DNA of 64,000 nt from Enterococcus malodoratus ATCC 43197. Lineage in GTDB: Bacteria > Bacillota > Bacilli > Lactobacillales > Enterococcaceae. A program made the position numbers and the translations under genes. The notes below the pieces were generated by a model, which searched no databases, was not told the DNA's origin, and worked only from the letters and a program-made list of their open reading frames with translations. Each line of letters starts with the position of its first letter. Within the stretch, counting starts at the first letter, position 1. This document shows, piece by piece, positions 1 through 64,000 of the stretch. The stretch lies in assembly GCF_000407185.1 (NCBI RefSeq), contig NZ_KE136482.1, positions 62,001-126,000 of the forward strand, in the 5' to 3' direction.

Positions 1-957
1 TTGATCCTGCATTTATTGATCGCGCGTTTCACACCGATCAAGACGATTTTCTTAACCGGTCATATGCTTTGGTGGTTCCCGTTTGTATTGGTTGCTGGCG
101 GAGTAGAGGCAGGCATGAAGGGGACCATGCTAATTGTAGTAAGTGCGGTCTTGTCAGCCGTTTATTGGTCAGTGATGCCGTGGATTATGCGGAAATATGT
201 CTGGGATGCCACCGGGGACGATTCCTTCTTGATTGGTCATCCGACAGGAATATTGTCTTTGATTTCCGGATTCGTTGCTAAAAGAGTGGGTAATAAGGAA
301 AAATCTACAGAGGACTTGAATGTTCCGGAAAGTCTATCCTTCTTCAGAGAAATTTCGATTACTGGCGGACTGGTGATGTTTTTGATGAATCTTGTTGTAG
401 GGATTATTGCTCCTGTCTTGATTCCCAAAGGCGGCAACCTAGTTATGTTTGGGATTGAAGCAGGTTTAAACTTTGGTGCCGGCTTACTAATCATGCTTTA
501 CGGGGTTCGCCTGCTGATCAATCAAATTATTCCTGCCTTCCAAGGGATTGCTGAAAAAGTCGTGCCCGGGGCAAAACCGGCATTCGATGTGCCGATTCTA
601 TTTAATTACCGTCCAAATGCCGTAATCATTGGTTTTATCGTCGCGATGGTTACGTCAACAATCATGGTTATTATCGTTAATAGTTTTGATCTTTTCGGTA
701 TTTTGATTGTTCCATTGGTCATCACGAGCTTTTTCGAATGTGGCGGTGCTGCTGTAATCGGAGAAGGACAAGGTGGACTTCGCGGAGCGATTATTGGAAC
801 AATTACTGCATCGATAGTGATGGTTCTGCTAGTCGGTGTTTCAGCGGTAATGTTTAGTACGACAATTCAGAATTGGATACTGATCTTTGGCGGAAATGAT
901 CTTTCCTTGTGGGGAATGGTCGGAAAACTAGTGGGCAGTTTGTTTGGAGGGTTTTAA
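1..957 (+). CDS. PTS ascorbate-type (SgaT/UlaA) EIIC permease, C-terminal part
   Basis: The gene is cut by the left window edge; 318 residues remain of a family usually about 450 long. The protein is a polytopic membrane protein with roughly eight hydrophobic segments. It carries the stretch PAFQGIAEKVVPGAKPA followed by YRPNAVIIGF, which I recognise from the EIIC domain of the L-ascorbate/galactitol PTS superfamily. Family role: import of a sugar-like substrate with phosphate supplied by EIIA and EIIB, which must lie to the left of the window. It is translationally coupled to the SIS-domain gene, whose ATG follows the TAA directly, suggesting the imported compound is an amino-sugar or sugar-acid phosphate handled by the SIS protein. 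The exact substrate cannot be read from this fragment. Confidence 0.8.
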   Translation: MILHLLIARFTPIKTIFLTGHMLWWFPFVLVAGGVEAGMKGTMLIVVSAVLSAVYWSVMPWIMRKYVWDATGDDSFLIGHPTGILSLISGFVAKRVGNKEKSTEDLNVPESLSFFREISITGGLVMFLMNLVVGIIAPVLIPKGGNLVMFGIEAGLNFGAGLLIMLYGVRLLINQIIPAFQGIAEKVVPGAKPAFDVPILFNYRPNAVIIGFIVAMVTSTIMVIIVNSFDLFGILIVPLVITSFFECGGAAVIGEGQGGLRGAIIGTITASIVMVLLVGVSAVMFSTTIQNWILIFGGNDLSLWGMVGKLVGSLFGGF

Positions 958-1695
958 ATGTTTCAATACTTTGATCGTATTCAGGAAATACTAAAAGAGG
1001 TTGAGTTAAAAGAAGCAGAGGCAATAAATCAGACGATTGAGCTGCTGACGGATGCTAATTTGAATGAAAAAGGAATTTATATTTTTGGAGCGAGTCATGC
1101 GGGGATTTTGGCGGAAGAGCTGTACTATCGTGCTGGCGGAATGATGACGATCAATGCAATTTTTGGTCGTGAGCTGATGCTAGATCAATCACCGATCACG
1201 GTTACCAGTAAAATGGAGCGTTTGGAGGGTTATGGGACTACATTAGCCTCAACGATTCCCTTCAAGGAAGGTGATGTGCTGATTCTCCATTCTGTTTCTG
1301 GGCGAAATCCCGTAACGATTGATCTGGCATTATCGGCTATCAAAAAGGGTGTAAAGATCGTGGCATTAACGAATGTCCATTATTCAAAACAGGTTTCGAG
1401 TCGGCACTCTTCAGGAAAACGGTTATTTGAATTAGCGGATGTTGTTTTGGATAATCACGGAGACACGGGAGATGCCTGTTGTTCTATCGAAGGGATTGAG
1501 CAGAAGGTTGGACCTAGTTCTACAGTAGTTGGAGCGACGATTTTAAACACGATTGTCGTAGAAGTCACACGTAAATTAATTGAACGTGGGGTTGAATACC
1601 CGCCTATTTTCTACTCAGCTAATCTTGATGGCGGCGACCAATTGAATCAAGAGCTGTTTAAAAAATATGAAAAGGTCATTCATTACAGCTTATAG
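958..1695 (+). CDS. SIS-domain sugar-phosphate protein (UPF0309-like)
   Basis: A 245-residue soluble protein with a single SIS (sugar isomerase) fold. The phosphosugar-binding serines are suggested by IFGASHAG (about residues 41-48) and LHSVSGRNP (about 104-112). It resembles the UPF0309 group of SIS proteins that accompany PTS or ABC sugar transporters, and probably binds or isomerises the phosphorylated sugar delivered by the preceding EIIC. The start is the ATG immediately after the EIIC stop codon, so the two are coupled. A hairpin terminator follows. The reaction is not known to me; the family assignment is firm, the substrate is not. Confidence 0.8.
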   Translation: MFQYFDRIQEILKEVELKEAEAINQTIELLTDANLNEKGIYIFGASHAGILAEELYYRAGGMMTINAIFGRELMLDQSPITVTSKMERLEGYGTTLASTIPFKEGDVLILHSVSGRNPVTIDLALSAIKKGVKIVALTNVHYSKQVSSRHSSGKRLFELADVVLDNHGDTGDACCSIEGIEQKVGPSSTVVGATILNTIVVEVTRKLIERGVEYPPIFYSANLDGGDQLNQELFKKYEKVIHYSL

Positions 1696-1704
1696 TACAA
1701 AAAA

Positions 1705-1747
1705 CAGAGAAGCAGCCAGTCAACCTCGGCTTACTTCTCTGCTTTTT
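1705..1747 (+). terminator. Rho-independent terminator after the SIS gene
   Basis: CAGAGAAG (1705-1712) pairs with CTTCTCTG (1734-1741) and is followed by a T run. It overlaps the 3' end of the convergent small gene at 1731-1910. Confidence 0.6.
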
Positions 1748-1910
1748 CGTTCCATTTCTTCGGGCTCCAAATATTGCCTTCCAGCGCGATTTGCAGACTT
1801 TCGTTGTCATCTTCTAATTGTTCAATGTATTTTACCGCTTCGCCTATAACGAATTGATACTTTTCATCTGAAATCGTGGCTAATTGTTCTTGCAACCAAG
1901 TATTTCGCAT
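1731..1910 (-). CDS. Small acidic hypothetical protein, 59 aa
   Basis: This open frame is shorter than 60 codons. It runs from an ATG at 1910 (minus strand) to a TAA at 1731 and is preceded at good distance by GAGGTG (6 nt gap). The product begins MRNTWLQEQLATISDEKYQF and ends in a basic WSPKKWNEKAEK tail; it looks helical and soluble. I do not recognise the family. It is divergent from another small coiled-coil gene starting at 1985, and the two may share a promoter region. The good ribosome binding site and even composition make it a likely real gene. Confidence 0.55.
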   Translation of the reverse strand: MRNTWLQEQLATISDEKYQFVIGEAVKYIEQLEDDNESLQIALEGNIWSPKKWNEKAEK

Positions 1911-1984
1911 TTACTTCACCTCAAAAGCAGTGTAGCATAGAATCAGTTGATGGTCGGCACGTGATGCTTGGGAGGAAATAGACA

Positions 1985-2152
1985 ATGGAAATAAATGAAA
2001 GCGTTCTTTTGGAGATAAAGGCTGAATTGGCGGCAGCTAAAATCGAACTGGAACGATTGGAACAGTTGACGTTTTCTAGTGATTTAAAAGAGGAACGAAT
2101 CAAAACAATCCAACGCGAAATCCAACAGGCGGAACAACTGTTGAATTCATAA
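1985..2152 (+). CDS. Small coiled-coil hypothetical protein, 55 aa
   Basis: The frame runs from an ATG preceded by GGAGG (1971-1975, 9 nt gap) to a TAA at 2150. The protein is almost entirely charged helix with leucine heptads (beginning MEINESVLLEIKAEL), a short coiled coil without membrane segment or cysteines. Function unknown. It lies between the divergent 59-aa gene and csbD. The strong ribosome binding site supports it; no homologue family is recognised. Confidence 0.55.
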   Translation: MEINESVLLEIKAELAAAKIELERLEQLTFSSDLKEERIKTIQREIQQAEQLLNS

Positions 2153-2238
2153 GCAAATTCTTCGCCTTCTAATTTTCCCGATGGTAGAATAATTTTAGGA
2201 ACAAATTTCGATTATTTTATCAAACAGGAGGGTTTATT

Positions 2239-2427
2239 ATGGCAAACAACGATGAACTAAAAGGTAAAGTGAACGAAGCAAAAGGAAAAGTTACAGATGA
2301 CGAATCAACCGAATTAAAAGGGAAGATTCAACAAGGCTTCGGTAAAGCGAAAGACAAAGCAAAAGAAACAGCAGACGATGTTGCTGGTAAAATCAACAAA
2401 AAAATCGACAAAGAAAAAGAAGATTAA
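2239..2427 (+). CDS. CsbD-family stress protein
   Basis: A 62-residue, highly charged, Lys/Glu/Asp-rich protein with the internal repeat ELKGKVNEAKGKVTDDES and then ELKGKIQQGFGKAKDKA, the signature of CsbD-like general stress proteins. Length matches the family (about 60-70). It has an AGGAGGG ribosome binding site and a strong terminator directly behind, so it is probably monocistronic. CsbD proteins are induced by general stress in Firmicutes, but their molecular activity is not established. Confidence 0.9.
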   Translation: MANNDELKGKVNEAKGKVTDDESTELKGKIQQGFGKAKDKAKETADDVAGKINKKIDKEKED

Positions 2428-2434
2428 TTTTTTT

Positions 2435-2459
2435 GACCCGCCCCGGCGGGTCTTTTCTT
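2435..2459 (+). terminator. Rho-independent terminator after csbD-like gene
   Basis: GACCCGCC (2435-2442) and GGCGGGTC (2445-2452) form a very GC-rich hairpin followed by TTTCTTT. It isolates csbD from the repeats that begin three bases later. Confidence 0.85.
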
Positions 2460-2461
2460 TT

Positions 2462-2768
2462 GCCAGTTTTGCTTTTAGCAGTATATTAATCTTGAGTGAC
2501 AAATAAGGATTTTAGTAAGAAAATGAGCAAGCGGTTTAGCAAAATGGTATGCGTACGAAAACAAAAGCATTTTTCTGTTTTTTAGAAAAATGCATTCAAC
2601 CGTATGAGTTAGCTGCCAGTTTTGCTTTTAGCAGTATATTAATCTTGAGTGACAAATAAGGATTTTAGTAAGAAAATGAGCAAGCGGTTTAGCAAAATGG
2701 TATGCGTACGAAAACAAAAGCATTTTTCTGTTTTTTTGGAAAAATGCATTCAATCGTATGAGCTAGCT
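2462..2768. repeat. Two tandem units of a 153/154-bp repeat (family locus 1)
   Basis: Unit 1 spans 2462-2614 and unit 2 spans 2615-2768; they differ at only a handful of positions. Each starts GCCAGTTTTGCTTTTAGCAG, has AATGGTATGCG exactly 80 nt later, then an A/T-rich hairpin (GCATTTTTC...AAAAATGC). The same landmarks in the same order occur at about 10.9-11.1 kb and 60.4-61.2 kb, so this is one repeat family. Here the array sits between the csbD terminator and the promoter of the cysteine hydrolase gene and contains no convincing gene. Confidence 0.85.
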
Positions 2769-2841
2769 GTCAGTCCAACTTTTCGCAGATTTTCCGAGAG
2801 TCAAATTTTTCTCTTTCCTTATAAGTTAATCTCAATTTTGG

Positions 2842-2870
2842 CTGAAAGCCTTTCGCGATTGCATTATAAT
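2842..2870 (+). promoter_or_regulatory. Probable promoter of the cysteine hydrolase gene
   Basis: CTGAAA (2842-2847), 17-bp spacer, TATAAT (2865-2870). It lies about 30 bp before the GTG start of the next gene and after the repeats. Confidence 0.5.
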
Positions 2871-2902
2871 GGGATAGAAGGAAAGTGAAAGGTTGGGGTT
2901 AG

Positions 2903-3370
2903 GTGAAACAGACAGCATTATTGGTTGTGGATATTCAAACTGGAACATTGGCACCGTTAATTGGGAAGGAAAAACTGCTGGAAAATGTGAATGAATTAAT
3001 CGGACATTTTCATCAGAAAAAACTGCCGGTCATCTTCATAAAGAAAGTCGGATATGGGGAACTTTCTTCTAAATTGCAGCGAGGAGCAAATGATTTGGTG
3101 GTTTCAAAGGTTCAAATGAATACATTCAAATCATCAGATTTTCAGCTGTTGGTTGCCGATCATAAGCTGGATGATTTTGTCGTCGTCGGTTTGATGAGTA
3201 ATGCTTGTGTGCAAAGTACTTGTAAAGGGGCGTTGGCAGAAAATTACTCGGTAACATTGATCGAAGATGCTCATGATTCGGTGATTAAGCCGATGCGAAC
3301 TATTTGGAATAAAAAATTGAGTGATCTTGGTGTAACGACAAAAACTACCAAAGAATATTTAGAACAGTAA
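2903..3370 (+). CDS. Isochorismatase-family cysteine hydrolase
   Basis: 155 residues, a small member of the isochorismatase/nicotinamidase-like hydrolase superfamily. The catalytic triad is visible as Asp10 in VVDIQ, Lys69 in VSKVQMNTF and Cys102 in GLMSNACVQST. Family members hydrolyse amides or vinyl ethers such as nicotinamide, N-carbamoylsarcosine or isochorismate; which substrate is used here is open. Start is a GTG, chosen because the only upstream in-frame GTG (2885) runs into a stop. The ribosome binding site is weak. It appears to be a single-gene unit with its own promoter. Confidence 0.8.
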   Translation: MKQTALLVVDIQTGTLAPLIGKEKLLENVNELIGHFHQKKLPVIFIKKVGYGELSSKLQRGANDLVVSKVQMNTFKSSDFQLLVADHKLDDFVVVGLMSNACVQSTCKGALAENYSVTLIEDAHDSVIKPMRTIWNKKLSDLGVTTKTTKEYLEQ

Positions 3371-3474
3371 AATATCAGCCTCAAAGTTTTCATATTTCAA
3401 TTTTATTAGCGGAAAACGTTGGGATGACAAACGAATTAAAAAATTAGTTTATAAAAAACGAGGAGTGAATGATT

Positions 3475-4074
3475 GTGCGTATTTTAGTAGTCGGCGGCAA
3501 AGGGACGATCGGTCAAGCGATCGTTGAGAAATTAAAAGAGAATCATGAGCTTATTCTAGCGGGCAGAACCAGCGGCGATGTCCAAGTAGATTTGACTTCG
3601 ACGGACAGTATCGAAACGATGTTCAAAAAGGTTGGTCATGTGGATGCGATCGTTAATGCATCGGGAGCCGCAAAATTTCAATTAGTAGAAGAAATGACAC
3701 CAGAGGATAATATGGTGGCGGTACAAAGCAAATTGTTAGGCCAAATCAATTTGGCGCTGATCGGGCAAAACTATTTATTACGTGATGGGAGCATCACCTT
3801 GACCACAGGGATCATGAAGGACGATCCGATTCCTGGCGGGGCTTCTGCGGCGATGGCAAATGGCGGTGTTAGAGCCTTCGTAAAATCAGCGGCGATCGAT
3901 TTCACTCACGGAATCCGCATCAACTGCGTCAGCCCCAATGTTTTGGTCGAGACCTATGACAAATACCAAGATTCTTTTAAAGGGTTTGTACCTGTACCCG
4001 CTGAGCGAGTGGCGATGGCCTACGTTAAGAGCGTGGAAGGCAAACAAACCGGGCAAGAATACCAAGTCTATTAA
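3475..4074 (+). CDS. Short-chain dehydrogenase-like protein (atypical SDR)
   Basis: About 199 residues with an N-terminal Rossmann motif (VVGGKGTIG, residues 5-13) and the VNASGAA segment typical of short SDRs. The usual YxxxK catalytic pair is not visible: the region after LTTGIM reads GGASAAMANGGVRAF, so the tyrosine appears replaced. This is seen in a subgroup of small NAD(P)-binding SDR-like proteins of uncertain activity. The GTG at 3475 is preferred over the ATG at 3469 because AGGAG (3461-3465) then lies 9 nt away instead of 3. Its substrate is unknown. A terminator follows. Confidence 0.75.
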   Translation: MRILVVGGKGTIGQAIVEKLKENHELILAGRTSGDVQVDLTSTDSIETMFKKVGHVDAIVNASGAAKFQLVEEMTPEDNMVAVQSKLLGQINLALIGQNYLLRDGSITLTTGIMKDDPIPGGASAAMANGGVRAFVKSAAIDFTHGIRINCVSPNVLVETYDKYQDSFKGFVPVPAERVAMAYVKSVEGKQTGQEYQVY

Positions 4075-4079
4075 AAACG

Positions 4080-4110
4080 AATCACTTTCGCAAAAGCGGG
4101 AGTGATTTTT
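4080..4110 (+). terminator. Rho-independent terminator
   Basis: AATCACTTTCGC, AAAA loop, GCGGGAGTGATT, then a T run. Confidence 0.8.
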
Positions 4111-4163
4111 TTGTTTCATTAACGGTATAATAAAACTAAAAGCTAGCTAAAAAGGGAGAAACG

Positions 4164-4796
4164 ATGGGAAGATCAAGGATTCAATGGTTAGGATTGTTAG
4201 GGGTAGTCAGTTTTCTTTCGTATACGGCGGCAGTTGTTTTTAGTCCGCTGGCCTATCCGGGATATGATTGGATGGCACAGGCCGTCAGTGATTTGAGTGC
4301 ATCGAATGCCCCTTCGCGCGTATTATGGGGACAGCTTTCTGCGCTATATAATGGGTGCGGCTTGGTATCGATAACTTTGGTTTTCATTTTTGTTCAAGGC
4401 AAATTAACGAAACTGCTGCGAAGCGGAATCTACTTTTTTACCGCGATGAACTGGGTCAGCGGTGTCGGATACCAGATGTTTCCGCTAACGGATAGTGGTT
4501 ACGCGGGCGAATTTCAAGATCAGATGCATGTGGTAGTGACGGTTCTAGTCATTCTATTATCGATCATTTCTTTAGTCTTGATCATAATTGGCGGTATTCG
4601 TGAAAAAAGCTTCTTTTCATTGGCGATTTGGGCCGGATTGGCGCTGGTATTAATGATCGCTGGAGCGGTTGGTATCAATGTTGTGCCGATCGAATACTTT
4701 GGCATTCCTGAACGCTTTAGTGTGTTCGCAGCCACACTTTTCAACGCCGTATTAGGAGTTTATCTGTTCAACGGATTTAACATCGCGGACAAATAG
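4164..4796 (+). CDS. DUF998-family integral membrane protein
   Basis: 210 residues, about six hydrophobic segments, with the DUF998 features VFSPLAYPGYDWMAQAVSDLS near the N-terminus (between the first two membrane segments) and a GVGYQMFPLTDSG motif in the middle. Function of the family is unknown. GGGAG lies 6 nt before the ATG. It is flanked by terminators on both sides and so is transcribed alone. Confidence 0.8.
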   Translation: MGRSRIQWLGLLGVVSFLSYTAAVVFSPLAYPGYDWMAQAVSDLSASNAPSRVLWGQLSALYNGCGLVSITLVFIFVQGKLTKLLRSGIYFFTAMNWVSGVGYQMFPLTDSGYAGEFQDQMHVVVTVLVILLSIISLVLIIIGGIREKSFFSLAIWAGLALVLMIAGAVGINVVPIEYFGIPERFSVFAATLFNAVLGVYLFNGFNIADK

Positions 4797-4803
4797 AGAT
4801 AAT

Positions 4804-4832
4804 CACTTTCACAGTCGTGGAAGTGTTTTTTT
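4804..4832 (+). terminator. Rho-independent terminator
   Basis: CACTTTCAC, AGTC loop, GTGGAAGTG, then seven T. Confidence 0.8.
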
Positions 4833-4931
4833 GTAAATGAAATTTCTATTTATAAAAAAATAGTTTCAGTTCTTATGATAGTAGGCTATAATATTTATAA
4901 ATACTATAAAAATAGTTTCGGATGTGATTCG

Positions 4932-5843
4932 GTGTTAGCGAAAGAGCTTTACTTAGACAGTAACTTGAAGGAATTGATGGAATACCCGGATAATGCCTTC
5001 CCCTTCGGTATTTGGCAGGATGATTTTAACAAAACCGTCGGTCAGATTTTGAATTATCATTGGCATGAGACGATCGAAATGAATGTGCTGTTGAATGGGA
5101 CCTTGGATTATCGTTTGGCCGATCAGCGATTTGTCTTAAATGAAGGAGATACCATGATCGTTTATTCCAATAGTCTGCATGGTGCGGCGCTGCGGGAAAA
5201 AGCGGACTCGGCGGAGATGCTGACGATCGTTTTTTCGGCTGATTTATTAACCGGCGGTGCAGGAACGATTTATCAAAAATACTTTCAAGCGTTAAGCGCA
5301 GAAGGTTTCCTTGGGAAAAAATTCGAACATAATAGTGAGATGGGACGAGAGATGTATGGCCTGCTAACAGATTTAGCAGCTACTGAAGAAGGCATCGGCT
5401 ATGAGCTAAGGGTGCTTTCCAAGCTTAGTCGGATTTGGGAAAAGCTGTTCATTCACCTGATGGAACAGCAAAAAAAACCGGTAAGCAAGCGCTCGGAAAA
5501 ATATGAAAAAGAAATCAAAGACGTGATGAATTATGTTCAGCAGAACTACATGGAACGTGTCACGATTCAAACGATTTGCCAGCATACTGGAATCAGCCGC
5601 TCGGAGTGCTTTCGCATTTTCGCCCGCTTTACGCAAAAGAAACCGATGGAGTATATCAATGATTACCGCATGTCAATGGCTGTCGCGCTGATGCTGAACA
5701 CGAGTTGGACTGTGGACCGAATCGCGCAAGAATGCGGCTTTAAAAATGCCAGCTATTTCGGAAAGCTGTTTAAAGAGCGCTTTAATCAAACGCCTAAAAA
5801 GTATCGAATAAATCAAAGAAAAGAGGAAAGAGCGATTGGATAA
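4932..5843 (+). CDS. AraC-family transcriptional regulator
   Basis: About 303 residues: an N-terminal cupin-like sensing domain (QILNYHWHETIEMNVLLNG, then EGDTMIVYSNSLHG) and a C-terminal double helix-turn-helix of AraC type (QTICQHTGISRSECFRIF and the closing CGFKNASYFGKLFKERFN). The GTG at 4932 is chosen because the upstream in-frame ATG at 4875 lies before a TATAAT (4889-4894) that is probably the -10 box. The gene overlaps the next one by 8 bp, so it likely controls or is co-expressed with the glycosyltransferase and phosphatase behind it. The ligand is unknown, probably a carbohydrate. Confidence 0.85.
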   Translation: MLAKELYLDSNLKELMEYPDNAFPFGIWQDDFNKTVGQILNYHWHETIEMNVLLNGTLDYRLADQRFVLNEGDTMIVYSNSLHGAALREKADSAEMLTIVFSADLLTGGAGTIYQKYFQALSAEGFLGKKFEHNSEMGREMYGLLTDLAATEEGIGYELRVLSKLSRIWEKLFIHLMEQQKKPVSKRSEKYEKEIKDVMNYVQQNYMERVTIQTICQHTGISRSECFRIFARFTQKKPMEYINDYRMSMAVALMLNTSWTVDRIAQECGFKNASYFGKLFKERFNQTPKKYRINQRKEERAIG

Positions 5844-6774
5844 AATTGCAGTACTGATCCCTTGCTATAACGAAGCGCAAACCATTCAAGCAGTGATCGA
5901 TGATTTCAAGAAGGAATTACCAGAAGGCACGATTTACGTGTACGACAATAATTCTACTGACGACACCTATGCGATCGCCAAAGCGGCGGGGGTGAAGGTT
6001 AAAAAGGAAAGCCGCCAAGGAAAGGGAAACGTGGTACGAACGATGTTTCGCGAGATCGATGCCGAATGTTATCTGCTGGTCGATGGCGATGATACGTATC
6101 CTGCTAAAGATGCGCGTAATTTGTGTCGTGAAGTTTTGGAAAACGGAGCGGATATGGTGACGGGCGATCGCTTGTCTTCGACTTATTTTTCGGAGAATAA
6201 ACGTCCCTTCCATAATTCGGGCAATGTCATCGTACGCAATCTGATCAATTATTTCTTCAAGGGCAATATCAAGGATATTTTGACTGGCTATCGTGCGTTA
6301 AGCCCGTTGTTTGCCAAGAGCATGCCAGTTTTAAGTAAAGGCTTCGAGATCGAAACGGAAATGAACATTCACGCGTTGGATAAAAACTTTGTGATCAAAA
6401 ACGTGGAGGTCGATTATCGCGATCGACCTGAAGGCAGCGATTCGAAATTGAATACGGTGTCCGACGGGCTGCGTGTAATCAAGACGATTTTCCAATTGTT
6501 CAAAGATTATCGTCCCTTATTATTTTTCAGTGCCTTGGCAGCATTTTTGACCGTCTTGGCAGTCATTTTGGGAATTCCCGTTTTCTTAGACTATTTCCGA
6601 ACTGGTTTGGTGGAACGGATGCCTACGTTGATCACCGCCGGCTTTCTGATGCTGGCTGCATTACTAAATTTATCCTGCGGGTTCATATTGGATACAGAAA
6701 ATAAAAAAGCGCGTCAAAATTTTGAGCTGCAATTAAATGTTTTACACCAACTTATCAAAGGAGGCAACGCATGA
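5836..6774 (+). CDS. Family 2 glycosyltransferase with C-terminal membrane segments
   Basis: 312 residues. The N-terminal 220 form a GT-A domain of the DPM1/GtrB type (VLIPCYNEAQTI, YDNNSTDDT, LLVDGDDTYPA with the DxD-like DGDD, and LTGYRALS), followed by two hydrophobic segments (about 230-255 and 265-285). Such enzymes transfer a sugar from a nucleotide to polyprenyl phosphate at the cytoplasmic membrane face. The TTG start overlaps the araC gene by 8 bp and has AGGAAAG upstream. It overlaps the HAD phosphatase gene by 4 bp, so the three genes form one operon. Donor and acceptor are not determinable. Confidence 0.85.
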   Translation: MDKIAVLIPCYNEAQTIQAVIDDFKKELPEGTIYVYDNNSTDDTYAIAKAAGVKVKKESRQGKGNVVRTMFREIDAECYLLVDGDDTYPAKDARNLCREVLENGADMVTGDRLSSTYFSENKRPFHNSGNVIVRNLINYFFKGNIKDILTGYRALSPLFAKSMPVLSKGFEIETEMNIHALDKNFVIKNVEVDYRDRPEGSDSKLNTVSDGLRVIKTIFQLFKDYRPLLFFSALAAFLTVLAVILGIPVFLDYFRTGLVERMPTLITAGFLMLAALLNLSCGFILDTENKKARQNFELQLNVLHQLIKGGNA

Positions 6775-7565
6775 TCAAAGCAGTGGCAGTAGATATGGAT
6801 GGAACATTTCTAAATAAACAAAATGACTATGACCGTCCTCGATTCGAGCAACTTTTTAGCCGGATGCAAGAAAAAGGGGTTCGTTTCATTGTAGCTAGTG
6901 GAAATCAGTATTACCAGCTGCGCTCATTCTTTAGTTCCTATCAAGGAATCACTTATATTTCGGAAAATGGGGCTTTGGTTTTTAACGACCAAGGATTGCA
7001 GCAGGAGCGGCATTTTACCAAAGAACTCACTGAAAAGATCATTACGTTCTTAGTAGAGGGCGCTCACGATTTGGAATTTGTGACTTGCGGTATCAAATCC
7101 TCTTATATGTTGGAAAGCGCCAGCGAAGACTTCAAAAGATTTGCGCGGATTTATAGCTATCGTCTTGAAGAATTAGCAGATTATGCGGAGCTGCCAGATG
7201 ATCCAATCGTGAAATTTGCTTTGGATGTCGAAGTGGAGAAGACTTATGAGATCGCTGAACATTTAAACGAAGCATTTGCCGGTGAAATTACGGCAGTTAC
7301 TAGCGGACATGGCAGTATCGATATCATTATTCCGGGAGTAACAAAGGGGCGAGCAATCAAGAGCTTACTAGAAGAATGGGGTATCGAGCCGAATGAGCTG
7401 GCCGCATTTGGCGATGCCAATAATGATTTGGAGATGCTGGCATTAACGGAACACAGCTATGCCATGAAAGAGTGCAGTCCTGATGTTTTAGCAACAGCGA
7501 AAAAACAGGCGCCATCCAATAATGAATCTGGAGTCTTACAGGTTGTAGAAACATTATTAGCGTAA
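6771..7565 (+). CDS. Cof-type HAD-IIB phosphatase
   Basis: 264 residues with HAD motif I DMDGTF (residues 8-13), the long C2B cap in the middle, and motif IV FGDANNDLEM near residue 215. This matches the Cof/SupH sugar-phosphatase subfamily (usual length about 270). It would dephosphorylate a sugar phosphate or flavin-type substrate in the cytoplasm. Its ATG overlaps the stop of the glycosyltransferase (ATGA), so the two are translationally coupled. A bidirectional terminator follows. Confidence 0.9.
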   Translation: MIKAVAVDMDGTFLNKQNDYDRPRFEQLFSRMQEKGVRFIVASGNQYYQLRSFFSSYQGITYISENGALVFNDQGLQQERHFTKELTEKIITFLVEGAHDLEFVTCGIKSSYMLESASEDFKRFARIYSYRLEELADYAELPDDPIVKFALDVEVEKTYEIAEHLNEAFAGEITAVTSGHGSIDIIIPGVTKGRAIKSLLEEWGIEPNELAAFGDANNDLEMLALTEHSYAMKECSPDVLATAKKQAPSNNESGVLQVVETLLA

Positions 7566-7571
7566 AAAAAA

Positions 7572-7610
7572 AGCGAAAACAGTTTGTCACTCACTGTTTT
7601 CGCTTTTTTT
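7572..7610. terminator. Bidirectional terminator between HAD and ltaS genes
   Basis: AGCGAAAACAGT and ACTGTTTTCGCT form a perfect 12-bp stem with A run before and T run after, serving both convergent genes. The ltaS stop codon lies in its T tract. Confidence 0.85.
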
Positions 7611-9702
7611 ATTTGTCTGTTTCATTCGCGTATTCTTTATACGATTTTGTTTTGTATAGCTCTTCCGTCGAGCGTTGACCGTTCTTGGAAAAGACGCTAG
7701 TTGATTGATCACCCAGTTGCTTCTCGATACCATTCAAGGTTTTCACTGAATTTTTGTAGTTGAACTGCTCGGTTTTAACTGGGCTCAGGTCGCTGTCATA
7801 ATAGAATCGCAGCAAGTCGCCATTATTGATTTGATCAGAAGCGGCAAGCTGTTCATCGACTTTCTTTTTAAGCTCTTTCGCTTCTTCAAGCACTTCAGGG
7901 CGGCTAAAGTTTAGCAGTTCACCTGTTTGATTGTCGTAAATGTCTCCTTTATGGTAAGAATAATCTTTCGTGACGAAATTTCCGTTGCGGAAGGCGACCA
8001 ACTCCTCTTTATTCGGCGACAGCATATCATGTCCCAACAGCATCAAATTGTCCGAATCGTACCCGATCATGTTTAACAATGTCGGCAGTACATCAACCTG
8101 TCCACCATAAGTATGATTGATCCCACCCTTTTCTTGACCGGGAATATGAATGATCATTGGAACTTTTTGCGCCTGCATCGTATCGAAAGTCGTCCAATCC
8201 TCCTTACCAAACAATTCCTTTGTGTCCTCGATTCGAGAATCAGAAATCCCATAGTGATCCCCATATAAGACAATCATCGAGTTTTCGTAGAGGCCGCTGG
8301 CTTTGAGATAATCGAAAAATTCCTTAATCGCGGTATCCGTATAGTTTGCGGTTGCGAAATAGCCGTCGATCGTAGAATCTCCGGTATTTACCTTAGGAAA
8401 ACCATTCTCCGCTTCGGGCAATTCAGAAAACGGGTAGTGGTTAGAAACAGCCAGAAACTTCGCATAAAAAGGCTGCTGCAAATGCTCCAAATACTTCACC
8501 GATTGTTGGAAAAAGGGTTTGTCGTGCAAGCCATATTGGAACGAGTTAGCATCATTTAATTTGTAATAGCTGGCATCAAAGAAATGCTGGTAGCCGAATT
8601 TTTTATAGGTCTCGTTTCGATTCCAAAAGTTGCCGGCATTTCCGTGGAAGGCGGCCGTTGTATAGCCCAATTTTTGATCAAGGATCGAAGGTGCGGCGTT
8701 AAAAGTATTTTTCCCACCTAGTTGGGAGAAAAGTGAGCCTTGATTCAGTCCAAACAGTGAATTTTCCAACAACGTTTCTGCGTCACTGGTTTTTCCAGCG
8801 CTCACTTGATGGTAAAAATTATCGAAGCTGAAGGAACTGTTGCTGTGATACAGACTATTTACGAAAGGCATTACTTCATGTTCTACGCCATTTTCATCCT
8901 TCAGTTTGTAATCGATCAAGAATTGATGGGCACTTTCCAAATGAACGTAAATAATGTTCTTATCCTTAGCAATGCCAAAGGTTTCAGGATTCTTTTCTTT
9001 TGGATGCTGCTTCAGCTTTTCTGCCAGTACTTCCATATCATTGGGACTTGCCTGTGCGCGGATTTGCGAGACTTGGTAAGTCTTGACACCATCATAAACC
9101 GTGTAAGCATTGATCCCTAAATATTTCACCAGATAATCTCTGGAGAAGGTCCTCGTTAATAGTCCCGGCCGACTCGTTTCCGCCAAAATAATATTTCCAG
9201 ATAGGAACAATAAAGAAGCGATCGTGACCGAAAAAGCAAACTTCGCTCGAACAGGACGGATATCTAAGGGTATTTTTTTGAGGAGTAAGACGGCTAATAC
9301 AACGATACAATCTAGAAAATACAACACATCATGGGGCTTAAATAAACGAATCGCACTCTCGCCAAGACCGCTGGCGACTTTCCCGGCCCCCAAGATCGTA
9401 TCAATCGTAAGAAAATCCGTAAATTCCTGATAATAAACGACGTTCGCAAACAGCAGCAAGCTCAATAACAAATAGATGAGATAGCCGGTGATATAGGCGG
9501 CTTTAGTTCTTCTGATAAATAAAAAGATCGACAAAAAGAGCATCGTTGTCGCTATTGGGTTAATCAAGAGGATGAATACTTGCAGCGCATTATCCAATCT
9601 CAAATCGAAATCAACAAAATAGGCAAATAAATTTTTAACCCACAATAAAAGCGTCAGTAATAAAAAGAAGCCGAAGCGTGAATTAAGTTTGCGTTTGATC
9701 AT
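7609..9702 (-). CDS. ltaS: Lipoteichoic acid synthase family sulfatase-type phosphotransferase
   Basis: 697 residues: five N-terminal membrane segments (first about 175 residues) and a large extracellular alkaline-phosphatase-like domain. The catalytic threonine is Thr305 in SAGKTSDAET, and the metal ligand Glu256 is in VHLESAH; both align in spacing with S. aureus LtaS Glu255/Thr300. The enzyme polymerises glycerol phosphate from phosphatidylglycerol onto a glycolipid anchor outside the membrane. Enterococci carry more than one LtaS-like protein, so this could be either the main synthase or a paralogue/primase. It has its own transcription unit. Confidence 0.9.
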   Translation of the reverse strand: MIKRKLNSRFGFFLLLTLLLWVKNLFAYFVDFDLRLDNALQVFILLINPIATTMLFLSIFLFIRRTKAAYITGYLIYLLLSLLLFANVVYYQEFTDFLTIDTILGAGKVASGLGESAIRLFKPHDVLYFLDCIVVLAVLLLKKIPLDIRPVRAKFAFSVTIASLLFLSGNIILAETSRPGLLTRTFSRDYLVKYLGINAYTVYDGVKTYQVSQIRAQASPNDMEVLAEKLKQHPKEKNPETFGIAKDKNIIYVHLESAHQFLIDYKLKDENGVEHEVMPFVNSLYHSNSSFSFDNFYHQVSAGKTSDAETLLENSLFGLNQGSLFSQLGGKNTFNAAPSILDQKLGYTTAAFHGNAGNFWNRNETYKKFGYQHFFDASYYKLNDANSFQYGLHDKPFFQQSVKYLEHLQQPFYAKFLAVSNHYPFSELPEAENGFPKVNTGDSTIDGYFATANYTDTAIKEFFDYLKASGLYENSMIVLYGDHYGISDSRIEDTKELFGKEDWTTFDTMQAQKVPMIIHIPGQEKGGINHTYGGQVDVLPTLLNMIGYDSDNLMLLGHDMLSPNKEELVAFRNGNFVTKDYSYHKGDIYDNQTGELLNFSRPEVLEEAKELKKKVDEQLAASDQINNGDLLRFYYDSDLSPVKTEQFNYKNSVKTLNGIEKQLGDQSTSVFSKNGQRSTEELYKTKSYKEYANETDK

Positions 9703-9863
9703 AATAGAACCTCTCTTAATCAGCTTTGTAATTAGTTAATTGTACCCAATCTGACACCAGCGTGTAAAGGTTACATGAGATTTATCCGCATTATTTATAA
9801 AAAAAGCAATGATAAATGAATAAAAAATAGAATTTATCCATATTTTGAATCATTTTCTTTGGT

Positions 9864-9899
9864 CAAAAAAAGAACCGATAGAGAAAATCTATCCGTTCT
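9864..9899 (-). terminator. Rho-independent terminator after queH
   Basis: On the minus strand AGAACGGATAGA pairs, with one mismatch, to TCTATCGGTTCT and is followed by seven T. Confidence 0.75.
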
Positions 9900-9907
9900 A
9901 AAAAATC

Positions 9908-10651
9908 TTATGATTCCGCTGGTTGTTTCTGATGTTCCTGCACAAATGCTTTGGCTTCTTTATTGATCGTTTTCAAATCACAGCCCTGCTGTTTCGCGGT
10001 AAAAACACAGCCGCAGTAGCATTGACGGTAAACATCATATTCTTTGCACATTTCAATTGAGCGTTGATAACCGGAATTTTTTTTGAAATCACTTGGCAGA
10101 TAGTGGGTATTGTAAATCTTTTGGATATCCATGCCGATTTGATTGATCAATTGACTATTTTTTTTCGGGGAGATCGTCAAGGCACTGCCGAAATAGTCAT
10201 ATCCACGTTCCAGCGCTTCTTTAGCCGCTAAATCCAAGCGCATATTAAAGCAGGCGGTACAGCGTTCGCCGCCCTCAGGTTCTTCAGTCAAATTCTTTTG
10301 CTGCATCAATTGAATGAATTCATTCGGTTTGTAGTCATCAATGATCAAGTCCACCTGATTGCCAGTCGCTTCATTAAAGTCATTGATAAATTTTTCTTGA
10401 ACCAGAACCCGCCGTTGATACTCACTTTCGGGATGGATGTTTGAATTGGAAAAGAAAATTGTCACATCCGCGTGCTGAGTCAAAAATTCCAATGTATATG
10501 TACTACATGGCGCGCAGCAAGAATGAATCAGAATTCTCGGACGTACTTCCTCTTTTTCCCATGATTGAATCATCTTGTGCAACACACGATCATAATTTAT
10601 TTTTTGGTTGCTCATTTTATCAACGATTTCCGTTGCATCTATTGTATTCAT
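9908..10651 (-). CDS. queH: Epoxyqueuosine reductase QueH
   Basis: 247 residues of the former DUF208 family. The cysteine pattern is diagnostic: CCAPC at residues 45-49, then ERCTACFNMRL in the middle and a C-terminal YCGCVF. QueH reduces epoxyqueuosine to queuosine in tRNA anticodons, using an iron-sulfur centre, and replaces the cobalamin-dependent QueG. Length and motif order fit the family. It is divergently oriented from the gntR locus and ends in its own terminator. Confidence 0.93.
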   Translation of the reverse strand: MNTIDATEIVDKMSNQKINYDRVLHKMIQSWEKEEVRPRILIHSCCAPCSTYTLEFLTQHADVTIFFSNSNIHPESEYQRRVLVQEKFINDFNEATGNQVDLIIDDYKPNEFIQLMQQKNLTEEPEGGERCTACFNMRLDLAAKEALERGYDYFGSALTISPKKNSQLINQIGMDIQKIYNTHYLPSDFKKNSGYQRSIEMCKEYDVYRQCYCGCVFTAKQQGCDLKTINKEAKAFVQEHQKQPAES

Positions 10652-10760
10652 AAAATCACCTGTCGGTATTATAAGCGAAATGACTTCAGAAAGAAAGCGG
10701 AGCGAGAAGATAATTTTATTAAAACCCGCTGTTTCAAAAGTAAAAAAAATCTGAGAATGA

Positions 10761-10789
10761 TTGAATTTTTCTAAATTACGAATATAGTA
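10761..10789 (+). promoter_or_regulatory. Probable promoter of the gntR/dipeptidase operon
   Basis: TTGAAT (10761-10766), 17-bp spacer, TATAGT (10784-10789). The -10 box is overlapped by the first GntR operator. Transcripts from here would carry the 106-bp repeats as a leader of about 340 nt. Confidence 0.55.
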
Positions 10790-10809
10790 TATACTGTTAG
10801 GTATATACC
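10786..10809. promoter_or_regulatory. Paired GntR(HutC-type) operators
   Basis: Two perfect palindromes, AGTATATACT (10786-10795) and GGTATATACC (10800-10809), centres 14 bp apart. Both contain GTATATAC, which fits the GTMTAKAC core of HutC/UTRA-type GntR sites. The same pair with the same 14-bp spacing occurs at 13329-13352. Together with the adjacent gntR gene this indicates autoregulation. Confidence 0.7.
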
Positions 10810-10904
10810 GAATGAATATTTACTAGTAAATGTTGGTCTAGCCAATACGCCAAAGAATCAGTATAGTGAAATTGAGAAGACCTTTGGCTTTAAAAATAGA
10901 AATA

Positions 10905-11140
10905 AATAGATTAATAGGAATAAGGGTGCCAGTTCCACTCGCATTTTTAATGGGTTAGAGGAATGGTATACGGTATGATCATCAGACTTATTTTTCTTAA
11001 AAGAAAAATAAATACATTAATAGGAATAAGGATGCCAGTTCCACTTGCATTTTTAATGGGTTAGAGGAATGGTATACGGCATGACCATCAGACTTATTTT
11101 TCTCAAAAGAAAAATAAATACATTGATAGGAATAAGGAGC
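10905..11140. repeat. Tandem repeat of 106 bp (family locus 2) in the gntR leader
   Basis: The junction motif AATAAGG recurs with AGG at 10923, 11029 and 11135, a period of 106 bp, giving two full units after a partial first end. Each unit has AAGGRTGCCAGTTCCACT, then GAATGGTATACGG 34 nt after GCCAG (80 nt in the other two loci, so about 46 nt are missing here), then a TTTTTCT/AGAAAAA hairpin. The final copy ends AATAAGGAGCGATT-ATG and provides the ribosome binding site of the gntR gene. Confidence 0.85.
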
Positions 11141-11144
11141 GATT

Positions 11145-11876
11145 ATGGAAGAGAAGAAAACGACAAAGGCGAAATTTGACCAAGTATCTGCTGAGATCGA
11201 AAAGCGAATCCATGAAGGTGTCTATGTGAGTTCGCAAAAACTGCCTTCAGAGTACGATTTGGCTAAAGAATTCGACTGCAGCCGCTTAACGGTTCGCAAA
11301 GCCATCGATGATTTAATCAATAAAAATATTTTGGTCAAGCGCCGTGGGAAGGGCAGTTATGTCATGTCGCAGCCAAAAATTCAAAGTGGACGTTCTGGGC
11401 TGCAAGGCTTTACTGAAGCGGCGAAGGCCTACGGGAAAACCAGCAGTACGGAAGTAATCTCGTTTCAAAAGGTAGACGAGCCCTCAGAAGAAATACTGAG
11501 CGCGCTGCAATTAGAAGAGGATCATCCAATCTATGAACTCGTTCGTCGGCGGATTTTAGATGATGAGCCGATGACGGTCGAAAAGATCTACTTGTCTGAA
11601 GATTATGTCAAAGGCTTGACCAAAGCGGATTTTGACGGATCGTTATTCAAGTTGTTGGAAGAAAAAACTGAGATCGCCTATTCGCACCAAGAGGTAGAAG
11701 CTATCTTAGTCACTCCCGATCTTTCAAAACTATTGGATGTGCCGATGGGGGAACCGTTGCTGCAGGTTTATTCGGTGACATTCGCATTAGATGCGACGCC
11801 GATCTTTTACGATATCTCCTATTATCGATCTGACCGCTATGTCTTCAAAACAACGTTGACCCGTTATAGTCATTAG
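11145..11876 (+). CDS. GntR-family regulator, HutC/UTRA subfamily
   Basis: 243 residues: winged HTH at about 10-75 (YDLAKEFDCSRLTVRKAIDDL) and a UTRA ligand domain from about 95 to the end (LQGFTEAAKAYGKTSSTEVIS, YYRSDRYVF). UTRA regulators bind phosphorylated sugars or amino-acid-like effectors and are usually local repressors. Paired GTATATAC palindromes at its own promoter and before the glycosylasparaginase/PTS operon identify its probable targets. It is followed after 48 bp by the dipeptidase gene, so these two are likely one transcript. Confidence 0.9.
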   Translation: MEEKKTTKAKFDQVSAEIEKRIHEGVYVSSQKLPSEYDLAKEFDCSRLTVRKAIDDLINKNILVKRRGKGSYVMSQPKIQSGRSGLQGFTEAAKAYGKTSSTEVISFQKVDEPSEEILSALQLEEDHPIYELVRRRILDDEPMTVEKIYLSEDYVKGLTKADFDGSLFKLLEEKTEIAYSHQEVEAILVTPDLSKLLDVPMGEPLLQVYSVTFALDATPIFYDISYYRSDRYVFKTTLTRYSH

Positions 11877-11924
11877 AGAGTACGAAATAAAATAGAAAAT
11901 TTAATAGGAATCAGGAGGCTTCTC

Positions 11925-13226
11925 ATGTCCATTGATTTTAGAAAAGTAATTGAGGAAAACAAAGAGCAGTTTTATCAGGATCTGGATCAAGTGATGCAGG
12001 TAGAAAGTGTCAAAGGAACGCCTGCAGAACAGGCACCTTTCGGAAAGGGACCCAAAAAAGCACTAGAGACAGCACTGGCATTGGCTCGAAAATATGGTTT
12101 TGAAACAGCGATCGTAAACGACGCGGTCGGCTATGCTCAGTGGGGTGAAGCTGAAGAATATATTGGTGTAGTGGGCCATTTGGATGTCGTGCCTGCCGGT
12201 GACGGCTGGTCGTTTCCACCTTTCAAATTGAGCAAGCAGGATCAACGTTTCTACGGCCGAGGAATTTTGGACAATAAAGGACCGATCCTCGCTTGCCTGT
12301 TCGGGTTGAAGCTGCTGAAAGAACTGAATTTACCAATCAAAAAGACGATTCGGATCGTTTTTGGAACGGATGAGGAAAGCGGCAGTTCGGATATTCCGCT
12401 GTATTTAAGTGAAGAAAAAGCACCGCAATTCGGTTTTACTCCCGATTGCAAATATCCGGTGGTCTATGGTGAACGAGGAATCGTCAATTATGAAATTTTG
12501 ACAACGTTCTCTGAAGCTGAATTGACTATTTTAGGTGAATTTATCGGTGATCAGGCGCGGGATCACGTGCCGGATGACTTGTCCGTAGCGATCAATGGCA
12601 CAGAAATTCATGTAATCGGGAAAAGAGCTCCATCGAACGCGCCTGAGCTTGGAGAAAACGCGATTACCTTGTTAGCAGAAAAAATTATCCAAGAGAACCG
12701 AACTTCTGGTAAGCTGGCGGATTATTTCTCATGGATCGTCAAAAGTTTGGCGAATCAGCATTATGGCGAAGGGTTGGGAATTGATTTTTCCGATGCTGAC
12801 AGCGGAAAATTAATGATCACCCCCTATCAGTTAATCAAAAAAGGCAATCAATTAGCCCTTTCTGTTGCCATTCGCTATCCGGTTTCAATTGAAGAATCTG
12901 ATGTAACAAAGGCTCTGGAAGCTCATCTGCCTGCTGAAAGTCAGTTAGAAGTCAGCCGCCGAATCAAAAGCAGTCATTTTCCGAAAGAGGACCCAAATGT
13001 TCAAACACTAGCCAGTGTTTATGAAGAGGTAACGGGATTAGATGGGACACCGGTAACAACTACGGGAGCGACCTATGCGCGTTTTGTTCCGAATATTGTC
13101 GCGTTCGGCCCGTCATTTCCTGGGCAAAAGGGTATCGCTCATAATCGCGACGAATATATGGATGAAGAAGACTTGTTACTAAACATGGAAATTTACATGC
13201 GGGGAATGTTAAAACTAATCGAATAG
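11925..13226 (+). CDS. M20-family dipeptidase (PepV/Sapep-like)
   Basis: 433 residues of the PepV branch of M20 metallopeptidases. Zinc-site motifs: GHLDVVPAGDGW (His and Asp), GRGILDNKGP (bridging Asp) and FGTDEESGSSD (catalytic Glu pair). PepV removes N-terminal residues from dipeptides in the cytoplasm. This copy is shorter than and distinct from the second PepV at 41515, and lies in the gntR locus, so it may have a specialised substrate such as a dipeptide released from a glycopeptide. It has a good AGGAGG site, and its leader AATAGGAATCAGGAGG resembles the end of the upstream repeat unit. Confidence 0.88.
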   Translation: MSIDFRKVIEENKEQFYQDLDQVMQVESVKGTPAEQAPFGKGPKKALETALALARKYGFETAIVNDAVGYAQWGEAEEYIGVVGHLDVVPAGDGWSFPPFKLSKQDQRFYGRGILDNKGPILACLFGLKLLKELNLPIKKTIRIVFGTDEESGSSDIPLYLSEEKAPQFGFTPDCKYPVVYGERGIVNYEILTTFSEAELTILGEFIGDQARDHVPDDLSVAINGTEIHVIGKRAPSNAPELGENAITLLAEKIIQENRTSGKLADYFSWIVKSLANQHYGEGLGIDFSDADSGKLMITPYQLIKKGNQLALSVAIRYPVSIEESDVTKALEAHLPAESQLEVSRRIKSSHFPKEDPNVQTLASVYEEVTGLDGTPVTTTGATYARFVPNIVAFGPSFPGQKGIAHNRDEYMDEEDLLLNMEIYMRGMLKLIE

Positions 13227-13234
13227 CAGAATTT

Positions 13235-13268
13235 AAAAGGTCTGACGATCAATGTCAGGCCTTTTTTT
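13235..13268 (+). terminator. Rho-independent terminator
   Basis: AAAGGTCTGAC pairs with GTCAGGCCTTT, followed by a T run. It separates the gntR-dipeptidase transcript from the hydrolase/PTS operon. Confidence 0.85.
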
Positions 13269-13328
13269 GCAGGATTTATTTTTTTTAGCTTAGAAAACGC
13301 TAAAAAAAGATAAATAAATTTCAAATTT

Positions 13329-13361
13329 AGTATATACAAAACAGTATATACTATTTATAAT
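13329..13361 (+). promoter_or_regulatory. Operator pair and -10 box of the hydrolase/PTS operon
   Basis: AGTATATACA (13329-13338) and AGTATATACT (13343-13352), centres 14 bp apart as at 10786-10809. A TATAAT (13356-13361) follows. The first site covers the -35 position and the second the spacer, so the UTRA-GntR protein would act as a repressor here. Confidence 0.7.
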
Positions 13362-13378
13362 GAGGTCAGATTTCTAAA

Positions 13379-13392
13379 TGTAAACGGTAACG
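13379..13392 (+). promoter_or_regulatory. Probable cre (CcpA) site
   Basis: TGTAAACGGTAACG matches the cre consensus TGWAANCGNTNWCA at 13 of 14 positions. It lies just downstream of the -10 box and before the GGAAGGAG site, a position suited to catabolite repression. Confidence 0.65.
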
Positions 13393-13406
13393 GAAGGAGC
13401 ACGACA

Positions 13407-14360
13407 ATGGCGTGGGGAGCAATTGCCACATGGCGTATGGCGCACGATGGCGTAGTAGAAGCGATGCGTTTATTAGCAGAAAAAGGTGAAGCGGGGGATG
13501 CCGTAGAGACCTTGATCAAAACAGTAGAGGATTATCCTTACTATAAATCGGTCGGGTTTGGCGGATTGCCAAACGCGGAGGGCATCTTGGAAATGGATGC
13601 GGCCTTCATGCATGGAGATACCTTTGAAATCGGCGCAGTCGCCGGCATCACGGATGTAAAAAATCCAATCTCTGTCGCACGAAAACTTAGTCAAGATAAA
13701 TTCAACAGTTTTCGAGTGGGTGAAGGTGCCACAAAATATTCAATGTTAGAAGGCTTTGAAAGAAAAAGCATGCTGACGGAACGGGCCCACAAGATTTGGG
13801 AGAAACGGCTAATAGAGATTCACGAAAATAATTTAAATCCTTATGACGGCCATGATACGGTCGGCGCGATCACCTTGGATCAAATGGGAACGCTGACAGC
13901 GGGAACCTCCAGCTCGGGTCTATTTATGAAAAAACCGGGTCGCGTAGGGGATTCTCCGTTATCTGGTTCAGGCTTTTACGTCGATAGCGAAATCGGCGGA
14001 GCAACTGCGACGGGTTTAGGTGAAGATCTAATGAAGGGATGTTTATCCTATGAAATCGTCCGTTTGATGGGCGAAGGCTTCACACCGCAAGCTGCTTGCG
14101 ATAAAGCCGTTTATGAATTTCACGATAAATTAACCGCCCGCTATGGAAAGGCCGGCGCCTTCTCCTTGATCGCCATGAACACCAAAGGGGAGTGGGGCGT
14201 TGCTACCAATGTCGAATTTACCTTTAGTGTTGGTAACGATCAGCAGGAACCGCAAATTTTTATCGCCGATATGGGAGCGAACCATACTACCAATATCCAG
14301 CCAATCACCCAAGAGTGGTTAGAAGCATATGAAAAACGAATCAAAGCACCAATCGAATAA
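13407..14360 (+). CDS. Glycosylasparaginase/isoaspartyl-peptidase-like Ntn hydrolase
   Basis: 317 residues with the Ntn-hydrolase fold of N4-(beta-N-acetylglucosaminyl)-L-asparaginase. The autoprocessing site is GHDTVGAI, with nucleophile Thr151 freed by cleavage after Asp150. Other family features are MDAAFMHGD near residue 63 and the glycine-rich SGLFMKKPGRVGDSPLSGSG. There is no signal peptide, so the enzyme is cytoplasmic. It is first in an operon with a Lac/Cel-type PTS, which suggests that a glycosylated asparagine or related conjugate is imported and split here. That substrate is inference; a simpler amidase role on another amide-linked compound is possible. Confidence 0.85.
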   Translation: MAWGAIATWRMAHDGVVEAMRLLAEKGEAGDAVETLIKTVEDYPYYKSVGFGGLPNAEGILEMDAAFMHGDTFEIGAVAGITDVKNPISVARKLSQDKFNSFRVGEGATKYSMLEGFERKSMLTERAHKIWEKRLIEIHENNLNPYDGHDTVGAITLDQMGTLTAGTSSSGLFMKKPGRVGDSPLSGSGFYVDSEIGGATATGLGEDLMKGCLSYEIVRLMGEGFTPQAACDKAVYEFHDKLTARYGKAGAFSLIAMNTKGEWGVATNVEFTFSVGNDQQEPQIFIADMGANHTTNIQPITQEWLEAYEKRIKAPIE

Positions 14361-14380
14361 ACAATAGGAGAGTGGAGAAC

Positions 14381-14710
14381 ATGAGTAAAAAACAAATTTA
14401 TTTATTTTGTGATGCAGGAATGTCAACGAGTATTATGGTGAACAAAATGATGGAAATCGTCGATAAGCACAATATGCCGCTTCAAATCACGGCTTTTCCA
14501 GTGGCGCGTTCGCAAGAAGTTGTTGAAAAAGAAAAACCAGTGGCGATTCTTTTAGGCCCGCAAGTGAAATTCTTGCTGGAAAAAACCAAAGAACAATTCG
14601 CACCGCAAGGGATTCCAGTTGCTGTGATCGCACCAGAAATCTACGGCATGATGGATGGCGAAAAAGCGATGAAAGAAGTTTTAAAATTAATCAAACAAAA
14701 TAAAAAATAA
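14381..14710 (+). CDS. PTS Lac/Cel-family EIIB
   Basis: 109 residues, the standard length for a free-standing cellobiose-type EIIB. The phosphorylated cysteine is Cys10 in LFCDAGMST, the expected N-terminal position. It passes phosphate from EIIA to the incoming sugar at the EIIC. The ATG at 14381 is preferred over the GTG at 14372, which would lie only 1 nt from AGGAG. It lies 20 bp after the hydrolase and 26 bp before EIIC in one operon. Confidence 0.93.
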   Translation: MSKKQIYLFCDAGMSTSIMVNKMMEIVDKHNMPLQITAFPVARSQEVVEKEKPVAILLGPQVKFLLEKTKEQFAPQGIPVAVIAPEIYGMMDGEKAMKEVLKLIKQNKK

Positions 14711-14736
14711 TCCATGATCGATTGGAGGAAAAAAAG

Positions 14737-16092
14737 ATGCAGAAGTTTTTAAACTGGTTGGAGAAAATTTTAACACCGCTGGCCAAAGTAATCGGAGAAA
14801 ATAAGTATTTGATTGCGATCCGTGACGGATTTTTGATTTCAACGCCATTATTAATCGTTGGTTCCTTTTTCCTATTACTTGCGAATTTCCCGATTCCTAA
14901 TTGGAGCAATATGATCTCTCCGATTCTAGGAAAGAACTGGGAGTCGCTGATGTCAGTACCCGCTTCGGCGAGTTTTGATGTAATGGCCATTTTGGCTGTT
15001 GTCGGGATTGCCTACAGTTTAGGGCGTCAATTAGAGATAGATGCGATCCAGTCAGGTGCACTGGCTTTGGTTTCATTCTTCATTTTGACACCGTATACGA
15101 CGATGTTTACTCCTGAAAATAGTACTCAAGTTTATGAAGTAACCAGCTTGCCGTTAAAATGGATGGGTTCAAGCGGTCTATTCTTAGGGATGATCATCGC
15201 TTTAGTTTCAACTCGAATTTTCGCGGCAGTGATTCACCGCGGCTGGACGATCAAAATGCCAGAAGGCGTTCCGCCGACCGTTGTGAAATCTTTTGAAGCA
15301 TTGATTCCAAGTTTTGTTGTGGTAACGATCATGTTCGTTATCAATTGGCTAGTTTCATTAACATCAATGGGGAACCTGCAAGATGTCATCTTTAAATTCC
15401 TGCAAACGCCATTATTAAGCTTAGGAAATACTTTAGGGGCAATGATCGTTGCCTACTTGTTCTTGCACTTCTTCTGGTTCTTCGGAATCAACGGTTCTAG
15501 TGTTGTTGGAGCGGTATTCAATCCAGTTCTACGCGCGTTGTCAGTTGAAAATATGCAAGCGTTTAAAGATGGTCATGAAATTCCTAATATCATTACCGGC
15601 CAATTCCAAGATATGTTTGCCACTTTCGGCGGCGGCGGATCGACCTTATCATTGATTATCGTGATGGTGATCTTCTGTAAGAGCCAGCGAGTGAAAAAAC
15701 TATCACAATTATCATTAGTACCAAGTATTTTCGGGATTAATGAGCCGATTATTTTCGGCTTGCCGATCGTATTGAATCCGATTATTTTGATCCCATTTGC
15801 ACTAGTTCCTACTATTAATATTATTATTTCTTATTTTGCGATGGATTGGGGCATCGTTCCTTATACAAACGGGATTCAGTTGCCATGGACAGTACCGCCG
15901 ATTATCTCTGGATTCTTAGTCAGCGGCTGGCAGGCCTCGGTGCTGCAGGCCCTGCTGATCGTCTTGGGAATGGTGATTTACTATCCATTTATCAAGGTAT
16001 TGGATGATCAATACTTGCGCGAGGAAAAAGAGGCCGAAGAATTAGAAACAGAAGAAATTGATTTTGATACATTCGATTTTGATGAAATCTAA
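14737..16092 (+). CDS. PTS Lac/Cel-family EIIC permease
   Basis: 451 residues, about ten membrane segments, resembling CelB/ChbC-type permeases. The FGINEPIIFGLPIVLNP segment is the conserved substrate-site motif of this family, and WFFGINGSSVVGAVF precedes it. It forms the membrane channel of the sugar PTS with the EIIB before and EIIA after it. Start is ATG 14737 with GGAGG 8 nt upstream; the in-frame TTG at 14722 overlaps that ribosome binding site. The acidic tail after residue 430 (EEKEAEELETEEIDFD) is unusual in length. Substrate probably a beta-glycoside or amino-sugar conjugate. Confidence 0.92.
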   Translation: MQKFLNWLEKILTPLAKVIGENKYLIAIRDGFLISTPLLIVGSFFLLLANFPIPNWSNMISPILGKNWESLMSVPASASFDVMAILAVVGIAYSLGRQLEIDAIQSGALALVSFFILTPYTTMFTPENSTQVYEVTSLPLKWMGSSGLFLGMIIALVSTRIFAAVIHRGWTIKMPEGVPPTVVKSFEALIPSFVVVTIMFVINWLVSLTSMGNLQDVIFKFLQTPLLSLGNTLGAMIVAYLFLHFFWFFGINGSSVVGAVFNPVLRALSVENMQAFKDGHEIPNIITGQFQDMFATFGGGGSTLSLIIVMVIFCKSQRVKKLSQLSLVPSIFGINEPIIFGLPIVLNPIILIPFALVPTINIIISYFAMDWGIVPYTNGIQLPWTVPPIISGFLVSGWQASVLQALLIVLGMVIYYPFIKVLDDQYLREEKEAEELETEEIDFDTFDFDEI

Positions 16093-16124
16093 AATAGATA
16101 AAGTGATGGAAGGAATTTTTGCAG

Positions 16125-16448
16125 ATGAACGATGAACAATTACAAGTAGTCATGGGCTTGATCATGAATGCCGGCAATGCGAAAAGCGAAGCCGTTGCTG
16201 CTTTGGCCGCGGCAAAGGAAAATAATTTTTCCGAAGCTGAGGAGCGAATGAAGGCGGCAAACGAGGCATTGGTTGAAGCACACAATACGCAGACAGGGCT
16301 ATTGACTGCGGAGGCAAGCGGAAACAACTCAGAAGTGACGCTATTGATGGTACACAGTCAAGACCATTTAATGAATGCCATTTCCTATATCGGCTTGACG
16401 CAAGAATTGATCGATATGTGTAAACGTTTGACAGCTTTAGAAAACTAA
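16125..16448 (+). CDS. PTS Lac/Cel-family EIIA
   Basis: About 107 residues, all-helical Lac/Cel EIIA. The phosphorylated histidine is His77 in LLMVHSQDHLMNA. It completes the PTS of this operon. The ATG at 16125 is used; an in-frame TTG six bases earlier is an alternative because GGAAGGA lies rather far (about 10 nt) from the ATG. A strong terminator ends the operon. Confidence 0.93.
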   Translation: MNDEQLQVVMGLIMNAGNAKSEAVAALAAAKENNFSEAEERMKAANEALVEAHNTQTGLLTAEASGNNSEVTLLMVHSQDHLMNAISYIGLTQELIDMCKRLTALEN

Positions 16449-16460
16449 ACAGACAATGAA

Positions 16461-16493
16461 CTGACAAGGTATAATAGCCTTGTCAGTTTTTTT
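16461..16493 (+). terminator. Rho-independent terminator after the PTS operon
   Basis: CTGACAAGG and CCTTGTCAG form a perfect 9-bp stem, followed by seven T. Confidence 0.9.
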
Positions 16494-16550
16494 GTATTCA
16501 TTAATTATTTCAAAAGGCCTATAATCAAGGAAAAAGAAAGCAGGGAATAA

Positions 16551-17348
16551 ATGAACCCATTCACTATTTATAATGAAGGAAAAAATGAAGCGCCTGTCAT
16601 TATCAGCCTGCCTCATAGCGGAACCTGGATACCAGAAGAGATGCGGAAAAGTTTACGAAATGAGGCTGTTCTAGCAAATACTGACTGGTTTTTACCGGAA
16701 TTGTACAGTTTTTTGGCAGCCAGCGGCTATACAGTGATCGAAAATCAGGTGAATCGGTATGCGGCTGATCCTAATCGCGAGAGTCGTATGTCTGGCGAGG
16801 ATTATCAAGCTACCGCGGTTTATCAGCGGAATACCTTTGGCAAGCAGTTATATAATGAGACGCTCTCGCCACAAACGATCGATGAACGGTTGAACAAATA
16901 TTATTGGCCGTATCATCAGGCGCTGCAAGAATTGATCGAGGAAAAACGAAAGTATTTTTCAAAAATCTACCTGTTTGATCTGCATAGTTTTGCGGAATAT
17001 CCGAATGTTGATCAGCAGAAACCCGCTGATTTTGTGATTGGAAATCAAGCAGATCAAACTGCCAGCGCGGATTTGCGTGAGGCATTGACGGAGTTACTAG
17101 AGGCGCAAGGGTATAGTGTTTCGAATAATCATCCGTTTCGCGGCGGATTTATTACGCACCATTATGGGCAGCAGGCCGCGATCGAAGCGCTGCAGCTGGA
17201 GATTCGTTATATTCAATACATTGAGAAGCGATCGTTTGGCGAAGAAGAATTGAGCAAGTATGATCCGGAATTGTTCTTATCAACGCAAAAACAGTTAAAA
17301 AAGATTTTTGCTGAATTACTAGCTAAACTTGCATGCGAGAGGAAGTAA
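16551..17348 (+). CDS. N-formylglutamate amidohydrolase-like protein
   Basis: 265 residues of the FGase/HutG family. Motifs seen: SLPHSGTWIPEEM near residue 20, NTDWFLPELYSF, and NRYAADPNRESRM near residue 70, with FDLHSF and a late GGFITHHYG that supply zinc ligands. Characterised members hydrolyse N-formyl-L-glutamate to glutamate and formate in histidine degradation, but no other hut genes are nearby, so the real substrate may be another N-acyl amino acid. It is followed after 3 bp by a methyltransferase gene in the same transcript. Confidence 0.85.
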   Translation: MNPFTIYNEGKNEAPVIISLPHSGTWIPEEMRKSLRNEAVLANTDWFLPELYSFLAASGYTVIENQVNRYAADPNRESRMSGEDYQATAVYQRNTFGKQLYNETLSPQTIDERLNKYYWPYHQALQELIEEKRKYFSKIYLFDLHSFAEYPNVDQQKPADFVIGNQADQTASADLREALTELLEAQGYSVSNNHPFRGGFITHHYGQQAAIEALQLEIRYIQYIEKRSFGEEELSKYDPELFLSTQKQLKKIFAELLAKLACERK

Positions 17349-17351
17349 AAA

Positions 17352-18095
17352 ATGAACGAGCGGAATACGTTTACCCAAAAATTATTGATCGACTCTGGTA
17401 TCAAAGAAAACCTGCGAATTTTAGATGTCGGCTGCGGCACTGGCGAAGTCAGTTTTTTAATTCAGGAGCTGATGGCTGGCACTGGTGAAATTGTTGGAAT
17501 TGACATCAATGAAGCAGCGATTGCAGGTGCCCAAAAAACGGCCGATGAAAAACAGCTGACTAATGTACGATTCATGACGCTGCCGATGGACGCTGCGGCG
17601 GAAAAATTAGGAACGTTTGACGCAATTGTCGGCAGGCGAATACTGATGTATCTGCCTGATCCCTTTCAGGCAATCAAGGATCTAGCAAATTGTTTAAAGC
17701 CCAACGGACGTATGATTTTTCAAGAAAGCGATGCAGCAGGAGCGGGGACGTTGGCTGAAAAATTTCCGCTGCACACCCAAGCGCAACAGTGGGTCTGGGA
17801 AACCGTCGCTCATGAACAAGGGAATATTCACATTGGTTCTGAAATGTATTCTTTGTTTACCAAAGCGGGGCTTACGGTGAAGGATGTTCGTGCAGAAGCC
17901 GTTTTACAGACGGCTGAAACAGGCAGCGATCTTGCTTGGCTACTTCAGATGATGGCGGGGCGAATCATTCAAACAGGCGCCGCAACAAAAACAGATTTAG
18001 AAAGCATCAATGAAGAAGCGTTACTCAAGGAAATGCATCAGGCACAAGCGGTCTTCCTCAGAGATATAAACTTTGGCATTTGTGGGGAGAAATAA
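17352..18095 (+). CDS. Class I SAM-dependent methyltransferase
   Basis: 247 residues with SAM-binding motif I ILDVGCGTGEVSFL (about residues 24-37), motif II GIDINEAAIAGA and motif IV FDAIVGRRILMYLPDP. It belongs to the large UbiE/Methyltransf_25-type group with no clear substrate. The ATG lies 3 bp after the stop of the FGase-like gene, so the pair is co-transcribed; that pairing is the only hint to function. Confidence 0.85.
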   Translation: MNERNTFTQKLLIDSGIKENLRILDVGCGTGEVSFLIQELMAGTGEIVGIDINEAAIAGAQKTADEKQLTNVRFMTLPMDAAAEKLGTFDAIVGRRILMYLPDPFQAIKDLANCLKPNGRMIFQESDAAGAGTLAEKFPLHTQAQQWVWETVAHEQGNIHIGSEMYSLFTKAGLTVKDVRAEAVLQTAETGSDLAWLLQMMAGRIIQTGAATKTDLESINEEALLKEMHQAQAVFLRDINFGICGEK

Positions 18096-18132
18096 AAAAG
18101 CGTTCGATCAAATTTTTGATCGAGCGCTTTTT
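18094..18132. terminator. Bidirectional terminator
   Basis: AAAAAGCGTTCGATCAAA and TTTGATCGAGCGCTTTTT pair across a short loop, shared by the convergent methyltransferase and XRE-cupin genes. Confidence 0.85.
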
Positions 18133-18673
18133 AATAATCATTTGGGGAATGAACGACGATGAATTTTACAACATTGCTCGTCTGGTTGTCCCAGTTGTGA
18201 TCAATCGTCGAAAAATAATGCGCCGAGTCGCCAGGATAAAGCTGGTAGGTCTCTTTTTCGATCACCAAGGTCAAAATTCCTTCTAATACATAAACAAATT
18301 CTTCACCTTGATGCGGATAAGTAGTAGGCAGCTCGCGTTTTTCGTGGGGCATGATCTCAATCATCTTCGGTGCGATCTGTTTATCTTGAGGTGTCCGGCT
18401 CAACTGCTTGTAGATCATATTGTTCAATTTATGGATGACTGGTTGATCATATCCGCGAACGATCGGTTCGATTTCGGGCTCCTCTTCAAAGAAGTAATTG
18501 ATTTTTACTTTGAATAAGTCCGCGATATTCGACAAATGCTCTACCGCAATAGTCGTGATTCCTCGTTCAAATTGAGACAAAAAGCCTGTAGACAGGCCTG
18601 TTGCCTCGGAAAGCTGTTTAAGGGTCATGCCGCGTTCATTGCGCAGGTTTTTTACTTTTTCGCCAATATTCAT
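18131..18673 (-). CDS. XRE-family regulator with C-terminal cupin domain
   Basis: 180 residues: an N-terminal HTH_3 domain (residues 3-58; MTLKQLSEATGLSTGFLSQFE) and a C-terminal cupin (about 105-178; YPHQGEEFVYVLEGILTLVIE). This HTH-cupin layout is common in regulators of amino acid or polyamine metabolism. The second ATG (18673) is chosen because AGAGG lies only 1 nt from the first ATG but 7 nt from the second. It is divergent from hypE-hypD across 240 bp, making it the obvious candidate regulator of that pair. Confidence 0.88.
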   Translation of the reverse strand: MNIGEKVKNLRNERGMTLKQLSEATGLSTGFLSQFERGITTIAVEHLSNIADLFKVKINYFFEEEPEIEPIVRGYDQPVIHKLNNMIYKQLSRTPQDKQIAPKMIEIMPHEKRELPTTYPHQGEEFVYVLEGILTLVIEKETYQLYPGDSAHYFSTIDHNWDNQTSNVVKFIVVHSPNDY

Positions 18674-18855
18674 CTCCATACCTCTATTTCATATTAAAGT
18701 AATTTCTGATTAAGAAAGAACTGAGCAGGATGCCTATTGCGCGTATCCTGACATCAATTAGTTATTTTTAGTATACCCGAAAAACCGTAAAACGCCTAAC
18801 CATCATTTAAATGAAAAACTTTAGAAAAAATAAGTTAAAATATTCACTATTATGA

Positions 18856-18893
18856 ATAAAGCGCTTGCAACTAAACGAGCGGCGCTTTATAAT
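18856..18893 (+). promoter_or_regulatory. hypED promoter with cre-like site and inverted repeat
   Basis: TTGCAA (18865-18870), 17-bp spacer, TATAAT (18888-18893): a near-consensus promoter. A cre-like sequence with core AAAGCGCTT (18856-18869) overlaps the -35 box. The half sites AAAGCGC (18858-18864) and GCGCTTT (18882-18888) form an inverted repeat that brackets the spacer. Repression by CcpA and/or the divergent XRE-cupin protein is likely. Confidence 0.7.
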
Positions 18894-18912
18894 TGAGGCG
18901 GGAGGGAAGAAC

Positions 18913-19692
18913 GTGAAAAAGCCTACGATTTTTAATATTCAGAAGTTTTCGACCCACGATGGGCCGGGGATTCGGACAACGATTTTTTTCAAAGGGTGTC
19001 CCATCAGATGTGAATGGTGTCACAATCCTGAAAGCCAAGTATTTGGGCCGGAAATCATGTTAAACAAATACGGCAAAGAAGAACTGATTGGCAAGGACTA
19101 TTCGATTCGTGAGTTGGTCAAAAAAATTCAATCAGACCAAATCTTTTATGATCAGTCAGGGGGCGGGGTGACCTTTTCTGGCGGTGAAGTGATGGCGCAA
19201 AATATGGATTATGTAGTGGAACTGGCGCAAGAGTGTCAACGATTGGGGATAACGGTCGCGATTGATACTTGCGGAGTAGCACCAACGGAGAATTATCAGC
19301 GAATTTTACCTTACGCGGATTTGTTTTTGTACGATTTAAAGTTCATCGATTCACATAATCACCAGCTTTATACCGGTGCAGGGAATCAGCTGGTCCTGGA
19401 AAATTTACGTTTCTTATCGGAGAACCAAGCGGAGATCAATTTACGTTTGATCTTATTAGATGAAATTAATGCCGATGAAGTAGATGCGGAGGCGATTATT
19501 GACTGGTTGGCAAAAGAAAAAATTCATGTGAATGAAATTTCACTGCTACCCTATCACGATTTTGGCCGTGACAAATATGAACGTTTGAAACGTGTGTGTA
19601 CGCAAAACTTTATCAAACCGGCAGACGAAAAAGTTGAACGGCTTCAAAAGGTTTATCAAGATGCTGGTTATCAAGTGACGATCGGCGGATAA
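18913..19692 (+). CDS. hypE: Glycyl radical enzyme activase (radical SAM), HypE-like
   Basis: 259 residues. The radical-SAM cluster motif is Cys29-x3-Cys33-x2-Cys36 (GCPIRCEWCHNP), followed by GGGVTFSGGEVM, the GRE-activase signature. It generates the 5'-deoxyadenosyl radical that abstracts hydrogen from the catalytic glycine of the adjacent enzyme. It lacks the additional CxxC-rich ferredoxin-like insert present in many non-PFL activases, because HNPESQ passes directly to the beta domain. The start is the GTG at 18913 with GGAGGG 6-7 nt upstream; the upstream in-frame TTG is the promoter -35 box. It lies 49 bp before hypD. Confidence 0.88.
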   Translation: MKKPTIFNIQKFSTHDGPGIRTTIFFKGCPIRCEWCHNPESQVFGPEIMLNKYGKEELIGKDYSIRELVKKIQSDQIFYDQSGGGVTFSGGEVMAQNMDYVVELAQECQRLGITVAIDTCGVAPTENYQRILPYADLFLYDLKFIDSHNHQLYTGAGNQLVLENLRFLSENQAEINLRLILLDEINADEVDAEAIIDWLAKEKIHVNEISLLPYHDFGRDKYERLKRVCTQNFIKPADEKVERLQKVYQDAGYQVTIGG

Positions 19693-19741
19693 AGAAATAT
19701 AAGGAAGCATTGGATCAAAACATAAAACAGGAGGAATAGTA

Positions 19742-22144
19742 ATGACAGAATTAACACTGGAACCAACAAGAAGAGGGAGCACAGAACGAATCAAACGGTT
19801 GCGGGAGATCAGTGATAAGGAATGTACACCGAGTATTTCGATGGAACGAGCGGTCCTATTGACCGAGGCTTACAAGAAATGGGAAGGTAAAGTTTCTGCC
19901 CCTGTTCTACGCGGTCTTTCTTTCAAGTACATCATGGAAAATCGAACGAACTACATTGAAAAAGGCTCGTTAGTTCTTGGAGAAAAGGGTGACAAGCCTT
20001 GGGCGGCACCAACTTTCCCTGAATTATGCTGCCACACCTTGGAAGATTTCGACAATATGCATAATCGCGAAAAAGTATTTTTCCGAGTGAGTGAAGAAGA
20101 TCGACGGGTACAAGAAGAGGTTATTATTCCTTATTGGCATGATCGTGCGATGATGACACGGATGAATCGTCTATTACCAGAAGAATGGCACTTATTATTT
20201 GATGGCGGCCTATATACAGAATTCTTGATGCAGCGCGGACCGGGACATACGGTAGCAGACGGAAAAATGTACCAAAAAGGCTTCGCTGATTTCATAGCAG
20301 ATATCCAACAGGAAATCGACAGTTTGGACTATAACAATGATATGGAAGCATTGAATAAACGCGAAGAATTAGAAGGCATGAAGTTAGTCTGCGAAGGGAT
20401 GATCATTTACGGCAAACGCTACGCGCAGCAATGTCGCGATATGGCTGAATCAGAAACAGACCCGCAGTGGAAACAGGAACTGTTGGAGCTGGCTGAAGTC
20501 TGCGATGTGGTTCCAGAGCATGCGCCGCAAACCTTCCGTCAAGCGATCCAAATGTATTGGTTCACTCATATTGGCGTGACTGTCGAAATGAACAACTGGG
20601 ATGCTTATTCTCCAGGGAAATTGGATCAGCATTTAGAACCTTTCTATGAAAAAGATATTGAAGAGGGTCGTTTGACCCGTGAAGAAGCGCGCGAGTTGTT
20701 AGAAAATCTCTGGATTCAATTTAATAATCAGCCAGCGCCGCCAAAAGTCGGAATCACCTTAAAAGAAAGTGGTACTTATACCGACTTCTGTAACTTAAAT
20801 ACGGGTGCCTTGCGTCCTGATGGAACCAGCGGCGTAAGTGATGTCAGCTACCTAATCTTAGAAGTTATGGACGAAATGAAATTATTGCAGCCAAGTTCCA
20901 ATGTACAGATTTCGCGTAAATCACCAGAGAAATTCCTGCGTGAAGCATTAAAAGTCTCGCGTAAAGGCTGGGGACAACCGGCGATGTATAACTCTGAAGC
21001 GATTTTGGCGGAACTAAGCTACTTAGGAAAATCCGTTGATGATGCCAGAGAGAGCGGAATTTGTTCAGGCTGTGTCGAAGTTGGTGTGGCCGGAAAAGAA
21101 GCCTATGTATTGACCGGGTATCTTAATATTCCGAAAATCTTTGAATTGGCAATGAATCGCGGCTACGATCATTATTCTGATAAACAAGTCGGGATCGACG
21201 TGGGCGATTTCACTGAGATGAAAACCTATGAAGAAGTCTTCAACGCTTTTTATGAAGAATTGCAATACGTGGTGGATGTGAAGGTTGCGGGGAATAACTT
21301 GATTGAACGGATGTACATGGAATTCATGCCGGTACCATTGCTTTCTGTGATGTCCGATGATTGTATCAAGGTCGGAAAAGACTACAATGCCGGCGGCGCT
21401 CGTTACAATACCAGCTATATTCAATGTGTTGGGATCGCGACGATTACTGATTCATTGGCGGCAATCAAACACAACGTCTTCGAAGAAAAAACGATGACGA
21501 TGCAAGAGCTGCTGGCTGCCTGTGAAGCGGACTTTGAAAACTATGACGAGATTTACGACAGAGTTTATAATGAAACACCTAAATACGGAAATGACGATGA
21601 ATATGCGGATATGTTATTGCGAGATGTCGCGGCTTCATTGCAAGATGTAATCGCGGGACGACCAACACCGAAAGGTTCGAAAACAGTAGTAGAGTTCTTA
21701 CCGACAACGTGCCATGTTTACTTTGGTCAAGTCATGGAGGCTTCACCAAACGGCCGTCATAAAGGAATCCCATTACCAGATGGCATTTCACCAGAAAAAG
21801 GGGCCGATCGCAACGGTCCGACAGCAGTAATCAAATCTGCTTCGAAAATCGATCAAACCAAAACCGGCGGTGCATTACTAAATCAGAAATTTACTCCTAG
21901 TGTGGTAGCAGGTGAAGCGGGAATCACGAACATGGCCTCACTAGTTCGCAGCTACTTTGCTTTGGACGGGCACCACATCCAATTCAACGTGATTGATCGA
22001 GAAACCTTGCTGAAGGCGCAAAAACATCCGAAGGAATACGAAAACTTGATTGTTCGGGTAGCGGGCTACAGCGATTACTTCAATAATTTAGAAAAAGCTC
22101 TGCAAGATGAGATCATTTCTCGGACAGAGCAAGCATTCGGATAA
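19742..22144 (+). CDS. hypD: Glycyl radical enzyme, probable trans-4-hydroxy-L-proline dehydratase
   Basis: 800 residues. Thiyl site Cys444 with general base Glu446 (SGCVEVGVAGKEAY) and radical Gly775 in RVAGYSDYF near the C-terminus. Residues I recall as substrate contacts in C. difficile HypD are kept with correct spacing: F and H in FLMQRGPGH, D-F in TYTDFCN, the serine of LKESG, and Tyr460 in LTGY. Product of HypD is (S)-1-pyrroline-5-carboxylate, which a ProC enzyme reduces to proline; no proC is in the window. Other dehydratases or C-S lyases of this superfamily are less likely but not excluded. The AGGAGGAATAGTA leader fixes the ATG. A terminator follows. Confidence 0.85.
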   Translation: MTELTLEPTRRGSTERIKRLREISDKECTPSISMERAVLLTEAYKKWEGKVSAPVLRGLSFKYIMENRTNYIEKGSLVLGEKGDKPWAAPTFPELCCHTLEDFDNMHNREKVFFRVSEEDRRVQEEVIIPYWHDRAMMTRMNRLLPEEWHLLFDGGLYTEFLMQRGPGHTVADGKMYQKGFADFIADIQQEIDSLDYNNDMEALNKREELEGMKLVCEGMIIYGKRYAQQCRDMAESETDPQWKQELLELAEVCDVVPEHAPQTFRQAIQMYWFTHIGVTVEMNNWDAYSPGKLDQHLEPFYEKDIEEGRLTREEARELLENLWIQFNNQPAPPKVGITLKESGTYTDFCNLNTGALRPDGTSGVSDVSYLILEVMDEMKLLQPSSNVQISRKSPEKFLREALKVSRKGWGQPAMYNSEAILAELSYLGKSVDDARESGICSGCVEVGVAGKEAYVLTGYLNIPKIFELAMNRGYDHYSDKQVGIDVGDFTEMKTYEEVFNAFYEELQYVVDVKVAGNNLIERMYMEFMPVPLLSVMSDDCIKVGKDYNAGGARYNTSYIQCVGIATITDSLAAIKHNVFEEKTMTMQELLAACEADFENYDEIYDRVYNETPKYGNDDEYADMLLRDVAASLQDVIAGRPTPKGSKTVVEFLPTTCHVYFGQVMEASPNGRHKGIPLPDGISPEKGADRNGPTAVIKSASKIDQTKTGGALLNQKFTPSVVAGEAGITNMASLVRSYFALDGHHIQFNVIDRETLLKAQKHPKEYENLIVRVAGYSDYFNNLEKALQDEIISRTEQAFG

Positions 22145-22150
22145 GCCTAA

Positions 22151-22178
22151 AATCCTCGACAGTTGTCGAGGATTTTTT
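22151..22178 (+). terminator. Rho-independent terminator after hypD
   Basis: AATCCTCGACA and TGTCGAGGATT with a two-base loop, followed by T run. It separates hypED from the selenoenzyme operon. Confidence 0.9.
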
Positions 22179-22530
22179 GCGTTAAGTCAGAGGAAAGACG
22201 CTCTGGCTTTTTATTTTTTTACCGATATAAAAATAGATAACGCTTCAAGCAGAAAAAAGCATCATCAGCCAAAAAAACTATTTGAAAAAAAGTAAATTAT
22301 TTATTTGACTGTTTTTGGTTTAAAGGAGGAGGTCAGCTTAATAGTTACAATATTTTGAATTTCAAGTTTGGGATTATAATTCAAAGGAATTGTGGATTAA
22401 GTGAAAATAGTAACTATATCATGTATCTGATTATATTAGGCAACAGATAAAACGGTTGTAAATTATTTCTAAAAGACGAAGGACGATTAAAAAATAAAAT
22501 AAATAACAACAAAAATGAATAGAAAAAAGA
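22179..22530. other. AT-rich intergenic region without a recognisable gene
   Basis: About 350 bp between the hypD terminator and the grd promoter. Open frames here are short and lack ribosome binding sites in usable positions. An isolated AAAGGAGGAGGTC at about 22321-22333 looks like a ribosome binding site but is followed by no frame of note. Confidence 0.5.
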
Positions 22531-22559
22531 TTGAAAGTCGAAATGAATGCTGATAAAAT
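22531..22559 (+). promoter_or_regulatory. Probable promoter of the trxB-grd operon
   Basis: TTGAAA (22531-22536), 17-bp spacer, TAAAAT (22554-22559). Transcription would start near 22566, giving a leader of about 210 nt before trxB. Confidence 0.65.
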
Positions 22560-22573
22560 GGGTTTGTCTATAT

Positions 22574-22597
22574 TAGTCGTTTGTCGACAATCGACTA
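22574..22597. promoter_or_regulatory. 24-bp palindromic operator in front of the grd operon
   Basis: TAGTCGTTTGTCGACAATCGACTA is symmetric at all but one base pair position, with centre TTGTCGACAA. It begins about 8 bp after the predicted transcription start. The centre resembles the TTGT-n-ACAA type sites of FCD-family GntR regulators, and such a regulator is encoded at the far end of the operon (31956). Confidence 0.7.
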
Positions 22598-22777
22598 TAA
22601 TTGGATGAATAGATTTTATTAGAAGCTAATCTATTTGAGTGTTTTGTAATGCTCATATAATCACAATTGAAACTGTAATCAACAAGCTCCAAAAAAGAAA
22701 GCGATATCATTTTGGTTTTTTAGAAAATCACGGTGAGTTTTCATCGTATTTTATATAGAACGGAATGGAGGATAGAT

Positions 22778-23707
22778 ATGCAAGTGTATGACGTAATTAT
22801 CATCGGTGCAGGTCCCGCGGGATTGTCAGCAGCTATTTATGCCGGGCGGGCAAGGTTAAAAACATTGCTAATCGAAAAGGGTAAGGATGGTGGACAAATC
22901 ATACTGACTTCCGAGATTGAGAATTATCCCGGCAGTCTGGAGAAGGAATCCGGTCGTTCTCTGATTAAACGGATGACCGAGCAAGCAGCATCATTCGGTG
23001 TTGAGCGCGCAGCGGATACGATTGTTGAAGTCGATTTTTCGAATGATGTGAAAGTAATCAAGGGCAAAAAAGGGGAATATCAAGGGCGTTCAATCATTAT
23101 CGCCTCGGGAGCTTACCCTCGGCCGATCGGTTGTGCGAATGAAAAGGAGTTCATGGGTAAAGGGCTCTCTTATTGTGCGACCTGTGATGCGGCCTTTTTC
23201 GAAGATATGGAAGTTTTTGTGATCGGCGGCGGGAATTCAGCGGTGGAAGAGGCGATCTTCCTATCAACCTTTGCTCGTAAAGTGACGATCATTCAAAATC
23301 TCGCAGAACTGACCGCAGATGCGATCGCGATCGAACAAGTTAAGGCCAACGAGAAGATCCACTATGTCTATAATTCGGTCGTGGAGAGTCTCGAAGGTGA
23401 CGGCATTGTTGAAGCGATCACGATTCGCAACACTGAGACAAATGAAACGACCCGCTTCGATGCTGACGAAGAAGACGGGCTGATTGGTATTTTCAGTTTT
23501 ATCGGTTATTTGCCGCAGTCGAAAATTTTTGAAAATATCGTTGAAATGGAGAGAGGCTACATTAAAACCGATGAAAAGATGGCGACGAATGTTCCGGGCG
23601 TATATGCTGCTGGCGATGTTCGGGTCAAAAATGTTCGTCAAGTTGTCACAGCAAGTGGCGATGGCTGTACAGCGGCTGTTGCGATTGAAAAGTATCTGCA
23701 TCATTAA
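22778..23707 (+). CDS. trxB: Thioredoxin reductase of the grd operon
   Basis: 309 residues. FAD motif GAGPAGLSAAIYAGRA at the N-terminus, redox-active Cys133-Ala-Thr-Cys136 (CATCDAAFF), NADPH motif VIGGGNSAVEEA, and the C-terminal GVYAAGDVR FAD motif. The start is the ATG at 22778 with GGAGG 6 nt upstream; the longer frame lacks a suitable site. As first gene of the operon it supplies NADPH electrons to the neighbouring thioredoxin, which then reduces the selenoprotein GrdA system after each turnover. Confidence 0.93.
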   Translation: MQVYDVIIIGAGPAGLSAAIYAGRARLKTLLIEKGKDGGQIILTSEIENYPGSLEKESGRSLIKRMTEQAASFGVERAADTIVEVDFSNDVKVIKGKKGEYQGRSIIIASGAYPRPIGCANEKEFMGKGLSYCATCDAAFFEDMEVFVIGGGNSAVEEAIFLSTFARKVTIIQNLAELTADAIAIEQVKANEKIHYVYNSVVESLEGDGIVEAITIRNTETNETTRFDADEEDGLIGIFSFIGYLPQSKIFENIVEMERGYIKTDEKMATNVPGVYAAGDVRVKNVRQVVTASGDGCTAAVAIEKYLHH

Positions 23708-23803
23708 AATTTTTCTTGAAATGTCAGCTCCGTACCTTTGCATAAGTAAGCGGATTGGCAGATGAAGTGTGGATTAGAAAATTGATTAAGGAGTAGTTTG
23801 ACT

Positions 23804-24121
23804 ATGAAAGTTTTAGATAAAAAGAATTTTGAAGCGGAAGTATTGCAAAGTCAGGGAACGATGCTGGTTGATTTTTTCTCAGAAACTTGTGAACCCTGCC
23901 AAGCTTTGATGCCCAGTATCGAAGAATTTGCGGATAAATACAGTGAGAAAATACCATTCGCTAAGTTAGATACAGCGAAAGCCAGAAGAGTGGCGATCGG
24001 CCAAAAAATTCTTGGCATACCAGTAATCGCTATCTATAAAGACGGTGAAAAAATCGAAGAGCTGGTGAAAGACGATGCTACACCTGAGAGTGTAGAAGCA
24101 ATGATTCAAAAGTATATTTAA
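23804..24121 (+). CDS. trxA: Thioredoxin with CEPC active site
   Basis: 105 residues, a thioredoxin fold with active site Cys29-Glu30-Pro31-Cys32 (ETCEPCQALMPS) instead of CGPC, no tryptophan before the first cysteine, and a conserved cis-proline (GIPVIAIY). Thioredoxins from clostridial glycine reductase operons also have non-canonical active sites (CVPC as I recall), so this looks like a dedicated electron donor for the reductase. AAGGAG lies 10 nt before the ATG; a TTG six bases upstream is an alternative start. Confidence 0.92.
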   Translation: MKVLDKKNFEAEVLQSQGTMLVDFFSETCEPCQALMPSIEEFADKYSEKIPFAKLDTAKARRVAIGQKILGIPVIAIYKDGEKIEELVKDDATPESVEAMIQKYI

Positions 24122-24165
24122 CGGGTCAAACCGTTTAAATAATAAAAAAACAAGGAGGAATCATT

Positions 24166-24630
24166 ATGTTGCTGAAAGACAAAAAAGTTATCATCCTCGG
24201 CGACAGAGACGGCGTTCCCGGGCAAGCCATTGAAGAATGTGTGAAACCACTAGGCGCAGATGTAGTATTCTCATCCACAGAATGCTTTGTCTGAACGGCC
24301 GCGGGCGCAATGGATCTGGAAAATCAAAAGAGGGTCAAAGAGTTTACAGAGGAATTCGGTGCTGAGAATATTGTTGTTGTTCTTGGCGCGGCGGAAGGTG
24401 AAGCTGCTGGGTTAGCAGCCGAAACTGTAACTTTGGGTGATCCTACGTATGCCGGTCCATTAGCGGGAGTCCAGTTAGGACTTGACGTATATCATATCGT
24501 TGAACCAGAAATGAAAGAAGCGATTGACTCTGAACTGTACGAGGAACAAGTTGGAATGATGGAAATGGTCTTAGATGTTGACGATATTGTCGACGAAATG
24601 GCTTCAATTCGAAGTCAAATAAGTGAATAA
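24166..24630 (+). CDS. grdA: Selenoprotein GrdA (reductase component A), Sec at residue 43
   Basis: 154 residues when the in-frame UGA at 24292-24294 is read as selenocysteine. Context [18 protein letters not shown] is the canonical GrdA site. GrdA is the small redox selenoprotein that takes the carboxymethyl group from component B as Se-carboxymethyl-selenocysteine and delivers it to component C. The ATG has AAGGAGG at good distance; reading stops at TAA 24628. Automatic gene finders will split it at the UGA and report only the C-terminal 106 residues. The frame on both sides is fully conserved, so it is not a pseudogene. Confidence 0.95.
24292..24294 (+). other. Selenocysteine UGA codon in grdA
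   Basis: In-frame TGA, codon 43. Downstream bases ACGGCCGCGGGCGC can form a small GC hairpin of the bacterial SECIS type close to the UGA. Confidence 0.92.
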
Positions 24631-24712
24631 GTTTTGCGTGCAGTTCTTTTATGATACTGGACGAGGACTTGTTCAGTATCATTCCAAAATTTTGATCAGA
24701 AAGGATGTTCCT

Positions 24713-26248
24713 ATGTATAGCGTATTGAAAGGGTCGAGCTATTATCTGGCACATACTCCAGATATGGTCGTTCATAATGGCACTACTCAAACACTTCAAA
24801 GAAAAATTGATCCTGATTCAGAATACTTAAAAGAAATAAGCAACCACTTGCGCGATTACGAAACCTGCGTGTCCTATCCGCCGAATCAAGTTTATATCGG
24901 GAACATGACTCCAGAAGAGCTCGAAAAAATCGAAACTCCTTGGTATGACAAAAAAGCTGAGGACAAACGACAAGGGAAATTTGGAGAAATCATGCCAGAG
25001 GATGAGTTTATCGGCATGTTGAAATACGTTGATGTTTTTGATTTGGTCAAATTGAATGATGAATTTAGTAAACAGGTAAAAAATAAATTAGATAAACATC
25101 CATTACTGGATGAGAAAATTTTAGCAAAGCTCGCAGAGGAAGTTTCTTCTGATGAGATCTTAGGTTTTATCGAAAATGAGAAGGCAGAACCGATCCGCTT
25201 TAATGACGAGATCGTTGGTTGTGTAAAAGCCGCTCACAATTTGGATGATACCTTATTTGCGCATGTCATTTTTGAAAATCTTGTTTCAAAGGCCTCTTGT
25301 ACGATTGCGATTTTACACTTGCTTCAACAAACAGGCATCGATAAAAACGAAATTGAATATGTCTTGGAATGTTCAGAGGAAGCCTGTGGCGATATGAATC
25401 AACGCGGCGGTGGGAACTTTGCAAAGGCGGCAGCAGAAATGGCTGGATTGGAAAACGCGACAGGCAGCGATGTTCGCGGTTTTTGTGCTGGACCAACGCA
25501 TGCTCTGATTCAAGCAGCTTCATTAGTAAAATCTGGTGTTTTCAAAAATGTGATCGTTGCGGCTGGCGGATCGACTGCAAAATTAGGCATGAATGGCAAG
25601 GACCATTTGAACAAAGGACTGCCGATTCTAGAAGACTGCGTCGCAAGTTTCGCGGTATTGATTTCTGAAAATGATGGGATTAGTCCAGAATTAAATACCG
25701 ATATTGTCGGACGTCATACCGTTGGCACAGGGGCCTCGCCGCAAAAAGTGATTTCTTCTTTAACGAGTATTCCGTTAGAAAAAGCCGGTCTCAAGTTGAC
25801 CGATGTCGATAAATACTCTGTTGAGATGCAAAATCCAGATATTACAAAACCGGCGGGAGCAGGCAATGTGCCGGAAGCAAATTATAAAATGATCGGCGCA
25901 TTGGCAGTGATGAAAGGTCAAATCCAAAAAGCCGAATTGGCCGATTTCGTGAAGCAGCACGGCATGGTGGGCTGGGCACCGACTCAAGGTCATATTCCTT
26001 CTGGGATTCCTTATCTAGGCTTTGCTCGCGAGAATATTTTGGCTGGTGAACTCAATCGGACGATGTTTGTCGGAAAAGGCAGCCTTTTCTTAGGGCGGAT
26101 GACGAACTTATTTGATGGGATTTCCTTTATGATGCAAAAAAATAGCGGAGAACCAGAAACGGCTGTTTCTGAAGAGCAAATTAAGCAGTTGATTGCGGAA
26201 TCTTTACGCGACTTCGCGAGCCATCTTGTTGGAAAGCTTGAGGAATAA
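24713..26248 (+). CDS. grdC: Glycine/sarcosine/betaine reductase component C, subunit beta
   Basis: 511 residues, matching the usual length of GrdC. The N-terminus MYSVLKGSSYYLAHTPDMV with HNGTTQT is typical. The fold is related to fatty-acid beta-ketoacyl synthase III/thiolase enzymes, with CSEEACGDMNQRGGGNFAKA and the late EMQNPDIT motif. With GrdD it converts the Se-carboxymethyl group to an acetyl thioester and then, with phosphate, to acetyl phosphate. The ATG at 24713 is preferred over the longer frame starting inside grdA because of family length and AGGATG upstream. It is followed 4 bp later by grdD. Confidence 0.94.
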   Translation: MYSVLKGSSYYLAHTPDMVVHNGTTQTLQRKIDPDSEYLKEISNHLRDYETCVSYPPNQVYIGNMTPEELEKIETPWYDKKAEDKRQGKFGEIMPEDEFIGMLKYVDVFDLVKLNDEFSKQVKNKLDKHPLLDEKILAKLAEEVSSDEILGFIENEKAEPIRFNDEIVGCVKAAHNLDDTLFAHVIFENLVSKASCTIAILHLLQQTGIDKNEIEYVLECSEEACGDMNQRGGGNFAKAAAEMAGLENATGSDVRGFCAGPTHALIQAASLVKSGVFKNVIVAAGGSTAKLGMNGKDHLNKGLPILEDCVASFAVLISENDGISPELNTDIVGRHTVGTGASPQKVISSLTSIPLEKAGLKLTDVDKYSVEMQNPDITKPAGAGNVPEANYKMIGALAVMKGQIQKAELADFVKQHGMVGWAPTQGHIPSGIPYLGFARENILAGELNRTMFVGKGSLFLGRMTNLFDGISFMMQKNSGEPETAVSEEQIKQLIAESLRDFASHLVGKLEE

Positions 26249-26252
26249 ACTT

Positions 26253-27410
26253 ATGGCTGGAAAAGATACGAAACAAATAATTGCTGAGGTATTTCAGGAA
26301 CTTGCGGATACATTGGAAACCGGACGGGGTGTTTCGTCAACAGTAGCATTGACTGCTTTGGGGAGTGAGCATGACGAAGCAGAGCTGATTGATGCGGCGA
26401 AAATGGCGGCGGATAAAGGAATTTCTGTGAAGGTCATCGGGACTAAGGAAATTGATTATTCAGGCATCGAAAGTATCTTAGTTTCAGATACAGATGAAGC
26501 ACAAAAAGAGCTGGAGAAGGTTTTGTCTGAAGGAACGGCGGATGCCGGTGTGACAATGCATTATCCGTTTCCCATCGGTATTTCTACTGTTGGTCGAGTC
26601 ATCACGCCAGCAAAAGGCAAGCATATGTATCTTGCGACAACGACAGGTACTTCTGCGTTAACACGCGTTGAAGCTTTAGTGTTGAATGCCTTGTATGGCA
26701 TTATCACAGCGAAAACCTGCGGTATTGCGGAGCCAACCATCGGCTTATTGAATATTGACGGTGCCCGCCAAGCGGAGATTATTCTAAAAAAATTGATGGA
26801 TAAAGGGTATCCGATCCACTTTGCAAAATCCAACCGCAGCGACGGCGGAGCAGTCATGCGAGGCAATGATGTTCTGGCAGGGACGTGCGACGTCATGGTG
26901 ATGGATTCCTTAACGGGGAATATTTTGCAGAAAGTCTTTTCTTCCTATAGTACTGGAGGAAATTATGAATCTTTAGGTTTTGGTTATGGTCCAGGTGTCG
27001 GCGAAGAGATGGACAAATTAATCATGATCGTTTCTCGCGCCTCGGGAGCTCCCGTTGTCTGTGGAGCCATCGAATTCGCGGATGAGCTGGTTCGTGGCGA
27101 CTTCAAGCAAGTTCAAAAAACCGAATTTGCAAAATTGAAGCAGGCATCTTTAGAAACCTTACTAAAAGAAGCGCAGCCAAAGAAAGAGGCCGTTCAAGAG
27201 GAAGTAGCTGCACCAGATAAAGAAATTGTTACTGAAGAAATACATGGCGTTGAAATTTTGGATTTAGAAGATGCCGTGCAGCATTTATGGCAGAAAAATA
27301 TTTACGCTGAAAGCGGTATGGGATGCACCGGTCCAGTGGTGATGATTGCAGAAAAGAGAGTATCGGAGGCAAAGGCTGTTTTGGCTGACGCCGGCTATAT
27401 TGGCGGCTGA
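26253..27410 (+). CDS. grdD: Glycine/sarcosine/betaine reductase component C, subunit alpha
   Basis: 385 residues, the usual GrdD size. Motifs: LETGRGVSSTVALTALGSEHG-like N-terminus, PsPlsX-type phosphotransacylase body, and the C-terminal Cys358 in GMGCTGPVVM, equivalent to the acetyl-accepting cysteine (Cys359) of clostridial GrdD. It releases acetyl phosphate, which acetate kinase can use to make ATP. The ATG lies 4 bp after the grdC stop with GAGG inside grdC, so the two subunits are translationally linked. Confidence 0.94.
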   Translation: MAGKDTKQIIAEVFQELADTLETGRGVSSTVALTALGSEHDEAELIDAAKMAADKGISVKVIGTKEIDYSGIESILVSDTDEAQKELEKVLSEGTADAGVTMHYPFPIGISTVGRVITPAKGKHMYLATTTGTSALTRVEALVLNALYGIITAKTCGIAEPTIGLLNIDGARQAEIILKKLMDKGYPIHFAKSNRSDGGAVMRGNDVLAGTCDVMVMDSLTGNILQKVFSSYSTGGNYESLGFGYGPGVGEEMDKLIMIVSRASGAPVVCGAIEFADELVRGDFKQVQKTEFAKLKQASLETLLKEAQPKKEAVQEEVAAPDKEIVTEEIHGVEILDLEDAVQHLWQKNIYAESGMGCTGPVVMIAEKRVSEAKAVLADAGYIGG

Positions 27411-27475
27411 TTAATCAGCTGCGGCAAAGATAGTTCAGTTAAAAATTAGTCCCAAAATGAGAAAGGAGTAAGCAA

Positions 27476-28801
27476 ATGAAATTAGACATCGCAAATTTTC
27501 ATGTTAAAGATATTCAGTTCGGTGAGAAAACAGAGTATGCCGAGGGTATCTTAACGATAAATAAAAAAGAAGCGCTAGCTGTTGTTTTTGAAGATGAACA
27601 CATTACCGAAGCAGAACTGCATATTGTCAAACCTGGGGATGAAGTCCGAATGGTTCCAGTCAAAGAAGCCGTTGAACCGCGTTATCGGGTTGGGGGCGGC
27701 CCGGTATTTCCTGGTGTAACTGGAAAATTAATGCAAGCGGGCGACGGAGTGACTCATGCTTTAAAAGATATGAGTGTTTTAGTTGTCGGTCAGCATTACG
27801 GTGGGTTCCAAGACGGATTGATCGATATGAGCGGAGAAGGTGCGAAGTATACGTATTACTCGCAGCTTAAAAATGTTGTTTTGGTTGCTCATACCGATGA
27901 AGCATTCGAATACCACGAGCAGCAAAAGAAAAATCATGCCTTGCGTTGGGCAGGCATGCGTTTAGCAGAATATATCGGCGCTTGCACAAAAGGATTGAAA
28001 TCAGATGAGGTGGAGACCTATGAGCTGGCACCAGTTACTAAACGGGATGAAGCCGTGAATCAATTACCAAGTGTAGTCTTTGTGCTGCAGCCGCAATCAC
28101 AAATGGAGGAAGATGGCTACAATGATTTGAATTATGGCTGGAATTGCAATTCGATGCTGCCGACCTTTATGCATCCAAATGAGGTGTTGGACGGTGCGAT
28201 GATTTCTGGTTCCTTCATGCCTTGTTCCTCAAAATGGTCGACCTATGATTTTCAAAACTTCCCAATGATTAAACGATTATATGAAGAACACGGGAAAACA
28301 ATCAATTTCTTAGGCATAATCATGTCGAATCTGAACGTGGCTTTGGAACAAAAAGAACGGGCAGCCATATTTGTCGCTCAAATGGCGAAAAGCCTAGGGG
28401 CTGATAGCGCGGTGGTAGCCGAAGAAGGCTATGGGAATCCAGATGCTGATTTTACTGCTTGTTATGTGGCGTTAGAAGACGCGGGTGTTAAGACGGTTGG
28501 ACTTACCAATGAATGTACAGGGCGGGATGGCGCCAGCCAGCCGTTAGTATCAATGGACGAAAAATGCGACGCGATCGTTTCAGCAGGGAATGTTTCTACT
28601 TTGATCGAATTACCGCCGATGAAAACAGTCTTAGGAGAATTGGAAGCTTTAGCCCGTGACGGACTTTCAGGCGGCTGGTCAAATGACGAAATTCTAGGCT
28701 CCTCGGTCAAATCAGATGGGTCAATCATTATGGAAAACAACGCGATGTTCTGCGGAGATCAAGTAGTCGGCTGGTCAACGAAAACGATGGTTGAGTTCTA
28801 A
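27476..28801 (+). CDS. Reductase component B precursor subunit (GrdE/GrdG/GrdI type)
   Basis: 441 residues. Family members are proproteins cleaved at an Asn-Cys bond into two chains, the new N-terminus becoming a pyruvoyl group that binds the substrate amine. A candidate site is Asn223-Cys224 in YGWNCNSMLPT; Cys250 (SGSFMPCSSKWSTY) is another conserved-looking cysteine. The adjacent BCCT carrier favours the betaine form (GrdI) over glycine (GrdE) or sarcosine (GrdG), but that rests on context. Has GAAAGGAG 8 nt before the ATG and its partner Sec subunit follows. Confidence 0.9.
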   Translation: MKLDIANFHVKDIQFGEKTEYAEGILTINKKEALAVVFEDEHITEAELHIVKPGDEVRMVPVKEAVEPRYRVGGGPVFPGVTGKLMQAGDGVTHALKDMSVLVVGQHYGGFQDGLIDMSGEGAKYTYYSQLKNVVLVAHTDEAFEYHEQQKKNHALRWAGMRLAEYIGACTKGLKSDEVETYELAPVTKRDEAVNQLPSVVFVLQPQSQMEEDGYNDLNYGWNCNSMLPTFMHPNEVLDGAMISGSFMPCSSKWSTYDFQNFPMIKRLYEEHGKTINFLGIIMSNLNVALEQKERAAIFVAQMAKSLGADSAVVAEEGYGNPDADFTACYVALEDAGVKTVGLTNECTGRDGASQPLVSMDEKCDAIVSAGNVSTLIELPPMKTVLGELEALARDGLSGGWSNDEILGSSVKSDGSIIMENNAMFCGDQVVGWSTKTMVEF

Positions 28802-28895
28802 TTCGACTTGCGGCTTATTATTTCAAGAACTGTTTAACAGCAGACACGATCTTTTTCCAAAATAGATCTCAGTAGTATGAATTAGGAGGGAAATT

Positions 28896-30215
28896 ATGAA
28901 AGCGATTTTATACATTAATCAGTTTTTCGGTCAGATAGGCGGAGAAGAATTCGCTGGTCATGAACCGGAAATCAGAGAAGGAATTGTTGGCCCGGGTATG
29001 GCCTATGCCAAAGCCCTGAAGGATGAAATTGAAATCACTCATACCGTTATTTGCGGAGACAATTTCATGGGTTCAGAAACGGAAGAGGCAATCGAGCGTA
29101 TCTTAGGATTTTTAGATGACAAAGAGTTTGATATTTTCTTTGCAGGTCCAGCGTTTCGAGCAGGCCGCTATGGGGTTGCCTGCGGTCATATTTGTTCGGC
29201 GGTTCAAAAGAAATTTGGCGTACCAGCAATCACCTCAATGAATGAAGAAAATCCCGGTGTAGAAATGTATCGCAAGGAAATGTACATTTTTGAAGGCGGA
29301 GCCAGCGCAGCGGCGATGCGTAAAGATGTGGCGAAAATGTCGGCTTTTGCTTTGCGTTTATTGTATGATGAAAAACTAAATTCAGCGGCGGAAGAAGGGT
29401 ATTTTGGCCGCGGTGTTCGTGATCAAGTTTGGTTGAACCCGCCAATTCCTGCGACCGATCGTGTGATCGACATGCTGCTGAAGAAAGTAAATGGCGAAGA
29501 ATACCAATCCGAATTGATTATTCCTAAATCAGAGCGAGCACCGATCGCGCCAGCTATCCCGGCGGAAGAATTAGCGAAAATCAAAGTAGCGCTAGTCACT
29601 TCTGGTGGGATCGTACCAGTCGGCAATCCTGATCGAATTCAATCGGCTTCGGCAACCAAATGGGGAAAATACAATGTAGACTCAATGGACGAGTTGAAAA
29701 AGGGTGAGTTTATGACGATCCATGCCGGGTTTGACCCGGCCGCAGCGAATGACGATCCCAATGTCGTATTACCATTAGATGTGATGAAAGAGTTCGCTAA
29801 AGAAGGAAAAATCGGCGGTGTTTATCCTTATTTCTATGCGACGGTTGGGACTGGAACAACGCAGGCGGAAGCAAGCCGGATGGGGCAAGAAATTGCACAG
29901 GAATTAATTGGTGATGGCGTTAAGGCCGTTATTCTCACCTCCACCTGAGGAACCTGTACTCGTTGCGGTGCAACGATGACCAGAGAAATCGAAAAAGCGG
30001 GAATTACAATTGTTCAAATGGCCAACTTGATTCCAGTTGCTCGGACAGTCGGTGTCAATCGGATCGTACCCACGATCTCGATTCCATATCCGCTAGGAGA
30101 CCCAGCAACACCGAAAGAAGTTCAGCACAAGCTGCGCTACCATCGTGTGGGTGTTGCTCTAGACGCGTTATCGACTGAAATTGAAGAACCTCGACTCTTT
30201 GAAGTGAAAGTTTAG
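28896..30215 (+). CDS. Selenoprotein reductase component B large subunit (GrdB/GrdF/GrdH type), Sec at residue 351
   Basis: 439 residues when the UGA at 29946-29948 is read as selenocysteine. The context is LTST-U-GTCTRCGATM, giving a Sec-Gly-Thr-Cys redox site as in all substrate-specific Grd selenoproteins. The N-terminal part (INQFFGQIGGEE, HAGFDPAAANDDPN) and the C-terminal IVPTISIPYPLGDP are family hallmarks. The selenolate attacks the methylene carbon of the imine-bound substrate and releases the amine. By context with the BCCT transporter this is most likely GrdH of betaine reductase, giving trimethylamine. AGGAGGG precedes the ATG. Confidence 0.92.
29946..29948 (+). other. Selenocysteine UGA codon in the component B gene
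   Basis: In-frame TGA, codon 351; the same frame continues for 88 further codons with strong family similarity. Confidence 0.93.
29961..29975 (+). promoter_or_regulatory. SECIS-like hairpin downstream of the component B UGA
   Basis: CGTTGC (29961-29966) pairs perfectly with GCAACG (29970-29975) over a GGT loop, 12 nt after the UGA. Bacterial SECIS elements are hairpins at this position, within the coding sequence, recognised by SelB. Confidence 0.6.
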
Positions 30216-30282
30216 TAAGTGAATGACGAGTCGTAGAAATGCGGCTCGTCCGATTAAAAAACTTTGAGGAGGAGGCGTTAAA

Positions 30283-31773
30283 ATGAAAAAAAATATAGTA
30301 TTTTATGTATCTCTTTTGATCACCGCCGTAATTGTACTTGTCGGTTTAGTCGCACCTAAGCCATTTGCGCAGGCGATGAATGGAACAAAGGCCTTCTTGG
30401 TAGATACTTTTGGTTGGTTTTATTTAATTGCTATGTTTGTTTTTGTCATTTTCTCGTTGCTGATTGCTTTTAGCCGCTTTGGAAAAATAAAACTTGGTCC
30501 TGATGATTCTGTTCCTGAATACAGCAATCGTTCTTGGTTCGCGATGCTGTTTGGTGCCGGTATGGGGATTGGCTTGGTTTTTTGGGGTGTCGCTGAACCG
30601 TTGAACCACTTTGCTACGTTTGGCGGAACGGAAAAAGCAGCCGATCTAGCGATGCAAAAATCCTTTTTACATTGGGGCTTTCATCCGTGGGCGGCCTATT
30701 CGATTATCGGAATGGCGCTGGCTTATTTTCAGTTTAGGAAGAAGACACCGGGGTTGATCAGCAGTATTTTTTTACCGATCCTAGGTGAAGAGGGTGTTCG
30801 CGGTCCGATCGGTAAAATTATAGATATTTGCGCGGTCTTTGCGACAGTTGCTGGAATCGCGACGTCACTTGGTCAAGGAACGCTGCAAATCAACTCGGGA
30901 TTGAACTACCTGTTCGACATTCCAACAACCCGACTCGTTCAGATAGTGATTATTGTTTCCTTGACGGTCGTGTATACGTGGACCGCGGTTAGCGGAATTG
31001 ATAAAGGAATTAAACTTTTGTCAGATATCAATTTATTCTTGGCGGTAGCGATTCTTTTAGGAGCTTTTCTAATCGGACCTAAAATCATGTCCTTGAATAT
31101 TTTTACTAATTCTTTTGGCGGATACATCAATAACTTGGTATCAGAAAGCTTTTCGATTAATCCATTTGGAGACAATGCGTGGTTAGGTTCGTGGACAATT
31201 TTTTATTGGTCATGGTGGATCGCTTGGGGACCGTTTGTTGGAACCTTTATTGCTAGAATATCCAAAGGAAGGACGATTAAGGAATTTGTTTTGGGAGTGA
31301 TCATTGCTCCTTCGATGGTCTCGTTTATCTGGTTCTCAATCTTTGGCAGCTTAGGACTTAATTTGGATATTGAGATTATTAACAAAGCGAAGGCAGTAAC
31401 AGAGACGGCACTTTTTGTTGTTTTAGCCGAATATCCGCTGGGAATGTTCTTTTCGATCATCGCTATTTGTCTCCTGTGTACTTTTTTTATCACTTCCGCC
31501 AATTCGGGTATTTTTGTTCTGTCGATGTTTTCATCGGAAGGCGACTTGAATCCCGGCAACGATAAAAAAATTCTATGGGGAGTTATTCAAGCGCTGCTGG
31601 CATTAGTTTTATTGATGACGGGCGGTTTGGATGCGTTGCAAACTTGTTCGATTGTTGCAGCCCTGCCATTGACGGTGATTATGCTGCTGTGCGCGGTGTG
31701 TTTATTCAAAGCATTGCTGCAGGAGAAACCCAAACCAGAGGAGTTATCGAAGTCCGCTGAACTGGAAAAGTAA
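30283..31773 (+). CDS. BCCT-family betaine/choline/carnitine-type transporter
   Basis: 496 residues with about twelve membrane segments. BCCT hallmarks: GAGMGIGLVFWGVAEPL near residue 90 and the tryptophan-rich signature WTIFYWSWWIAWGPFVG near residue 305, followed by FIARISKGRT. BCCT carriers import quaternary amines with Na+ or H+. Its place directly behind the selenoenzyme genes with a strong GAGGAGGAGG site suggests it feeds glycine betaine to the reductase rather than serving osmoprotection. Terminal tails are short, lacking the long regulatory C-terminal extension of osmosensing BetP. Confidence 0.93.
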   Translation: MKKNIVFYVSLLITAVIVLVGLVAPKPFAQAMNGTKAFLVDTFGWFYLIAMFVFVIFSLLIAFSRFGKIKLGPDDSVPEYSNRSWFAMLFGAGMGIGLVFWGVAEPLNHFATFGGTEKAADLAMQKSFLHWGFHPWAAYSIIGMALAYFQFRKKTPGLISSIFLPILGEEGVRGPIGKIIDICAVFATVAGIATSLGQGTLQINSGLNYLFDIPTTRLVQIVIIVSLTVVYTWTAVSGIDKGIKLLSDINLFLAVAILLGAFLIGPKIMSLNIFTNSFGGYINNLVSESFSINPFGDNAWLGSWTIFYWSWWIAWGPFVGTFIARISKGRTIKEFVLGVIIAPSMVSFIWFSIFGSLGLNLDIEIINKAKAVTETALFVVLAEYPLGMFFSIIAICLLCTFFITSANSGIFVLSMFSSEGDLNPGNDKKILWGVIQALLALVLLMTGGLDALQTCSIVAALPLTVIMLLCAVCLFKALLQEKPKPEELSKSAELEK

Positions 31774-31955
31774 TCAGACAGTGAATAATCATGTGAATGA
31801 AAACACAATTTAGATAGGGAGTATCAGTAGATAAAGTCGAAGGAAGTGCGCGTATTTATAATGGTCAAAAGGATCAGACACCGAACGCCATGAGACTTAG
31901 TAAAGGCTTTCTGATATAATTAATGGGATATATCGGAAGGGATGCTGATTTATTT

Positions 31956-32654
31956 ATGGATATTATGCCTAGATACGAAAAACAAAGTTTAAGCGATATG
32001 GTTGTGTCGTATGTTAAAAATAGAATCTTGTCAGGAACGCTAAAGGGCGGCGACCGATTAATTGAAACAGATATCTCAAATAATTTTAATATTAGCCGAG
32101 CACCTGTCAGGGAAGCGATGCGTATTTTGAACGAACAAGGATTGATTACATTTTCTCCTCGTAAAGGAAACCATGTGATTGAAATGGAACCTGCTGAAAT
32201 AATGGAAGTCTTTGAAATACGAACGTCACTTGAAACACAAATTTTGCGAAAAATTTTGCGGAATCAATTGCTCAAAGAGGAAGATTTCGATCAGCTGACG
32301 AAAATTGCGTTAGAAATGAAAGACGGGAAACAGCGTTGTCGAAATGAAGAGGACAAGGTCTTTTTGCTAAACACATTAGATATTTCTTTTCATAAATATC
32401 TTTGGCAATTATCAGGCAGTGTGCGACGGGCCCAAATACTAGAGAGCTTGTTTTATCAATTGCTTATTGCCATGAACGAAGATTTGTCATCGTTGGGAAT
32501 TCTGGAAAAGAAATCAGATGAGCATTTGGCTTTTGTTGACGTTTTACGGAAAAATGAACTTCCTTCGGTTGTTCGCGCGTTTCATGGGCATATTCAAAAT
32601 TATGTCAGAGCCACCTTGCCGGAAGAAGAAAAGTCTTTTTGTTTGGATTGTTAA
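31956..32654 (+). CDS. GntR-family regulator, FCD (FadR/VanR-like) subfamily
   Basis: About 232 residues: N-terminal winged HTH (SDMVVSYVKNRILSGTLKGG, then NFNISRAPVREAMRIL) and C-terminal all-helical FCD ligand domain (residues about 85-220) with metal-type histidines (ISFHKYLWQ, AFHGH). Start is uncertain: the ATG at 31923 follows a TATAAT (31915-31920) by only 2 bp, so the ATG at 31956 or 31965 is more plausible. It is the natural candidate to bind the palindrome at 22574-22597 and to respond to betaine or a related amine. Confidence 0.85.
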   Translation: MDIMPRYEKQSLSDMVVSYVKNRILSGTLKGGDRLIETDISNNFNISRAPVREAMRILNEQGLITFSPRKGNHVIEMEPAEIMEVFEIRTSLETQILRKILRNQLLKEEDFDQLTKIALEMKDGKQRCRNEEDKVFLLNTLDISFHKYLWQLSGSVRRAQILESLFYQLLIAMNEDLSSLGILEKKSDEHLAFVDVLRKNELPSVVRAFHGHIQNYVRATLPEEEKSFCLDC

Positions 32655-32694
32655 GAGGAAGAACTCTTTTGCTTATTTCTGATTTGGAGGAAAT

Positions 32695-33252
32695 ATGACA
32701 AATAAAATAAAGGTTTGGACGAAGCAGCATGCAGATATTTTGAACGTATTGAATCAGACAGGGCGGTATATTGCAAAAAAAGAGTATATTGAGCAAAAAA
32801 TGGAGGATCATACAAGCCTTTATTTGGGTGTCTATGATTGGTATTTTCATGCGGCCTCAAAGCTGGTTCAACCGCCGGCGGACGTGAAGTATCCGATTTG
32901 GGTCTCGCTCTCTCAAGAAGAGAGTATTCAAAATAGCGAAGGCAATGCGATCTTGGAAATTGAACTTGAGCAGGACCAATTGATTATCGTGGATCTGCTG
33001 AAATGGGGCAATATTGTTAATTATTTGTACATTCCTAAGGATCTGGAGGATCAAAAGGCTCATAGTGAACTCTTAGAGCAATATGGCATCGATGATTGCA
33101 CGGCTTTTATGACACCGTTTTATCCTAATATCAAACGAAAAATCGAAAAAAGCCGTGAACGTCTTTTTGATGATTCCAGTGTATTGGGAGAAATGAAAGT
33201 TGGGACGATATGGGAGATTCGCAAAGAATGGATTACAGAGATCACCAGGTAA
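32695..33252 (+). CDS. DUF3841-family protein, copy 1
   Basis: 185 residues, soluble, recognised as DUF3841 by the opening KVWTKQHADILNVLNQTGRYI, the middle GVYDWYFHAA and PIWVSL, and the ending GTIWEIRKEWI. Function is unknown. GGAGG lies 3-4 nt from the ATG. It overlaps the next, paralogous gene by 25 bp, so both are made from one transcript. It follows the FCD regulator in the same orientation, which may or may not be functional association. Confidence 0.8.
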   Translation: MTNKIKVWTKQHADILNVLNQTGRYIAKKEYIEQKMEDHTSLYLGVYDWYFHAASKLVQPPADVKYPIWVSLSQEESIQNSEGNAILEIELEQDQLIIVDLLKWGNIVNYLYIPKDLEDQKAHSELLEQYGIDDCTAFMTPFYPNIKRKIEKSRERLFDDSSVLGEMKVGTIWEIRKEWITEITR

Positions 33253-33827
33253 CGCTGTTTACTTCTCAGAGCCAAGTGGTTGTTGATAAAATTGTTGAGA
33301 CAGGAAGATACACGGTCAAGAACGAATTCATCAGCAAGAAATATGGTGAAACTTCGCAAGTTTTTTTGCAGGCCTATGGCTGGTATCGTCAAAACGCCTC
33401 GCAAATCGTTGAACGGCCCGCGGATGGAGACTCAGCAATTTGGTCATTTCTAAATGTAAACTATCTCGATTACTCAGCAGATTCGAAAATTATCAAACTG
33501 CATGTTCCAATCGAGCAGATTGTGTTCTTTCGAATGTCTGATTGGAATAAAATTTTGAATTTACGTTTGCTGGGAACGCCTGAAGAGGAAGCAGAGTATT
33601 ATGAACGACTAAAAAAATTCAATGTTGCTTATGAAGGCGATGTTTATACAACTGGGTTTTATCCGCATTTGAAAACAGAGCTGGTTCGAAGCTGGCAAAA
33701 ACTTTTTCAATATGATCACATGATCAAAGAGACCAAAAATTTGCCTTTTGACGATATTCAAGGGGGAATTTGGGAAATTCGAAACAGCTGGGTCGAGTCA
33801 TTTACGGATTGGGGAATTGAGCAGTGA
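33228..33827 (+). CDS. DUF3841-family protein, copy 2
   Basis: About 199 residues, a diverged paralogue of the preceding gene with the same pattern: VTLFTSQSQVVVDKIVETGRY, AYGWYRQNASQIVERPADG, AIWSFL and GGIWEIRNSWV. The ATG at 33228 (25-bp overlap with copy 1) is preferred over the one at 33210 because GGGAG then lies about 11 nt upstream; both are possible. Tandem duplication followed by divergence is evident. Function unknown. A bidirectional terminator follows. Confidence 0.78.
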   Translation: MDYRDHQVTLFTSQSQVVVDKIVETGRYTVKNEFISKKYGETSQVFLQAYGWYRQNASQIVERPADGDSAIWSFLNVNYLDYSADSKIIKLHVPIEQIVFFRMSDWNKILNLRLLGTPEEEAEYYERLKKFNVAYEGDVYTTGFYPHLKTELVRSWQKLFQYDHMIKETKNLPFDDIQGGIWEIRNSWVESFTDWGIEQ

Positions 33828-33837
33828 GTCGAAAAAT

Positions 33838-33873
33838 AAAATGCACCGTCCAATTTTTTTGGACGGTGCATTT
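33838..33873. terminator. Bidirectional terminator
   Basis: AAATGCACCGTCC and GGACGGTGCATTT form a perfect 13-bp stem; shared by the DUF3841 pair and the convergent ABC-F gene. Confidence 0.9.
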
Positions 33874-35367
33874 CTATTTTTTCAAGGCAATTTGCTGCGC
33901 GCCGATATTTTTCAAAAAGGTTTGATCGTGTTCGACGATCAACATCGTAGGTTGCTTTTGCAATAAAAGATCCTCCAATTGCTTTTGATTGAAGACATCC
34001 AGATAATTTAACGGTTCATCCCAAATATAAAGTTCCGCTTCCTGCGCCAATGATTTCGCCAGCTCAACCTTTTTCCGCTGCCCCATACTCATTTCCTCGA
34101 TTTGGTTTTGAAACACGTTGCGTTCCATTCCCAGTTTTCGGAGGTTGTTCAGAAAAGCAGAATAGTCTAATTGATTGGCTTCAGCGAAATCCTGCAGCGT
34201 CCCGCGATTGTTTTCGTAGTTTTGTCTTACGTAACTAATTTTGACATTCGGTCGAAGAAGTTCACCGCTGGCTTGGCCCGCAAAAGTTCCTAATAAATAA
34301 TGCAAGACGCTGGATTTCCCAATCCCGTTTGGTCCTGTGAGCGCTACGATCGTTCCTCGCTGTACTTCAAAGGATAGCGGGGCGAAAAGAGCCTCTTGTT
34401 CTTTGTAGTGCAAGGACAAATTTTCCATTTTTAACAGTTGCGCGTGACGGCTGGGATGATAGCTCATCGTTAATCGATCGACATCCTCCAAATCTTTCAA
34501 AAGTCCTTCTTTTACTTCGATTTGATCATACATCCGCTGCTCTATATTTTTCGAACGTTTCATCGTGCGTGCAGCCCGCGCACCGATGAAGCCAGTATCA
34601 AAGATTCCGCCGCTGCCTTTTTCTGACGGCTTGCCGTATTTTTCAGTCTCGCGAGAACGGGACCACTCTGCTTTTTCGGCGGCAGTTCTTTTCAGTCGGC
34701 TAACTTCTTTTTTAATTTTTCGATTTTGGGCTAATTCAAATTCATCCCGCAATTCTTTTTGTTCCTCATACGTAGCAAAATTTCCTTGGTACAAAACTAG
34801 CTGACTTTTTTCGATGGCCAGTGTATGATCGGTGACTTGATTCAAAAATTGCCGATCGTGGCTAACGACGATGAAGCCGTCTTTGTGCTGCAAATAATTT
34901 GCCACGTGCTGCCGACCTTGTAAGTCTAAATGATTGGTCGGTTCATCGATCAACGGGAAAAAGTTTTCCTGCGTAAAAAGCAATGCTAATAGAACTTTTG
35001 TTTGTTCGCCGCCAGAAAGTGTCTGGTAGGGTTGCCATAGCACTTGCGGATCCAGCTGGATCAAATTCATTTCTCGTTCTAGTTCCCATAATTCGAAATC
35101 AGCGACTTCCAGCAACGCATAATAGGTGAGTTGATCCTGCTCGCTGATTGTTGCTGGAAAATAAACTGGCCGTAAAGGAAATTGAATTTCTCCTTGATAG
35201 GCGTATTTTCCTAACAATAGTTGCAGCAGCGTTGTTTTGCCGCGGCCGTTCCGACCGACCAACCCCAGCTTCCAGCTGCTGTCGATGGTCAAATTAGCAT
35301 CCTCAAATAATAATTCGACTTGTTTATCAAACCCGAAGGTCAAATGTGTAATTTTAATTGTAGACAT
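33874..35367 (-). CDS. Lsa-type ABC-F ribosome protection protein
   Basis: 497 residues, no membrane segments, two ABC domains. First Walker A GRNGRGKT (residues 38-45), signature LSGGEQTK; linker rich in charges (EVSRLKRTAAEKAEW, GSGGIFDTGFIGARAARTMKRSK); second Walker A GPNGIGKS and signature MSMGQRKK. Length and sequence closely resemble Lsa(A) of E. faecalis as I remember it. Lsa proteins dislodge lincosamides, streptogramin A and pleuromutilins from the ribosome. Here it is probably an intrinsic species gene. The leader carries an apparent attenuator (see 35397-35582). GGGGG precedes the ATG. Confidence 0.9.
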   Translation of the reverse strand: MSTIKITHLTFGFDKQVELLFEDANLTIDSSWKLGLVGRNGRGKTTLLQLLLGKYAYQGEIQFPLRPVYFPATISEQDQLTYYALLEVADFELWELEREMNLIQLDPQVLWQPYQTLSGGEQTKVLLALLFTQENFFPLIDEPTNHLDLQGRQHVANYLQHKDGFIVVSHDRQFLNQVTDHTLAIEKSQLVLYQGNFATYEEQKELRDEFELAQNRKIKKEVSRLKRTAAEKAEWSRSRETEKYGKPSEKGSGGIFDTGFIGARAARTMKRSKNIEQRMYDQIEVKEGLLKDLEDVDRLTMSYHPSRHAQLLKMENLSLHYKEQEALFAPLSFEVQRGTIVALTGPNGIGKSSVLHYLLGTFAGQASGELLRPNVKISYVRQNYENNRGTLQDFAEANQLDYSAFLNNLRKLGMERNVFQNQIEEMSMGQRKKVELAKSLAQEAELYIWDEPLNYLDVFNQKQLEDLLLQKQPTMLIVEHDQTFLKNIGAQQIALKK

Positions 35368-35396
35368 AAAAATTCCCCCTTTGTTTCACAATGGAA

Positions 35397-35429
35397 ACAA
35401 AAAAATCCCAACCAATTTTCAGGATGGGA
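35397..35429 (-). terminator. Leader terminator (attenuator) immediately upstream of the ABC-F gene
   Basis: On the minus strand ATCCCATCC (35429-35421) pairs with GGTTGGGAT (35412-35404), followed by seven T, ending 30 bp before the coding sequence. A terminator at this place only makes sense as an attenuator. Confidence 0.75.
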
Positions 35430-35493
35430 TCAGGAAGCGATAGCTTTTTTCTAAACAGTGACAAGCAGGCAGCTCAATCAAACTGCTTGTTCA

Positions 35494-35553
35494 CTAGTTT
35501 TGCAATTCATGCTCGACAAATTGCGAAAAGCATAAACGACAAAAAAAGACCAT
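35494..35553 (-). CDS. Possible leader peptide of the ABC-F gene, 19 aa
   Basis: Minus-strand ATG at 35553 to TAG at 35494, product MVFFCRLCFSQFVEHELQN. It lies between the proposed antiterminator segment and the terminator, where leader peptides of antibiotic-inducible ABC-F genes sit. The ribosome binding site is weak, so this is only a candidate. Confidence 0.3.
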   Translation of the reverse strand: MVFFCRLCFSQFVEHELQN

Positions 35554-35572
35554 CCCTTGAAAACCTAAGCCA

Positions 35573-35582
35573 ATCCTGAAAA
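35573..35582 (-). promoter_or_regulatory. Antiterminator segment for the ABC-F leader
   Basis: Minus strand TTTTCAGGAT is exactly complementary to ATCCTGAAAA (35422-35413), which includes part of the terminator stem and loop. Pairing of these 10 bases would prevent the terminator. Hairpins CAAGCAG/CTGCTTG and GCAATT/AATTGC lie between them. Confidence 0.6.
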
Positions 35583-35584
35583 TC

Positions 35585-35922
35585 TGCCCACTAATCCCAT
35601 CAACGCAAGTTAATTTAAGACTAGTTTGCAACTTCCAACATTCGCTTAGTTTTTCAATGGCATGATCCCTCGTTTCTCTAATAGATGCATTTATTAAAAC
35701 AGATTATTCTGGCTTTGTCAAAAAAATACGGACGCAGCCGCTTCCCCAAACATGCTACGCCCTGGAGTGATCCTCGATAAACGAGGCGAAGAAAATTTTT
35801 TTCTTCTATTATTATAGTAGCATATTTTGAAGAAAAATTTGTGTTTGAACACTTGGCTAAGGTCTAAGTGGAGAGAGGAAGAAGATATTTGGTACAATGG
35901 AAGCAGAAATGGAGGTGGAGGG
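35585..35922. other. Intergenic region between ABC-F leader and GH13 gene
   Basis: About 340 bp that must contain two divergent promoters. A hairpin CCTCG-ATAAA-CGAGG lies near 35772-35786 and an A/T-rich inverted stretch GAAGAAAATTTTTTTCTTC near 35787-35806. I see no gene. Confidence 0.45.
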
Positions 35923-37671
35923 ATGAATTATGCAGGAATTTATCATCGTCCCGAGAGTGAATTTGCGTTTCTTTATACAAAAGATTTGATGCGGATTCGC
36001 TTGCAGACAGCACGCAATGAAATAAAGTCCGTTGGGTTGATCAGCGGAGATTTCTATTTGTTTGCTGAGGAAAAATGGTATCAAGAGCAGCAGCCAATGA
36101 GCAAAACCTACACGACCGATAACCTCGACTATTGGGAAATCGAAGTGACCGCGCCGCATCATCGCTTGGCGTACGCTTTTTGTATTACGGATTATTCGGG
36201 GAAACAAGTCTTTTATACCGATCAAGGGATTTTTGACTATGAAGAAAGTCGTTTGGAACGTGATTTTTTGTACTTCCGGATGCCTTACTTTCAAGAAATC
36301 GATCGTTTCAAAGTGCCGGATTGGGTCGCAAAAACAGTCTGGTATCAAGTTTTTCCAGAACGCTTTAACAATGGCGATCCCTCTAACGATCCGGATGGCG
36401 TATTGGCATGGGGGAGTGAGAAACCGACCCGCGAGAATTTTTTTGGCGGCGATCTGCAAGGCGTTATTGATAAGTTAGATTATCTGGAAGATTTGGGCAT
36501 AAACGGTCTTTATCTGTGTCCGATTTTTACGTCGCCATCGAATCACAAGTACGACACGGTGGATTATTATGAAATCGATCCGCACTTCGGGGATAAGCAG
36601 ACCTTCCGTGAGCTGGTCGAAAAGGCTCATGAACGCGGAATTCGTGTGATGCTGGATGCGGTCTTTAATCATTTAGGGGCGAGTTCCCATCAATGGCAGG
36701 ATGTGATTTTGCAGGGGGAAGAATCGGCGTATGCCAATTGGTTCCATATAGACTCTTTTCCACCGCGATATACGGCAATTCCGGATTCGGAAAACGCGAA
36801 GAATTTGAATTACGATACCTTTAACTTCAATCCGCATATGCCGAAGCTGAATACTGCTAATCCAGAGGTACAAAAATATTTACTTGAGATCGCAACCTAT
36901 TGGATCCGTGAATTTGATATTGACGGCTGGCGCTTAGATGTAGCCAATGAAGTCGATCATCATTTCTGGAAAGAGTTTCACGAAGCGGTCTTACAGCAAA
37001 AAGACGACCTCTATATCTTAGGCGAAATTTGGCATTCGTCACAGCGCTGGCTGCAGGGCGATGAATTTCATGCGGTAATGAACTATGCCTTTACCGATAG
37101 TATTAAAGCCTTTTTCGTGGAGCAGTCGATCTCAATCTCGCAAATGATTTTCGGAATGAATCGTCAACAACTGCTTTACCGCGATCAAACGAATGAAGTC
37201 AGCTTTAATTTGCTAGACTCTCACGATACGCCACGCATATTAACGTTGTGTTCAGGAAACAAAGACTTGATGAAGGCAGTGCTGACCTTTATGTTTATCC
37301 AAAAAGGAACCCCTTGTATTTATTATGGAACAGAGGTCGGCATGGAAGGGGAAATGGACCCAGATTGCCGCCGCTGCATGATTTGGGAAGATCAAGATGA
37401 GGAGCTCAAGCTCTTCTTCAAGCAATTGATCGCTCTGCGGAAGCAGTTTTCTGAAGTCTTCAGCTATGGAACGATGATCTGGCATTACGATGACGATAAA
37501 AAGACGTTTTCGCTAACACGAACCTACAAAGAGAAGACATTAATTGCTACCTTTAATGAAGGGGAATCGTTTGAGGTCGAAAAAGCAGGGCGCCGTCTGT
37601 TTGGTCATAATTATCATGAGGGGGATGCATATCAGCTGCTGTCCCATGGATTTGTGATTGAAGAACGGTAG
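35923..37671 (+). CDS. GH13 alpha-amylase family enzyme (neopullulanase/cyclomaltodextrinase type)
   Basis: 582 residues, matching GH13_20 enzymes. An N-terminal beta domain of about 120 residues precedes the TIM barrel, which begins WYQVFPERFNNGDPSND. Catalytic residues: nucleophile Asp339 (GWRLDVANE), acid/base Glu368 (LGEIWH) and Asp435 (LLDSHD). No signal peptide, so it is intracellular and acts on maltodextrins or cyclodextrins imported as oligosaccharides. The ATG at 35923 with GGAGGTGGAGGG upstream gives the normal length; the longer open frame adds 32 unlikely residues. Confidence 0.92.
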   Translation: MNYAGIYHRPESEFAFLYTKDLMRIRLQTARNEIKSVGLISGDFYLFAEEKWYQEQQPMSKTYTTDNLDYWEIEVTAPHHRLAYAFCITDYSGKQVFYTDQGIFDYEESRLERDFLYFRMPYFQEIDRFKVPDWVAKTVWYQVFPERFNNGDPSNDPDGVLAWGSEKPTRENFFGGDLQGVIDKLDYLEDLGINGLYLCPIFTSPSNHKYDTVDYYEIDPHFGDKQTFRELVEKAHERGIRVMLDAVFNHLGASSHQWQDVILQGEESAYANWFHIDSFPPRYTAIPDSENAKNLNYDTFNFNPHMPKLNTANPEVQKYLLEIATYWIREFDIDGWRLDVANEVDHHFWKEFHEAVLQQKDDLYILGEIWHSSQRWLQGDEFHAVMNYAFTDSIKAFFVEQSISISQMIFGMNRQQLLYRDQTNEVSFNLLDSHDTPRILTLCSGNKDLMKAVLTFMFIQKGTPCIYYGTEVGMEGEMDPDCRRCMIWEDQDEELKLFFKQLIALRKQFSEVFSYGTMIWHYDDDKKTFSLTRTYKEKTLIATFNEGESFEVEKAGRRLFGHNYHEGDAYQLLSHGFVIEER

Positions 37672-37751
37672 CAGCAAGTCGCTTTGATTGGAAAAAAATA
37701 GAAAAATGAATATAGTAGATAAATCAACCGTATAAATAAGGAGAATTATCT

Positions 37752-38123
37752 ATGACAGGATTCATTTTACTATTATCAGGAATTATCGGTCTGCTGCATT
37801 TAGTGATCATGGGATTAGAAATGTTCGCATCGCCGGAAAAGCAAGCGAAAACATTTGATATGCCTCATGATTTTGTGACTCAGCCGAATGCGCAAATCGC
37901 GTTGAAAAATATGGGGATATATAATGGCAGCTTAGGTTTAACGCTTCTGACCAGCTTGTTTTTATTTCAAGGAGACGTGAGATTGAAGGTTTTGCTGCTG
38001 TTTAACCTTTTCGTTGTGATCGTTGGATTGTACGGCGGGAAGACCGTCACTAAATCAATCTATCTGATTCAAGCATTACCGGCAATAATCACGTCACTTT
38101 TGATTTTCACTCAATTAGTCTAA
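37752..38123 (+). CDS. DUF1304-family small membrane protein
   Basis: 123 residues, four hydrophobic segments, with the family motif HLVIMGLEMF near residue 16 and NMGIYNGSLGL in the centre (DUF1304 pattern N-G/Q-G-x-YN). Function unknown. AGGAG lies 9 nt before the ATG; terminator directly downstream; apparently monocistronic. Confidence 0.85.
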   Translation: MTGFILLLSGIIGLLHLVIMGLEMFASPEKQAKTFDMPHDFVTQPNAQIALKNMGIYNGSLGLTLLTSLFLFQGDVRLKVLLLFNLFVVIVGLYGGKTVTKSIYLIQALPAIITSLLIFTQLV

Positions 38124-38162
38124 AAAGAATCGACTAGGATAATCATCCTGGTCGATTCTTTT
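38124..38162 (+). terminator. Rho-independent terminator
   Basis: AAAGAATCGACTAGGAT, AATC loop, ATCCTGGTCGATTCTTT; very long, near-perfect stem with T run. Confidence 0.9.
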
Positions 38163-38268
38163 GCATATATGTGCGTTATATTTTTATATAAACATCTTAT
38201 TGACTTTGTATAATCATCGTATTAAACTGTAGTCAGGTCAAATAAAACTTTTTTAAGAGGAGAAGCGC

Positions 38269-40884
38269 ATGAATCGTTGGGTTTATTTATTTTCAGAAGG
38301 TTCAAAAGAACAAAAAGATTTACTAGGCGGGAAAGGTGCCAATCTTGCTGAAATGACAAAATTGGGTCTGCCAGTACCGACCGGGTTCACGGTAACAACG
38401 GAAGCATGTTTATATTATTTAAATCATGGCAATCAATTGATCTCGGATATGAAGGATCAAGTGATGGATGCTGTTGAAAAATTATCCGCTAAAACGGGAA
38501 AGAAATTTGGTGATATGGAAAATCCATTATTGGTTTCCGTACGAAGCGGCTCCAAATTCTCAATGCCGGGGATGATGGATACGGTTTTAAATTTAGGATT
38601 GAATGATCAAACAGTTGCAGCCTTGGCAAGTAACAGTCAAAATGAACGGTTTGCCTATGATTGCTACCGTCGTTTGCTGCAGATGTTCGGAAATGTTGTG
38701 ATGGGGATGGACAACAGTGATTTTGAAAATCGCATCACGGCACTAAAAAAAGTAAATGGTCTGTCTTTCGACAACGAATTGACCGCGGATCATTGGAATC
38801 AAATTGTAAGCGAGTACAAAGAGATTTATCGCAAAAAATTGCAGCGTGAATTTCCGCAAGATCCGATCGAACAATTATATTTAGCGATCGAAGCCGTCTT
38901 TGGCAGCTGGAATAACCAACGGGCGAAAACGTATCGCCGCCTACATGATATCAGCGATGATTTAGGGACCGCAGTCAATATTCAAGAGATGGTCTTTGGA
39001 AACTTTGGTGATAGTTCCGGGACTGGGGTGGTATTTTCACGCAATCCATCACTAGGCGATCCAGGATTATTCGGTGAATATTTAATCAACGCACAAGGAG
39101 AAGATGTGGTGGCGGGTGTTCGAACACCAAAACCGATCCAAGTTTTGGCGGACGAACTGCCTGAACAGTTCCAACAATTAAAAAGCATCTGTGAAGATCT
39201 AGAGAAACATTATCAAGATATGCAGGATGTTGAGTTTACGATCGAACGAGAAAAATTGTTCATCTTGCAAACCCGCAGCGGCAAGCGGACATCGAAAGCG
39301 GCATTGACAATCCTGTTAGATTTCTATAAGGAAGGAATCATCAATGAAGCAGAATTGGTCAGCCGAATCGAGGCAAAAGATTTAGAAGCAGCATTGCATC
39401 CAAACTTTGACGAAGACGCGCTGAAAAATCGCGTATCCTTCTTATCTGGCTTGGCGGCTAGCCCGGGCGCTGCTACAGGAGCGGCTTACTTTACAGCCGA
39501 AGCAGCGACCGAGGCAAAAGCTCGCGGCGAAAGAGTGGTCTTGGTTCGTGAAGAAACATCACCAGAAGATATCGAGGGAATCGCAGTCAGTGAAGCGGTC
39601 ATTACTAGCCGCGGCGGTATGACTTCACACGCGGCGGTAGTCGCCCGCGGAATGGGAATCTGTTCGGTTGTTGGCTGTGAACGATTGACCGTGCTGGAAG
39701 AAAATAAAGCAACAGTCGGGGAAGAAGTAATCGAAGAAGGAACGATTCTTTCCGTTGATGGAACGAGCGGCAAAATCTACTTTGGCGAAATTCCAATGGA
39801 AGAAGTGACCAATACAGTCGCTTTGGATGAACTGCACGTTATTTGGGATCGTCATGCCAAAATCAAAGTAAGAGCGAATGCTGAAACACCAAAAGATATT
39901 GCTACAGGGATGGCTTTAGGAGCCGTTGGTATCGGGTTGGCCCGGACAGAGCATATGTTCTTTGAAAAGAGCCGTCTGCTGCAATTCCGTCAATTAATTT
40001 TGGCTGACAGTTTAGACGAACGGCTGGAAGTTTTGAAAGACTTGAAACAAGTGCAAAAGCAAGACTTCAAATTCATGTATGAAGCCGCTGAAGGCAAGCC
40101 AACAACGATTCGCTTGTTGGACCCACCGTTACATGAATTCTTGCCAAAAGGAGCCGATGAATATCGCGAAGTTGCTAAGGAATTAGGCAAGACCTACAAT
40201 GAAGTGAAGCGTAAAACAGACAATTTAGCAGAAGTTAACCCAATGTTGGGATTCCGCGGTTTGCGCCTAGGGGTTGCTTATCCAGAAATCTATCAAATGC
40301 AAGCGGAGGCGATCATTGAGGCGGCCTGCGAAGTAACGAAGGAAACAGGATTGGCCATTCAGCCGGAGATCATGATTCCATTTACCATCGATGCACAGGA
40401 ATTCGCTCGTGTCCGTTCATCGATCGAAGAAGCGATTCAAAGAAGTCTTAAGGAATACAAACAGGACCTTAGCTATCAAATCGGAACAATGATTGAGATT
40501 CCTAGAGCCTGCTTCGTTGCGGATGAAATTGCTCAGCATGCGGACTTCTTCAGCTTTGGAACCAACGATTTGACTCAGATGGCGTTAGGTCTGTCTCGTG
40601 ATGACTCGCCGCGCATTATCAATCAATACATGGAAGCCGGAATTTTTGCGGACGATCCATTCCAAGTCTTGGATGAATCGGGTGTTGGAGCTTTAATGAA
40701 GCTGGCAATTGAACGGGGAAGACAAGTCAATCCGAAGCTGAAGATTGGAATTTGCGGTGAAGCAGCGGCTCATCCGAAGTCGATTGCCTTCCTAAATAAC
40801 TTAGCGATCGACTATATCTCTTGCTCGCCGTTTAGAATCCCACAGGCAAAAATGACTTTGGCTCAGGATGCGTTGAAAATATAA
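38269..40884 (+). CDS. ppdK: Pyruvate, phosphate dikinase
   Basis: 871 residues, full length. N-terminal ATP-grasp domain (LLGGKGANLAEM), central swivelling domain with phospho-accepting His454 in GGMTSHAAVVARGMG, preceded by the regulatory-type threonine/serine stretch, and the C-terminal PEP/pyruvate barrel with FGTNDLTQMALG and catalytic Cys in IGICGEAAAHP. It interconverts pyruvate, ATP and Pi with PEP, AMP and PPi. No PPDK regulatory protein gene is beside it. In a peptide- and amino-acid-fermenting organism it would allow PEP formation from pyruvate. Confidence 0.96.
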   Translation: MNRWVYLFSEGSKEQKDLLGGKGANLAEMTKLGLPVPTGFTVTTEACLYYLNHGNQLISDMKDQVMDAVEKLSAKTGKKFGDMENPLLVSVRSGSKFSMPGMMDTVLNLGLNDQTVAALASNSQNERFAYDCYRRLLQMFGNVVMGMDNSDFENRITALKKVNGLSFDNELTADHWNQIVSEYKEIYRKKLQREFPQDPIEQLYLAIEAVFGSWNNQRAKTYRRLHDISDDLGTAVNIQEMVFGNFGDSSGTGVVFSRNPSLGDPGLFGEYLINAQGEDVVAGVRTPKPIQVLADELPEQFQQLKSICEDLEKHYQDMQDVEFTIEREKLFILQTRSGKRTSKAALTILLDFYKEGIINEAELVSRIEAKDLEAALHPNFDEDALKNRVSFLSGLAASPGAATGAAYFTAEAATEAKARGERVVLVREETSPEDIEGIAVSEAVITSRGGMTSHAAVVARGMGICSVVGCERLTVLEENKATVGEEVIEEGTILSVDGTSGKIYFGEIPMEEVTNTVALDELHVIWDRHAKIKVRANAETPKDIATGMALGAVGIGLARTEHMFFEKSRLLQFRQLILADSLDERLEVLKDLKQVQKQDFKFMYEAAEGKPTTIRLLDPPLHEFLPKGADEYREVAKELGKTYNEVKRKTDNLAEVNPMLGFRGLRLGVAYPEIYQMQAEAIIEAACEVTKETGLAIQPEIMIPFTIDAQEFARVRSSIEEAIQRSLKEYKQDLSYQIGTMIEIPRACFVADEIAQHADFFSFGTNDLTQMALGLSRDDSPRIINQYMEAGIFADDPFQVLDESGVGALMKLAIERGRQVNPKLKIGICGEAAAHPKSIAFLNNLAIDYISCSPFRIPQAKMTLAQDALKI

Positions 40885-40950
40885 GAGGAAACACGGATAA
40901 AAAAACAAGTATATGAGTATTTAATTAAAAAACAGCATGAATTTGGAAAG

Positions 40951-40981
40951 AGATAGTCTTTTATGAGACTATCTTTTTTTT
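40951..40981 (+). terminator. Rho-independent terminator after ppdK
   Basis: AGATAGTCT and AGACTATCT with TTTATG loop, then nine T. Confidence 0.9.
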
Positions 40982-41235
40982 GTTATTAACAGGACAATTC
41001 AAAAATTTTAAATTAATGATAGATAACAAATAAATGAGAAAGAACACGCTTAAATGAATGAAATATAATTTGTAAACGGATTCAACCTTCGTTATACTTC
41101 TTATAGGCTTTAAATATGTCATGTCACTAAAAGATAGCGTCTTTTTTGATCAGCTTGAATAACAAGAGAATTTAAGTGAAAACTTTATTTTTAATGAAAA
41201 TCAGCTTTTTTATATTAAATGATGGTTTTTTCACA

Positions 41236-41264
41236 ATGACTTATGAATAAAAATACGGTATAAT
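41236..41264 (+). promoter_or_regulatory. Probable promoter of pepV
   Basis: ATGACT (41236-41241), 17-bp spacer, TATAAT (41259-41264). It implies a 5' leader of about 245 nt. Confidence 0.55.
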
Positions 41265-41305
41265 GCTAACTTGGGAGGTGAAACAAACTGCGGAATTAGG
41301 AATCA

Positions 41306-41414
41306 TAGAATAACATTTTTGATTTTCATGAGCGGTCTTTTCCGTTGATTGTTTTGACGTATTACAACCTCAAAAGGGGCCGTGAATTCGTCTTTTTGAA
41401 AAAAAGTTATTCTA
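41306..41414 (+). other. Structured 5' leader of pepV (unidentified RNA fold)
   Basis: TAGAATAAC (41306-41314) is exactly complementary to GTTATTCTA (41406-41414), with further A/T pairing inside, enclosing about 90 nt. Within it CGGTCTTTT (from 41333) can pair with AAAAGGGGCCG (to 41382). The nested arrangement suggests a regulatory RNA, but it matches no riboswitch that I recognise and has no terminator. Confidence 0.4.
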
Positions 41415-41514
41415 AGCTGTCAAAATTTGAATACTATATTTAGACATGATCTTTCTAATGAATCTAACAGGTTTTACAGACTTGTTACAAAAAAAAGAAA
41501 GCAGGGATTAAACA

Positions 41515-42933
41515 ATGACAATTGATTGGCAAAAAGAAGTAGAAGCACGCAAAGATGATTTACTTAAGGATTTAGGCGAACTTATTCGCATCAACAGTAT
41601 CCGCGACGTGGAACATGGAACAAAAGAAGAACCTCTTGGACCTGGACCAGCTGAAGCATTACGCAAAGTTTTGGCATTCGGTGACCGCGACGGTTTCGTT
41701 ACAAAAAATATCGAAAACGTAGCTGGCCATATCGAATACGGCGACGGCGAAGAAATGTTCGGACTATTAGGACACGTTGACGTGGTTCCTGTTGATGATA
41801 ATTGGGATACAGATCCATTTGAACCCGTTATTAAAGATGGAAAATTATATGCTCGCGGCTCAGCCGACGACAAAGGCCCTTCAATCGCTGCGTATTATGC
41901 AATGCGCATCATTAAGGATCTAAAATTACCAATCACTAAAAAAATCCGCTTTATCTTCGGTACAGACGAAGAAAGCGAATGGGTTGGGATCCACCGTTAT
42001 ATGGAAGTGGAAGAAATGCCTAAAGTTGGTTTTTCTCCAGATGCACAATTCCCAATCATCAATGGTGAAAAAGGAATCTTATCTTATGAAGTAACTTTCG
42101 CGGCTAAAGATGGCGCTGAAGCTGGTGACTTTGATCTTGTAAGCATGAAATCTGGCTTACGTACAAACATGGTACCAGGGGACGCTACAGCTGTTCTTAA
42201 AGTGAACAATGAAGCAAAAGTTGCGGACATGAAGGCTGCATTTGACGCATTTATCGAAAAATCTGACGTTAAAGGCGAATTCGCTGAAAGCAATGGTGAA
42301 ATCACATTAACTGTCATCGGTAAAGGTGCTCACGCACAAGAACCTAAATTCGGCGTTAACTCTGCAACATTCTTAGCGGCATTCTTAGCTGACTATAACT
42401 TAGACGGCAATGGTGCTAACTACATTCAAACAGTTGCCGAATATATGCATTTAGATTACAACGGCAAGAAATTAAATGCTTATACAAAACACGATGTAAT
42501 GGGTGAAACGACTTCATCAGCGAACTTGTTCGATTATACTGCTGAAGGCGATAAAAAAATCACTATCAACGTTCGCCATCCAGAAGGCATCGACAAAGAT
42601 ACGATTTTAGCCAACATGGAAGAAGTCCTTAAAGATGCAGGCGTTTCAATCGCGATCATCGGTGACGTGAAAACTCCTCATTATGTTCCAGCAACAGATC
42701 CATTAGTGAAAACATTATTGGATGTTTACGAAGAACATACTGGTCTTGAAGGCCATGAAGAATCAATCGGCGGAGGTACTTACGGTCGAATCCTAGAACG
42801 TGGTGTCGCATACGGCGCAATGTTCCCAGGTGAAGAAAACGTAATGCACCAACCAAATGAATTTATGCCGATTGACAGCTTGTTCAAAGCAACAGCAATT
42901 TATGCTGATGCTATCTATCGTTTAGTTAAATAG
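41515..42933 (+). CDS. pepV: Dipeptidase PepV (M20)
   Basis: 472 residues, the usual PepV length. Motifs: GLLGHVDVVPVDDNWDTDPF (His-Asp metal site), ARGSADDKGPSI (bridging Asp), FGTDEESEWVGI (catalytic and metal Glu), and the late GGGTYGRILERGVAYG. It hydrolyses dipeptides with broad specificity in the cytoplasm. Codon use here is biased toward translationally favoured codons, suggesting high expression. It lies 85 bp before an OPT peptide transporter, an obvious functional match. A hairpin without T run separates the two. Confidence 0.95.
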   Translation: MTIDWQKEVEARKDDLLKDLGELIRINSIRDVEHGTKEEPLGPGPAEALRKVLAFGDRDGFVTKNIENVAGHIEYGDGEEMFGLLGHVDVVPVDDNWDTDPFEPVIKDGKLYARGSADDKGPSIAAYYAMRIIKDLKLPITKKIRFIFGTDEESEWVGIHRYMEVEEMPKVGFSPDAQFPIINGEKGILSYEVTFAAKDGAEAGDFDLVSMKSGLRTNMVPGDATAVLKVNNEAKVADMKAAFDAFIEKSDVKGEFAESNGEITLTVIGKGAHAQEPKFGVNSATFLAAFLADYNLDGNGANYIQTVAEYMHLDYNGKKLNAYTKHDVMGETTSSANLFDYTAEGDKKITINVRHPEGIDKDTILANMEEVLKDAGVSIAIIGDVKTPHYVPATDPLVKTLLDVYEEHTGLEGHEESIGGGTYGRILERGVAYGAMFPGEENVMHQPNEFMPIDSLFKATAIYADAIYRLVK

Positions 42934-42948
42934 TCGGTAATGAGAGAC

Positions 42949-42976
42949 AGGAATCCTGTCTTTACAGGATTCCTCA
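42949..42976 (+). other. Intercistronic hairpin between pepV and the OPT gene
   Basis: GAATCCTG and CAGGATTC with a TCTTTA loop. There is no T run, so it is more likely an RNA stabiliser or processing site than a terminator. Confidence 0.5.
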
Positions 42977-43018
42977 TCTCATTGAGGAAATGAAAGTAAG
43001 GAAGGAATTTCAAAGATA

Positions 43019-44938
43019 ATGAAAAAACTCTCAAAAGACGCTTTTGGTGGAGTTGCAGGGAAAGATTATGTCCCGTATGTAGCTGATAAGCCTAAAAAAT
43101 CAGGTTCACCAATCATCATGATTCTAGGTATTTTACTAGCTGCATTATTTGCTGCATCGACCGCTTATTCAGGTATGAAAGCTGGTTTGACCGTAGCAGC
43201 AGGTATTCCAGGTGCAATTATTGGATCAGGGCTAGTTGCCCTATTTGTAAAACCTAAAACAATTTTAGGTAAGAACTTATTGCAATTAATGTCAAGTGGT
43301 GGGGAATCTGTAGCATCAGGTATGATTTTCGTATTACCAGCCGTAATTTTAGTCGGTGGTAAAGTGAACTTCATCGAAGGTGTAGGAATCGGAGTCGGCG
43401 CTGTCTTACTTGGTGTTGGTGTGTTCTCATTGGTTGAAGAATATATGTTAGTTAGTGAACATGGTAAACTGGTTTATCCAGAAGCAATGGCTATTTCTGA
43501 AACATTAGTCGCTTCAGATACTGGTGGCGATTCACTTAAATACATGGGTATCGGCTTCGGTATCGGTGGTGTTTTAACTGCGTTGACTGGTTCTGTTTTC
43601 GGAATCATGAACAATGTTATCAGCTATGTAAATGAAAGTTTCTATAAATGGAAATTTGAAACAGAAGTAAACCCATTATTAGCAGGTATCGGATTTATCG
43701 TCGGAATGGACGTATCTGTCTTGATGTTTGCTGGTTCGATCTTAGCGAACTTCGCGATCGCGCCATTATTAGGTTACTTCATGGAAATGGCCAACAGCAA
43801 CGCTCATGTTTGGGATAATGCGTCTCAATTATTGAGTGCTTCAAACTTCGCAGTGATCTCTGGTTCTTATGTTAAATACATCGGTGCTGGTATGATGATC
43901 TCTGGTGGATTGATCGGTGCGATCAAATTGATCCCAACAATCATTTCATCTATCTCTGCAACTTTGAAAGGTCGTAAAGACGGTTCTGAAAAAGAAGGCG
44001 GCGGTATGCTGCCATTGATCGTAGGTGCTGTGATCGGTATTATTATGGGATTTGTGATCACTGGAAGTGTTGCAATGGCACTTGTAGCGGGTATCCTATC
44101 AATCATCTTAAGCTTCCTATTCGTTATTGTTGCAGGTCGTTTGACTGGTACGATCGGTACATCAAACTTACCTGTATCTGGTATGACAATCGCTTCAATG
44201 GTTATCTTGACGCTAGTATTTGTAATGATGGGCTGGACTTCAGCTGAAAATACTCAACAATTACTATTGTTTGGTACATTTATCGTATTGGCAATTTCAG
44301 TAGCCGGCGGTTATGCACAATCACAAAAAGTGACGTTTGTAATGGGCGGAAACTTCAACGAAGGCCGTAAATATTTCTTGATTTCTAATATCGTTGGTGT
44401 CGTAATCGTTACAGGTATGATGGTTATCTTATCACCACAATTAGCAATCACTGGTTCTAACCCTCCATTCGGTTTACCACAAGCGAACTTAATGGCAACA
44501 TTAACTTCAGGGATCACGTCTGGCTCTCTGCCTTGGCACATGATCATCGCTGGTATTGCAATGGGTGTTGTTTTACACTTCATGAAGGTTCCAATCATGA
44601 CATTTGCGATCGGTTTCTACTTACCAATCTCAACAACTTCAATCATCTTAGTTGGTGCGTTGATCCGTCGTTTGATTGACGAATTGAACAAAAAAGAAAC
44701 AGAAGAAGTTGCAGAAGAACGCATCACTTTAGGTGTCAGCTTGTCTTCTGGTTTGATCGCTGGTGGTTCAATCATCGGTTTGATCGGAATCATTTTACAA
44801 GTAACAGGGGTCGTAACTCCTGGTACACCAACAGGCTTCTTAGGATCTAACGGTTCAGCATTCTTGCTGCTTATCGTCTTGATCGTTGCGATCATTGCGC
44901 CATTGTTAAGTGTGAAGAAAGTGAAACACAATGACTAA
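43019..44938 (+). CDS. OPT-family oligopeptide transporter
   Basis: 639 residues with about sixteen membrane segments. Family features: an N-terminal STAYSGMKAGLTVAAGIPGA segment, a repeat of helical pairs, the motif GEYMLV-like VEEYMLVSEHGKLVYPEAMA, and LPWHMIIAGIAMGVVLHFM late in the chain. OPT carriers import peptides by proton symport without ATP. Codon use resembles the preceding pepV. Its stop overlaps the start of a PqqD-like gene by 8 bp. Some OPT proteins move metal-siderophore complexes, but the pepV neighbour favours peptides. Confidence 0.9.
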   Translation: MKKLSKDAFGGVAGKDYVPYVADKPKKSGSPIIMILGILLAALFAASTAYSGMKAGLTVAAGIPGAIIGSGLVALFVKPKTILGKNLLQLMSSGGESVASGMIFVLPAVILVGGKVNFIEGVGIGVGAVLLGVGVFSLVEEYMLVSEHGKLVYPEAMAISETLVASDTGGDSLKYMGIGFGIGGVLTALTGSVFGIMNNVISYVNESFYKWKFETEVNPLLAGIGFIVGMDVSVLMFAGSILANFAIAPLLGYFMEMANSNAHVWDNASQLLSASNFAVISGSYVKYIGAGMMISGGLIGAIKLIPTIISSISATLKGRKDGSEKEGGGMLPLIVGAVIGIIMGFVITGSVAMALVAGILSIILSFLFVIVAGRLTGTIGTSNLPVSGMTIASMVILTLVFVMMGWTSAENTQQLLLFGTFIVLAISVAGGYAQSQKVTFVMGGNFNEGRKYFLISNIVGVVIVTGMMVILSPQLAITGSNPPFGLPQANLMATLTSGITSGSLPWHMIIAGIAMGVVLHFMKVPIMTFAIGFYLPISTTSIILVGALIRRLIDELNKKETEEVAEERITLGVSLSSGLIAGGSIIGLIGIILQVTGVVTPGTPTGFLGSNGSAFLLLIVLIVAIIAPLLSVKKVKHND

Positions 44939-45296
44939 TCAACAGCCAAATGCTGTAAATCCTGAAACAGAAGAGCTGCTAAAACGAGTGTATCGTCTTA
45001 GAGAAGGCTTGCATTATGAAGTTCGTGACGGCATCGTCTTTGTCATTACGGAACAAAATGCTTGGATCCAACGAGTCTTACGCAAGATTCATTACAAGAT
45101 CCCAGAAACTTCTGAGATGGAGCTCGACAAATACGGTAGCTTCATTTTTCAACAGGTGGATGGTAAACGAACCGTTAAAGAAATTGGTGAAAATCTTGGC
45201 GCAGCCATTGAAGAAGCCAATGATCAACTATACGATCGTCTATTGATCTATCTGCATCATTTAGAGAAGAATGAAAAGTATATTGAGTTAGTTTAA
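44931..45296 (+). CDS. PqqD-like small protein coupled to the OPT transporter
   Basis: 121 residues with a winged-helix PqqD-like fold: RDGIVFVITEQNAW at the start of the domain, SFIFQQVDGKRTVKEIGENLG as the core motif, and a closing helix. PqqD proteins normally hold a precursor peptide for a radical-SAM maturase; no such maturase or precursor is visible here. The gene overlaps the OPT gene by 8 bp, so synthesis is coupled. Role may be peptide binding at the transporter, which is inference. Confidence 0.78.
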   Translation: MTNQQPNAVNPETEELLKRVYRLREGLHYEVRDGIVFVITEQNAWIQRVLRKIHYKIPETSEMELDKYGSFIFQQVDGKRTVKEIGENLGAAIEEANDQLYDRLLIYLHHLEKNEKYIELV

Positions 45297-45302
45297 AAGA
45301 GT

Positions 45303-45337
45303 GTCCTTCAAGTGTTTACACTTGGAGGACATTTTTC
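45303..45337 (+). terminator. Rho-independent terminator
   Basis: GTCCTTCAAGTG and CACTTGGAGGAC with TTTA loop, then T run; ends the pepV-OPT-pqqD-like transcript. Confidence 0.85.
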
Positions 45338-45374
45338 TTTTTCGGTTATTTGAAATGCAGCTAATTTTTCGTGA

Positions 45375-45418
45375 ACAGACTACTTATGATGATTCGAATC
45401 ATGAGTGGTCTGTTTTTT
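45375..45418 (+). terminator. Second terminator-like hairpin
   Basis: ACAGACTACTTATGAT and ATCATGAGTGGTCTGT around GATTCGA, then six T. It lies only 40 bp after the previous terminator with no gene between; possibly the relic of a lost gene. Confidence 0.65.
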
Positions 45419-45430
45419 GGACTTCACACT

Positions 45431-45467
45431 TTTACTACTTTAGATTATAATAATCTAAAGTAGTAAA
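45431..45467. promoter_or_regulatory. 37-bp perfect palindrome at the ATPase gene promoter
   Basis: Starts TTTACTACTTTAGATTAT and ends with its exact reverse complement ATAATCTAAAGTAGTAAA around one central base. It contains TATAAT near its centre and ends 14 bp before the ATG, with GGAGG between. It is a candidate operator or a cruciform/terminator-like element; there is no known owner. Confidence 0.7.
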
Positions 45468-45481
45468 AACGGAGGTGTATC

Positions 45482-46855
45482 ATGTTTCTAGGAAGAGAAA
45501 AAGAGTTAGCGTCTCTTGAGCGGATGTATCAAAAGGAAAATTTCCAAATGGCGATAGTTTATGGCAGACGGCGAATTGGTAAAACAGCGTTGCTGAATGA
45601 ATTTATCAAAGACAAGAATTCACTTTATTTACCGGCAGAAGAAGTCAATGATTCGTTAAACTTGCAAAATTTTTCTAAACTATTAGGTGAAAAACTAGGC
45701 ATCAAAGATTTTCCAACAGTTGATAATTGGAACGCCTTTTTTTCTATTATCAAAGAGCAGCTTGGAGATAAGCACATGGTGGTTGTGATTGATGAGTACC
45801 CTTATGCAGCTTCCGCAAATAAATCGTTGAATTCCATTTTGCAGCATGTTATCGATTATGATTTTAAGGAGACAAATATCTTCTTGGTTTTATGCGGCTC
45901 ATCCATGAGTTTTATGGAGAACCAAGTACTGGGAGAAAAAAGCCCACTATTCGGCCGAAGAACTGGACAGCTCAAAATCAATCCCTTAGATTATTATGAT
46001 TCGGCACGTTTTTACCCGAATGCCAGCGATGAGGACAAAATTAAATACTATGCTTGTATTGGCGGGACGCCGTACTATCTCTCATTAATCGATCCGAAGC
46101 TGAGTTTTGAGGAAAATCTGCGTGAACTTTATTTTGAAATCAGCGGCTATTTACTTAATGAAGGAATTCTTCTGATGAAGCAAGAGTTTAGAGAGCCGGC
46201 AAACTATAATGCCGTTTTACAGGCCATTGCCAGCGGCGCAAATACGCTTCGCGAGATTGCAGGGTTTACAAAGCTTGAGAGCAGTTTTATCTCGAAATAC
46301 CTGCTAACTCTGCAAGAATTGAACTATATCGAGCGCGTCATTCCATTTGGTTCAAATCCATTAAAAGGAAAAATCAGCCAATATCAGATCACTGAGAACT
46401 TCATTGCTTTTTGGTATCGGTATGTCTTTTCCGTAAGAGCTGAAATTGAACGAGGAAATGGCGATATTTACTTTTCAGTAGCGCTTGATCATTTATCCGA
46501 TTTTATTGGATCACTATTTGAAGAGGTAACGCGTCAGTATTTGAGAAGACTTAATGCACAAGGAAGGCTTCCTTTTATTGCCGAATCATTTGGCAAGTGG
46601 TGGGGCAAAGACCGAAAAGGCAACGTTCAAGAGTTAGATATAGTGGTTGAAGCTGTATCGGGAAAAGAACTGCTGGTTGGTGAGTGTAAGTGGCGCAACT
46701 CCTTTAAGGTGAATAAGACGATAGAAGTATTGAGTGAAAGAGCCGCGTACTTTGACAAATACACCACGCACAAATATCTTTTTACAAAAGGACCAATTGA
46801 TAGTAAGGAAGATTCGGATGTTCGCAACATTTCGATTGCGGATTATTTTAAGTAA
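45482..46855 (+). CDS. Archaeal-type ATPase with DUF234 nuclease-like C-terminus
   Basis: 457 residues. Walker A GRRRIGKT (residues 28-35), Walker B VVVIDEYPYAA near 100, a sensor segment FLVLCGSSMSFM, a winged-helix middle part (LREIAGFTKLESSFISKYLLTL), and a C-terminal DUF234 region with GKWWGKDRKGNVQELDIVVEA and ELLVGECKWRN, which carries the E-x-D/E-C-K pattern of PD-(D/E)xK nucleases. Members of this family are scattered between strains and their function is unknown; defence or mobility roles have been suggested. GGAGGTGT precedes the ATG. Stands alone. Confidence 0.85.
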   Translation: MFLGREKELASLERMYQKENFQMAIVYGRRRIGKTALLNEFIKDKNSLYLPAEEVNDSLNLQNFSKLLGEKLGIKDFPTVDNWNAFFSIIKEQLGDKHMVVVIDEYPYAASANKSLNSILQHVIDYDFKETNIFLVLCGSSMSFMENQVLGEKSPLFGRRTGQLKINPLDYYDSARFYPNASDEDKIKYYACIGGTPYYLSLIDPKLSFEENLRELYFEISGYLLNEGILLMKQEFREPANYNAVLQAIASGANTLREIAGFTKLESSFISKYLLTLQELNYIERVIPFGSNPLKGKISQYQITENFIAFWYRYVFSVRAEIERGNGDIYFSVALDHLSDFIGSLFEEVTRQYLRRLNAQGRLPFIAESFGKWWGKDRKGNVQELDIVVEAVSGKELLVGECKWRNSFKVNKTIEVLSERAAYFDKYTTHKYLFTKGPIDSKEDSDVRNISIADYFK

Positions 46856-46928
46856 TTTGAGAATCATAGAAACATCAAATTAAACAACCGCTCTTCTGAT
46901 GTGTGGAAGAGAAAAGAAAGAGGGAATA

Positions 46929-48089
46929 ATGAAGAAAAGTGTTTTGTTTTTGGGTTTGATTTATCTGATATTTATTAGTTTAGGACTGCCGGATTCAATT
47001 TTGGGTGTGGCGTGGCCGAGTATGAACGGCGATTTCCGAGTTGCTGCCAGTTCCGCGGGAATCGTGGCTATGGTGATTTCAATCGGTACGATTTTATCCA
47101 GTTTTCAAACCAATCGGATGATTCAAAAAATCGGTGTTGGAAATTTGATCGTATGCAGTATTTTCTGCACGGTGATCGGACTTTGCGGTTTTTCGATTTC
47201 GCAAAATTTTTTCTTTTTGATCGTCAGCGCGATTCCGCTTGGGTTAGGTGCCGGAGCGATCGACACAGCCGTCAACGACTATGTTGCTTTGCATTATAAG
47301 GCGCATCATATGAATTGGCTGCATGGATTTTGGGGGATAGGTGCAACTGCGGGACCGATCATTATGGGCTTCTACTTGAAGAATCAAAATTGGCGCGGCG
47401 GATACCTTGTTTTAGCTAGTCTGCAATTTATCTTAGTGGTGATCGTCTTTTTCTCTCGGAAGCAGTGGCAGCAACCACGAAAAATTGCACATGCCAGTGA
47501 GAAGCAAGACTCGATGATCACTTTGATCAAACGGCCGGGAGTCATTTTTTCTTTGATCTGTTTTATTTTTTATGTCGGAATAGAAGCCTGTATGGGGTTG
47601 TGGGGAAGCAGCTTTTTAGTCAGAGTGAAAGATATTCCGATATCCACAGCCGCGTTTATGACGTCGACTTATTACGCGAGTTTGACGGTTGGTCGTTTAG
47701 CCGCTGGTTTCATTACCTTTTTCCTATCGAGTCGAAAATTATTGTATCTGAGTGAAACACTGCTGATAGCCGGTGTGGTCGTATTATTATTCGGCAACGG
47801 AAATTTCGCCGCGATTGGGTTTATTTTCACCGGCTTAGGTTCTGCTGCGATCTTTCCGACGATGCTGCATGAGACTCCAGGTCGCTTTGGCGTAAAAAAC
47901 TCCGCGCGAATCATGAGCTTGCAGTTAGCGCTAGCGTATACTGGAACAACTTTTTTGCCGCCGTTATTAGGCTTCTTGGCAGAACGATTTACCTTAGTGA
48001 TTTTCCCTTACCTGCTGTTTGTTTTCGGCTGCATTTTGTTGGGATCAACGATTATTTTAGAGAAACGAGTGAAAGAACTTCGTAATTAG
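46929..48089 (+). CDS. MFS transporter
   Basis: 386 residues, about twelve membrane segments in two halves. N-terminal SLGLPDSILGVAWPSM and GLGAGAIDTAVNDYVALHY resemble the FucP/YfmO-type MFS group, where this helix-4 motif lines the sugar path. Start is the ATG at 46929 with AGAGGG upstream; the longer frame adds ten residues without a suitable site. Substrate unknown. It is followed by a bidirectional terminator. Confidence 0.88.
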   Translation: MKKSVLFLGLIYLIFISLGLPDSILGVAWPSMNGDFRVAASSAGIVAMVISIGTILSSFQTNRMIQKIGVGNLIVCSIFCTVIGLCGFSISQNFFFLIVSAIPLGLGAGAIDTAVNDYVALHYKAHHMNWLHGFWGIGATAGPIIMGFYLKNQNWRGGYLVLASLQFILVVIVFFSRKQWQQPRKIAHASEKQDSMITLIKRPGVIFSLICFIFYVGIEACMGLWGSSFLVRVKDIPISTAAFMTSTYYASLTVGRLAAGFITFFLSSRKLLYLSETLLIAGVVVLLFGNGNFAAIGFIFTGLGSAAIFPTMLHETPGRFGVKNSARIMSLQLALAYTGTTFLPPLLGFLAERFTLVIFPYLLFVFGCILLGSTIILEKRVKELRN

Positions 48090-48105
48090 CAGATCCTATA
48101 TCGTA

Positions 48106-48140
48106 AATAATCCCCTCCATAATATATGAAGGGGATTATT
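48106..48140. terminator. Bidirectional terminator
   Basis: AATAATCCCCTCCAT and ATGAAGGGGATTATT, one mismatch, between the MFS gene and the convergent zinc-ribbon gene. Confidence 0.85.
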
Positions 48141-48141
48141 C

Positions 48142-48414
48142 CTATTTTTTCCACCGTTTCAATTCAGGGAAGAAGCTGTCCAAGAATTCTTTGGTTTCTT
48201 CTTCGGTTTTTCCTTGTTCTGCTAAAATACCGGCTTCTTTCATATGCTGCAGGCTGATGGCGATCATATCATCCATCGTGCAGTCATCTACGAAAGTTCC
48301 GTGTTTGTAACAATAGAGACAGTAGTCATTATTTTGAGAGCCATCATGCTCGGTGCCGTGCGTTCCTTTGGTTAAGGGCATCCCGCAGCTTTGGCAATAG
48401 GTCATTTTTTCCAT
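48142..48414 (-). CDS. Small zinc-ribbon protein
   Basis: 90 residues. Two cysteine pairs, YCQSCGMPL at the N-terminus and YCLYCYKHG about 25 residues later, form a zinc ribbon. The rest is helical (MDDMIAISLQHMKEA, FLDSFFPELKRWKK), as in a widely distributed family of putative zinc-ribbon proteins. The ATG at 48414 has AAGGAGG 5 nt upstream, whereas the longer frame starts inside that site. Function unknown. Confidence 0.82.
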   Translation of the reverse strand: MEKMTYCQSCGMPLTKGTHGTEHDGSQNNDYCLYCYKHGTFVDDCTMDDMIAISLQHMKEAGILAEQGKTEEETKEFLDSFFPELKRWKK

Positions 48415-48522
48415 GTTATCCTCCTTAAACAAGTCACAGTAATCGTTTTCATTGAACTTTAACCGAACTTGCTGGTAGTATTTGTTATACTTATTTTATC
48501 AGAAAAAAAAGGAGAGAAGTAA

Positions 48523-50913
48523 ATGAAATTACATCAATTTGGTTTAAAACGTGTCTCACTTGAAGAAGCGAAAAAAGAATTGATGAAGAGTGGCTTTTTA
48601 GCCATTGATTCAGCAAAAGATGCGAAGACATTATGGTTTGAATTTTTACGAAAAAGTTTTTTAACTGTCCGCGATGAAAGTGGCTTTACGAATAAACTTA
48701 GCAACTTTTTGGCAGATGAGCACACAGATTTGGCCGAATTTTATCAAGCCGGCTCTCCGTTAACAAAAGAAGTCTTCTATACTATGGGCCTGCAATTACT
48801 GGATTTTGAACCGACAATTGATTTCGATCCAAAAAACGTTTTGGCAGAGGCTGAAAAAATCGGTGTCCCCATGAAGGATGGCGACTTTTCTACCAGCGAA
48901 ACAATCATTGAAGCCTGGTATTTACTATTAACGAGTCACACAAAGAATGGTCTGAATTATTTAGACAAACTTGCTTCAGAAGGGTTCTATGTAGACAAAG
49001 AAGTCAGCAAACCCTTCTTCTTCAACGGCAAAGCGCAAGCAGTTTTTGACACGGCTCAATTGATCCGTGAGGTCGTCTATGTAGAAGCGCCGCTAGATAC
49101 GGATAAAGACGGCAAAAGAGATCTGCTAAAATTAGAAATCTTGCGCCCTGTCGAAACAGAGGATGGCTTGCAAGTCGCAACTCTATTCACGGCAAGTCCG
49201 TATAGCCAAGGGGTCAATGGGCCTGCTGGCGAAGAACTGACTTATGATGTAAACGTCCCATTGAAACGGAAAGAACCGACAGAGACTACTTATGAGGATA
49301 TTCAATATAAACCAGCACTGGTGGAATTGCCGGCTGAACGAGAAGTAAAAGGCAAAGCCACCCATGCGACTGAAACCTTCGCACGAGAAAACAATCATAG
49401 CTTGAACGATTTCTTCTTGGCTCGCGGTTTTGCGGTCGTGTATGGTGCAGGAATCGGGACACGTGACTCTGATGGGATTCAAACGTGCGGTTCGGTGGAG
49501 CAAACAACTTCGATGGTTGCTTATATCGAATGGCTGGCCGGTAATCGCCGGGCTTTCACTAATCGTACAGATAATATTGAAATCAAAGCTTGGTGGAGCA
49601 ACGGAAAAGTAGCGATGACCGGGAAATCTTATCTAGGAACCTTAGCAACGGCCTGTGCGACGCGTCAAGTGGAAGGCTTAGAAACAATTATTTCCGAAGC
49701 GGCGATCTCTGATTGGTATCAATACTATCGTGACAATGGCTTAGTCATCGCGCCAGGCGGATTTCCAGGAGAAGATGCGGATGTTTTAGCAATCGAAACC
49801 TTCAGCAAAATGCGCAATGCCGGTGATTACCTGCACAGTAAGAAATTTTTCTTGGATTATCTAAAAGAAATGGCCGAATTACAGGACCGCAAGACTGGAA
49901 ATTATAATACTTTCTGGGATGAACGGAATTACTTGCCATTTATTAAGGATATCAAGTGTGACGTGGTAATGGTTCATGGGTTAAATGACTGGAATGTGAA
50001 GCCTCGTCAAGTTGCGGATTTATGGGACGCATTGAAAGATGTGCCGGTAGCGAAGAAATTGATTTTGCATCAAGGACAGCACGTTTACATCAATAATATG
50101 CCGTCAGTGGATTTCCAAGACATGATGAATTTGTGGTTAAGCCATAAATTGTACGGCGTTGAAAATAATGCCAAAGAAATTTTACCAGATATCGTTTACC
50201 AAAAAAATACCGCGGCTGAAACGTGGGATACCGTCAAGGATTGGGCACCAGCGGCTGAAAAAGTTTATCATTTAGGTGAAAAGGCGTTGTCAACAACCGT
50301 CGAAGCTGGTCAAGTAAGCTTCAATGATCAGTTGCCAAAAGATCAATACGAAGGCTACACGAAAAATATTGAGCTGTGGGAAAAGGAACTGAAGGAAAAC
50401 GGGCCAATGGATGGTCACCGCTACTTGGTGAAATCAGAAGCATTGGATGAAGAGCTCTTCTTAAACGGTCGTCCAAAAGTCAAAATTAAAGTGGCTTCCA
50501 GTGTTGATTTAGGAATGCTGAGTTTTGAGTTGATCGATTTTGGGACAGCCAAACGCTTGAAACCTGTGCCGGATGTGGTGGCGCTGCATGGCTTGCCGCT
50601 GGGCCGCAATTGGCGCGAGGACAATCTCGTGGAATTCAAATTAGGCGCAGAAAATGACTATAAATTAATCACTCGCGGGCATATCAATTTGCAAAACCGT
50701 GAAAATGCATGGAAAAACGATGATCTGAAGGCGAATGAATTCGTCGAGATCGAAGTGATCTTGCATCCAACGATGTATCATTTACCAGCAGGCCGTCAAA
50801 TCGGTTTAGCGGTTTATGGTACGGACTTCGGCATGACTGTTCGCGGAAATCAAGATATTCAGTACACCTTAGATTTGGCAGAATCGCAATTGATTTTACC
50901 AATCGGCGAATAA
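48523..50913 (+). CDS. pepX: Xaa-Pro dipeptidyl-peptidase PepX
   Basis: 796 residues, typical for lactic acid bacteria. Alpha/beta-hydrolase core with nucleophile Ser369 in TGKSYLGTLA, Asp in MVHGLNDWNVKPRQ and the His in HQGQHVYI. N-terminal helical domain and C-terminal jelly roll (YHLPAGRQIGLAVYG) are both present. It releases X-Pro dipeptides from the N-terminus of peptides in the cytoplasm, which feeds prolidase and, with collagen-type peptides, would release proline- and hydroxyproline-containing dipeptides. Ribosome binding site AAGGAG 10 nt upstream. Terminator behind. Confidence 0.96.
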   Translation: MKLHQFGLKRVSLEEAKKELMKSGFLAIDSAKDAKTLWFEFLRKSFLTVRDESGFTNKLSNFLADEHTDLAEFYQAGSPLTKEVFYTMGLQLLDFEPTIDFDPKNVLAEAEKIGVPMKDGDFSTSETIIEAWYLLLTSHTKNGLNYLDKLASEGFYVDKEVSKPFFFNGKAQAVFDTAQLIREVVYVEAPLDTDKDGKRDLLKLEILRPVETEDGLQVATLFTASPYSQGVNGPAGEELTYDVNVPLKRKEPTETTYEDIQYKPALVELPAEREVKGKATHATETFARENNHSLNDFFLARGFAVVYGAGIGTRDSDGIQTCGSVEQTTSMVAYIEWLAGNRRAFTNRTDNIEIKAWWSNGKVAMTGKSYLGTLATACATRQVEGLETIISEAAISDWYQYYRDNGLVIAPGGFPGEDADVLAIETFSKMRNAGDYLHSKKFFLDYLKEMAELQDRKTGNYNTFWDERNYLPFIKDIKCDVVMVHGLNDWNVKPRQVADLWDALKDVPVAKKLILHQGQHVYINNMPSVDFQDMMNLWLSHKLYGVENNAKEILPDIVYQKNTAAETWDTVKDWAPAAEKVYHLGEKALSTTVEAGQVSFNDQLPKDQYEGYTKNIELWEKELKENGPMDGHRYLVKSEALDEELFLNGRPKVKIKVASSVDLGMLSFELIDFGTAKRLKPVPDVVALHGLPLGRNWREDNLVEFKLGAENDYKLITRGHINLQNRENAWKNDDLKANEFVEIEVILHPTMYHLPAGRQIGLAVYGTDFGMTVRGNQDIQYTLDLAESQLILPIGE

Positions 50914-50928
50914 AATAAAAAATGAATG

Positions 50929-50976
50929 AAGCGCAGAAAGATTGAGTTCCACACTCACTTTCTTGCGCTTTTTTTG
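50929..50976 (+). terminator. Rho-independent terminator after pepX
   Basis: AAGCGCAGAAAG...ACTTTCTTGCGCTT long stem with T run. Confidence 0.85.
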
Positions 50977-51087
50977 CTGTTACGGCTTTTTCCGACTAGC
51001 GCGTTTTTTGATGAATGCTATAATGATGGAAAAAGTAAACAGGGGTATTCGTTCAGCCCTTCATAAAAAAAGAGATCGGAGTAAGCA

Positions 51088-51996
51088 ATGAAAGTTAGAG
51101 GAGTGTTGTTAGCCTGTTCGGCAGGTGCGTTATGGGCACTATCAGGGATCATGTGCCAAATTCTTTTTGAAAAATATTTCGTTTCGCCTGAATGGTTAGC
51201 GAGTGTACGTCTTTTGATTGCGGGCCTGCTGCTGACAGGTCTCAGTTTTTTTCAGCGAAATGTCCCGCGAAGAAAATTTTCTTCAAAGGATTTATTTAGT
51301 TTAGTATTGTTTTCTTTAATCGGTATGCTGGGTGTACAGTATACCTATTTCAAAGCGATCCAGTACAGCGGGGCGGCTATCGCGACGATCCTGCAGTTTA
51401 CTGGACCTATCTTCATCTTTATTTTTTTGGTTTTGAATAAGGAAAAGAAGATCAAATGGCTCGAAGTTTTATTGATGCTTGCGACCTTTGTCGGTGTTTT
51501 TTTGATTGTGGCAGAAGGCAGCATTCGAACGCTGAATATTTCGACGATGGGCTTTATTATGGGGATCGCGTCGGCGGTTACACTGGCTTTTTATACGCTG
51601 CAGCCTCGGAAATTATTAGTGAAGTATGGTGAAATGCGTATTGCAGGGCTCGGAATGCTTATTGGCGGTCTTGCGTTTCAGCCAATTCGACCGATCTGGC
51701 GGCCGGAATTTCAAATGGACAGCTACTCGCTGGGGTTAGTTATCAGCATCATCGTTTTTGGAACGGCGCTGCCTTTTTTATTTCAATTATCTAGTTTGCG
51801 ATTTATTGAGGCGTCGCTGGCCAGCGTTTTAACGGTGGTCGAGCCGATTTTGGCGACGATTTTAAGTGTGGTGCTGTTCAACAGTCATTTTGCCAGAGTT
51901 CAGCTGCTGGGATTCTTGATTGTAATCGTTTCAGTGATTCTTTTGACGCGTTTATCCGATAAAAATGTACTGCCGGAAGAGGAGCGGATCAGCTAA
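51088..51996 (+). CDS. EamA/DMT-family transporter
   Basis: 302 residues, ten membrane segments in two EamA repeats: GALWALSGIMCQ opening, QYSGAAIATILQFTGPIFIF in repeat 1 and FIEASLASVLTVVEPILATIL in repeat 2, the typical conserved helices before each repeat end. Drug/metabolite exporters of this type move amino acids or other small metabolites; substrate unknown. Own promoter probable (CTATAAT near 51019). Confidence 0.9.
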   Translation: MKVRGVLLACSAGALWALSGIMCQILFEKYFVSPEWLASVRLLIAGLLLTGLSFFQRNVPRRKFSSKDLFSLVLFSLIGMLGVQYTYFKAIQYSGAAIATILQFTGPIFIFIFLVLNKEKKIKWLEVLLMLATFVGVFLIVAEGSIRTLNISTMGFIMGIASAVTLAFYTLQPRKLLVKYGEMRIAGLGMLIGGLAFQPIRPIWRPEFQMDSYSLGLVISIIVFGTALPFLFQLSSLRFIEASLASVLTVVEPILATILSVVLFNSHFARVQLLGFLIVIVSVILLTRLSDKNVLPEEERIS

Positions 51997-52084
51997 AAGA
52001 CCGTTTCAACGGCTTCCCTTATCTTTATTCTTTTTTGACGATTTGGTATATGATAGACCAGAAGTATGAAAAGGAGTGGAGAAT

Positions 52085-53029
52085 ATGAAGGAACGTGTTG
52101 TCGTTTTTGGCGATGCGATCATTGCGATTATTTTGACCATCATCGTTTTAGAATTACCGATTCAGACGGCCGCAAATGGCGCTGTCGATATGTACTCACT
52201 GTTAAGAGCGGTGGGAATTTATTTTATTAGTTTTTGTTTTGTGGCGAATCTGTGGTTTCAGACCGGGTACGCGTTTAATAAGATCGAACAAGTGAAGAAT
52301 AAGGATCTCGTGGTTTATCTGCTATTATTATTCTTCTTATCATTGGTTCCATCAGCGACACGGTTACTAATTGAAGATACAACCAAACAAACACTTTTGA
52401 TCTATGGGGTGCTGACTCTGATTGTGACGCTAGTGATGCGGCGTTTGATCGTGGCTTTGACAAGTCAATCGTTGAAGGACGAGGAACAACGAAAACGGCG
52501 AGTAAACGAGCTGAACAAGCAGGACATGGTATCGATTGGATTTCGAGTGATCGTGCTGATCTTTGGACTATTTTATGTACGTCCTGCTTTAATCATTTAT
52601 TTGATTTTGCCGATCATGGCCTTTTTGCAAAATATTATTGATCGCGAAGAAGACAACTTGCTTGCGACATTGGATGATCAGCAGCAGGCGGATTACTTTC
52701 AAGATCGAAATCAGGTTTGGGGCAATTCAGTAAGACGATATTCAACCTTGCTGCGTGATTCAATGAAGGCAAACGGCGATCATGACCCTGAACGGTGGAA
52801 ACAAGTCATGGCCGATTGGGAAGGGCATATCAATAACGAGATCAATGAGCGGAAAGAGCGACTTACATCTTTAGATGGGAACGATAAACGGCGAGTAGAA
52901 AATGAGATCGACCGTTTAGAAAAACAAAAGCAACGAATGGCGATGCAAAAGGCGATGACGGAACGACGTCTGAACCAGCAAAAGGACATGCCAAATCAAC
53001 GCTTGGAGCAGCAGAAAGAGCGAAAATAA
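52085..53029 (+). CDS. TMEM175-like (DUF1211) membrane protein with long coiled-coil tail
   Basis: 314 residues. The first helix RVVVFGDAIIAIILTIIVLEL matches the TMEM175/DUF1211 motif, with FGD in place of the usual FSD, and about five or six membrane segments fill the first 185 residues. Bacterial homologues are potassium channels. The last 110 residues are a highly charged, Gln/Lys/Arg-rich coiled coil (DRLEKQKQRMAMQKA) facing the cytoplasm, an unusual extension. ATG at 52085 has AAGGAG 8 nt upstream. Confidence 0.82.
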   Translation: MKERVVVFGDAIIAIILTIIVLELPIQTAANGAVDMYSLLRAVGIYFISFCFVANLWFQTGYAFNKIEQVKNKDLVVYLLLLFFLSLVPSATRLLIEDTTKQTLLIYGVLTLIVTLVMRRLIVALTSQSLKDEEQRKRRVNELNKQDMVSIGFRVIVLIFGLFYVRPALIIYLILPIMAFLQNIIDREEDNLLATLDDQQQADYFQDRNQVWGNSVRRYSTLLRDSMKANGDHDPERWKQVMADWEGHINNEINERKERLTSLDGNDKRRVENEIDRLEKQKQRMAMQKAMTERRLNQQKDMPNQRLEQQKERK

Positions 53030-53076
53030 ATACCGAGACGAAGGGTAAAAGAGCTTTTCGTCTTGGTATTTTTTTC
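53030..53076 (+). terminator. Rho-independent terminator
   Basis: ATACCGAGACGAA and TTCGTCTTGGTAT with T run. Confidence 0.85.
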
Positions 53077-53126
53077 ATTCTTTTATATAATGAAGTATAA
53101 ATATCGCAGGAGAGCTAGGTGGTAAA

Positions 53127-53675
53127 ATGTCATTAACAATGATTGAGCACCCAATAAAGATGTACATCCGTCGTGATCTCGGAATGACTGTCGAGCAGTT
53201 CGGTAAGCTCGCAGGAATCCCGCAATCGACCTTGGCAACCTGGATCAAAAGAGAACGTCGAGTGGAAAAGCTGCCGATTGATTTTTATAGCGCATTGGCT
53301 ACAGTTCGCAAACAAAAAATTGAAACCGTATACGGAGAATTACTGGAGTGGCAGCAGCGTTATGATCGCTACAAACAAGAGAGTCTGCAAACGATCGCTG
53401 AAGAGCAGCCGCTATTTTCGTTAGCAGCTGAAGAAGGCCGGACGATTTATCGGATTTATCGAACACGTCAGATGGAAAGCCAACTGCTGGAACCAGCTAG
53501 ACGTCTAAGAAAAGCCATCGATCAATTGAACGCACAGCTCTTTATTCAAGTGATGATCGAGATTTACGGAACAGTAGAGGCTCCTATGCCGACTTGGATC
53601 GCCAAGTCCTTTAATAAAAGCGAACTGAAGGAAATCGGACAGGCTTTTTACAACGAGTTATTAATGAAGGGATAG
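53127..53675 (+). CDS. HTH-domain hypothetical protein
   Basis: 182 residues. The N-terminal 50 contain a helix-turn-helix-like segment (MTVEQFGKLAGIPQSTLATWIKRE) similar to phage/XRE regulators; the remainder is helical and charged with no domain I recognise (YGELLEWQQRYDRYKQESL, then a C-terminal FNKSELKEIGQAFYNELL). Probably a DNA-binding protein of unknown target. A terminator follows directly. Confidence 0.7.
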   Translation: MSLTMIEHPIKMYIRRDLGMTVEQFGKLAGIPQSTLATWIKRERRVEKLPIDFYSALATVRKQKIETVYGELLEWQQRYDRYKQESLQTIAEEQPLFSLAAEEGRTIYRIYRTRQMESQLLEPARRLRKAIDQLNAQLFIQVMIEIYGTVEAPMPTWIAKSFNKSELKEIGQAFYNELLMKG

Positions 53676-53699
53676 ATCTGGGAAACCAGGTCTATTTTT
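53672..53699 (+). terminator. Rho-independent terminator
   Basis: ATAGATCTGG, GAAA loop, CCAGGTCTAT, then five T. Confidence 0.85.
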
Positions 53700-53710
53700 G
53701 TTTAGAAAGC

Positions 53711-53738
53711 AAAAAAAGAAGCGGTTATCCGCTTCTTT
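53711..53738 (-). terminator. Rho-independent terminator for the 109-aa gene
   Basis: Minus strand AAAGAAGCGG, ATAA loop, CCGCTTCTTT followed by T run; it overlaps the stop codon. Confidence 0.8.
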
Positions 53739-54066
53739 AAAGTTCTTCTTGAACTGTCTTGGTAATTTTTTTAAGATCATCCGTCATTTGACCGGAATGT
53801 TTAATGATATCTGATACTCGCAAGAAGCTGTTTTTGTACATAGCGACTTCGCGGAACTTTTTGTATTTCTCTTCGATCTCGTTAAAGGTTGCTGGTTTGC
53901 GGTCATCCTTTTCGACGGTTTCGGAGCCATTCACATAATGCATCCCTAAAAATGAAAGAGCATCATTAATTCCGTCTAAAAATGCCTCGTACTCTTCTTG
54001 ACGGATCTTGCCATCCGCTAAGCGTTGACGCTGTTTTTCAATAAACATTTCGATTACTTGTTCCAT
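53737..54066 (-). CDS. Hypothetical helical protein, 109 aa
   Basis: 109 residues, soluble, mostly helical with charged heptads (MEQVIEMFIEKQRQRLADGK, FNEIEEKYKKFREVAMYKN), no cysteines and no membrane segment. CAGGAGGATTGTG precedes the ATG, a strong site. I do not recognise the family. It stands alone between terminators. Confidence 0.7.
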   Translation of the reverse strand: MEQVIEMFIEKQRQRLADGKIRQEEYEAFLDGINDALSFLGMHYVNGSETVEKDDRKPATFNEIEEKYKKFREVAMYKNSFLRVSDIIKHSGQMTDDLKKITKTVQEEL

Positions 54067-54303
54067 TCACAATCCTCCTGCCTCTACGCATTTTTCTTGT
54101 TGCTCATCCTGTTTATTGTACTATGAAATTTAGTGTTTGTGTTATAAAAAAAGTGAAAAATTTCGAGCAAAAGGAAAATTTGCAGTAATTTTAACGCTGT
54201 TGGCTGAATTTTCAAAATAATTTGACAGTTTTTCCTTTTTTGGGAATAATAAGTAAAAGATTAAAAAATCCTAACAACTTGTTAAACTGAAGGAGACGTT
54301 CAT

Positions 54304-54798
54304 ATGGAACAAAGTAAACGCAAGCAATTATTGAAGCTGATTGAATCCGACTGTCGGTTAAGTATGGAAGAATACGCGGTGATGCTGGGCGAGGATGAAG
54401 TGATCGTTTCTGCGGAAATCAAACGACTGGAAGAAGAAAAAATTATTTGCGGCTATCGGGCCCTGATTGATTGGGATAAAGTGGAGGATGATTGGATCGA
54501 GGCTTTGGTTGAGGTTCAAACGATTCCGAAAGGCGAAGAAGGGTATCGTGAAATCGCGGAACGGGTACGGAAATTTCCCGAAGTCAAATCGTTCTTTTTT
54601 GTCAGCGGCGGGTTCGATTTCATTTTGCTGCTGCAGGGGCGCAACATTAAAGAAATCTCGAAATTTATTTCGACGAATTTAGCGTCAATCCCGGATGTTT
54701 CGGGAACGCAGACGCATTTCTTGCTGGACAAATACAAGGAGTGGGGCATTGATATGTATCAAGATGACTCCGACCCTAGAATTCAGGTGAGCCCATGA
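54304..54798 (+). CDS. Lrp/AsnC-family regulator
   Basis: 164 residues: N-terminal winged HTH (LSMEEYAVMLGEDEVIVSAEIKRL) and C-terminal RAM/AsnC ligand domain (IEALVEVQTIPKGEEGYREI, FFFVSGGFDFILLLQG). Such proteins sense amino acids as effectors. Its stop overlaps the start of the aminotransferase gene (ATGA), so it very probably regulates that gene in response to an amino acid. Confidence 0.9.
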   Translation: MEQSKRKQLLKLIESDCRLSMEEYAVMLGEDEVIVSAEIKRLEEEKIICGYRALIDWDKVEDDWIEALVEVQTIPKGEEGYREIAERVRKFPEVKSFFFVSGGFDFILLLQGRNIKEISKFISTNLASIPDVSGTQTHFLLDKYKEWGIDMYQDDSDPRIQVSP

Positions 54799-55958
54799 GA
54801 GATTTTTTAACGAAAAAAATTACAGATATCCAGCCATCAGGCATTCGGAAATTCTTTGACATCGTTTCTGAACAGCCTGACGCGATCTCGCTAGGTGTTG
54901 GGGAACCAGATTTTGATACGCCTTCTCACATGACGCAAGAAGGGGTTCGTTCGATTCAAGAAGGGCGGACATTTTATACGGCTAATGCCGGTCTGATTGA
55001 ATTACGTGAAAAAATCAGCGATTATTTACTTTTTCGCAATAAGGTTAACTATGATCCGAAAACGGAGATCGTTGTTACAGTTGGCGGCAGCGAAGCCATC
55101 GACATCGCCTTACGAACATTTGTCGATCCTGGCGATGAGGTAATCATTCCTCAACCTAGTTTTGTATGTTACGAACCGATCACTCAAATAGTCGGCGGCA
55201 CGCCGGTAACGATTGATTTGAAAGCAGAAAATCAATTTATGTTGACGCCGGAAGAGCTGGAAGGCGTATTGACTGAGAAAAGCAAAATCTTGATTTTGTC
55301 TTATCCAAATAACCCGACAGGCGGGACAATGGATCGCGAAGCGCTGATTAAGATCGCGGATGTCGTGAAAAAACATGATCTGCTGGTTATTACGGACGAA
55401 ATTTATGCGGAACTGGTTTACGATGAACCGTTTACCAGCATCGCGGAATTGCCTGGGATGCGGGAACGAACAATCGTTATCAACGGTTTTTCAAAAGGGT
55501 TTGCGATGACTGGCTGGCGCTTAGGTTTTATGGCTGGTCCAGAGATGTTTATGGAGCAGTTGTTGAAGCTGCATCAGTATACGATTATGGCGGCACCTAC
55601 AGCGAGTCAATATGCGGCGTTAGCAGGATTGAAAAATAATTGGCAGGAAACCGTGGAACCGATGCGGTTGTCCTATGAAGAACGGCGGAACTATCTGCAT
55701 CATGCGCTAGAGAAAATGGGATTGACCTGTTATAAGGCGAAGGGAGCCTTTTATCTCTTCCCGCAGATCAGTCAATTCGGCTTAAGCAGTGAAGAATTTG
55801 CTTTGCGCTTGCTGGATGAAGAAAAGCTGGCGGTCGTTCCTGGCTCGGCGTTTGGAAAAAGCGGCGAAGGTTTCATCCGTCTTTCCTATGCGTATTCGAT
55901 TTATGAATTAAAAGAAGCGATTCAGCGCTTGGAGCGTTTTGTGACACGACTGAAATAG
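54795..55958 (+). CDS. PLP-dependent class I/II aminotransferase
   Basis: 387 residues, fold type I. Schiff-base lysine is Lys234 in GFSKGFAMTGWRLGF; other motifs are LGVGEPDFDTP at the N-terminus, YPNNPTGG, ITDEIYAELVY and the late FIRLSYAYS with the carboxylate-binding Arg. It resembles the PatA/aromatic aminotransferase group. Co-transcription with an Lrp-type regulator suggests amino acid degradation or biosynthesis; the amino donor is not determinable. Confidence 0.9.
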   Translation: MRDFLTKKITDIQPSGIRKFFDIVSEQPDAISLGVGEPDFDTPSHMTQEGVRSIQEGRTFYTANAGLIELREKISDYLLFRNKVNYDPKTEIVVTVGGSEAIDIALRTFVDPGDEVIIPQPSFVCYEPITQIVGGTPVTIDLKAENQFMLTPEELEGVLTEKSKILILSYPNNPTGGTMDREALIKIADVVKKHDLLVITDEIYAELVYDEPFTSIAELPGMRERTIVINGFSKGFAMTGWRLGFMAGPEMFMEQLLKLHQYTIMAAPTASQYAALAGLKNNWQETVEPMRLSYEERRNYLHHALEKMGLTCYKAKGAFYLFPQISQFGLSSEEFALRLLDEEKLAVVPGSAFGKSGEGFIRLSYAYSIYELKEAIQRLERFVTRLK

Positions 55959-55962
55959 CAGC

Positions 55963-55992
55963 AAGGAGCGGAGAGATCCGCTCCTTTTTTTT
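55963..55992 (+). terminator. Rho-independent terminator
   Basis: AGGAGCGGA, GAGA loop, TCCGCTCCT, then eight T. Confidence 0.9.
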
Positions 55993-56025
55993 GCGAAAAA
56001 AAACTGCTCAAAAATGAACAGTTTT

Positions 56026-57216
56026 CTAATTGCTGGGATATTCTTCTTGCGAAAACTCAGTTTTTTCATATTCACCTTCATCAGTGCCATAATAGCGATT
56101 GTAGCGTTGCTTGAATTTTCGGAAAAGAAAGACGCCAAAGGCCTTGAATACCGTATAGGTTGGAATACCGAAAACTAAACCGAAGAGACCGAATAGATTT
56201 CCCATCACTAATAAGACCAAAACGATGGTTACAGGATGGACCTTTAATTGATCACCTAAAACTTTCGGCTCGATCACATTGCCATTCAAAATTTGTTCGA
56301 CGATCCAGACAGCAACCAAACCCAACAACATTTGGAAGGAATGCAGCAAAGCAATCACCGCACACGGGACAAAGGCAATAAAAGGGCCGATATAAGGAAT
56401 AAATGAAGTGACTGTAACTAAAATGGCCAATGGCAAGCCATAGGGCATACCGATGATCAAAAAGCCGACAAAGACAATCAAGCCATTGGCTAGGGCGACA
56501 ATAAATTGGCCTTTCAAATAATCCCCAACCTGGCTGTTTAAGATCCCGCCTAGTTCATTTGAATCGTCGCGGAATTTAGGCGGCAGCAATTTTAAAAAGT
56601 ACTGATAAAAGTGACGCGCATCCTTCAGTAAGAAGAAGGTAATGATCGGTGCAGTAAATAGAATGATGAAAAAGCCGCCAACGGTTGAAAATAATCCGCC
56701 GATAAAACTCTGGATATCGCCTAAAGAATTGGACAGAGTGTTAATTACTTGGTAAACAATATCTTCTAAAGAATCAAAAATATCAGCTGTCGGACTTTCT
56801 AAGACCGTTCCAGAGACAAGTTCCTGTAACGTTTGGTTGAAAGAATCAACGTGCTGCGGGAAGTCATTCACCAAATTCGCCGTTTGACTATAAATTTTAG
56901 GAACAGCCCAAACACTAAAGGCGCTTAAAAGAAGTAAGAGGACAACAACGATCCCTAAAATTGAATAGATTCGCTTGATCCCTTTTTTCTCGAAATAATT
57001 GACGATCGGGTCCAATAAATAATACAGGATCAGTGCCAGCAGGACAGGGGCAAAGATCGTTTTAAAAATAATCAGCAATGGATTAAAGATAAACCGCACA
57101 TGGTAAAAAATAAAAATCAAAGCTCCTAATAAGACACCGGCAATCAAGGTAAAGAGTAGGTTCCGGCCGCCGATAAACTTGATCCAACGGGTCGCTTTTG
57201 TCGAAGGTCGTTCCAT
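56026..57216 (-). CDS. AI-2E-family transporter, copy 1
   Basis: 396 residues with about seven or eight membrane segments and the family end motif GNVIEPKVLGDQLKVHPVTIVLVLL. AI-2E (TqsA/YdiK-like) proteins are exporters or Na+/H+-type antiporters of uncertain substrate. Start is ATG 57216 with AAAGGA 9 nt upstream; the frame extends 28 codons further but without support. It is divergent from a paralogue at 57458; the two share about 30-40 percent visible similarity. Confidence 0.88.
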   Translation of the reverse strand: MERPSTKATRWIKFIGGRNLLFTLIAGVLLGALIFIFYHVRFIFNPLLIIFKTIFAPVLLALILYYLLDPIVNYFEKKGIKRIYSILGIVVVLLLLLSAFSVWAVPKIYSQTANLVNDFPQHVDSFNQTLQELVSGTVLESPTADIFDSLEDIVYQVINTLSNSLGDIQSFIGGLFSTVGGFFIILFTAPIITFFLLKDARHFYQYFLKLLPPKFRDDSNELGGILNSQVGDYLKGQFIVALANGLIVFVGFLIIGMPYGLPLAILVTVTSFIPYIGPFIAFVPCAVIALLHSFQMLLGLVAVWIVEQILNGNVIEPKVLGDQLKVHPVTIVLVLLVMGNLFGLFGLVFGIPTYTVFKAFGVFLFRKFKQRYNRYYGTDEGEYEKTEFSQEEYPSN

Positions 57217-57457
57217 TTTTATCAAATCCTTTTTCTTTTTATTGTAGCGAAGAACGAATTCCGACACAAAAAATAGGCTTAAACCGTCCGTTTTAAGCAA
57301 TAATTTGAAAAATGAAGGAGCAATTTCAATTTAATTGATTTGTTTAGTTTATATAAAACTTTTACTTTATTTTTAATAAAAGCATTCTTACTTGATTCTA
57401 GAAATGATAAGATGAAGCCATATCCTGGGGGATAAGAATTTTTTTAAGGAGGCTTTT

Positions 57458-58579
57458 ATGCTGACACGTTTCAAACAATCAAAACTGTTTTTTTGGACAG
57501 CCGAGATTGTCTTAACTATTATAGGTATTTATTTTCTGCTGCAAATGCCTAATATTTTCGAACCAGTGCTGGGGATGATCTCCGCGATCGTAATGCCGTT
57601 GTTAATTGCTGGTTTTCTTTATTATATGTTCGATCCAATCGTTGTCATTTTGGAAGAACGCGGGGGATTGCCGCGCGTCGTTGGTTTTCTCTTATCCTTT
57701 GTTGTGATCGCCTTTATTATTGTGTTGATCATGATGAATGCTGTTCCGAAGATGATCGAACAAACGGTTCAGCTGACGCAAAATCTGCCTGTATATGCAG
57801 AGGAATCCGGCCGCTGGATAAATGATCTGGCTAATCGAGAGGAATTTAAGAATTTCAATCTTGAACAACAGCTGGCATCTGCGAATTTAACAATCAATAA
57901 TCTGCTTAAAGTCGGGATCGTTAGTGTAACCTCTAGTTTGTCACGAATTGTTGGGTTTGCGATGAAATTTTTTGTTCTATTATTTACGGTTCCTTTTATC
58001 TTGATTTTCATGTTCAAGGATGGACATAAATTCTTAGACGCTGTTTCTCAGTTCTTTCCAATATCGATTCGTAAGGAATTGCGTCAAACGGTTCGCGAAT
58101 TAAATGAAACATTATCCGCGTATATCAGCAGTACGGTTTTAGATGCCTTTATCATTGGGATCTTGAGTTTTATTGCGATGACGATCTTTAAACAGCCGTA
58201 TAGCTTGCTGCTGGCTCTTTTCTGCGGAATCACTAATATTATTCCGTATGTCGGTCCCTTTATTGGAGCCGTGCCGGCAATCATCGTAGGACTGTTCATT
58301 TCACCGCTGCAGGCGCTTTATATGGGGCTTTCAGTGCTGGTCATTCAACAATTAGACGGCAATCTGATCAAACCGCTGCTGTTTGGCAAGTCGTTGAATA
58401 TCCATCCGTTGACGATCATCTTGGTTTTGATTGGAGCAGGCAGTGTTGCGGGAATTGTTGGGATGCTGATCTGTATTCCAGTGTATGCCGTGATTAAAAC
58501 GTTGATTATCAATATCCATAAAATCTATCAAATTCGTCGCGAAAGTCAGTTGTTTAAGGACAATAGCGAAGGCAGCTAA
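57458..58579 (+). CDS. AI-2E-family transporter, copy 2
   Basis: 373 residues, same architecture as the divergent copy: YYMFDPIVVILEERGGLPR after the first helices, an extracellular segment, and the terminal QLDGNLIKPLLFGKSLNIHPLTIILVLI motif. AAGGAGG lies 6 nt before the ATG. The 240-bp divergent promoter region is very A/T-rich. Possibly the two proteins act together; substrate unknown. Confidence 0.88.
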   Translation: MLTRFKQSKLFFWTAEIVLTIIGIYFLLQMPNIFEPVLGMISAIVMPLLIAGFLYYMFDPIVVILEERGGLPRVVGFLLSFVVIAFIIVLIMMNAVPKMIEQTVQLTQNLPVYAEESGRWINDLANREEFKNFNLEQQLASANLTINNLLKVGIVSVTSSLSRIVGFAMKFFVLLFTVPFILIFMFKDGHKFLDAVSQFFPISIRKELRQTVRELNETLSAYISSTVLDAFIIGILSFIAMTIFKQPYSLLLALFCGITNIIPYVGPFIGAVPAIIVGLFISPLQALYMGLSVLVIQQLDGNLIKPLLFGKSLNIHPLTIILVLIGAGSVAGIVGMLICIPVYAVIKTLIINIHKIYQIRRESQLFKDNSEGS

Positions 58580-58606
58580 GCCAGCGGATTTTCTGATTAA
58601 TTGAAG

Positions 58607-58667
58607 AGGCTCTGAACTATCAGAGCTGTCCTATGTACGGGGCAGTTCGATTGTTCAGAGCCTTTTT
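58607..58667 (+). terminator. Rho-independent terminator
   Basis: AGGCTCTGAAC and GTTCAGAGCCT with a long interior loop, followed by T run. Confidence 0.7.
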
Positions 58668-58717
58668 GTGAATAGTTTACATAAGTAATGAAACGAAATA
58701 AATAACTGATTTTAATT

Positions 58718-60106
58718 CTAGTCATCAGAATTTCGAAAAATTTTGTTGAATATCGGTATATTTTGCTCGAATTTGAAGTAGTAAATCCCTAGAAGGGTGA
58801 TAAACCAGATTGGCGAGAAAAACAAAGCCTCTCGAGTATCATCTGCTAGTGCTAGAACGAACAAGACAAACGCCAGAAAAGCGAATATCAAATAGCTGGT
58901 GTAAGGAAAGAGCGGCAGTTTGAAAGAACCCTTAGCTGCTAGTTCCGGTTTTGTTTTGCGATAACGCATATGAGTGAGGACGATCATCCCCCAAATAAAG
59001 ATAAAGCAGATCGTCGCGATCGAGCTGATCATCGTAAAAATCCGACTAGGCACGAAGAAGTTCAGAATCACCGCAATAAAAATGACGAGTGTTGAGAATA
59101 CCAGTGCATTCCCCGGAACGCGATTACGAGTCAGTTTGGTAAAGCGGCTTGGCGCACTGCCTTCTTGAGCCAGCGATCGAACCATCCGACTAGTACTGTA
59201 GATCGCGCTGTTGCAGGCCGACATAGCAGAACTTAAAACGACTAAATTAACGATCGAAGCCGCCGCTGCAATTCCAATCTCTGAAAAAACTTGGACGAAC
59301 GGGCTTTGATCTGCGGATAGACTCGACCAAGGATAGATTGACATGATCATGAATAAGGAGCCTAGATAAAACAAAATAATCCGCAATGGAATGGTATTGA
59401 TCGCTTTTGGTAAAACAGATTTTGGATCAGAAGTTTCACCGCCGATTAAGCCGACCAATTCCACCCCGCAAAAGGCAAAGGTCGCCATTTGAAACGATAG
59501 AACGAAACCGTTCATGCCTTTCGGGAAGAAGCCGCCGTGGCTCCATAAATTGCTGACATTTACTGTGCCTGCGCTTGTTTTGAAGCTGGTGAAGATCATA
59601 AAAGCACCGACAACAATCAAAACGATGATTGCAACGACTTTGATCAGAGCAAACCAGAATTCCATTTCCCCAAAAAGACCTACGGCTACTAGATTCAAGC
59701 CTAATAGTAGAACGAGTGCGATAATCTCTGGCAGCCATTGAGGAATACCCGGCAGCCAGTAGTTGACGTACATTCCAGTTGCCGTCAAGTCGGCCATCGC
59801 GATCGCGATCCAGCAAAACCAATAGGTCCAACCAGTAACGAAGGCGGCTTTATTTCCTAAGTAATCTGCAATGAAATCTAAAAATGAATGATAATTTAAA
59901 TTTGACAGCATTAATTCACCTAATGCACGCATAATCAAAAAAATAATGATGCCTGTGATCATATAAGATAAAAGAATCGAAGGACCGGTAAGTTGGATCG
60001 TTTTTCCGGCGCCAAGAAACAGCCCAGTGCCGATTGCTCCTCCAATCGAAATTAATTGCACATGCCGATTTTTTAATCCTCTTTCTAATTCTTCATGACT
60101 TTCCAA
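58718..60106 (-). CDS. APC-family amino acid permease (CycA/AnsP-like)
   Basis: 462 residues, twelve membrane segments. The N-terminus LERGLKNRHVQLISIGGAIGTGLFLGAG is the classic AAT-subfamily motif; GWTYWFCWIAIAMADLTA, FQMATFAFCGVELVGL and IYSTSRMVRSLA follow in the expected order. Members import D-alanine/D-serine/glycine, proline, asparagine or aromatic amino acids with protons; the sequence looks nearest to the CycA type but specificity is open. Its promoter region is divergent from the repeat-led gene at 61171. Confidence 0.88.
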   Translation of the reverse strand: MESHEELERGLKNRHVQLISIGGAIGTGLFLGAGKTIQLTGPSILLSYMITGIIIFLIMRALGELMLSNLNYHSFLDFIADYLGNKAAFVTGWTYWFCWIAIAMADLTATGMYVNYWLPGIPQWLPEIIALVLLLGLNLVAVGLFGEMEFWFALIKVVAIIVLIVVGAFMIFTSFKTSAGTVNVSNLWSHGGFFPKGMNGFVLSFQMATFAFCGVELVGLIGGETSDPKSVLPKAINTIPLRIILFYLGSLFMIMSIYPWSSLSADQSPFVQVFSEIGIAAAASIVNLVVLSSAMSACNSAIYSTSRMVRSLAQEGSAPSRFTKLTRNRVPGNALVFSTLVIFIAVILNFFVPSRIFTMISSIATICFIFIWGMIVLTHMRYRKTKPELAAKGSFKLPLFPYTSYLIFAFLAFVLFVLALADDTREALFFSPIWFITLLGIYYFKFEQNIPIFNKIFRNSDD

Positions 60107-60283
60107 TAAAATCAGTCCTTTTTTTAATATAAGAAAGAGTTTATCAAAAAAATTGGCGGAAACTAAAAGTTAGCCATCAAGATAATAAAACGATTAGATT
60201 TTTATAATAAATTTAAAATAACAAAAAAATAGAAAGAGTTGCTAAAGATTTCCCTATAACTTATGCTTTGTAATGATTAAAAT

Positions 60284-60291
60284 GCTATAAT
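60284..60291 (+). promoter_or_regulatory. Extended -10 promoter ahead of the 153-bp repeat array
   Basis: TGCTATAAT (about 60283-60291) is an extended -10 box. No clear -35. Transcription from here would pass through all repeats to the gene at 61171, a leader of roughly 870 nt. Confidence 0.5.
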
Positions 60292-60381
60292 ATTGACAAA
60301 TTGTGTTCAGAAGTCCATGTGCATGTTCAATTTTATTGGTTCATAGGTGAATGACAAAGGACAAGGAAAATAGATAGATTA

Positions 60382-61160
60382 AAACGAATAAGGATGCCAG
60401 TTCAACTTTTGGCAGTTCGTTCAGTGATAAGCTCAAAAAAAGGTTGAAGTAAATAAAAGTGACCGATACTAGTAGAATGGTATACGGCATGAGAATAAAC
60501 CCTATTTTTCGATTTTTGAAAAATAGATACTTAAAAACGAATAAGGATGCCAGTTCAACTTTTGGCAGTTCGTTCAGTGATAAGCTCAAAAAAAGGTTGA
60601 AGTAAATAAAAGTGACCGATACTAGTAGAATGGTATACGGCATGAGAATAAACCCTATTTTTCGGTTTCTGAAAAATAGATACATTAAAACGAATAAGGA
60701 TGCCAGTTCAACTTTTGGCAGTTTGATCAGAAATAAGCTCAAAAAAATGGTTGAAGTAAATAAAAGTGACCGATACTAGTAGAATGGTATACGGCATGAG
60801 AATAAAATCTATTTTTTGTTTTTTGAAAAATAGATACTTAAAAACGAATAAGGATGCCAGTTCAACTTTTGGCAGTTCGTTCAGTGATAAGCTCAAAAAA
60901 AGGTTGAAGTAAATAAAAGTGACCGATACTAGTAGAATGGTATACGGCATGAGAATAAAATCTATTTTTTGTTTTTTGAAAAATAGATACTTAAAAACGA
61001 ATAAGGATGCCAGTTCAACTTTTGGCAGTTCGTTCAGTGATAAGCTCAAAAAAAAGGTTGAAGTAAATAAAAGTGACCGATACTAGTAGAATGGTATACG
61101 GCATGAGAATAAAATCTATTTTTTGTTTTTTGAAAAATAGATACTTAAAAACGAATAAGG
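60382..61160. repeat. Five tandem units of a 153/154-bp repeat (family locus 3)
   Basis: AGGATGCCAG recurs at 60391, 60544, 60697, 60851 and 61004, and the sixth junction (AGGAGG at 61158) is the ribosome binding site of the next gene. Each unit has GCCAGTTCAACTTTTGGCAG, a TCAACTTTT/AAAAGGTTGA pairing, AATGGTATACGGCATGA 80 nt after GCCAG, and the hairpin CTATTTTT...AAAAATAG. Units are nearly identical; units 3 end and later differ from units 1-2 mainly around the hairpin. A truncated unit end (AAAATAGATAGATTAAAACGAATAAGG) precedes the first copy. Confidence 0.92.
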
Positions 61161-61170
61161 AGGAGCCGGT

Positions 61171-62148
61171 TTGAACAAAAAAACAATCGGTTGGGTGTTA
61201 TTAGGACTGGTTGTGTTTGGCGCAGTAAGTTTTGCCAGCTACCACATCTATCAAGAAAAAGTGATCCAGTCAGAGAAAGAGAACAAGAAAGTCCTGAATG
61301 ATCGTCTTACGGATCTTTATGAGGATCAAAAGTCGGGCTATTTTAAAGCGGATATCTCGGCGGAGGCTTTTGATGACTTAGCCTCTGAGGTGAAGAATCA
61401 ACGGGGAGAAAGCCAAACATTAGAAGACATTGATCAAGCCAAAAAGAATTTTGAAATTCAAGTTGGGCTGAATGATCTGTTTGAAAGCGACGTATTAAAC
61501 GGGTTAGACTTGTCTGCTCGCCCTATTTTAAAAGATCCTGAGGAGAACAAGATTAAGGCGTTGAAGGAAGAGTTGGGTGAAAGTCCTGCGAAGGATAAGG
61601 ACTGGGGCCAAGATATCAGCATGCTTTTGGGCATAGCAGAGACACAATCAAAAGATTTCGCTAATGCTGAGAGTGATGTGACGAATTTAGTAAATAAAGG
61701 AACTAGTTTGACCTTAACCGACTATTTGGCAGGGGTTAAAACATTGGCGGTCTTGCCAGATGGTAAATTTAAAGGACAGTTGTTGGATAAATTGGCTCCG
61801 GTCAAAAACCAGCTAGCAAACGAAAATGATAGTTTTGCTTCACAGATTCAGCAGAGTGATGCTTCAATGGCAGCGGCAGAAAAGAGTTATCAGGAGCGCC
61901 AAGCCAAAGCATTATCAGAACGTAACAAAGAACTAACAGAGTTGAAAAAAGATTTAGCTGAAAAACAGGAGACATATGACTCCTATAAAGAGATATTGGA
62001 TTCTATTGATAATAGTGAGAAGGACGAATCTTCCCGTAAAAAAGCGGAGTCTGATTCTCGTTCACGTGAATCGGATTCTTCACGATCATCTAGTTCATCA
62101 AGCTCTAGTTCATCTTCATCCGATGAACATCACCCAGATGACAATTAA
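61171..62148 (+). CDS. Membrane-anchored extracytoplasmic protein with Ser-rich tail
   Basis: 325 residues. One N-terminal membrane segment (residues about 7-24, GWVLLGLVVFGAVSFASY) acts as signal anchor; the rest is outside: a helical, charged domain (about 30-215), a coiled coil (about 225-275, KELTELKKDLAEKQETYD) and a Ser/Asp/Arg tail ending in a run of serines and DEHHPDDN. No LPXTG. The TTG start is set by AAGGAGG (61158-61164), the end of the repeat array. I do not recognise the family; a cell-surface or cell-division-site role is conceivable. Confidence 0.75.
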   Translation: MNKKTIGWVLLGLVVFGAVSFASYHIYQEKVIQSEKENKKVLNDRLTDLYEDQKSGYFKADISAEAFDDLASEVKNQRGESQTLEDIDQAKKNFEIQVGLNDLFESDVLNGLDLSARPILKDPEENKIKALKEELGESPAKDKDWGQDISMLLGIAETQSKDFANAESDVTNLVNKGTSLTLTDYLAGVKTLAVLPDGKFKGQLLDKLAPVKNQLANENDSFASQIQQSDASMAAAEKSYQERQAKALSERNKELTELKKDLAEKQETYDSYKEILDSIDNSEKDESSRKKAESDSRSRESDSSRSSSSSSSSSSSSDEHHPDDN

Positions 62149-62149
62149 A

Positions 62150-62192
62150 AAAAGAGCAACGATTTTTTATGAAAAATCGTTGCTCTTTTTTA
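62150..62192. terminator. Bidirectional terminator
   Basis: AAAAGAGCAACGATTTTT and AAAAATCGTTGCTCTTTT form a near-perfect 18-bp stem between convergent genes; the minus-strand gene ends inside it. Confidence 0.88.
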
Positions 62193-63132
62193 ATGTCATT
62201 TTTTCACTGGAGGAGGCTTGATAGTCTTCAAAAAGCGGAAAAATCTGTGTGCGCTTCTTGATATCAAGTTTAATAAAAATATTGTGTACGTGGGTCTTGA
62301 CTGTTCCAAGAGAAAGGAAGAGCTGATCGGCGATTTCTTGATTGGTTCGATGGAACATCAGCAGTTCAAAAACTTCAGTTTCCCTTTGCGTGAATTGGTG
62401 AGCATGACAAAATCTTTGAATCATGATTGATTCTTCTTGCTCTTCAGGGCTTTCCTCTTCAGAAATTTGCCGCTCTTTTAAAAAGAAGTGGAAGAGCAGC
62501 AGGCAAACGGTAATAGAAAAAATGTCTTCAGAGATGCTCCGATTATATATTTTGGTCGTTAAAGAGCTGTATTGGTCAACATTGAAGATTACAAAGCTAT
62601 CCTCTAGGACGATCAGAATACTAAACAGAAAATTGATGATCGCTAATTTTTTTAGATAGCCTTTATTTAAATCGGGCAACTCTTTTTTAGTTCCTCGCCA
62701 ACAATAAAAGCCCAAATAAAGGAGAAAAATTTGATTTCCTAAATAATAGAGCCAAACTTTGAAGGCTGAATTTTCTAATAATGGAATAGAGACCATCCAA
62801 ACGGCTAAAGCAATGAGCAGGCCATAGTGGAACGGTTTGAGTTTTTCTTTACGCAGTTCGGCAATGATGGAAGCGGAGAAGAAGGCATTTCCCATAAAGA
62901 TGATGGTCTTAACCGCAGGGGCACTCATAAATGCTTGGTCATAACTTTGGGCAAAGGAATTGATGAATTCGGTCATATAAATAATGATGTTGTCAAAAAT
63001 GAAGAAGGCTAGATAGAAACTGATCAGCAGAAACACTTTGTTTTTTTCTTTTAGATAGGAATTTATAGCAAACGCCATGGTGATGGAATAAAGAATGATC
63101 AAAAGAATATTGTAAACGAAGATAGCTATCAT
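62167..63132 (-). CDS. aguR: Membrane-bound LuxR-type regulator, AguR-like
   Basis: 321 residues: seven hydrophobic segments in the first 225 residues, then a cytoplasmic LuxR/GerE HTH (residues about 250-310, FTQRETEVFELLMFHRTNQEIADQL, then LGTVKTHVHNIFIKL). This one-component membrane design is that of AguR, the agmatine-sensing activator of the agmatine deiminase operon in enterococci and lactococci. It is divergent from aguB, as in those operons. The C-terminal 15 residues overlap the terminator stem. Identification rests on architecture and neighbour. Confidence 0.88.
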   Translation of the reverse strand: MIAIFVYNILLIILYSITMAFAINSYLKEKNKVFLLISFYLAFFIFDNIIIYMTEFINSFAQSYDQAFMSAPAVKTIIFMGNAFFSASIIAELRKEKLKPFHYGLLIALAVWMVSIPLLENSAFKVWLYYLGNQIFLLYLGFYCWRGTKKELPDLNKGYLKKLAIINFLFSILIVLEDSFVIFNVDQYSSLTTKIYNRSISEDIFSITVCLLLFHFFLKERQISEEESPEEQEESIMIQRFCHAHQFTQRETEVFELLMFHRTNQEIADQLFLSLGTVKTHVHNIFIKLDIKKRTQIFPLFEDYQASSSEKMTLKKSNDFS

Positions 63133-63310
63133 ATTGAATCCCCTTTCATTTTAGAATCAAGATTCCTGTTTTTCACTCTAAGTATAACACCATTTATTCC
63201 CTCTTCGTTCCAAAATACGCTAAACTTTTCCCTAAACTTTTCTAAACCCTTGAAAAATAAAAGGTTTACATCTAAAAATAAACCATCTATGTAATGGTGA
63301 ATTACGCAAA

Positions 63311-63324
63311 TGATAGCGTTTACA
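63311..63324 (+). promoter_or_regulatory. Probable cre site before aguB
   Basis: TGATAGCGTTTACA matches the cre consensus at 13 of 14 positions. Catabolite repression of agu operons is known. GTTTACATC also occurs 55 bp upstream (63265-63273) and GTAAAC downstream (about 63339), which may be AguR half-sites. Confidence 0.65.
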
Positions 63325-63405
63325 TCCTTTAGCTTATCGTAAACTAGAGCTTTTTATCCTAAGGTAAAGATGCAAAAGCAAACAAATTACTTAGGAGGCG
63401 TCAAC

Positions 63406-64000
63406 ATGACAAAAAGAGATTTCATTACAACAGAAAATTACACACGGGAGGAGATTCAATACATCGTCGATTTATCATTGAAAATCAAAGCTTCTATTAA
63501 GAACGGTTTTTATCCGCCATTATTAAAAGATAAAGTGTTAGGCATGATCTTCCAGCAATCTTCTACTAGAACACGGGTTTCATTTGAAACAGCGATGACG
63601 CAATTAGGCGGACACGCAGAATATTTGGCACCTGGTCAAATCCAATTAGGCGGACACGAAACAATTGAAGATACAAGTCGTGTACTATCTCGTTTAGTCG
63701 ATATCTTGATGGCACGGGTTGAACGTCACCACAGTGTGTATGACTTATCCAACAACGCAACCATTCCAGTTATCAACGGCATGTCAGATTTTAACCATCC
63801 AACGCAAGAATTAGGCGATCTTTGTACAATGATCGAACATCTGCCGGAAGGCAAGAAAATCGAAGACTGTAAAGTTTCCTTCATTGGTGATGCGACACAA
63901 GTATGTTTCTCATTAGGTTTAGTCGCAACAAAAATGGGTATGGAATTTGTACAATTCGGTCCTGAAGGGTTCCAATTAAACGATGATCATCGTGCAAGAT
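63406..64000 (+). CDS. aguB: Putrescine carbamoyltransferase, N-terminal part
   Basis: The gene runs off the right window edge; 198 residues are present of about 340. Carbamoyl phosphate loop SSTRTR is at residues 52-57. The following [19 protein letters not shown] distinguishes putrescine carbamoyltransferase from ornithine carbamoyltransferase, and [12 protein letters not shown] is conserved. It phosphorolyses N-carbamoylputrescine to putrescine and carbamoyl phosphate, which carbamate kinase uses for ATP. AGGAGGCG precedes the ATG. The rest of the operon (aguD, aguA, aguC) should follow to the right. Confidence 0.95.

Follow-up and report, generated by a model that had tools for sequence, protein, structure and literature searches.

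A very probable glycine-betaine reductase is encoded in the 64,000-nt stretch of DNA analysed here (the window; Enterococcus malodoratus ATCC 43197, NZ_KE136482.1, with all coordinates below given as positions within it). As the first-pass annotation of this DNA had proposed, a complete betaine-reductase-type operon runs in a single direction, with the nine genes trxB-trxA-grdA-grdC-grdD-grdI-grdH-BCCT-GntR/FCD all on the + strand between positions 22531 and 32654. The thioredoxin reductase of the operon (trxB, 22778..23707; TIGR01292, 350 bits against a cut-off of 343) and a clostridial-type thioredoxin (trxA, 23804..24121; NF047697, 152 against 140) precede selenoprotein A (grdA, 24166..24630; NF040748, 270 against 130) and the beta and alpha subunits of protein C (grdC, 24710..26248; NF040746, 823 against 450; and grdD, about 26253..27410 with its start set by analogy with the length of the E. 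gilvus gene; NF040747, 553 against 350). These five genes and the betaine-type B component alpha/beta proprotein grdI (27476..28801; PF09338, 614 bits), which is 83-87% identical to the grdH-adjacent gene of Sporomusa and Anaerospora, are in one operon with grdH (28896..30215), the gene for betaine reductase selenoprotein B (NF040795, 803 bits); the scores of GrdH, GrdA, GrdC and GrdD are far above chance. The last two genes encode a BCCT carrier likely to take up glycine betaine (30283..31773; TIGR00842, 495 bits against a cut-off of 408) and a GntR/FCD protein (31923..32654; PF00392 and PF07729) that is probably the regulator of the grd operon and occupies the same operon-end position in the E. 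avium, E. raffinosus, E. gilvus and E. florum loci.

Upstream, on the same strand, lie hypD (19742..22144), encoding a trans-4-hydroxy-L-proline dehydratase (NF043068, 1285 bits against 1100), and an open reading frame for the radical-SAM activase of HypD (18865..19692), a neighbour outside the grd operon with 90% identity to an E. gilvus homologue that is annotated as a 'radical SAM protein' and likewise adjoins hypD. HypD could provide the D-proline reductase encoded on this replicon with proline. Both a terminator-like hairpin that separates hypD from the grd operon (22184..22209, +) and a promoter-like site before trxB (22531..22559, +) were found by pattern match only, where the region holds 14 terminator-like sites as compared with 9.5 (sd 3.0) in shuffled sequence and 23 promoter-like sites as compared with 20.3 (sd 4.9).

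Sequence comparison supports reading the in-frame UGA codons of grdA (codon 43, 24292-24294) and grdH (codon 351, 29946-29948) as selenocysteine codons, not stops; judged by their lengths, GrdA and GrdH would be proteins of roughly 17 and 47 kDa. Both proteins align over the full length of their family models, through the UGA, and the contexts, CFV-U-TAAGA in GrdA and ST-U-GTCTRC in GrdH, are the selenocysteine motifs of the two families; among 105 Enterococcaceae genomes, the codon is kept in all five that have a GrdH above the cut-off. RNA folding separated none of six UGA sites from synonymous shuffles, with a bSECIS-like fold found 3' of the UGA at five of the six and also in 120-198 of 300 shuffles per site. 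Folding did not discriminate as proof of a SECIS element, and a synonymous-codon test was used in its stead. Just 3' of the grdH UGA, eight of ten conserved degenerate codons are identical across six sequences, versus 54 of 350 gene-wide (Fisher p = 7e-6), and a similar constraint is seen downstream of the UGA in glycine-type grdB; grdA has no such constraint after its UGA (2/10 vs 12/83). Of the 33 bases starting at the UGA, 29-33 are common to the window grdH and each of the 12 grdB genes compared, and the window GrdH is only 48% identical overall to the GrdB encoded on another contig, C1.

Betaine is the best substrate assignment, in agreement with the initial proposal: GrdH passes the curated betaine cut-off (803.3 bits under NF040795, against 775), and its closest relatives outside Enterococcus are those of Sporomusa and Anaerospora. 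Grd B components share one common chemistry, and it is conceivable, if improbable, that the substrate here is instead sarcosine, glycine or a related N-methylated amine, in which case the operon would yield no trimethylamine. In favour of this, NCBIfam holds no betaine-specific GrdI model and the top score of GrdI is to the sarcosine GrdG model, under the cut-off of the latter (NF040793, 344 against 780); GrdH, however, misses both the sarcosine GrdF (NF040794, 554 against 800) and the glycine (TIGR01917, 473 against 602) cut-offs, and a separate operon of the same genome has a GrdB above the glycine one (678 against 602). Sporomusa species are betaine fermenters that release trimethylamine. 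The carrier falls short of the glycine betaine model NF047988 by 0.8 bit (649.2 against 650), and BCCT carriers also transport carnitine and choline. A search for solved relatives of GrdH returned none at E 0.001.

The genome also encodes the machinery that these UGA codons call for. A search for selA, selB, selC and selD, suggested with the initial proposal, located selA, selB, selD and a tRNA-Sec on the same contig as the operon, in one strong copy each (E values of 2e-152, 2e-107 and 7e-111 for selA, selB and selD, respectively; 68 bits for the tRNA against a gathering score of 47), with the cluster ordered selD-yedF-DUF3343-selB-(Sec-lyase-like)-selA. Formate dehydrogenase alpha (TIGR01591), another possible user of selenocysteine, had no match in this genome. 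While SelB of the genome itself was identified with the full TIGR00475 model, across genomes only the 47-position domain PF09107 was used, and so defined SelB occurs in 42 of 395 Lactobacillales and 23 of 105 Enterococcaceae genomes, one genome (G114) being excluded as under the cut-off. Genes for UGA-bearing Grd or Prd proteins are present in 39 of the 42 SelB-positive Lactobacillales genomes; within the Enterococcaceae they are found in 22 of the 23 genomes with SelB and in none of the 82 without it, matches confined to residues 1 to about 193 (GrdB-like proteins without the selenocysteine part) being left out of the count. The matches of three genomes (G070, G079 and G089) that are N-terminal only, in 177-residue open frames whose listed TGA lies, judging by the lengths, at or past the frame end, were not counted as UGA-bearing reductases; a second, similar match in G025 was also excluded, that genome being counted through its PrdB. 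Joint arrival of the selenocysteine machinery and the betaine operon is not supported, because Enterococcus SelB groups with that of the other sampled Lactobacillales; its identity to the nearest SelB in three Sporomusaceae genomes is 39-40%.

By its closure, its replication protein and its gene order, the contig that carries the operon is a plasmid-like circle similar to the E. gilvus megaplasmid pCR1A. It forms a closed 1.19-Mb circular replicon, its ends abutting without a gap inside selA, and its RepA, encoded before the prd operon, is 79% identical to RepA of pCR1A, with collinear neighbours in the same gene order over about 9 kb. Three UGA-bearing Stickland reductase loci were found in the genome: the betaine operon, a D-proline reductase (prd) operon near the sel genes on the same replicon, and a glycine reductase operon on C1, to which the GrdB above the glycine cut-off belongs. 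Two acetate kinases score over their cut-off in the genome, and CutC, another route to trimethylamine, has no match over cut-off there and is present in five of 20 genus-group genomes.

The genome groups with E. avium, E. raffinosus and E. florum (the E. avium group), so the host is an Enterococcus, as first supposed, and not a clostridium. Neither of the two outcomes named beforehand as refuting the proposal, a genome lacking selABCD or a clostridial contig, was observed. Although enzymes of this kind are classically clostridial, an origin by clostridial contamination or by mis-assembly of the contig is exceedingly improbable and was rejected: GrdH shares 95% identity with its counterpart in E. 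avium ATCC 14025 and 93% with those in plasmid records of E. raffinosus and E. gilvus, as against only 82% for the nearest relative outside the genus; hypD and an ABC-F gene flank the operon in five of the six Enterococcus loci compared, E. florum being the exception; the G+C content of the operon (0.442) is set in a window of 0.416, with two Sporomusaceae operons at 0.50-0.51; the contig closes into a circle; and independent finished plasmid records already contradict it.

Betaine-type GrdH is found in five of the 105 Enterococcaceae genomes, and the operon also occurs in E. avium, some E. raffinosus strains, E. gilvus and E. florum. Among the matches listed, it is absent from three of five E. 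raffinosus megaplasmids and is therefore dispensable; strain CX012922 lacks it at the same site. Such patchiness might be read as a silent or decaying import, with the BCCT carrier serving osmoprotection and the reductase unused, but we regard this as quite unlikely. Apart from the two selenocysteine UGA codons, nothing interrupts a reading frame in the window, the gene set is whole in the E. avium, two E. raffinosus, E. gilvus and E. florum loci, and across six grdH genes 350 degenerate codons retain their amino acid, only 54 of them retaining the codon itself, which argues that the GrdH protein is held under selection. E. raffinosus strains that differ at a single site in having the operon (F162_2) or lacking it (CX012922) offer ready natural comparisons.

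With both the grd genes and the selenocysteine machinery present, the host could therefore use betaine as an energy source and give off trimethylamine, with its fishy smell. Whereas the genes, their UGA codons, the selenocysteine machinery, the family assignments and the acetate kinase are read directly from the sequence, formation of acetyl phosphate and trimethylamine from betaine is what the biochemistry of these families would predict. Betaine imported by the BCCT carrier would be bound by GrdH/GrdI, which would cleave its C-N bond and release trimethylamine, while the carboxymethyl group stays bound to GrdA through its selenocysteine; GrdC/GrdD would then convert carboxymethyl-GrdA to acetyl phosphate, from which acetate kinase would make ATP, and TrxB/TrxA would re-reduce GrdA with NAD(P)H. 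Selenocysteine would come from the sel cluster and tRNA-Sec of the same replicon, also serving the D-proline and glycine reductases, and the GntR protein would control the operon, which would thus act as both an electron sink and an ATP source in an anaerobic lactic acid bacterium.

As to how this arrangement arose, we lean towards a reading in which the Lactobacillales own an old selenocysteine system kept for Stickland reductases. A prd-sel island, with D-proline reductase beside selD-selB-selA, would be common to several genera, some lineages would have added glycine reductase, and the E. avium group would have added betaine reductase from a Sporomusa-like donor, carried like the selenocysteine machinery on a megaplasmid; with that machinery on the megaplasmid, a presumably chromosomal selenoenzyme would depend on a plasmid-borne extension of the genetic code. 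If these proposals are correct, such enterococci would draw on the same amino acids as C. difficile, vying with it and other clostridia for proline, hydroxyproline and glycine, and would make trimethylamine from betaine, as a possible source of this compound beyond clostridia. An E. avium-group lineage that has selenocysteine along with all three reductases, for D-proline, glycine and betaine, would revise the view of anaerobic life in these gut and clinical bacteria.

The chemistry of betaine reductase is already known, and a database record of E. gilvus already names grdH. The initial remark that no described case in enterococci was known is not quite right, since grdB, selA and selB appear among the predicted genes in an E. 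durans paper (PMC8894896); searches of open-access literature turned up no description of betaine reductase or of a Stickland system in enterococci. A survey of selenium use describes Enterococcus as the exception, with many species having SelD but no other marker (PMC4561486), and an earlier survey found nothing beyond an orphan SelD in E. faecalis (PMC1794560).

Among known systems, the closest loci compared are those of Sporomusa and Anaerospora. Betaine reductase was first characterised in Eubacterium (Peptoclostridium) acidaminophilum. The Sporomusaceae loci have the same components as the window, GrdA, C, D, H and I with TrxA/TrxB, and the order trxB-trxA-grdA-grdC-grdD-grdI-grdH is common to the window, Sporomusa ovata, Sporomusa sp. 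KB1 and Anaerospora; in the GrdH tree, the Enterococcus proteins group with those of Sporomusa and Anaerospora (SH-aLRT 96). The latter loci, however, place selA between grdD and grdI, whereas in the window genome selA sits in the separate sel cluster and has 50-51% identity to its counterpart within the Sporomusaceae operon. Unlike them, too, the Enterococcus operon ends with BCCT and GntR genes and its host is a lactic acid bacterium; a BCCT gene also follows grdH in clostridial loci (L036-L040, L044, L050, L062). The 919-kb pCR1A of E. gilvus CR1 is annotated with the series trxB - thioredoxin - grdA - grdC - grdD - B subunit - grdH - BCCT - GntR and shares with the window replicon the operon and its flanks, the prd-sel island and a similar RepA, but belongs to another species, with about 81% DNA identity over the 82% that matched; its operon is known from the record annotation only, no study of it having been found. 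Clostridioides difficile and its relatives have grd glycine reductase and prd D-proline reductase operons, and both kinds are present in this genome; unlike in C. difficile, they lie on two contigs, one of which, the plasmid-like circle, holds the only strong selB, selD and tRNA-Sec matches of the genome. With E. faecalis and its orphan SelD/selenium-dependent molybdenum hydroxylase trait, the likeness is a selD gene in an Enterococcus: there, according to the surveys, no further component known to take part in selenium use accompanies SelD (PMC1794560, PMC4561486), whereas the window genome adds selA, selB, tRNA-Sec and UGA-bearing genes.

All nine genes that the first-pass annotation had assigned to a betaine-reductase-type operon (trxB-trxA-grdA-grdC-grdD-grdI-grdH-BCCT-GntR/FCD) lie in the window, in one direction and where it had placed them. 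Judged against curated profile cut-offs, its interpretation is supported at the level of sequence, with function in the cell predicted: GrdH exceeds the betaine cut-off (803 vs. 775 bits) while falling below those of the sarcosine (554 vs. 800) and glycine (473 vs. 602) models. TrxB (TIGR01292, 350 bits, cut-off 343), the clostridial-type TrxA (NF047697, 152 vs. 140), GrdA (270 vs. 130), GrdC (823 vs. 450) and GrdD (553 vs. 350) clear their thresholds; the BCCT protein reaches 649.2 bits on the betaine carrier model (cut-off 650), and GrdI, for whose betaine type the curated library holds no model, matches PF09338 (614 bits) and shares 83-87% identity with the neighbour of grdH in Sporomusa and Anaerospora. 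Both grdA and grdH contain an in-frame UGA, a candidate selenocysteine (Sec) codon, as codon 43 and codon 351 respectively, and hypD (1285 bits, cut-off 1100) adjoins the operon. After the regulator, two neighbouring frames occupy window positions 32695-33827; genes in the corresponding position in E. gilvus carry the annotation DUF3841, and the operon-free site of E. raffinosus CX012922 has no annotated gene there.

A search of the same genome for selA, selB, selD and tRNA-Sec recovered all four on the window's own contig, C2: selA (E = 2e-152), selB (2e-107), selD (7e-111) and a tRNA-Sec (68 bits vs. a gathering score of 47) that ARAGORN also finds. The latter three each have one over-cut-off match in the whole genome, and three more partial matches to the SelA profile (38-49 bits) are probably other enzymes of that fold. 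In the order selD-yedF-DUF3343-selB-(cysteine desulfurase/Sec-lyase-like)-selA, the cluster occupies the end of C2 and continues at its start; its lyase-like protein reaches 286 bits on the SclA model, under the cut-off of 525. Because the selA frame continues uninterrupted across this junction, at which an exact end overlap is absent, we read C2 (1,188,036 bases) as a closed circle. Upstream of its prd operon lies a RepA gene whose product is 79% identical to RepA of E. gilvus plasmid pCR1A, and the two replicons share the nearby gene order (chloride channel, two Xaa-Pro peptidases, two threonine/serine exporter genes, proline iminopeptidase and peptide carrier); PLSDB holds six replicons of this kind, from E. 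raffinosus and E. gilvus, of 0.92-1.19 Mb. As for a clostridial origin of the contig, among the best 80 of 165 matches when each species was represented by a single genome, the nearest GrdH proteins are at 95% identity in E. avium ATCC 14025, at 95% in E. raffinosus N17 and at 89% in E. florum, followed by Sporomusa and Anaerospora (81-82%). The three Enterococcus hits have the same coordinates as those in surveyed genomes G003, G017 and G007, which share a genus group with the window's genome; the latter therefore belongs to the E. avium group of Enterococcus.

The operon is present in two of five matched E. raffinosus megaplasmids, the other three matching over the regulator only, and the selB stretch is matched by all five and by E. 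gilvus. In CX012922, hypD is followed by 173 bases and then a GntR gene; on the hypD and ABC-F sides this strain matches the operon-bearing F162_2 at 95-97% identity, but its regulator (L147, 14881-15752) shares only 81% DNA identity with that of F162_2 (L148). On these comparisons, exchange or loss seems to have affected the betaine module and its regulator allele together.

Between RepA and the sel cluster, C2 carries prdC, prdA, prdB, prdD, a short gene that the E. gilvus annotation labels a reductase B subunit, and a member of the proline racemase family (532 bits, below the cut-off of 556). PrdA (964 bits, cut-off 700), PrdB (403 vs. 300; UGA at codon 151) and PrdC (580 vs. 490; about 1151-2440 of L029, the stretch C2:1168037-1188036) exceed theirs. 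An internal in-frame UGA also lies near the end of prdC, in the context GSCSD-U-TNTV, and PrdC may be a further selenoprotein of this genome. By eye, positions 10718-14682 of L029, at the prd-selD place, hold one set of look-alikes of the CX012922 cytosine permease/DUF917/hydantoinase/oxoprolinase genes; CX012922 itself has two such sets there (L150, 6445-16143), and the E. gilvus interval has none. Another contig, C1 (1.99 Mb), bears a glycine-type operon, grdX-grdE-grdA-grdB-trxB-trxA-grdC-grdD (order confirmed on a homologous stretch of G017), with GrdB over the glycine cut-off (678 vs. 602) and UGA codons in both grdA and grdB. Two acetate kinase genes also lie on C1. Profile search of this genome gave no match to formate dehydrogenase alpha.

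Folding 51 bases from each UGA gave a bSECIS-like hairpin at five of six sites, but the result is uninformative because synonymous shuffles also produce one (120-198 of 300 per site). A stricter test compared conserved degenerate codons at +1 to +11 after the UGA with the whole gene: eight of ten are identical in all six Enterococcus grdH genes (54/350 gene-wide; 3/319 windows reach that) and five of ten in 12 grdB genes (18/256; 10/168 windows), with the signal absent from 18 grdA genes (2/10 vs. 12/83; 18/49 windows). Over the 33 bases starting at the UGA, the window's grdH has 29-33 in common with each of the 12 grdB genes; its product is 48% identical to C1 GrdB.

Among 105 Enterococcaceae genomes, betaine GrdH exceeds its cut-off in five, with one UGA in each. 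In the 20-member genus group, 13 genomes have a full-length UGA-bearing B subunit in the score class of the C1 glycine-type gene (524-551 bits, betaine model) and 18 have UGA-bearing PrdB-like genes, which also occur in G025, G082, G088 and G104 of other genera. SelB, judged here by its C-terminal domain, is found in 23 of the 105, namely the 22 with UGA-bearing reductase genes plus G006, where prdD-prdE-prdF adjoins selD-selB-selA (Fisher p = 9e-22, which overstates independence because the genomes are related by common ancestry). G025 and G088 have the same gene order, prdC-prdA-prdB-prdD-prdE-prdF-selD-yedF-DUF3343-selB-lyase-like; in G025, whose genome measures 2.9 Mb, the island is part of a 2.8-Mb contig. 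In G095 the PrdB-like match contains no stop, and SelB has no match.

Across 395 genomes drawn from the Lactobacillales, SelB exceeds its cut-off in 42, with matches in 19 of 80 genera counting one weak match; UGA-bearing Grd/Prd genes occur in 39 of these 42 vs. none of the other 353, leaving out N-terminal-only matches of G070, G079 and G089 and a second match of G025. G233, G241 and G325 have SelB over the cut-off and nothing that matches the B-subunit model for Grd/Prd, and may put Sec to some other use. Six genomes of two further family groups (f4, f6) carry a UGA-containing GrdE/GrdB-like pair (L208, 4905-7480; L209, 5215-7810; L210, 4858-7450; L211, 6477-9053; L212, 5089-7664; L213, 4998-7577) whose B subunits fall under the glycine, sarcosine and betaine cut-offs, and whose substrate may be new; by eye, L208 and L213 show a hydantoinase/dihydropyrimidinase-like frame directly 5' of the pair. 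In Ligilactobacillus salivarius, five plasmids sized 215-360 kb (NZ_LT604075.1, NZ_CP047413.1, NZ_CP007647.1, NZ_CP089851.1, NZ_CP123972.1) bear a gene whose annotation reads prdB, D-proline reductase.

The enzyme kind is already known, and is annotated in the database record of a relative. Earlier reports describe Enterococcus as the exceptional genus, many of whose species have SelD and none of the other markers (PMC4561486), an orphan SelD in E. faecalis (PMC1794560), grdB, selA and selB listed for E. durans from automated prediction (PMC8894896), and proteomic evidence of trimethylamine production in Enterococcus (PMC10653893); the main text of the two E. raffinosus genome papers contains no word beginning 'selen', 'betaine', 'glycine reductase', 'trimethylamine' or 'Stickland'. 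Within the open-access literature searched, the Sec-based Stickland gene set in enterococci and the wider Lactobacillales, with its betaine branch and decoding genes borne by a megaplasmid, appears new; it may have been reported earlier elsewhere.

In a quick-method GrdH tree of 85 rows, with SH-aLRT as its sole measure of support, the seven Enterococcus rows cluster together (99) next to three Sporomusaceae (96), separate from the Bacillaceae rows; the betaine operon may have come from a Sporomusa-like donor. Within it, GrdH of E. raffinosus N17 (L031) groups with E. avium (88) and not with E. raffinosus F162_2, possibly through interspecies exchange or a naming problem. In the SelB tree, likewise quick and with some long branches, 26 Lactobacillales rows, to which some genomes contribute more than one, cluster (97) apart from the SelB of Sporomusaceae; as the two trees differ, Lactobacillales appear to have had the decoding machinery for longer than the betaine operon. 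The three Sporomusaceae loci have the order trxB-trxA-grdA-grdC-grdD-grdI-grdH in common with the window operon, but hold selA between grdD and grdI, whereas in the window's genome selA belongs to a separate sel cluster.
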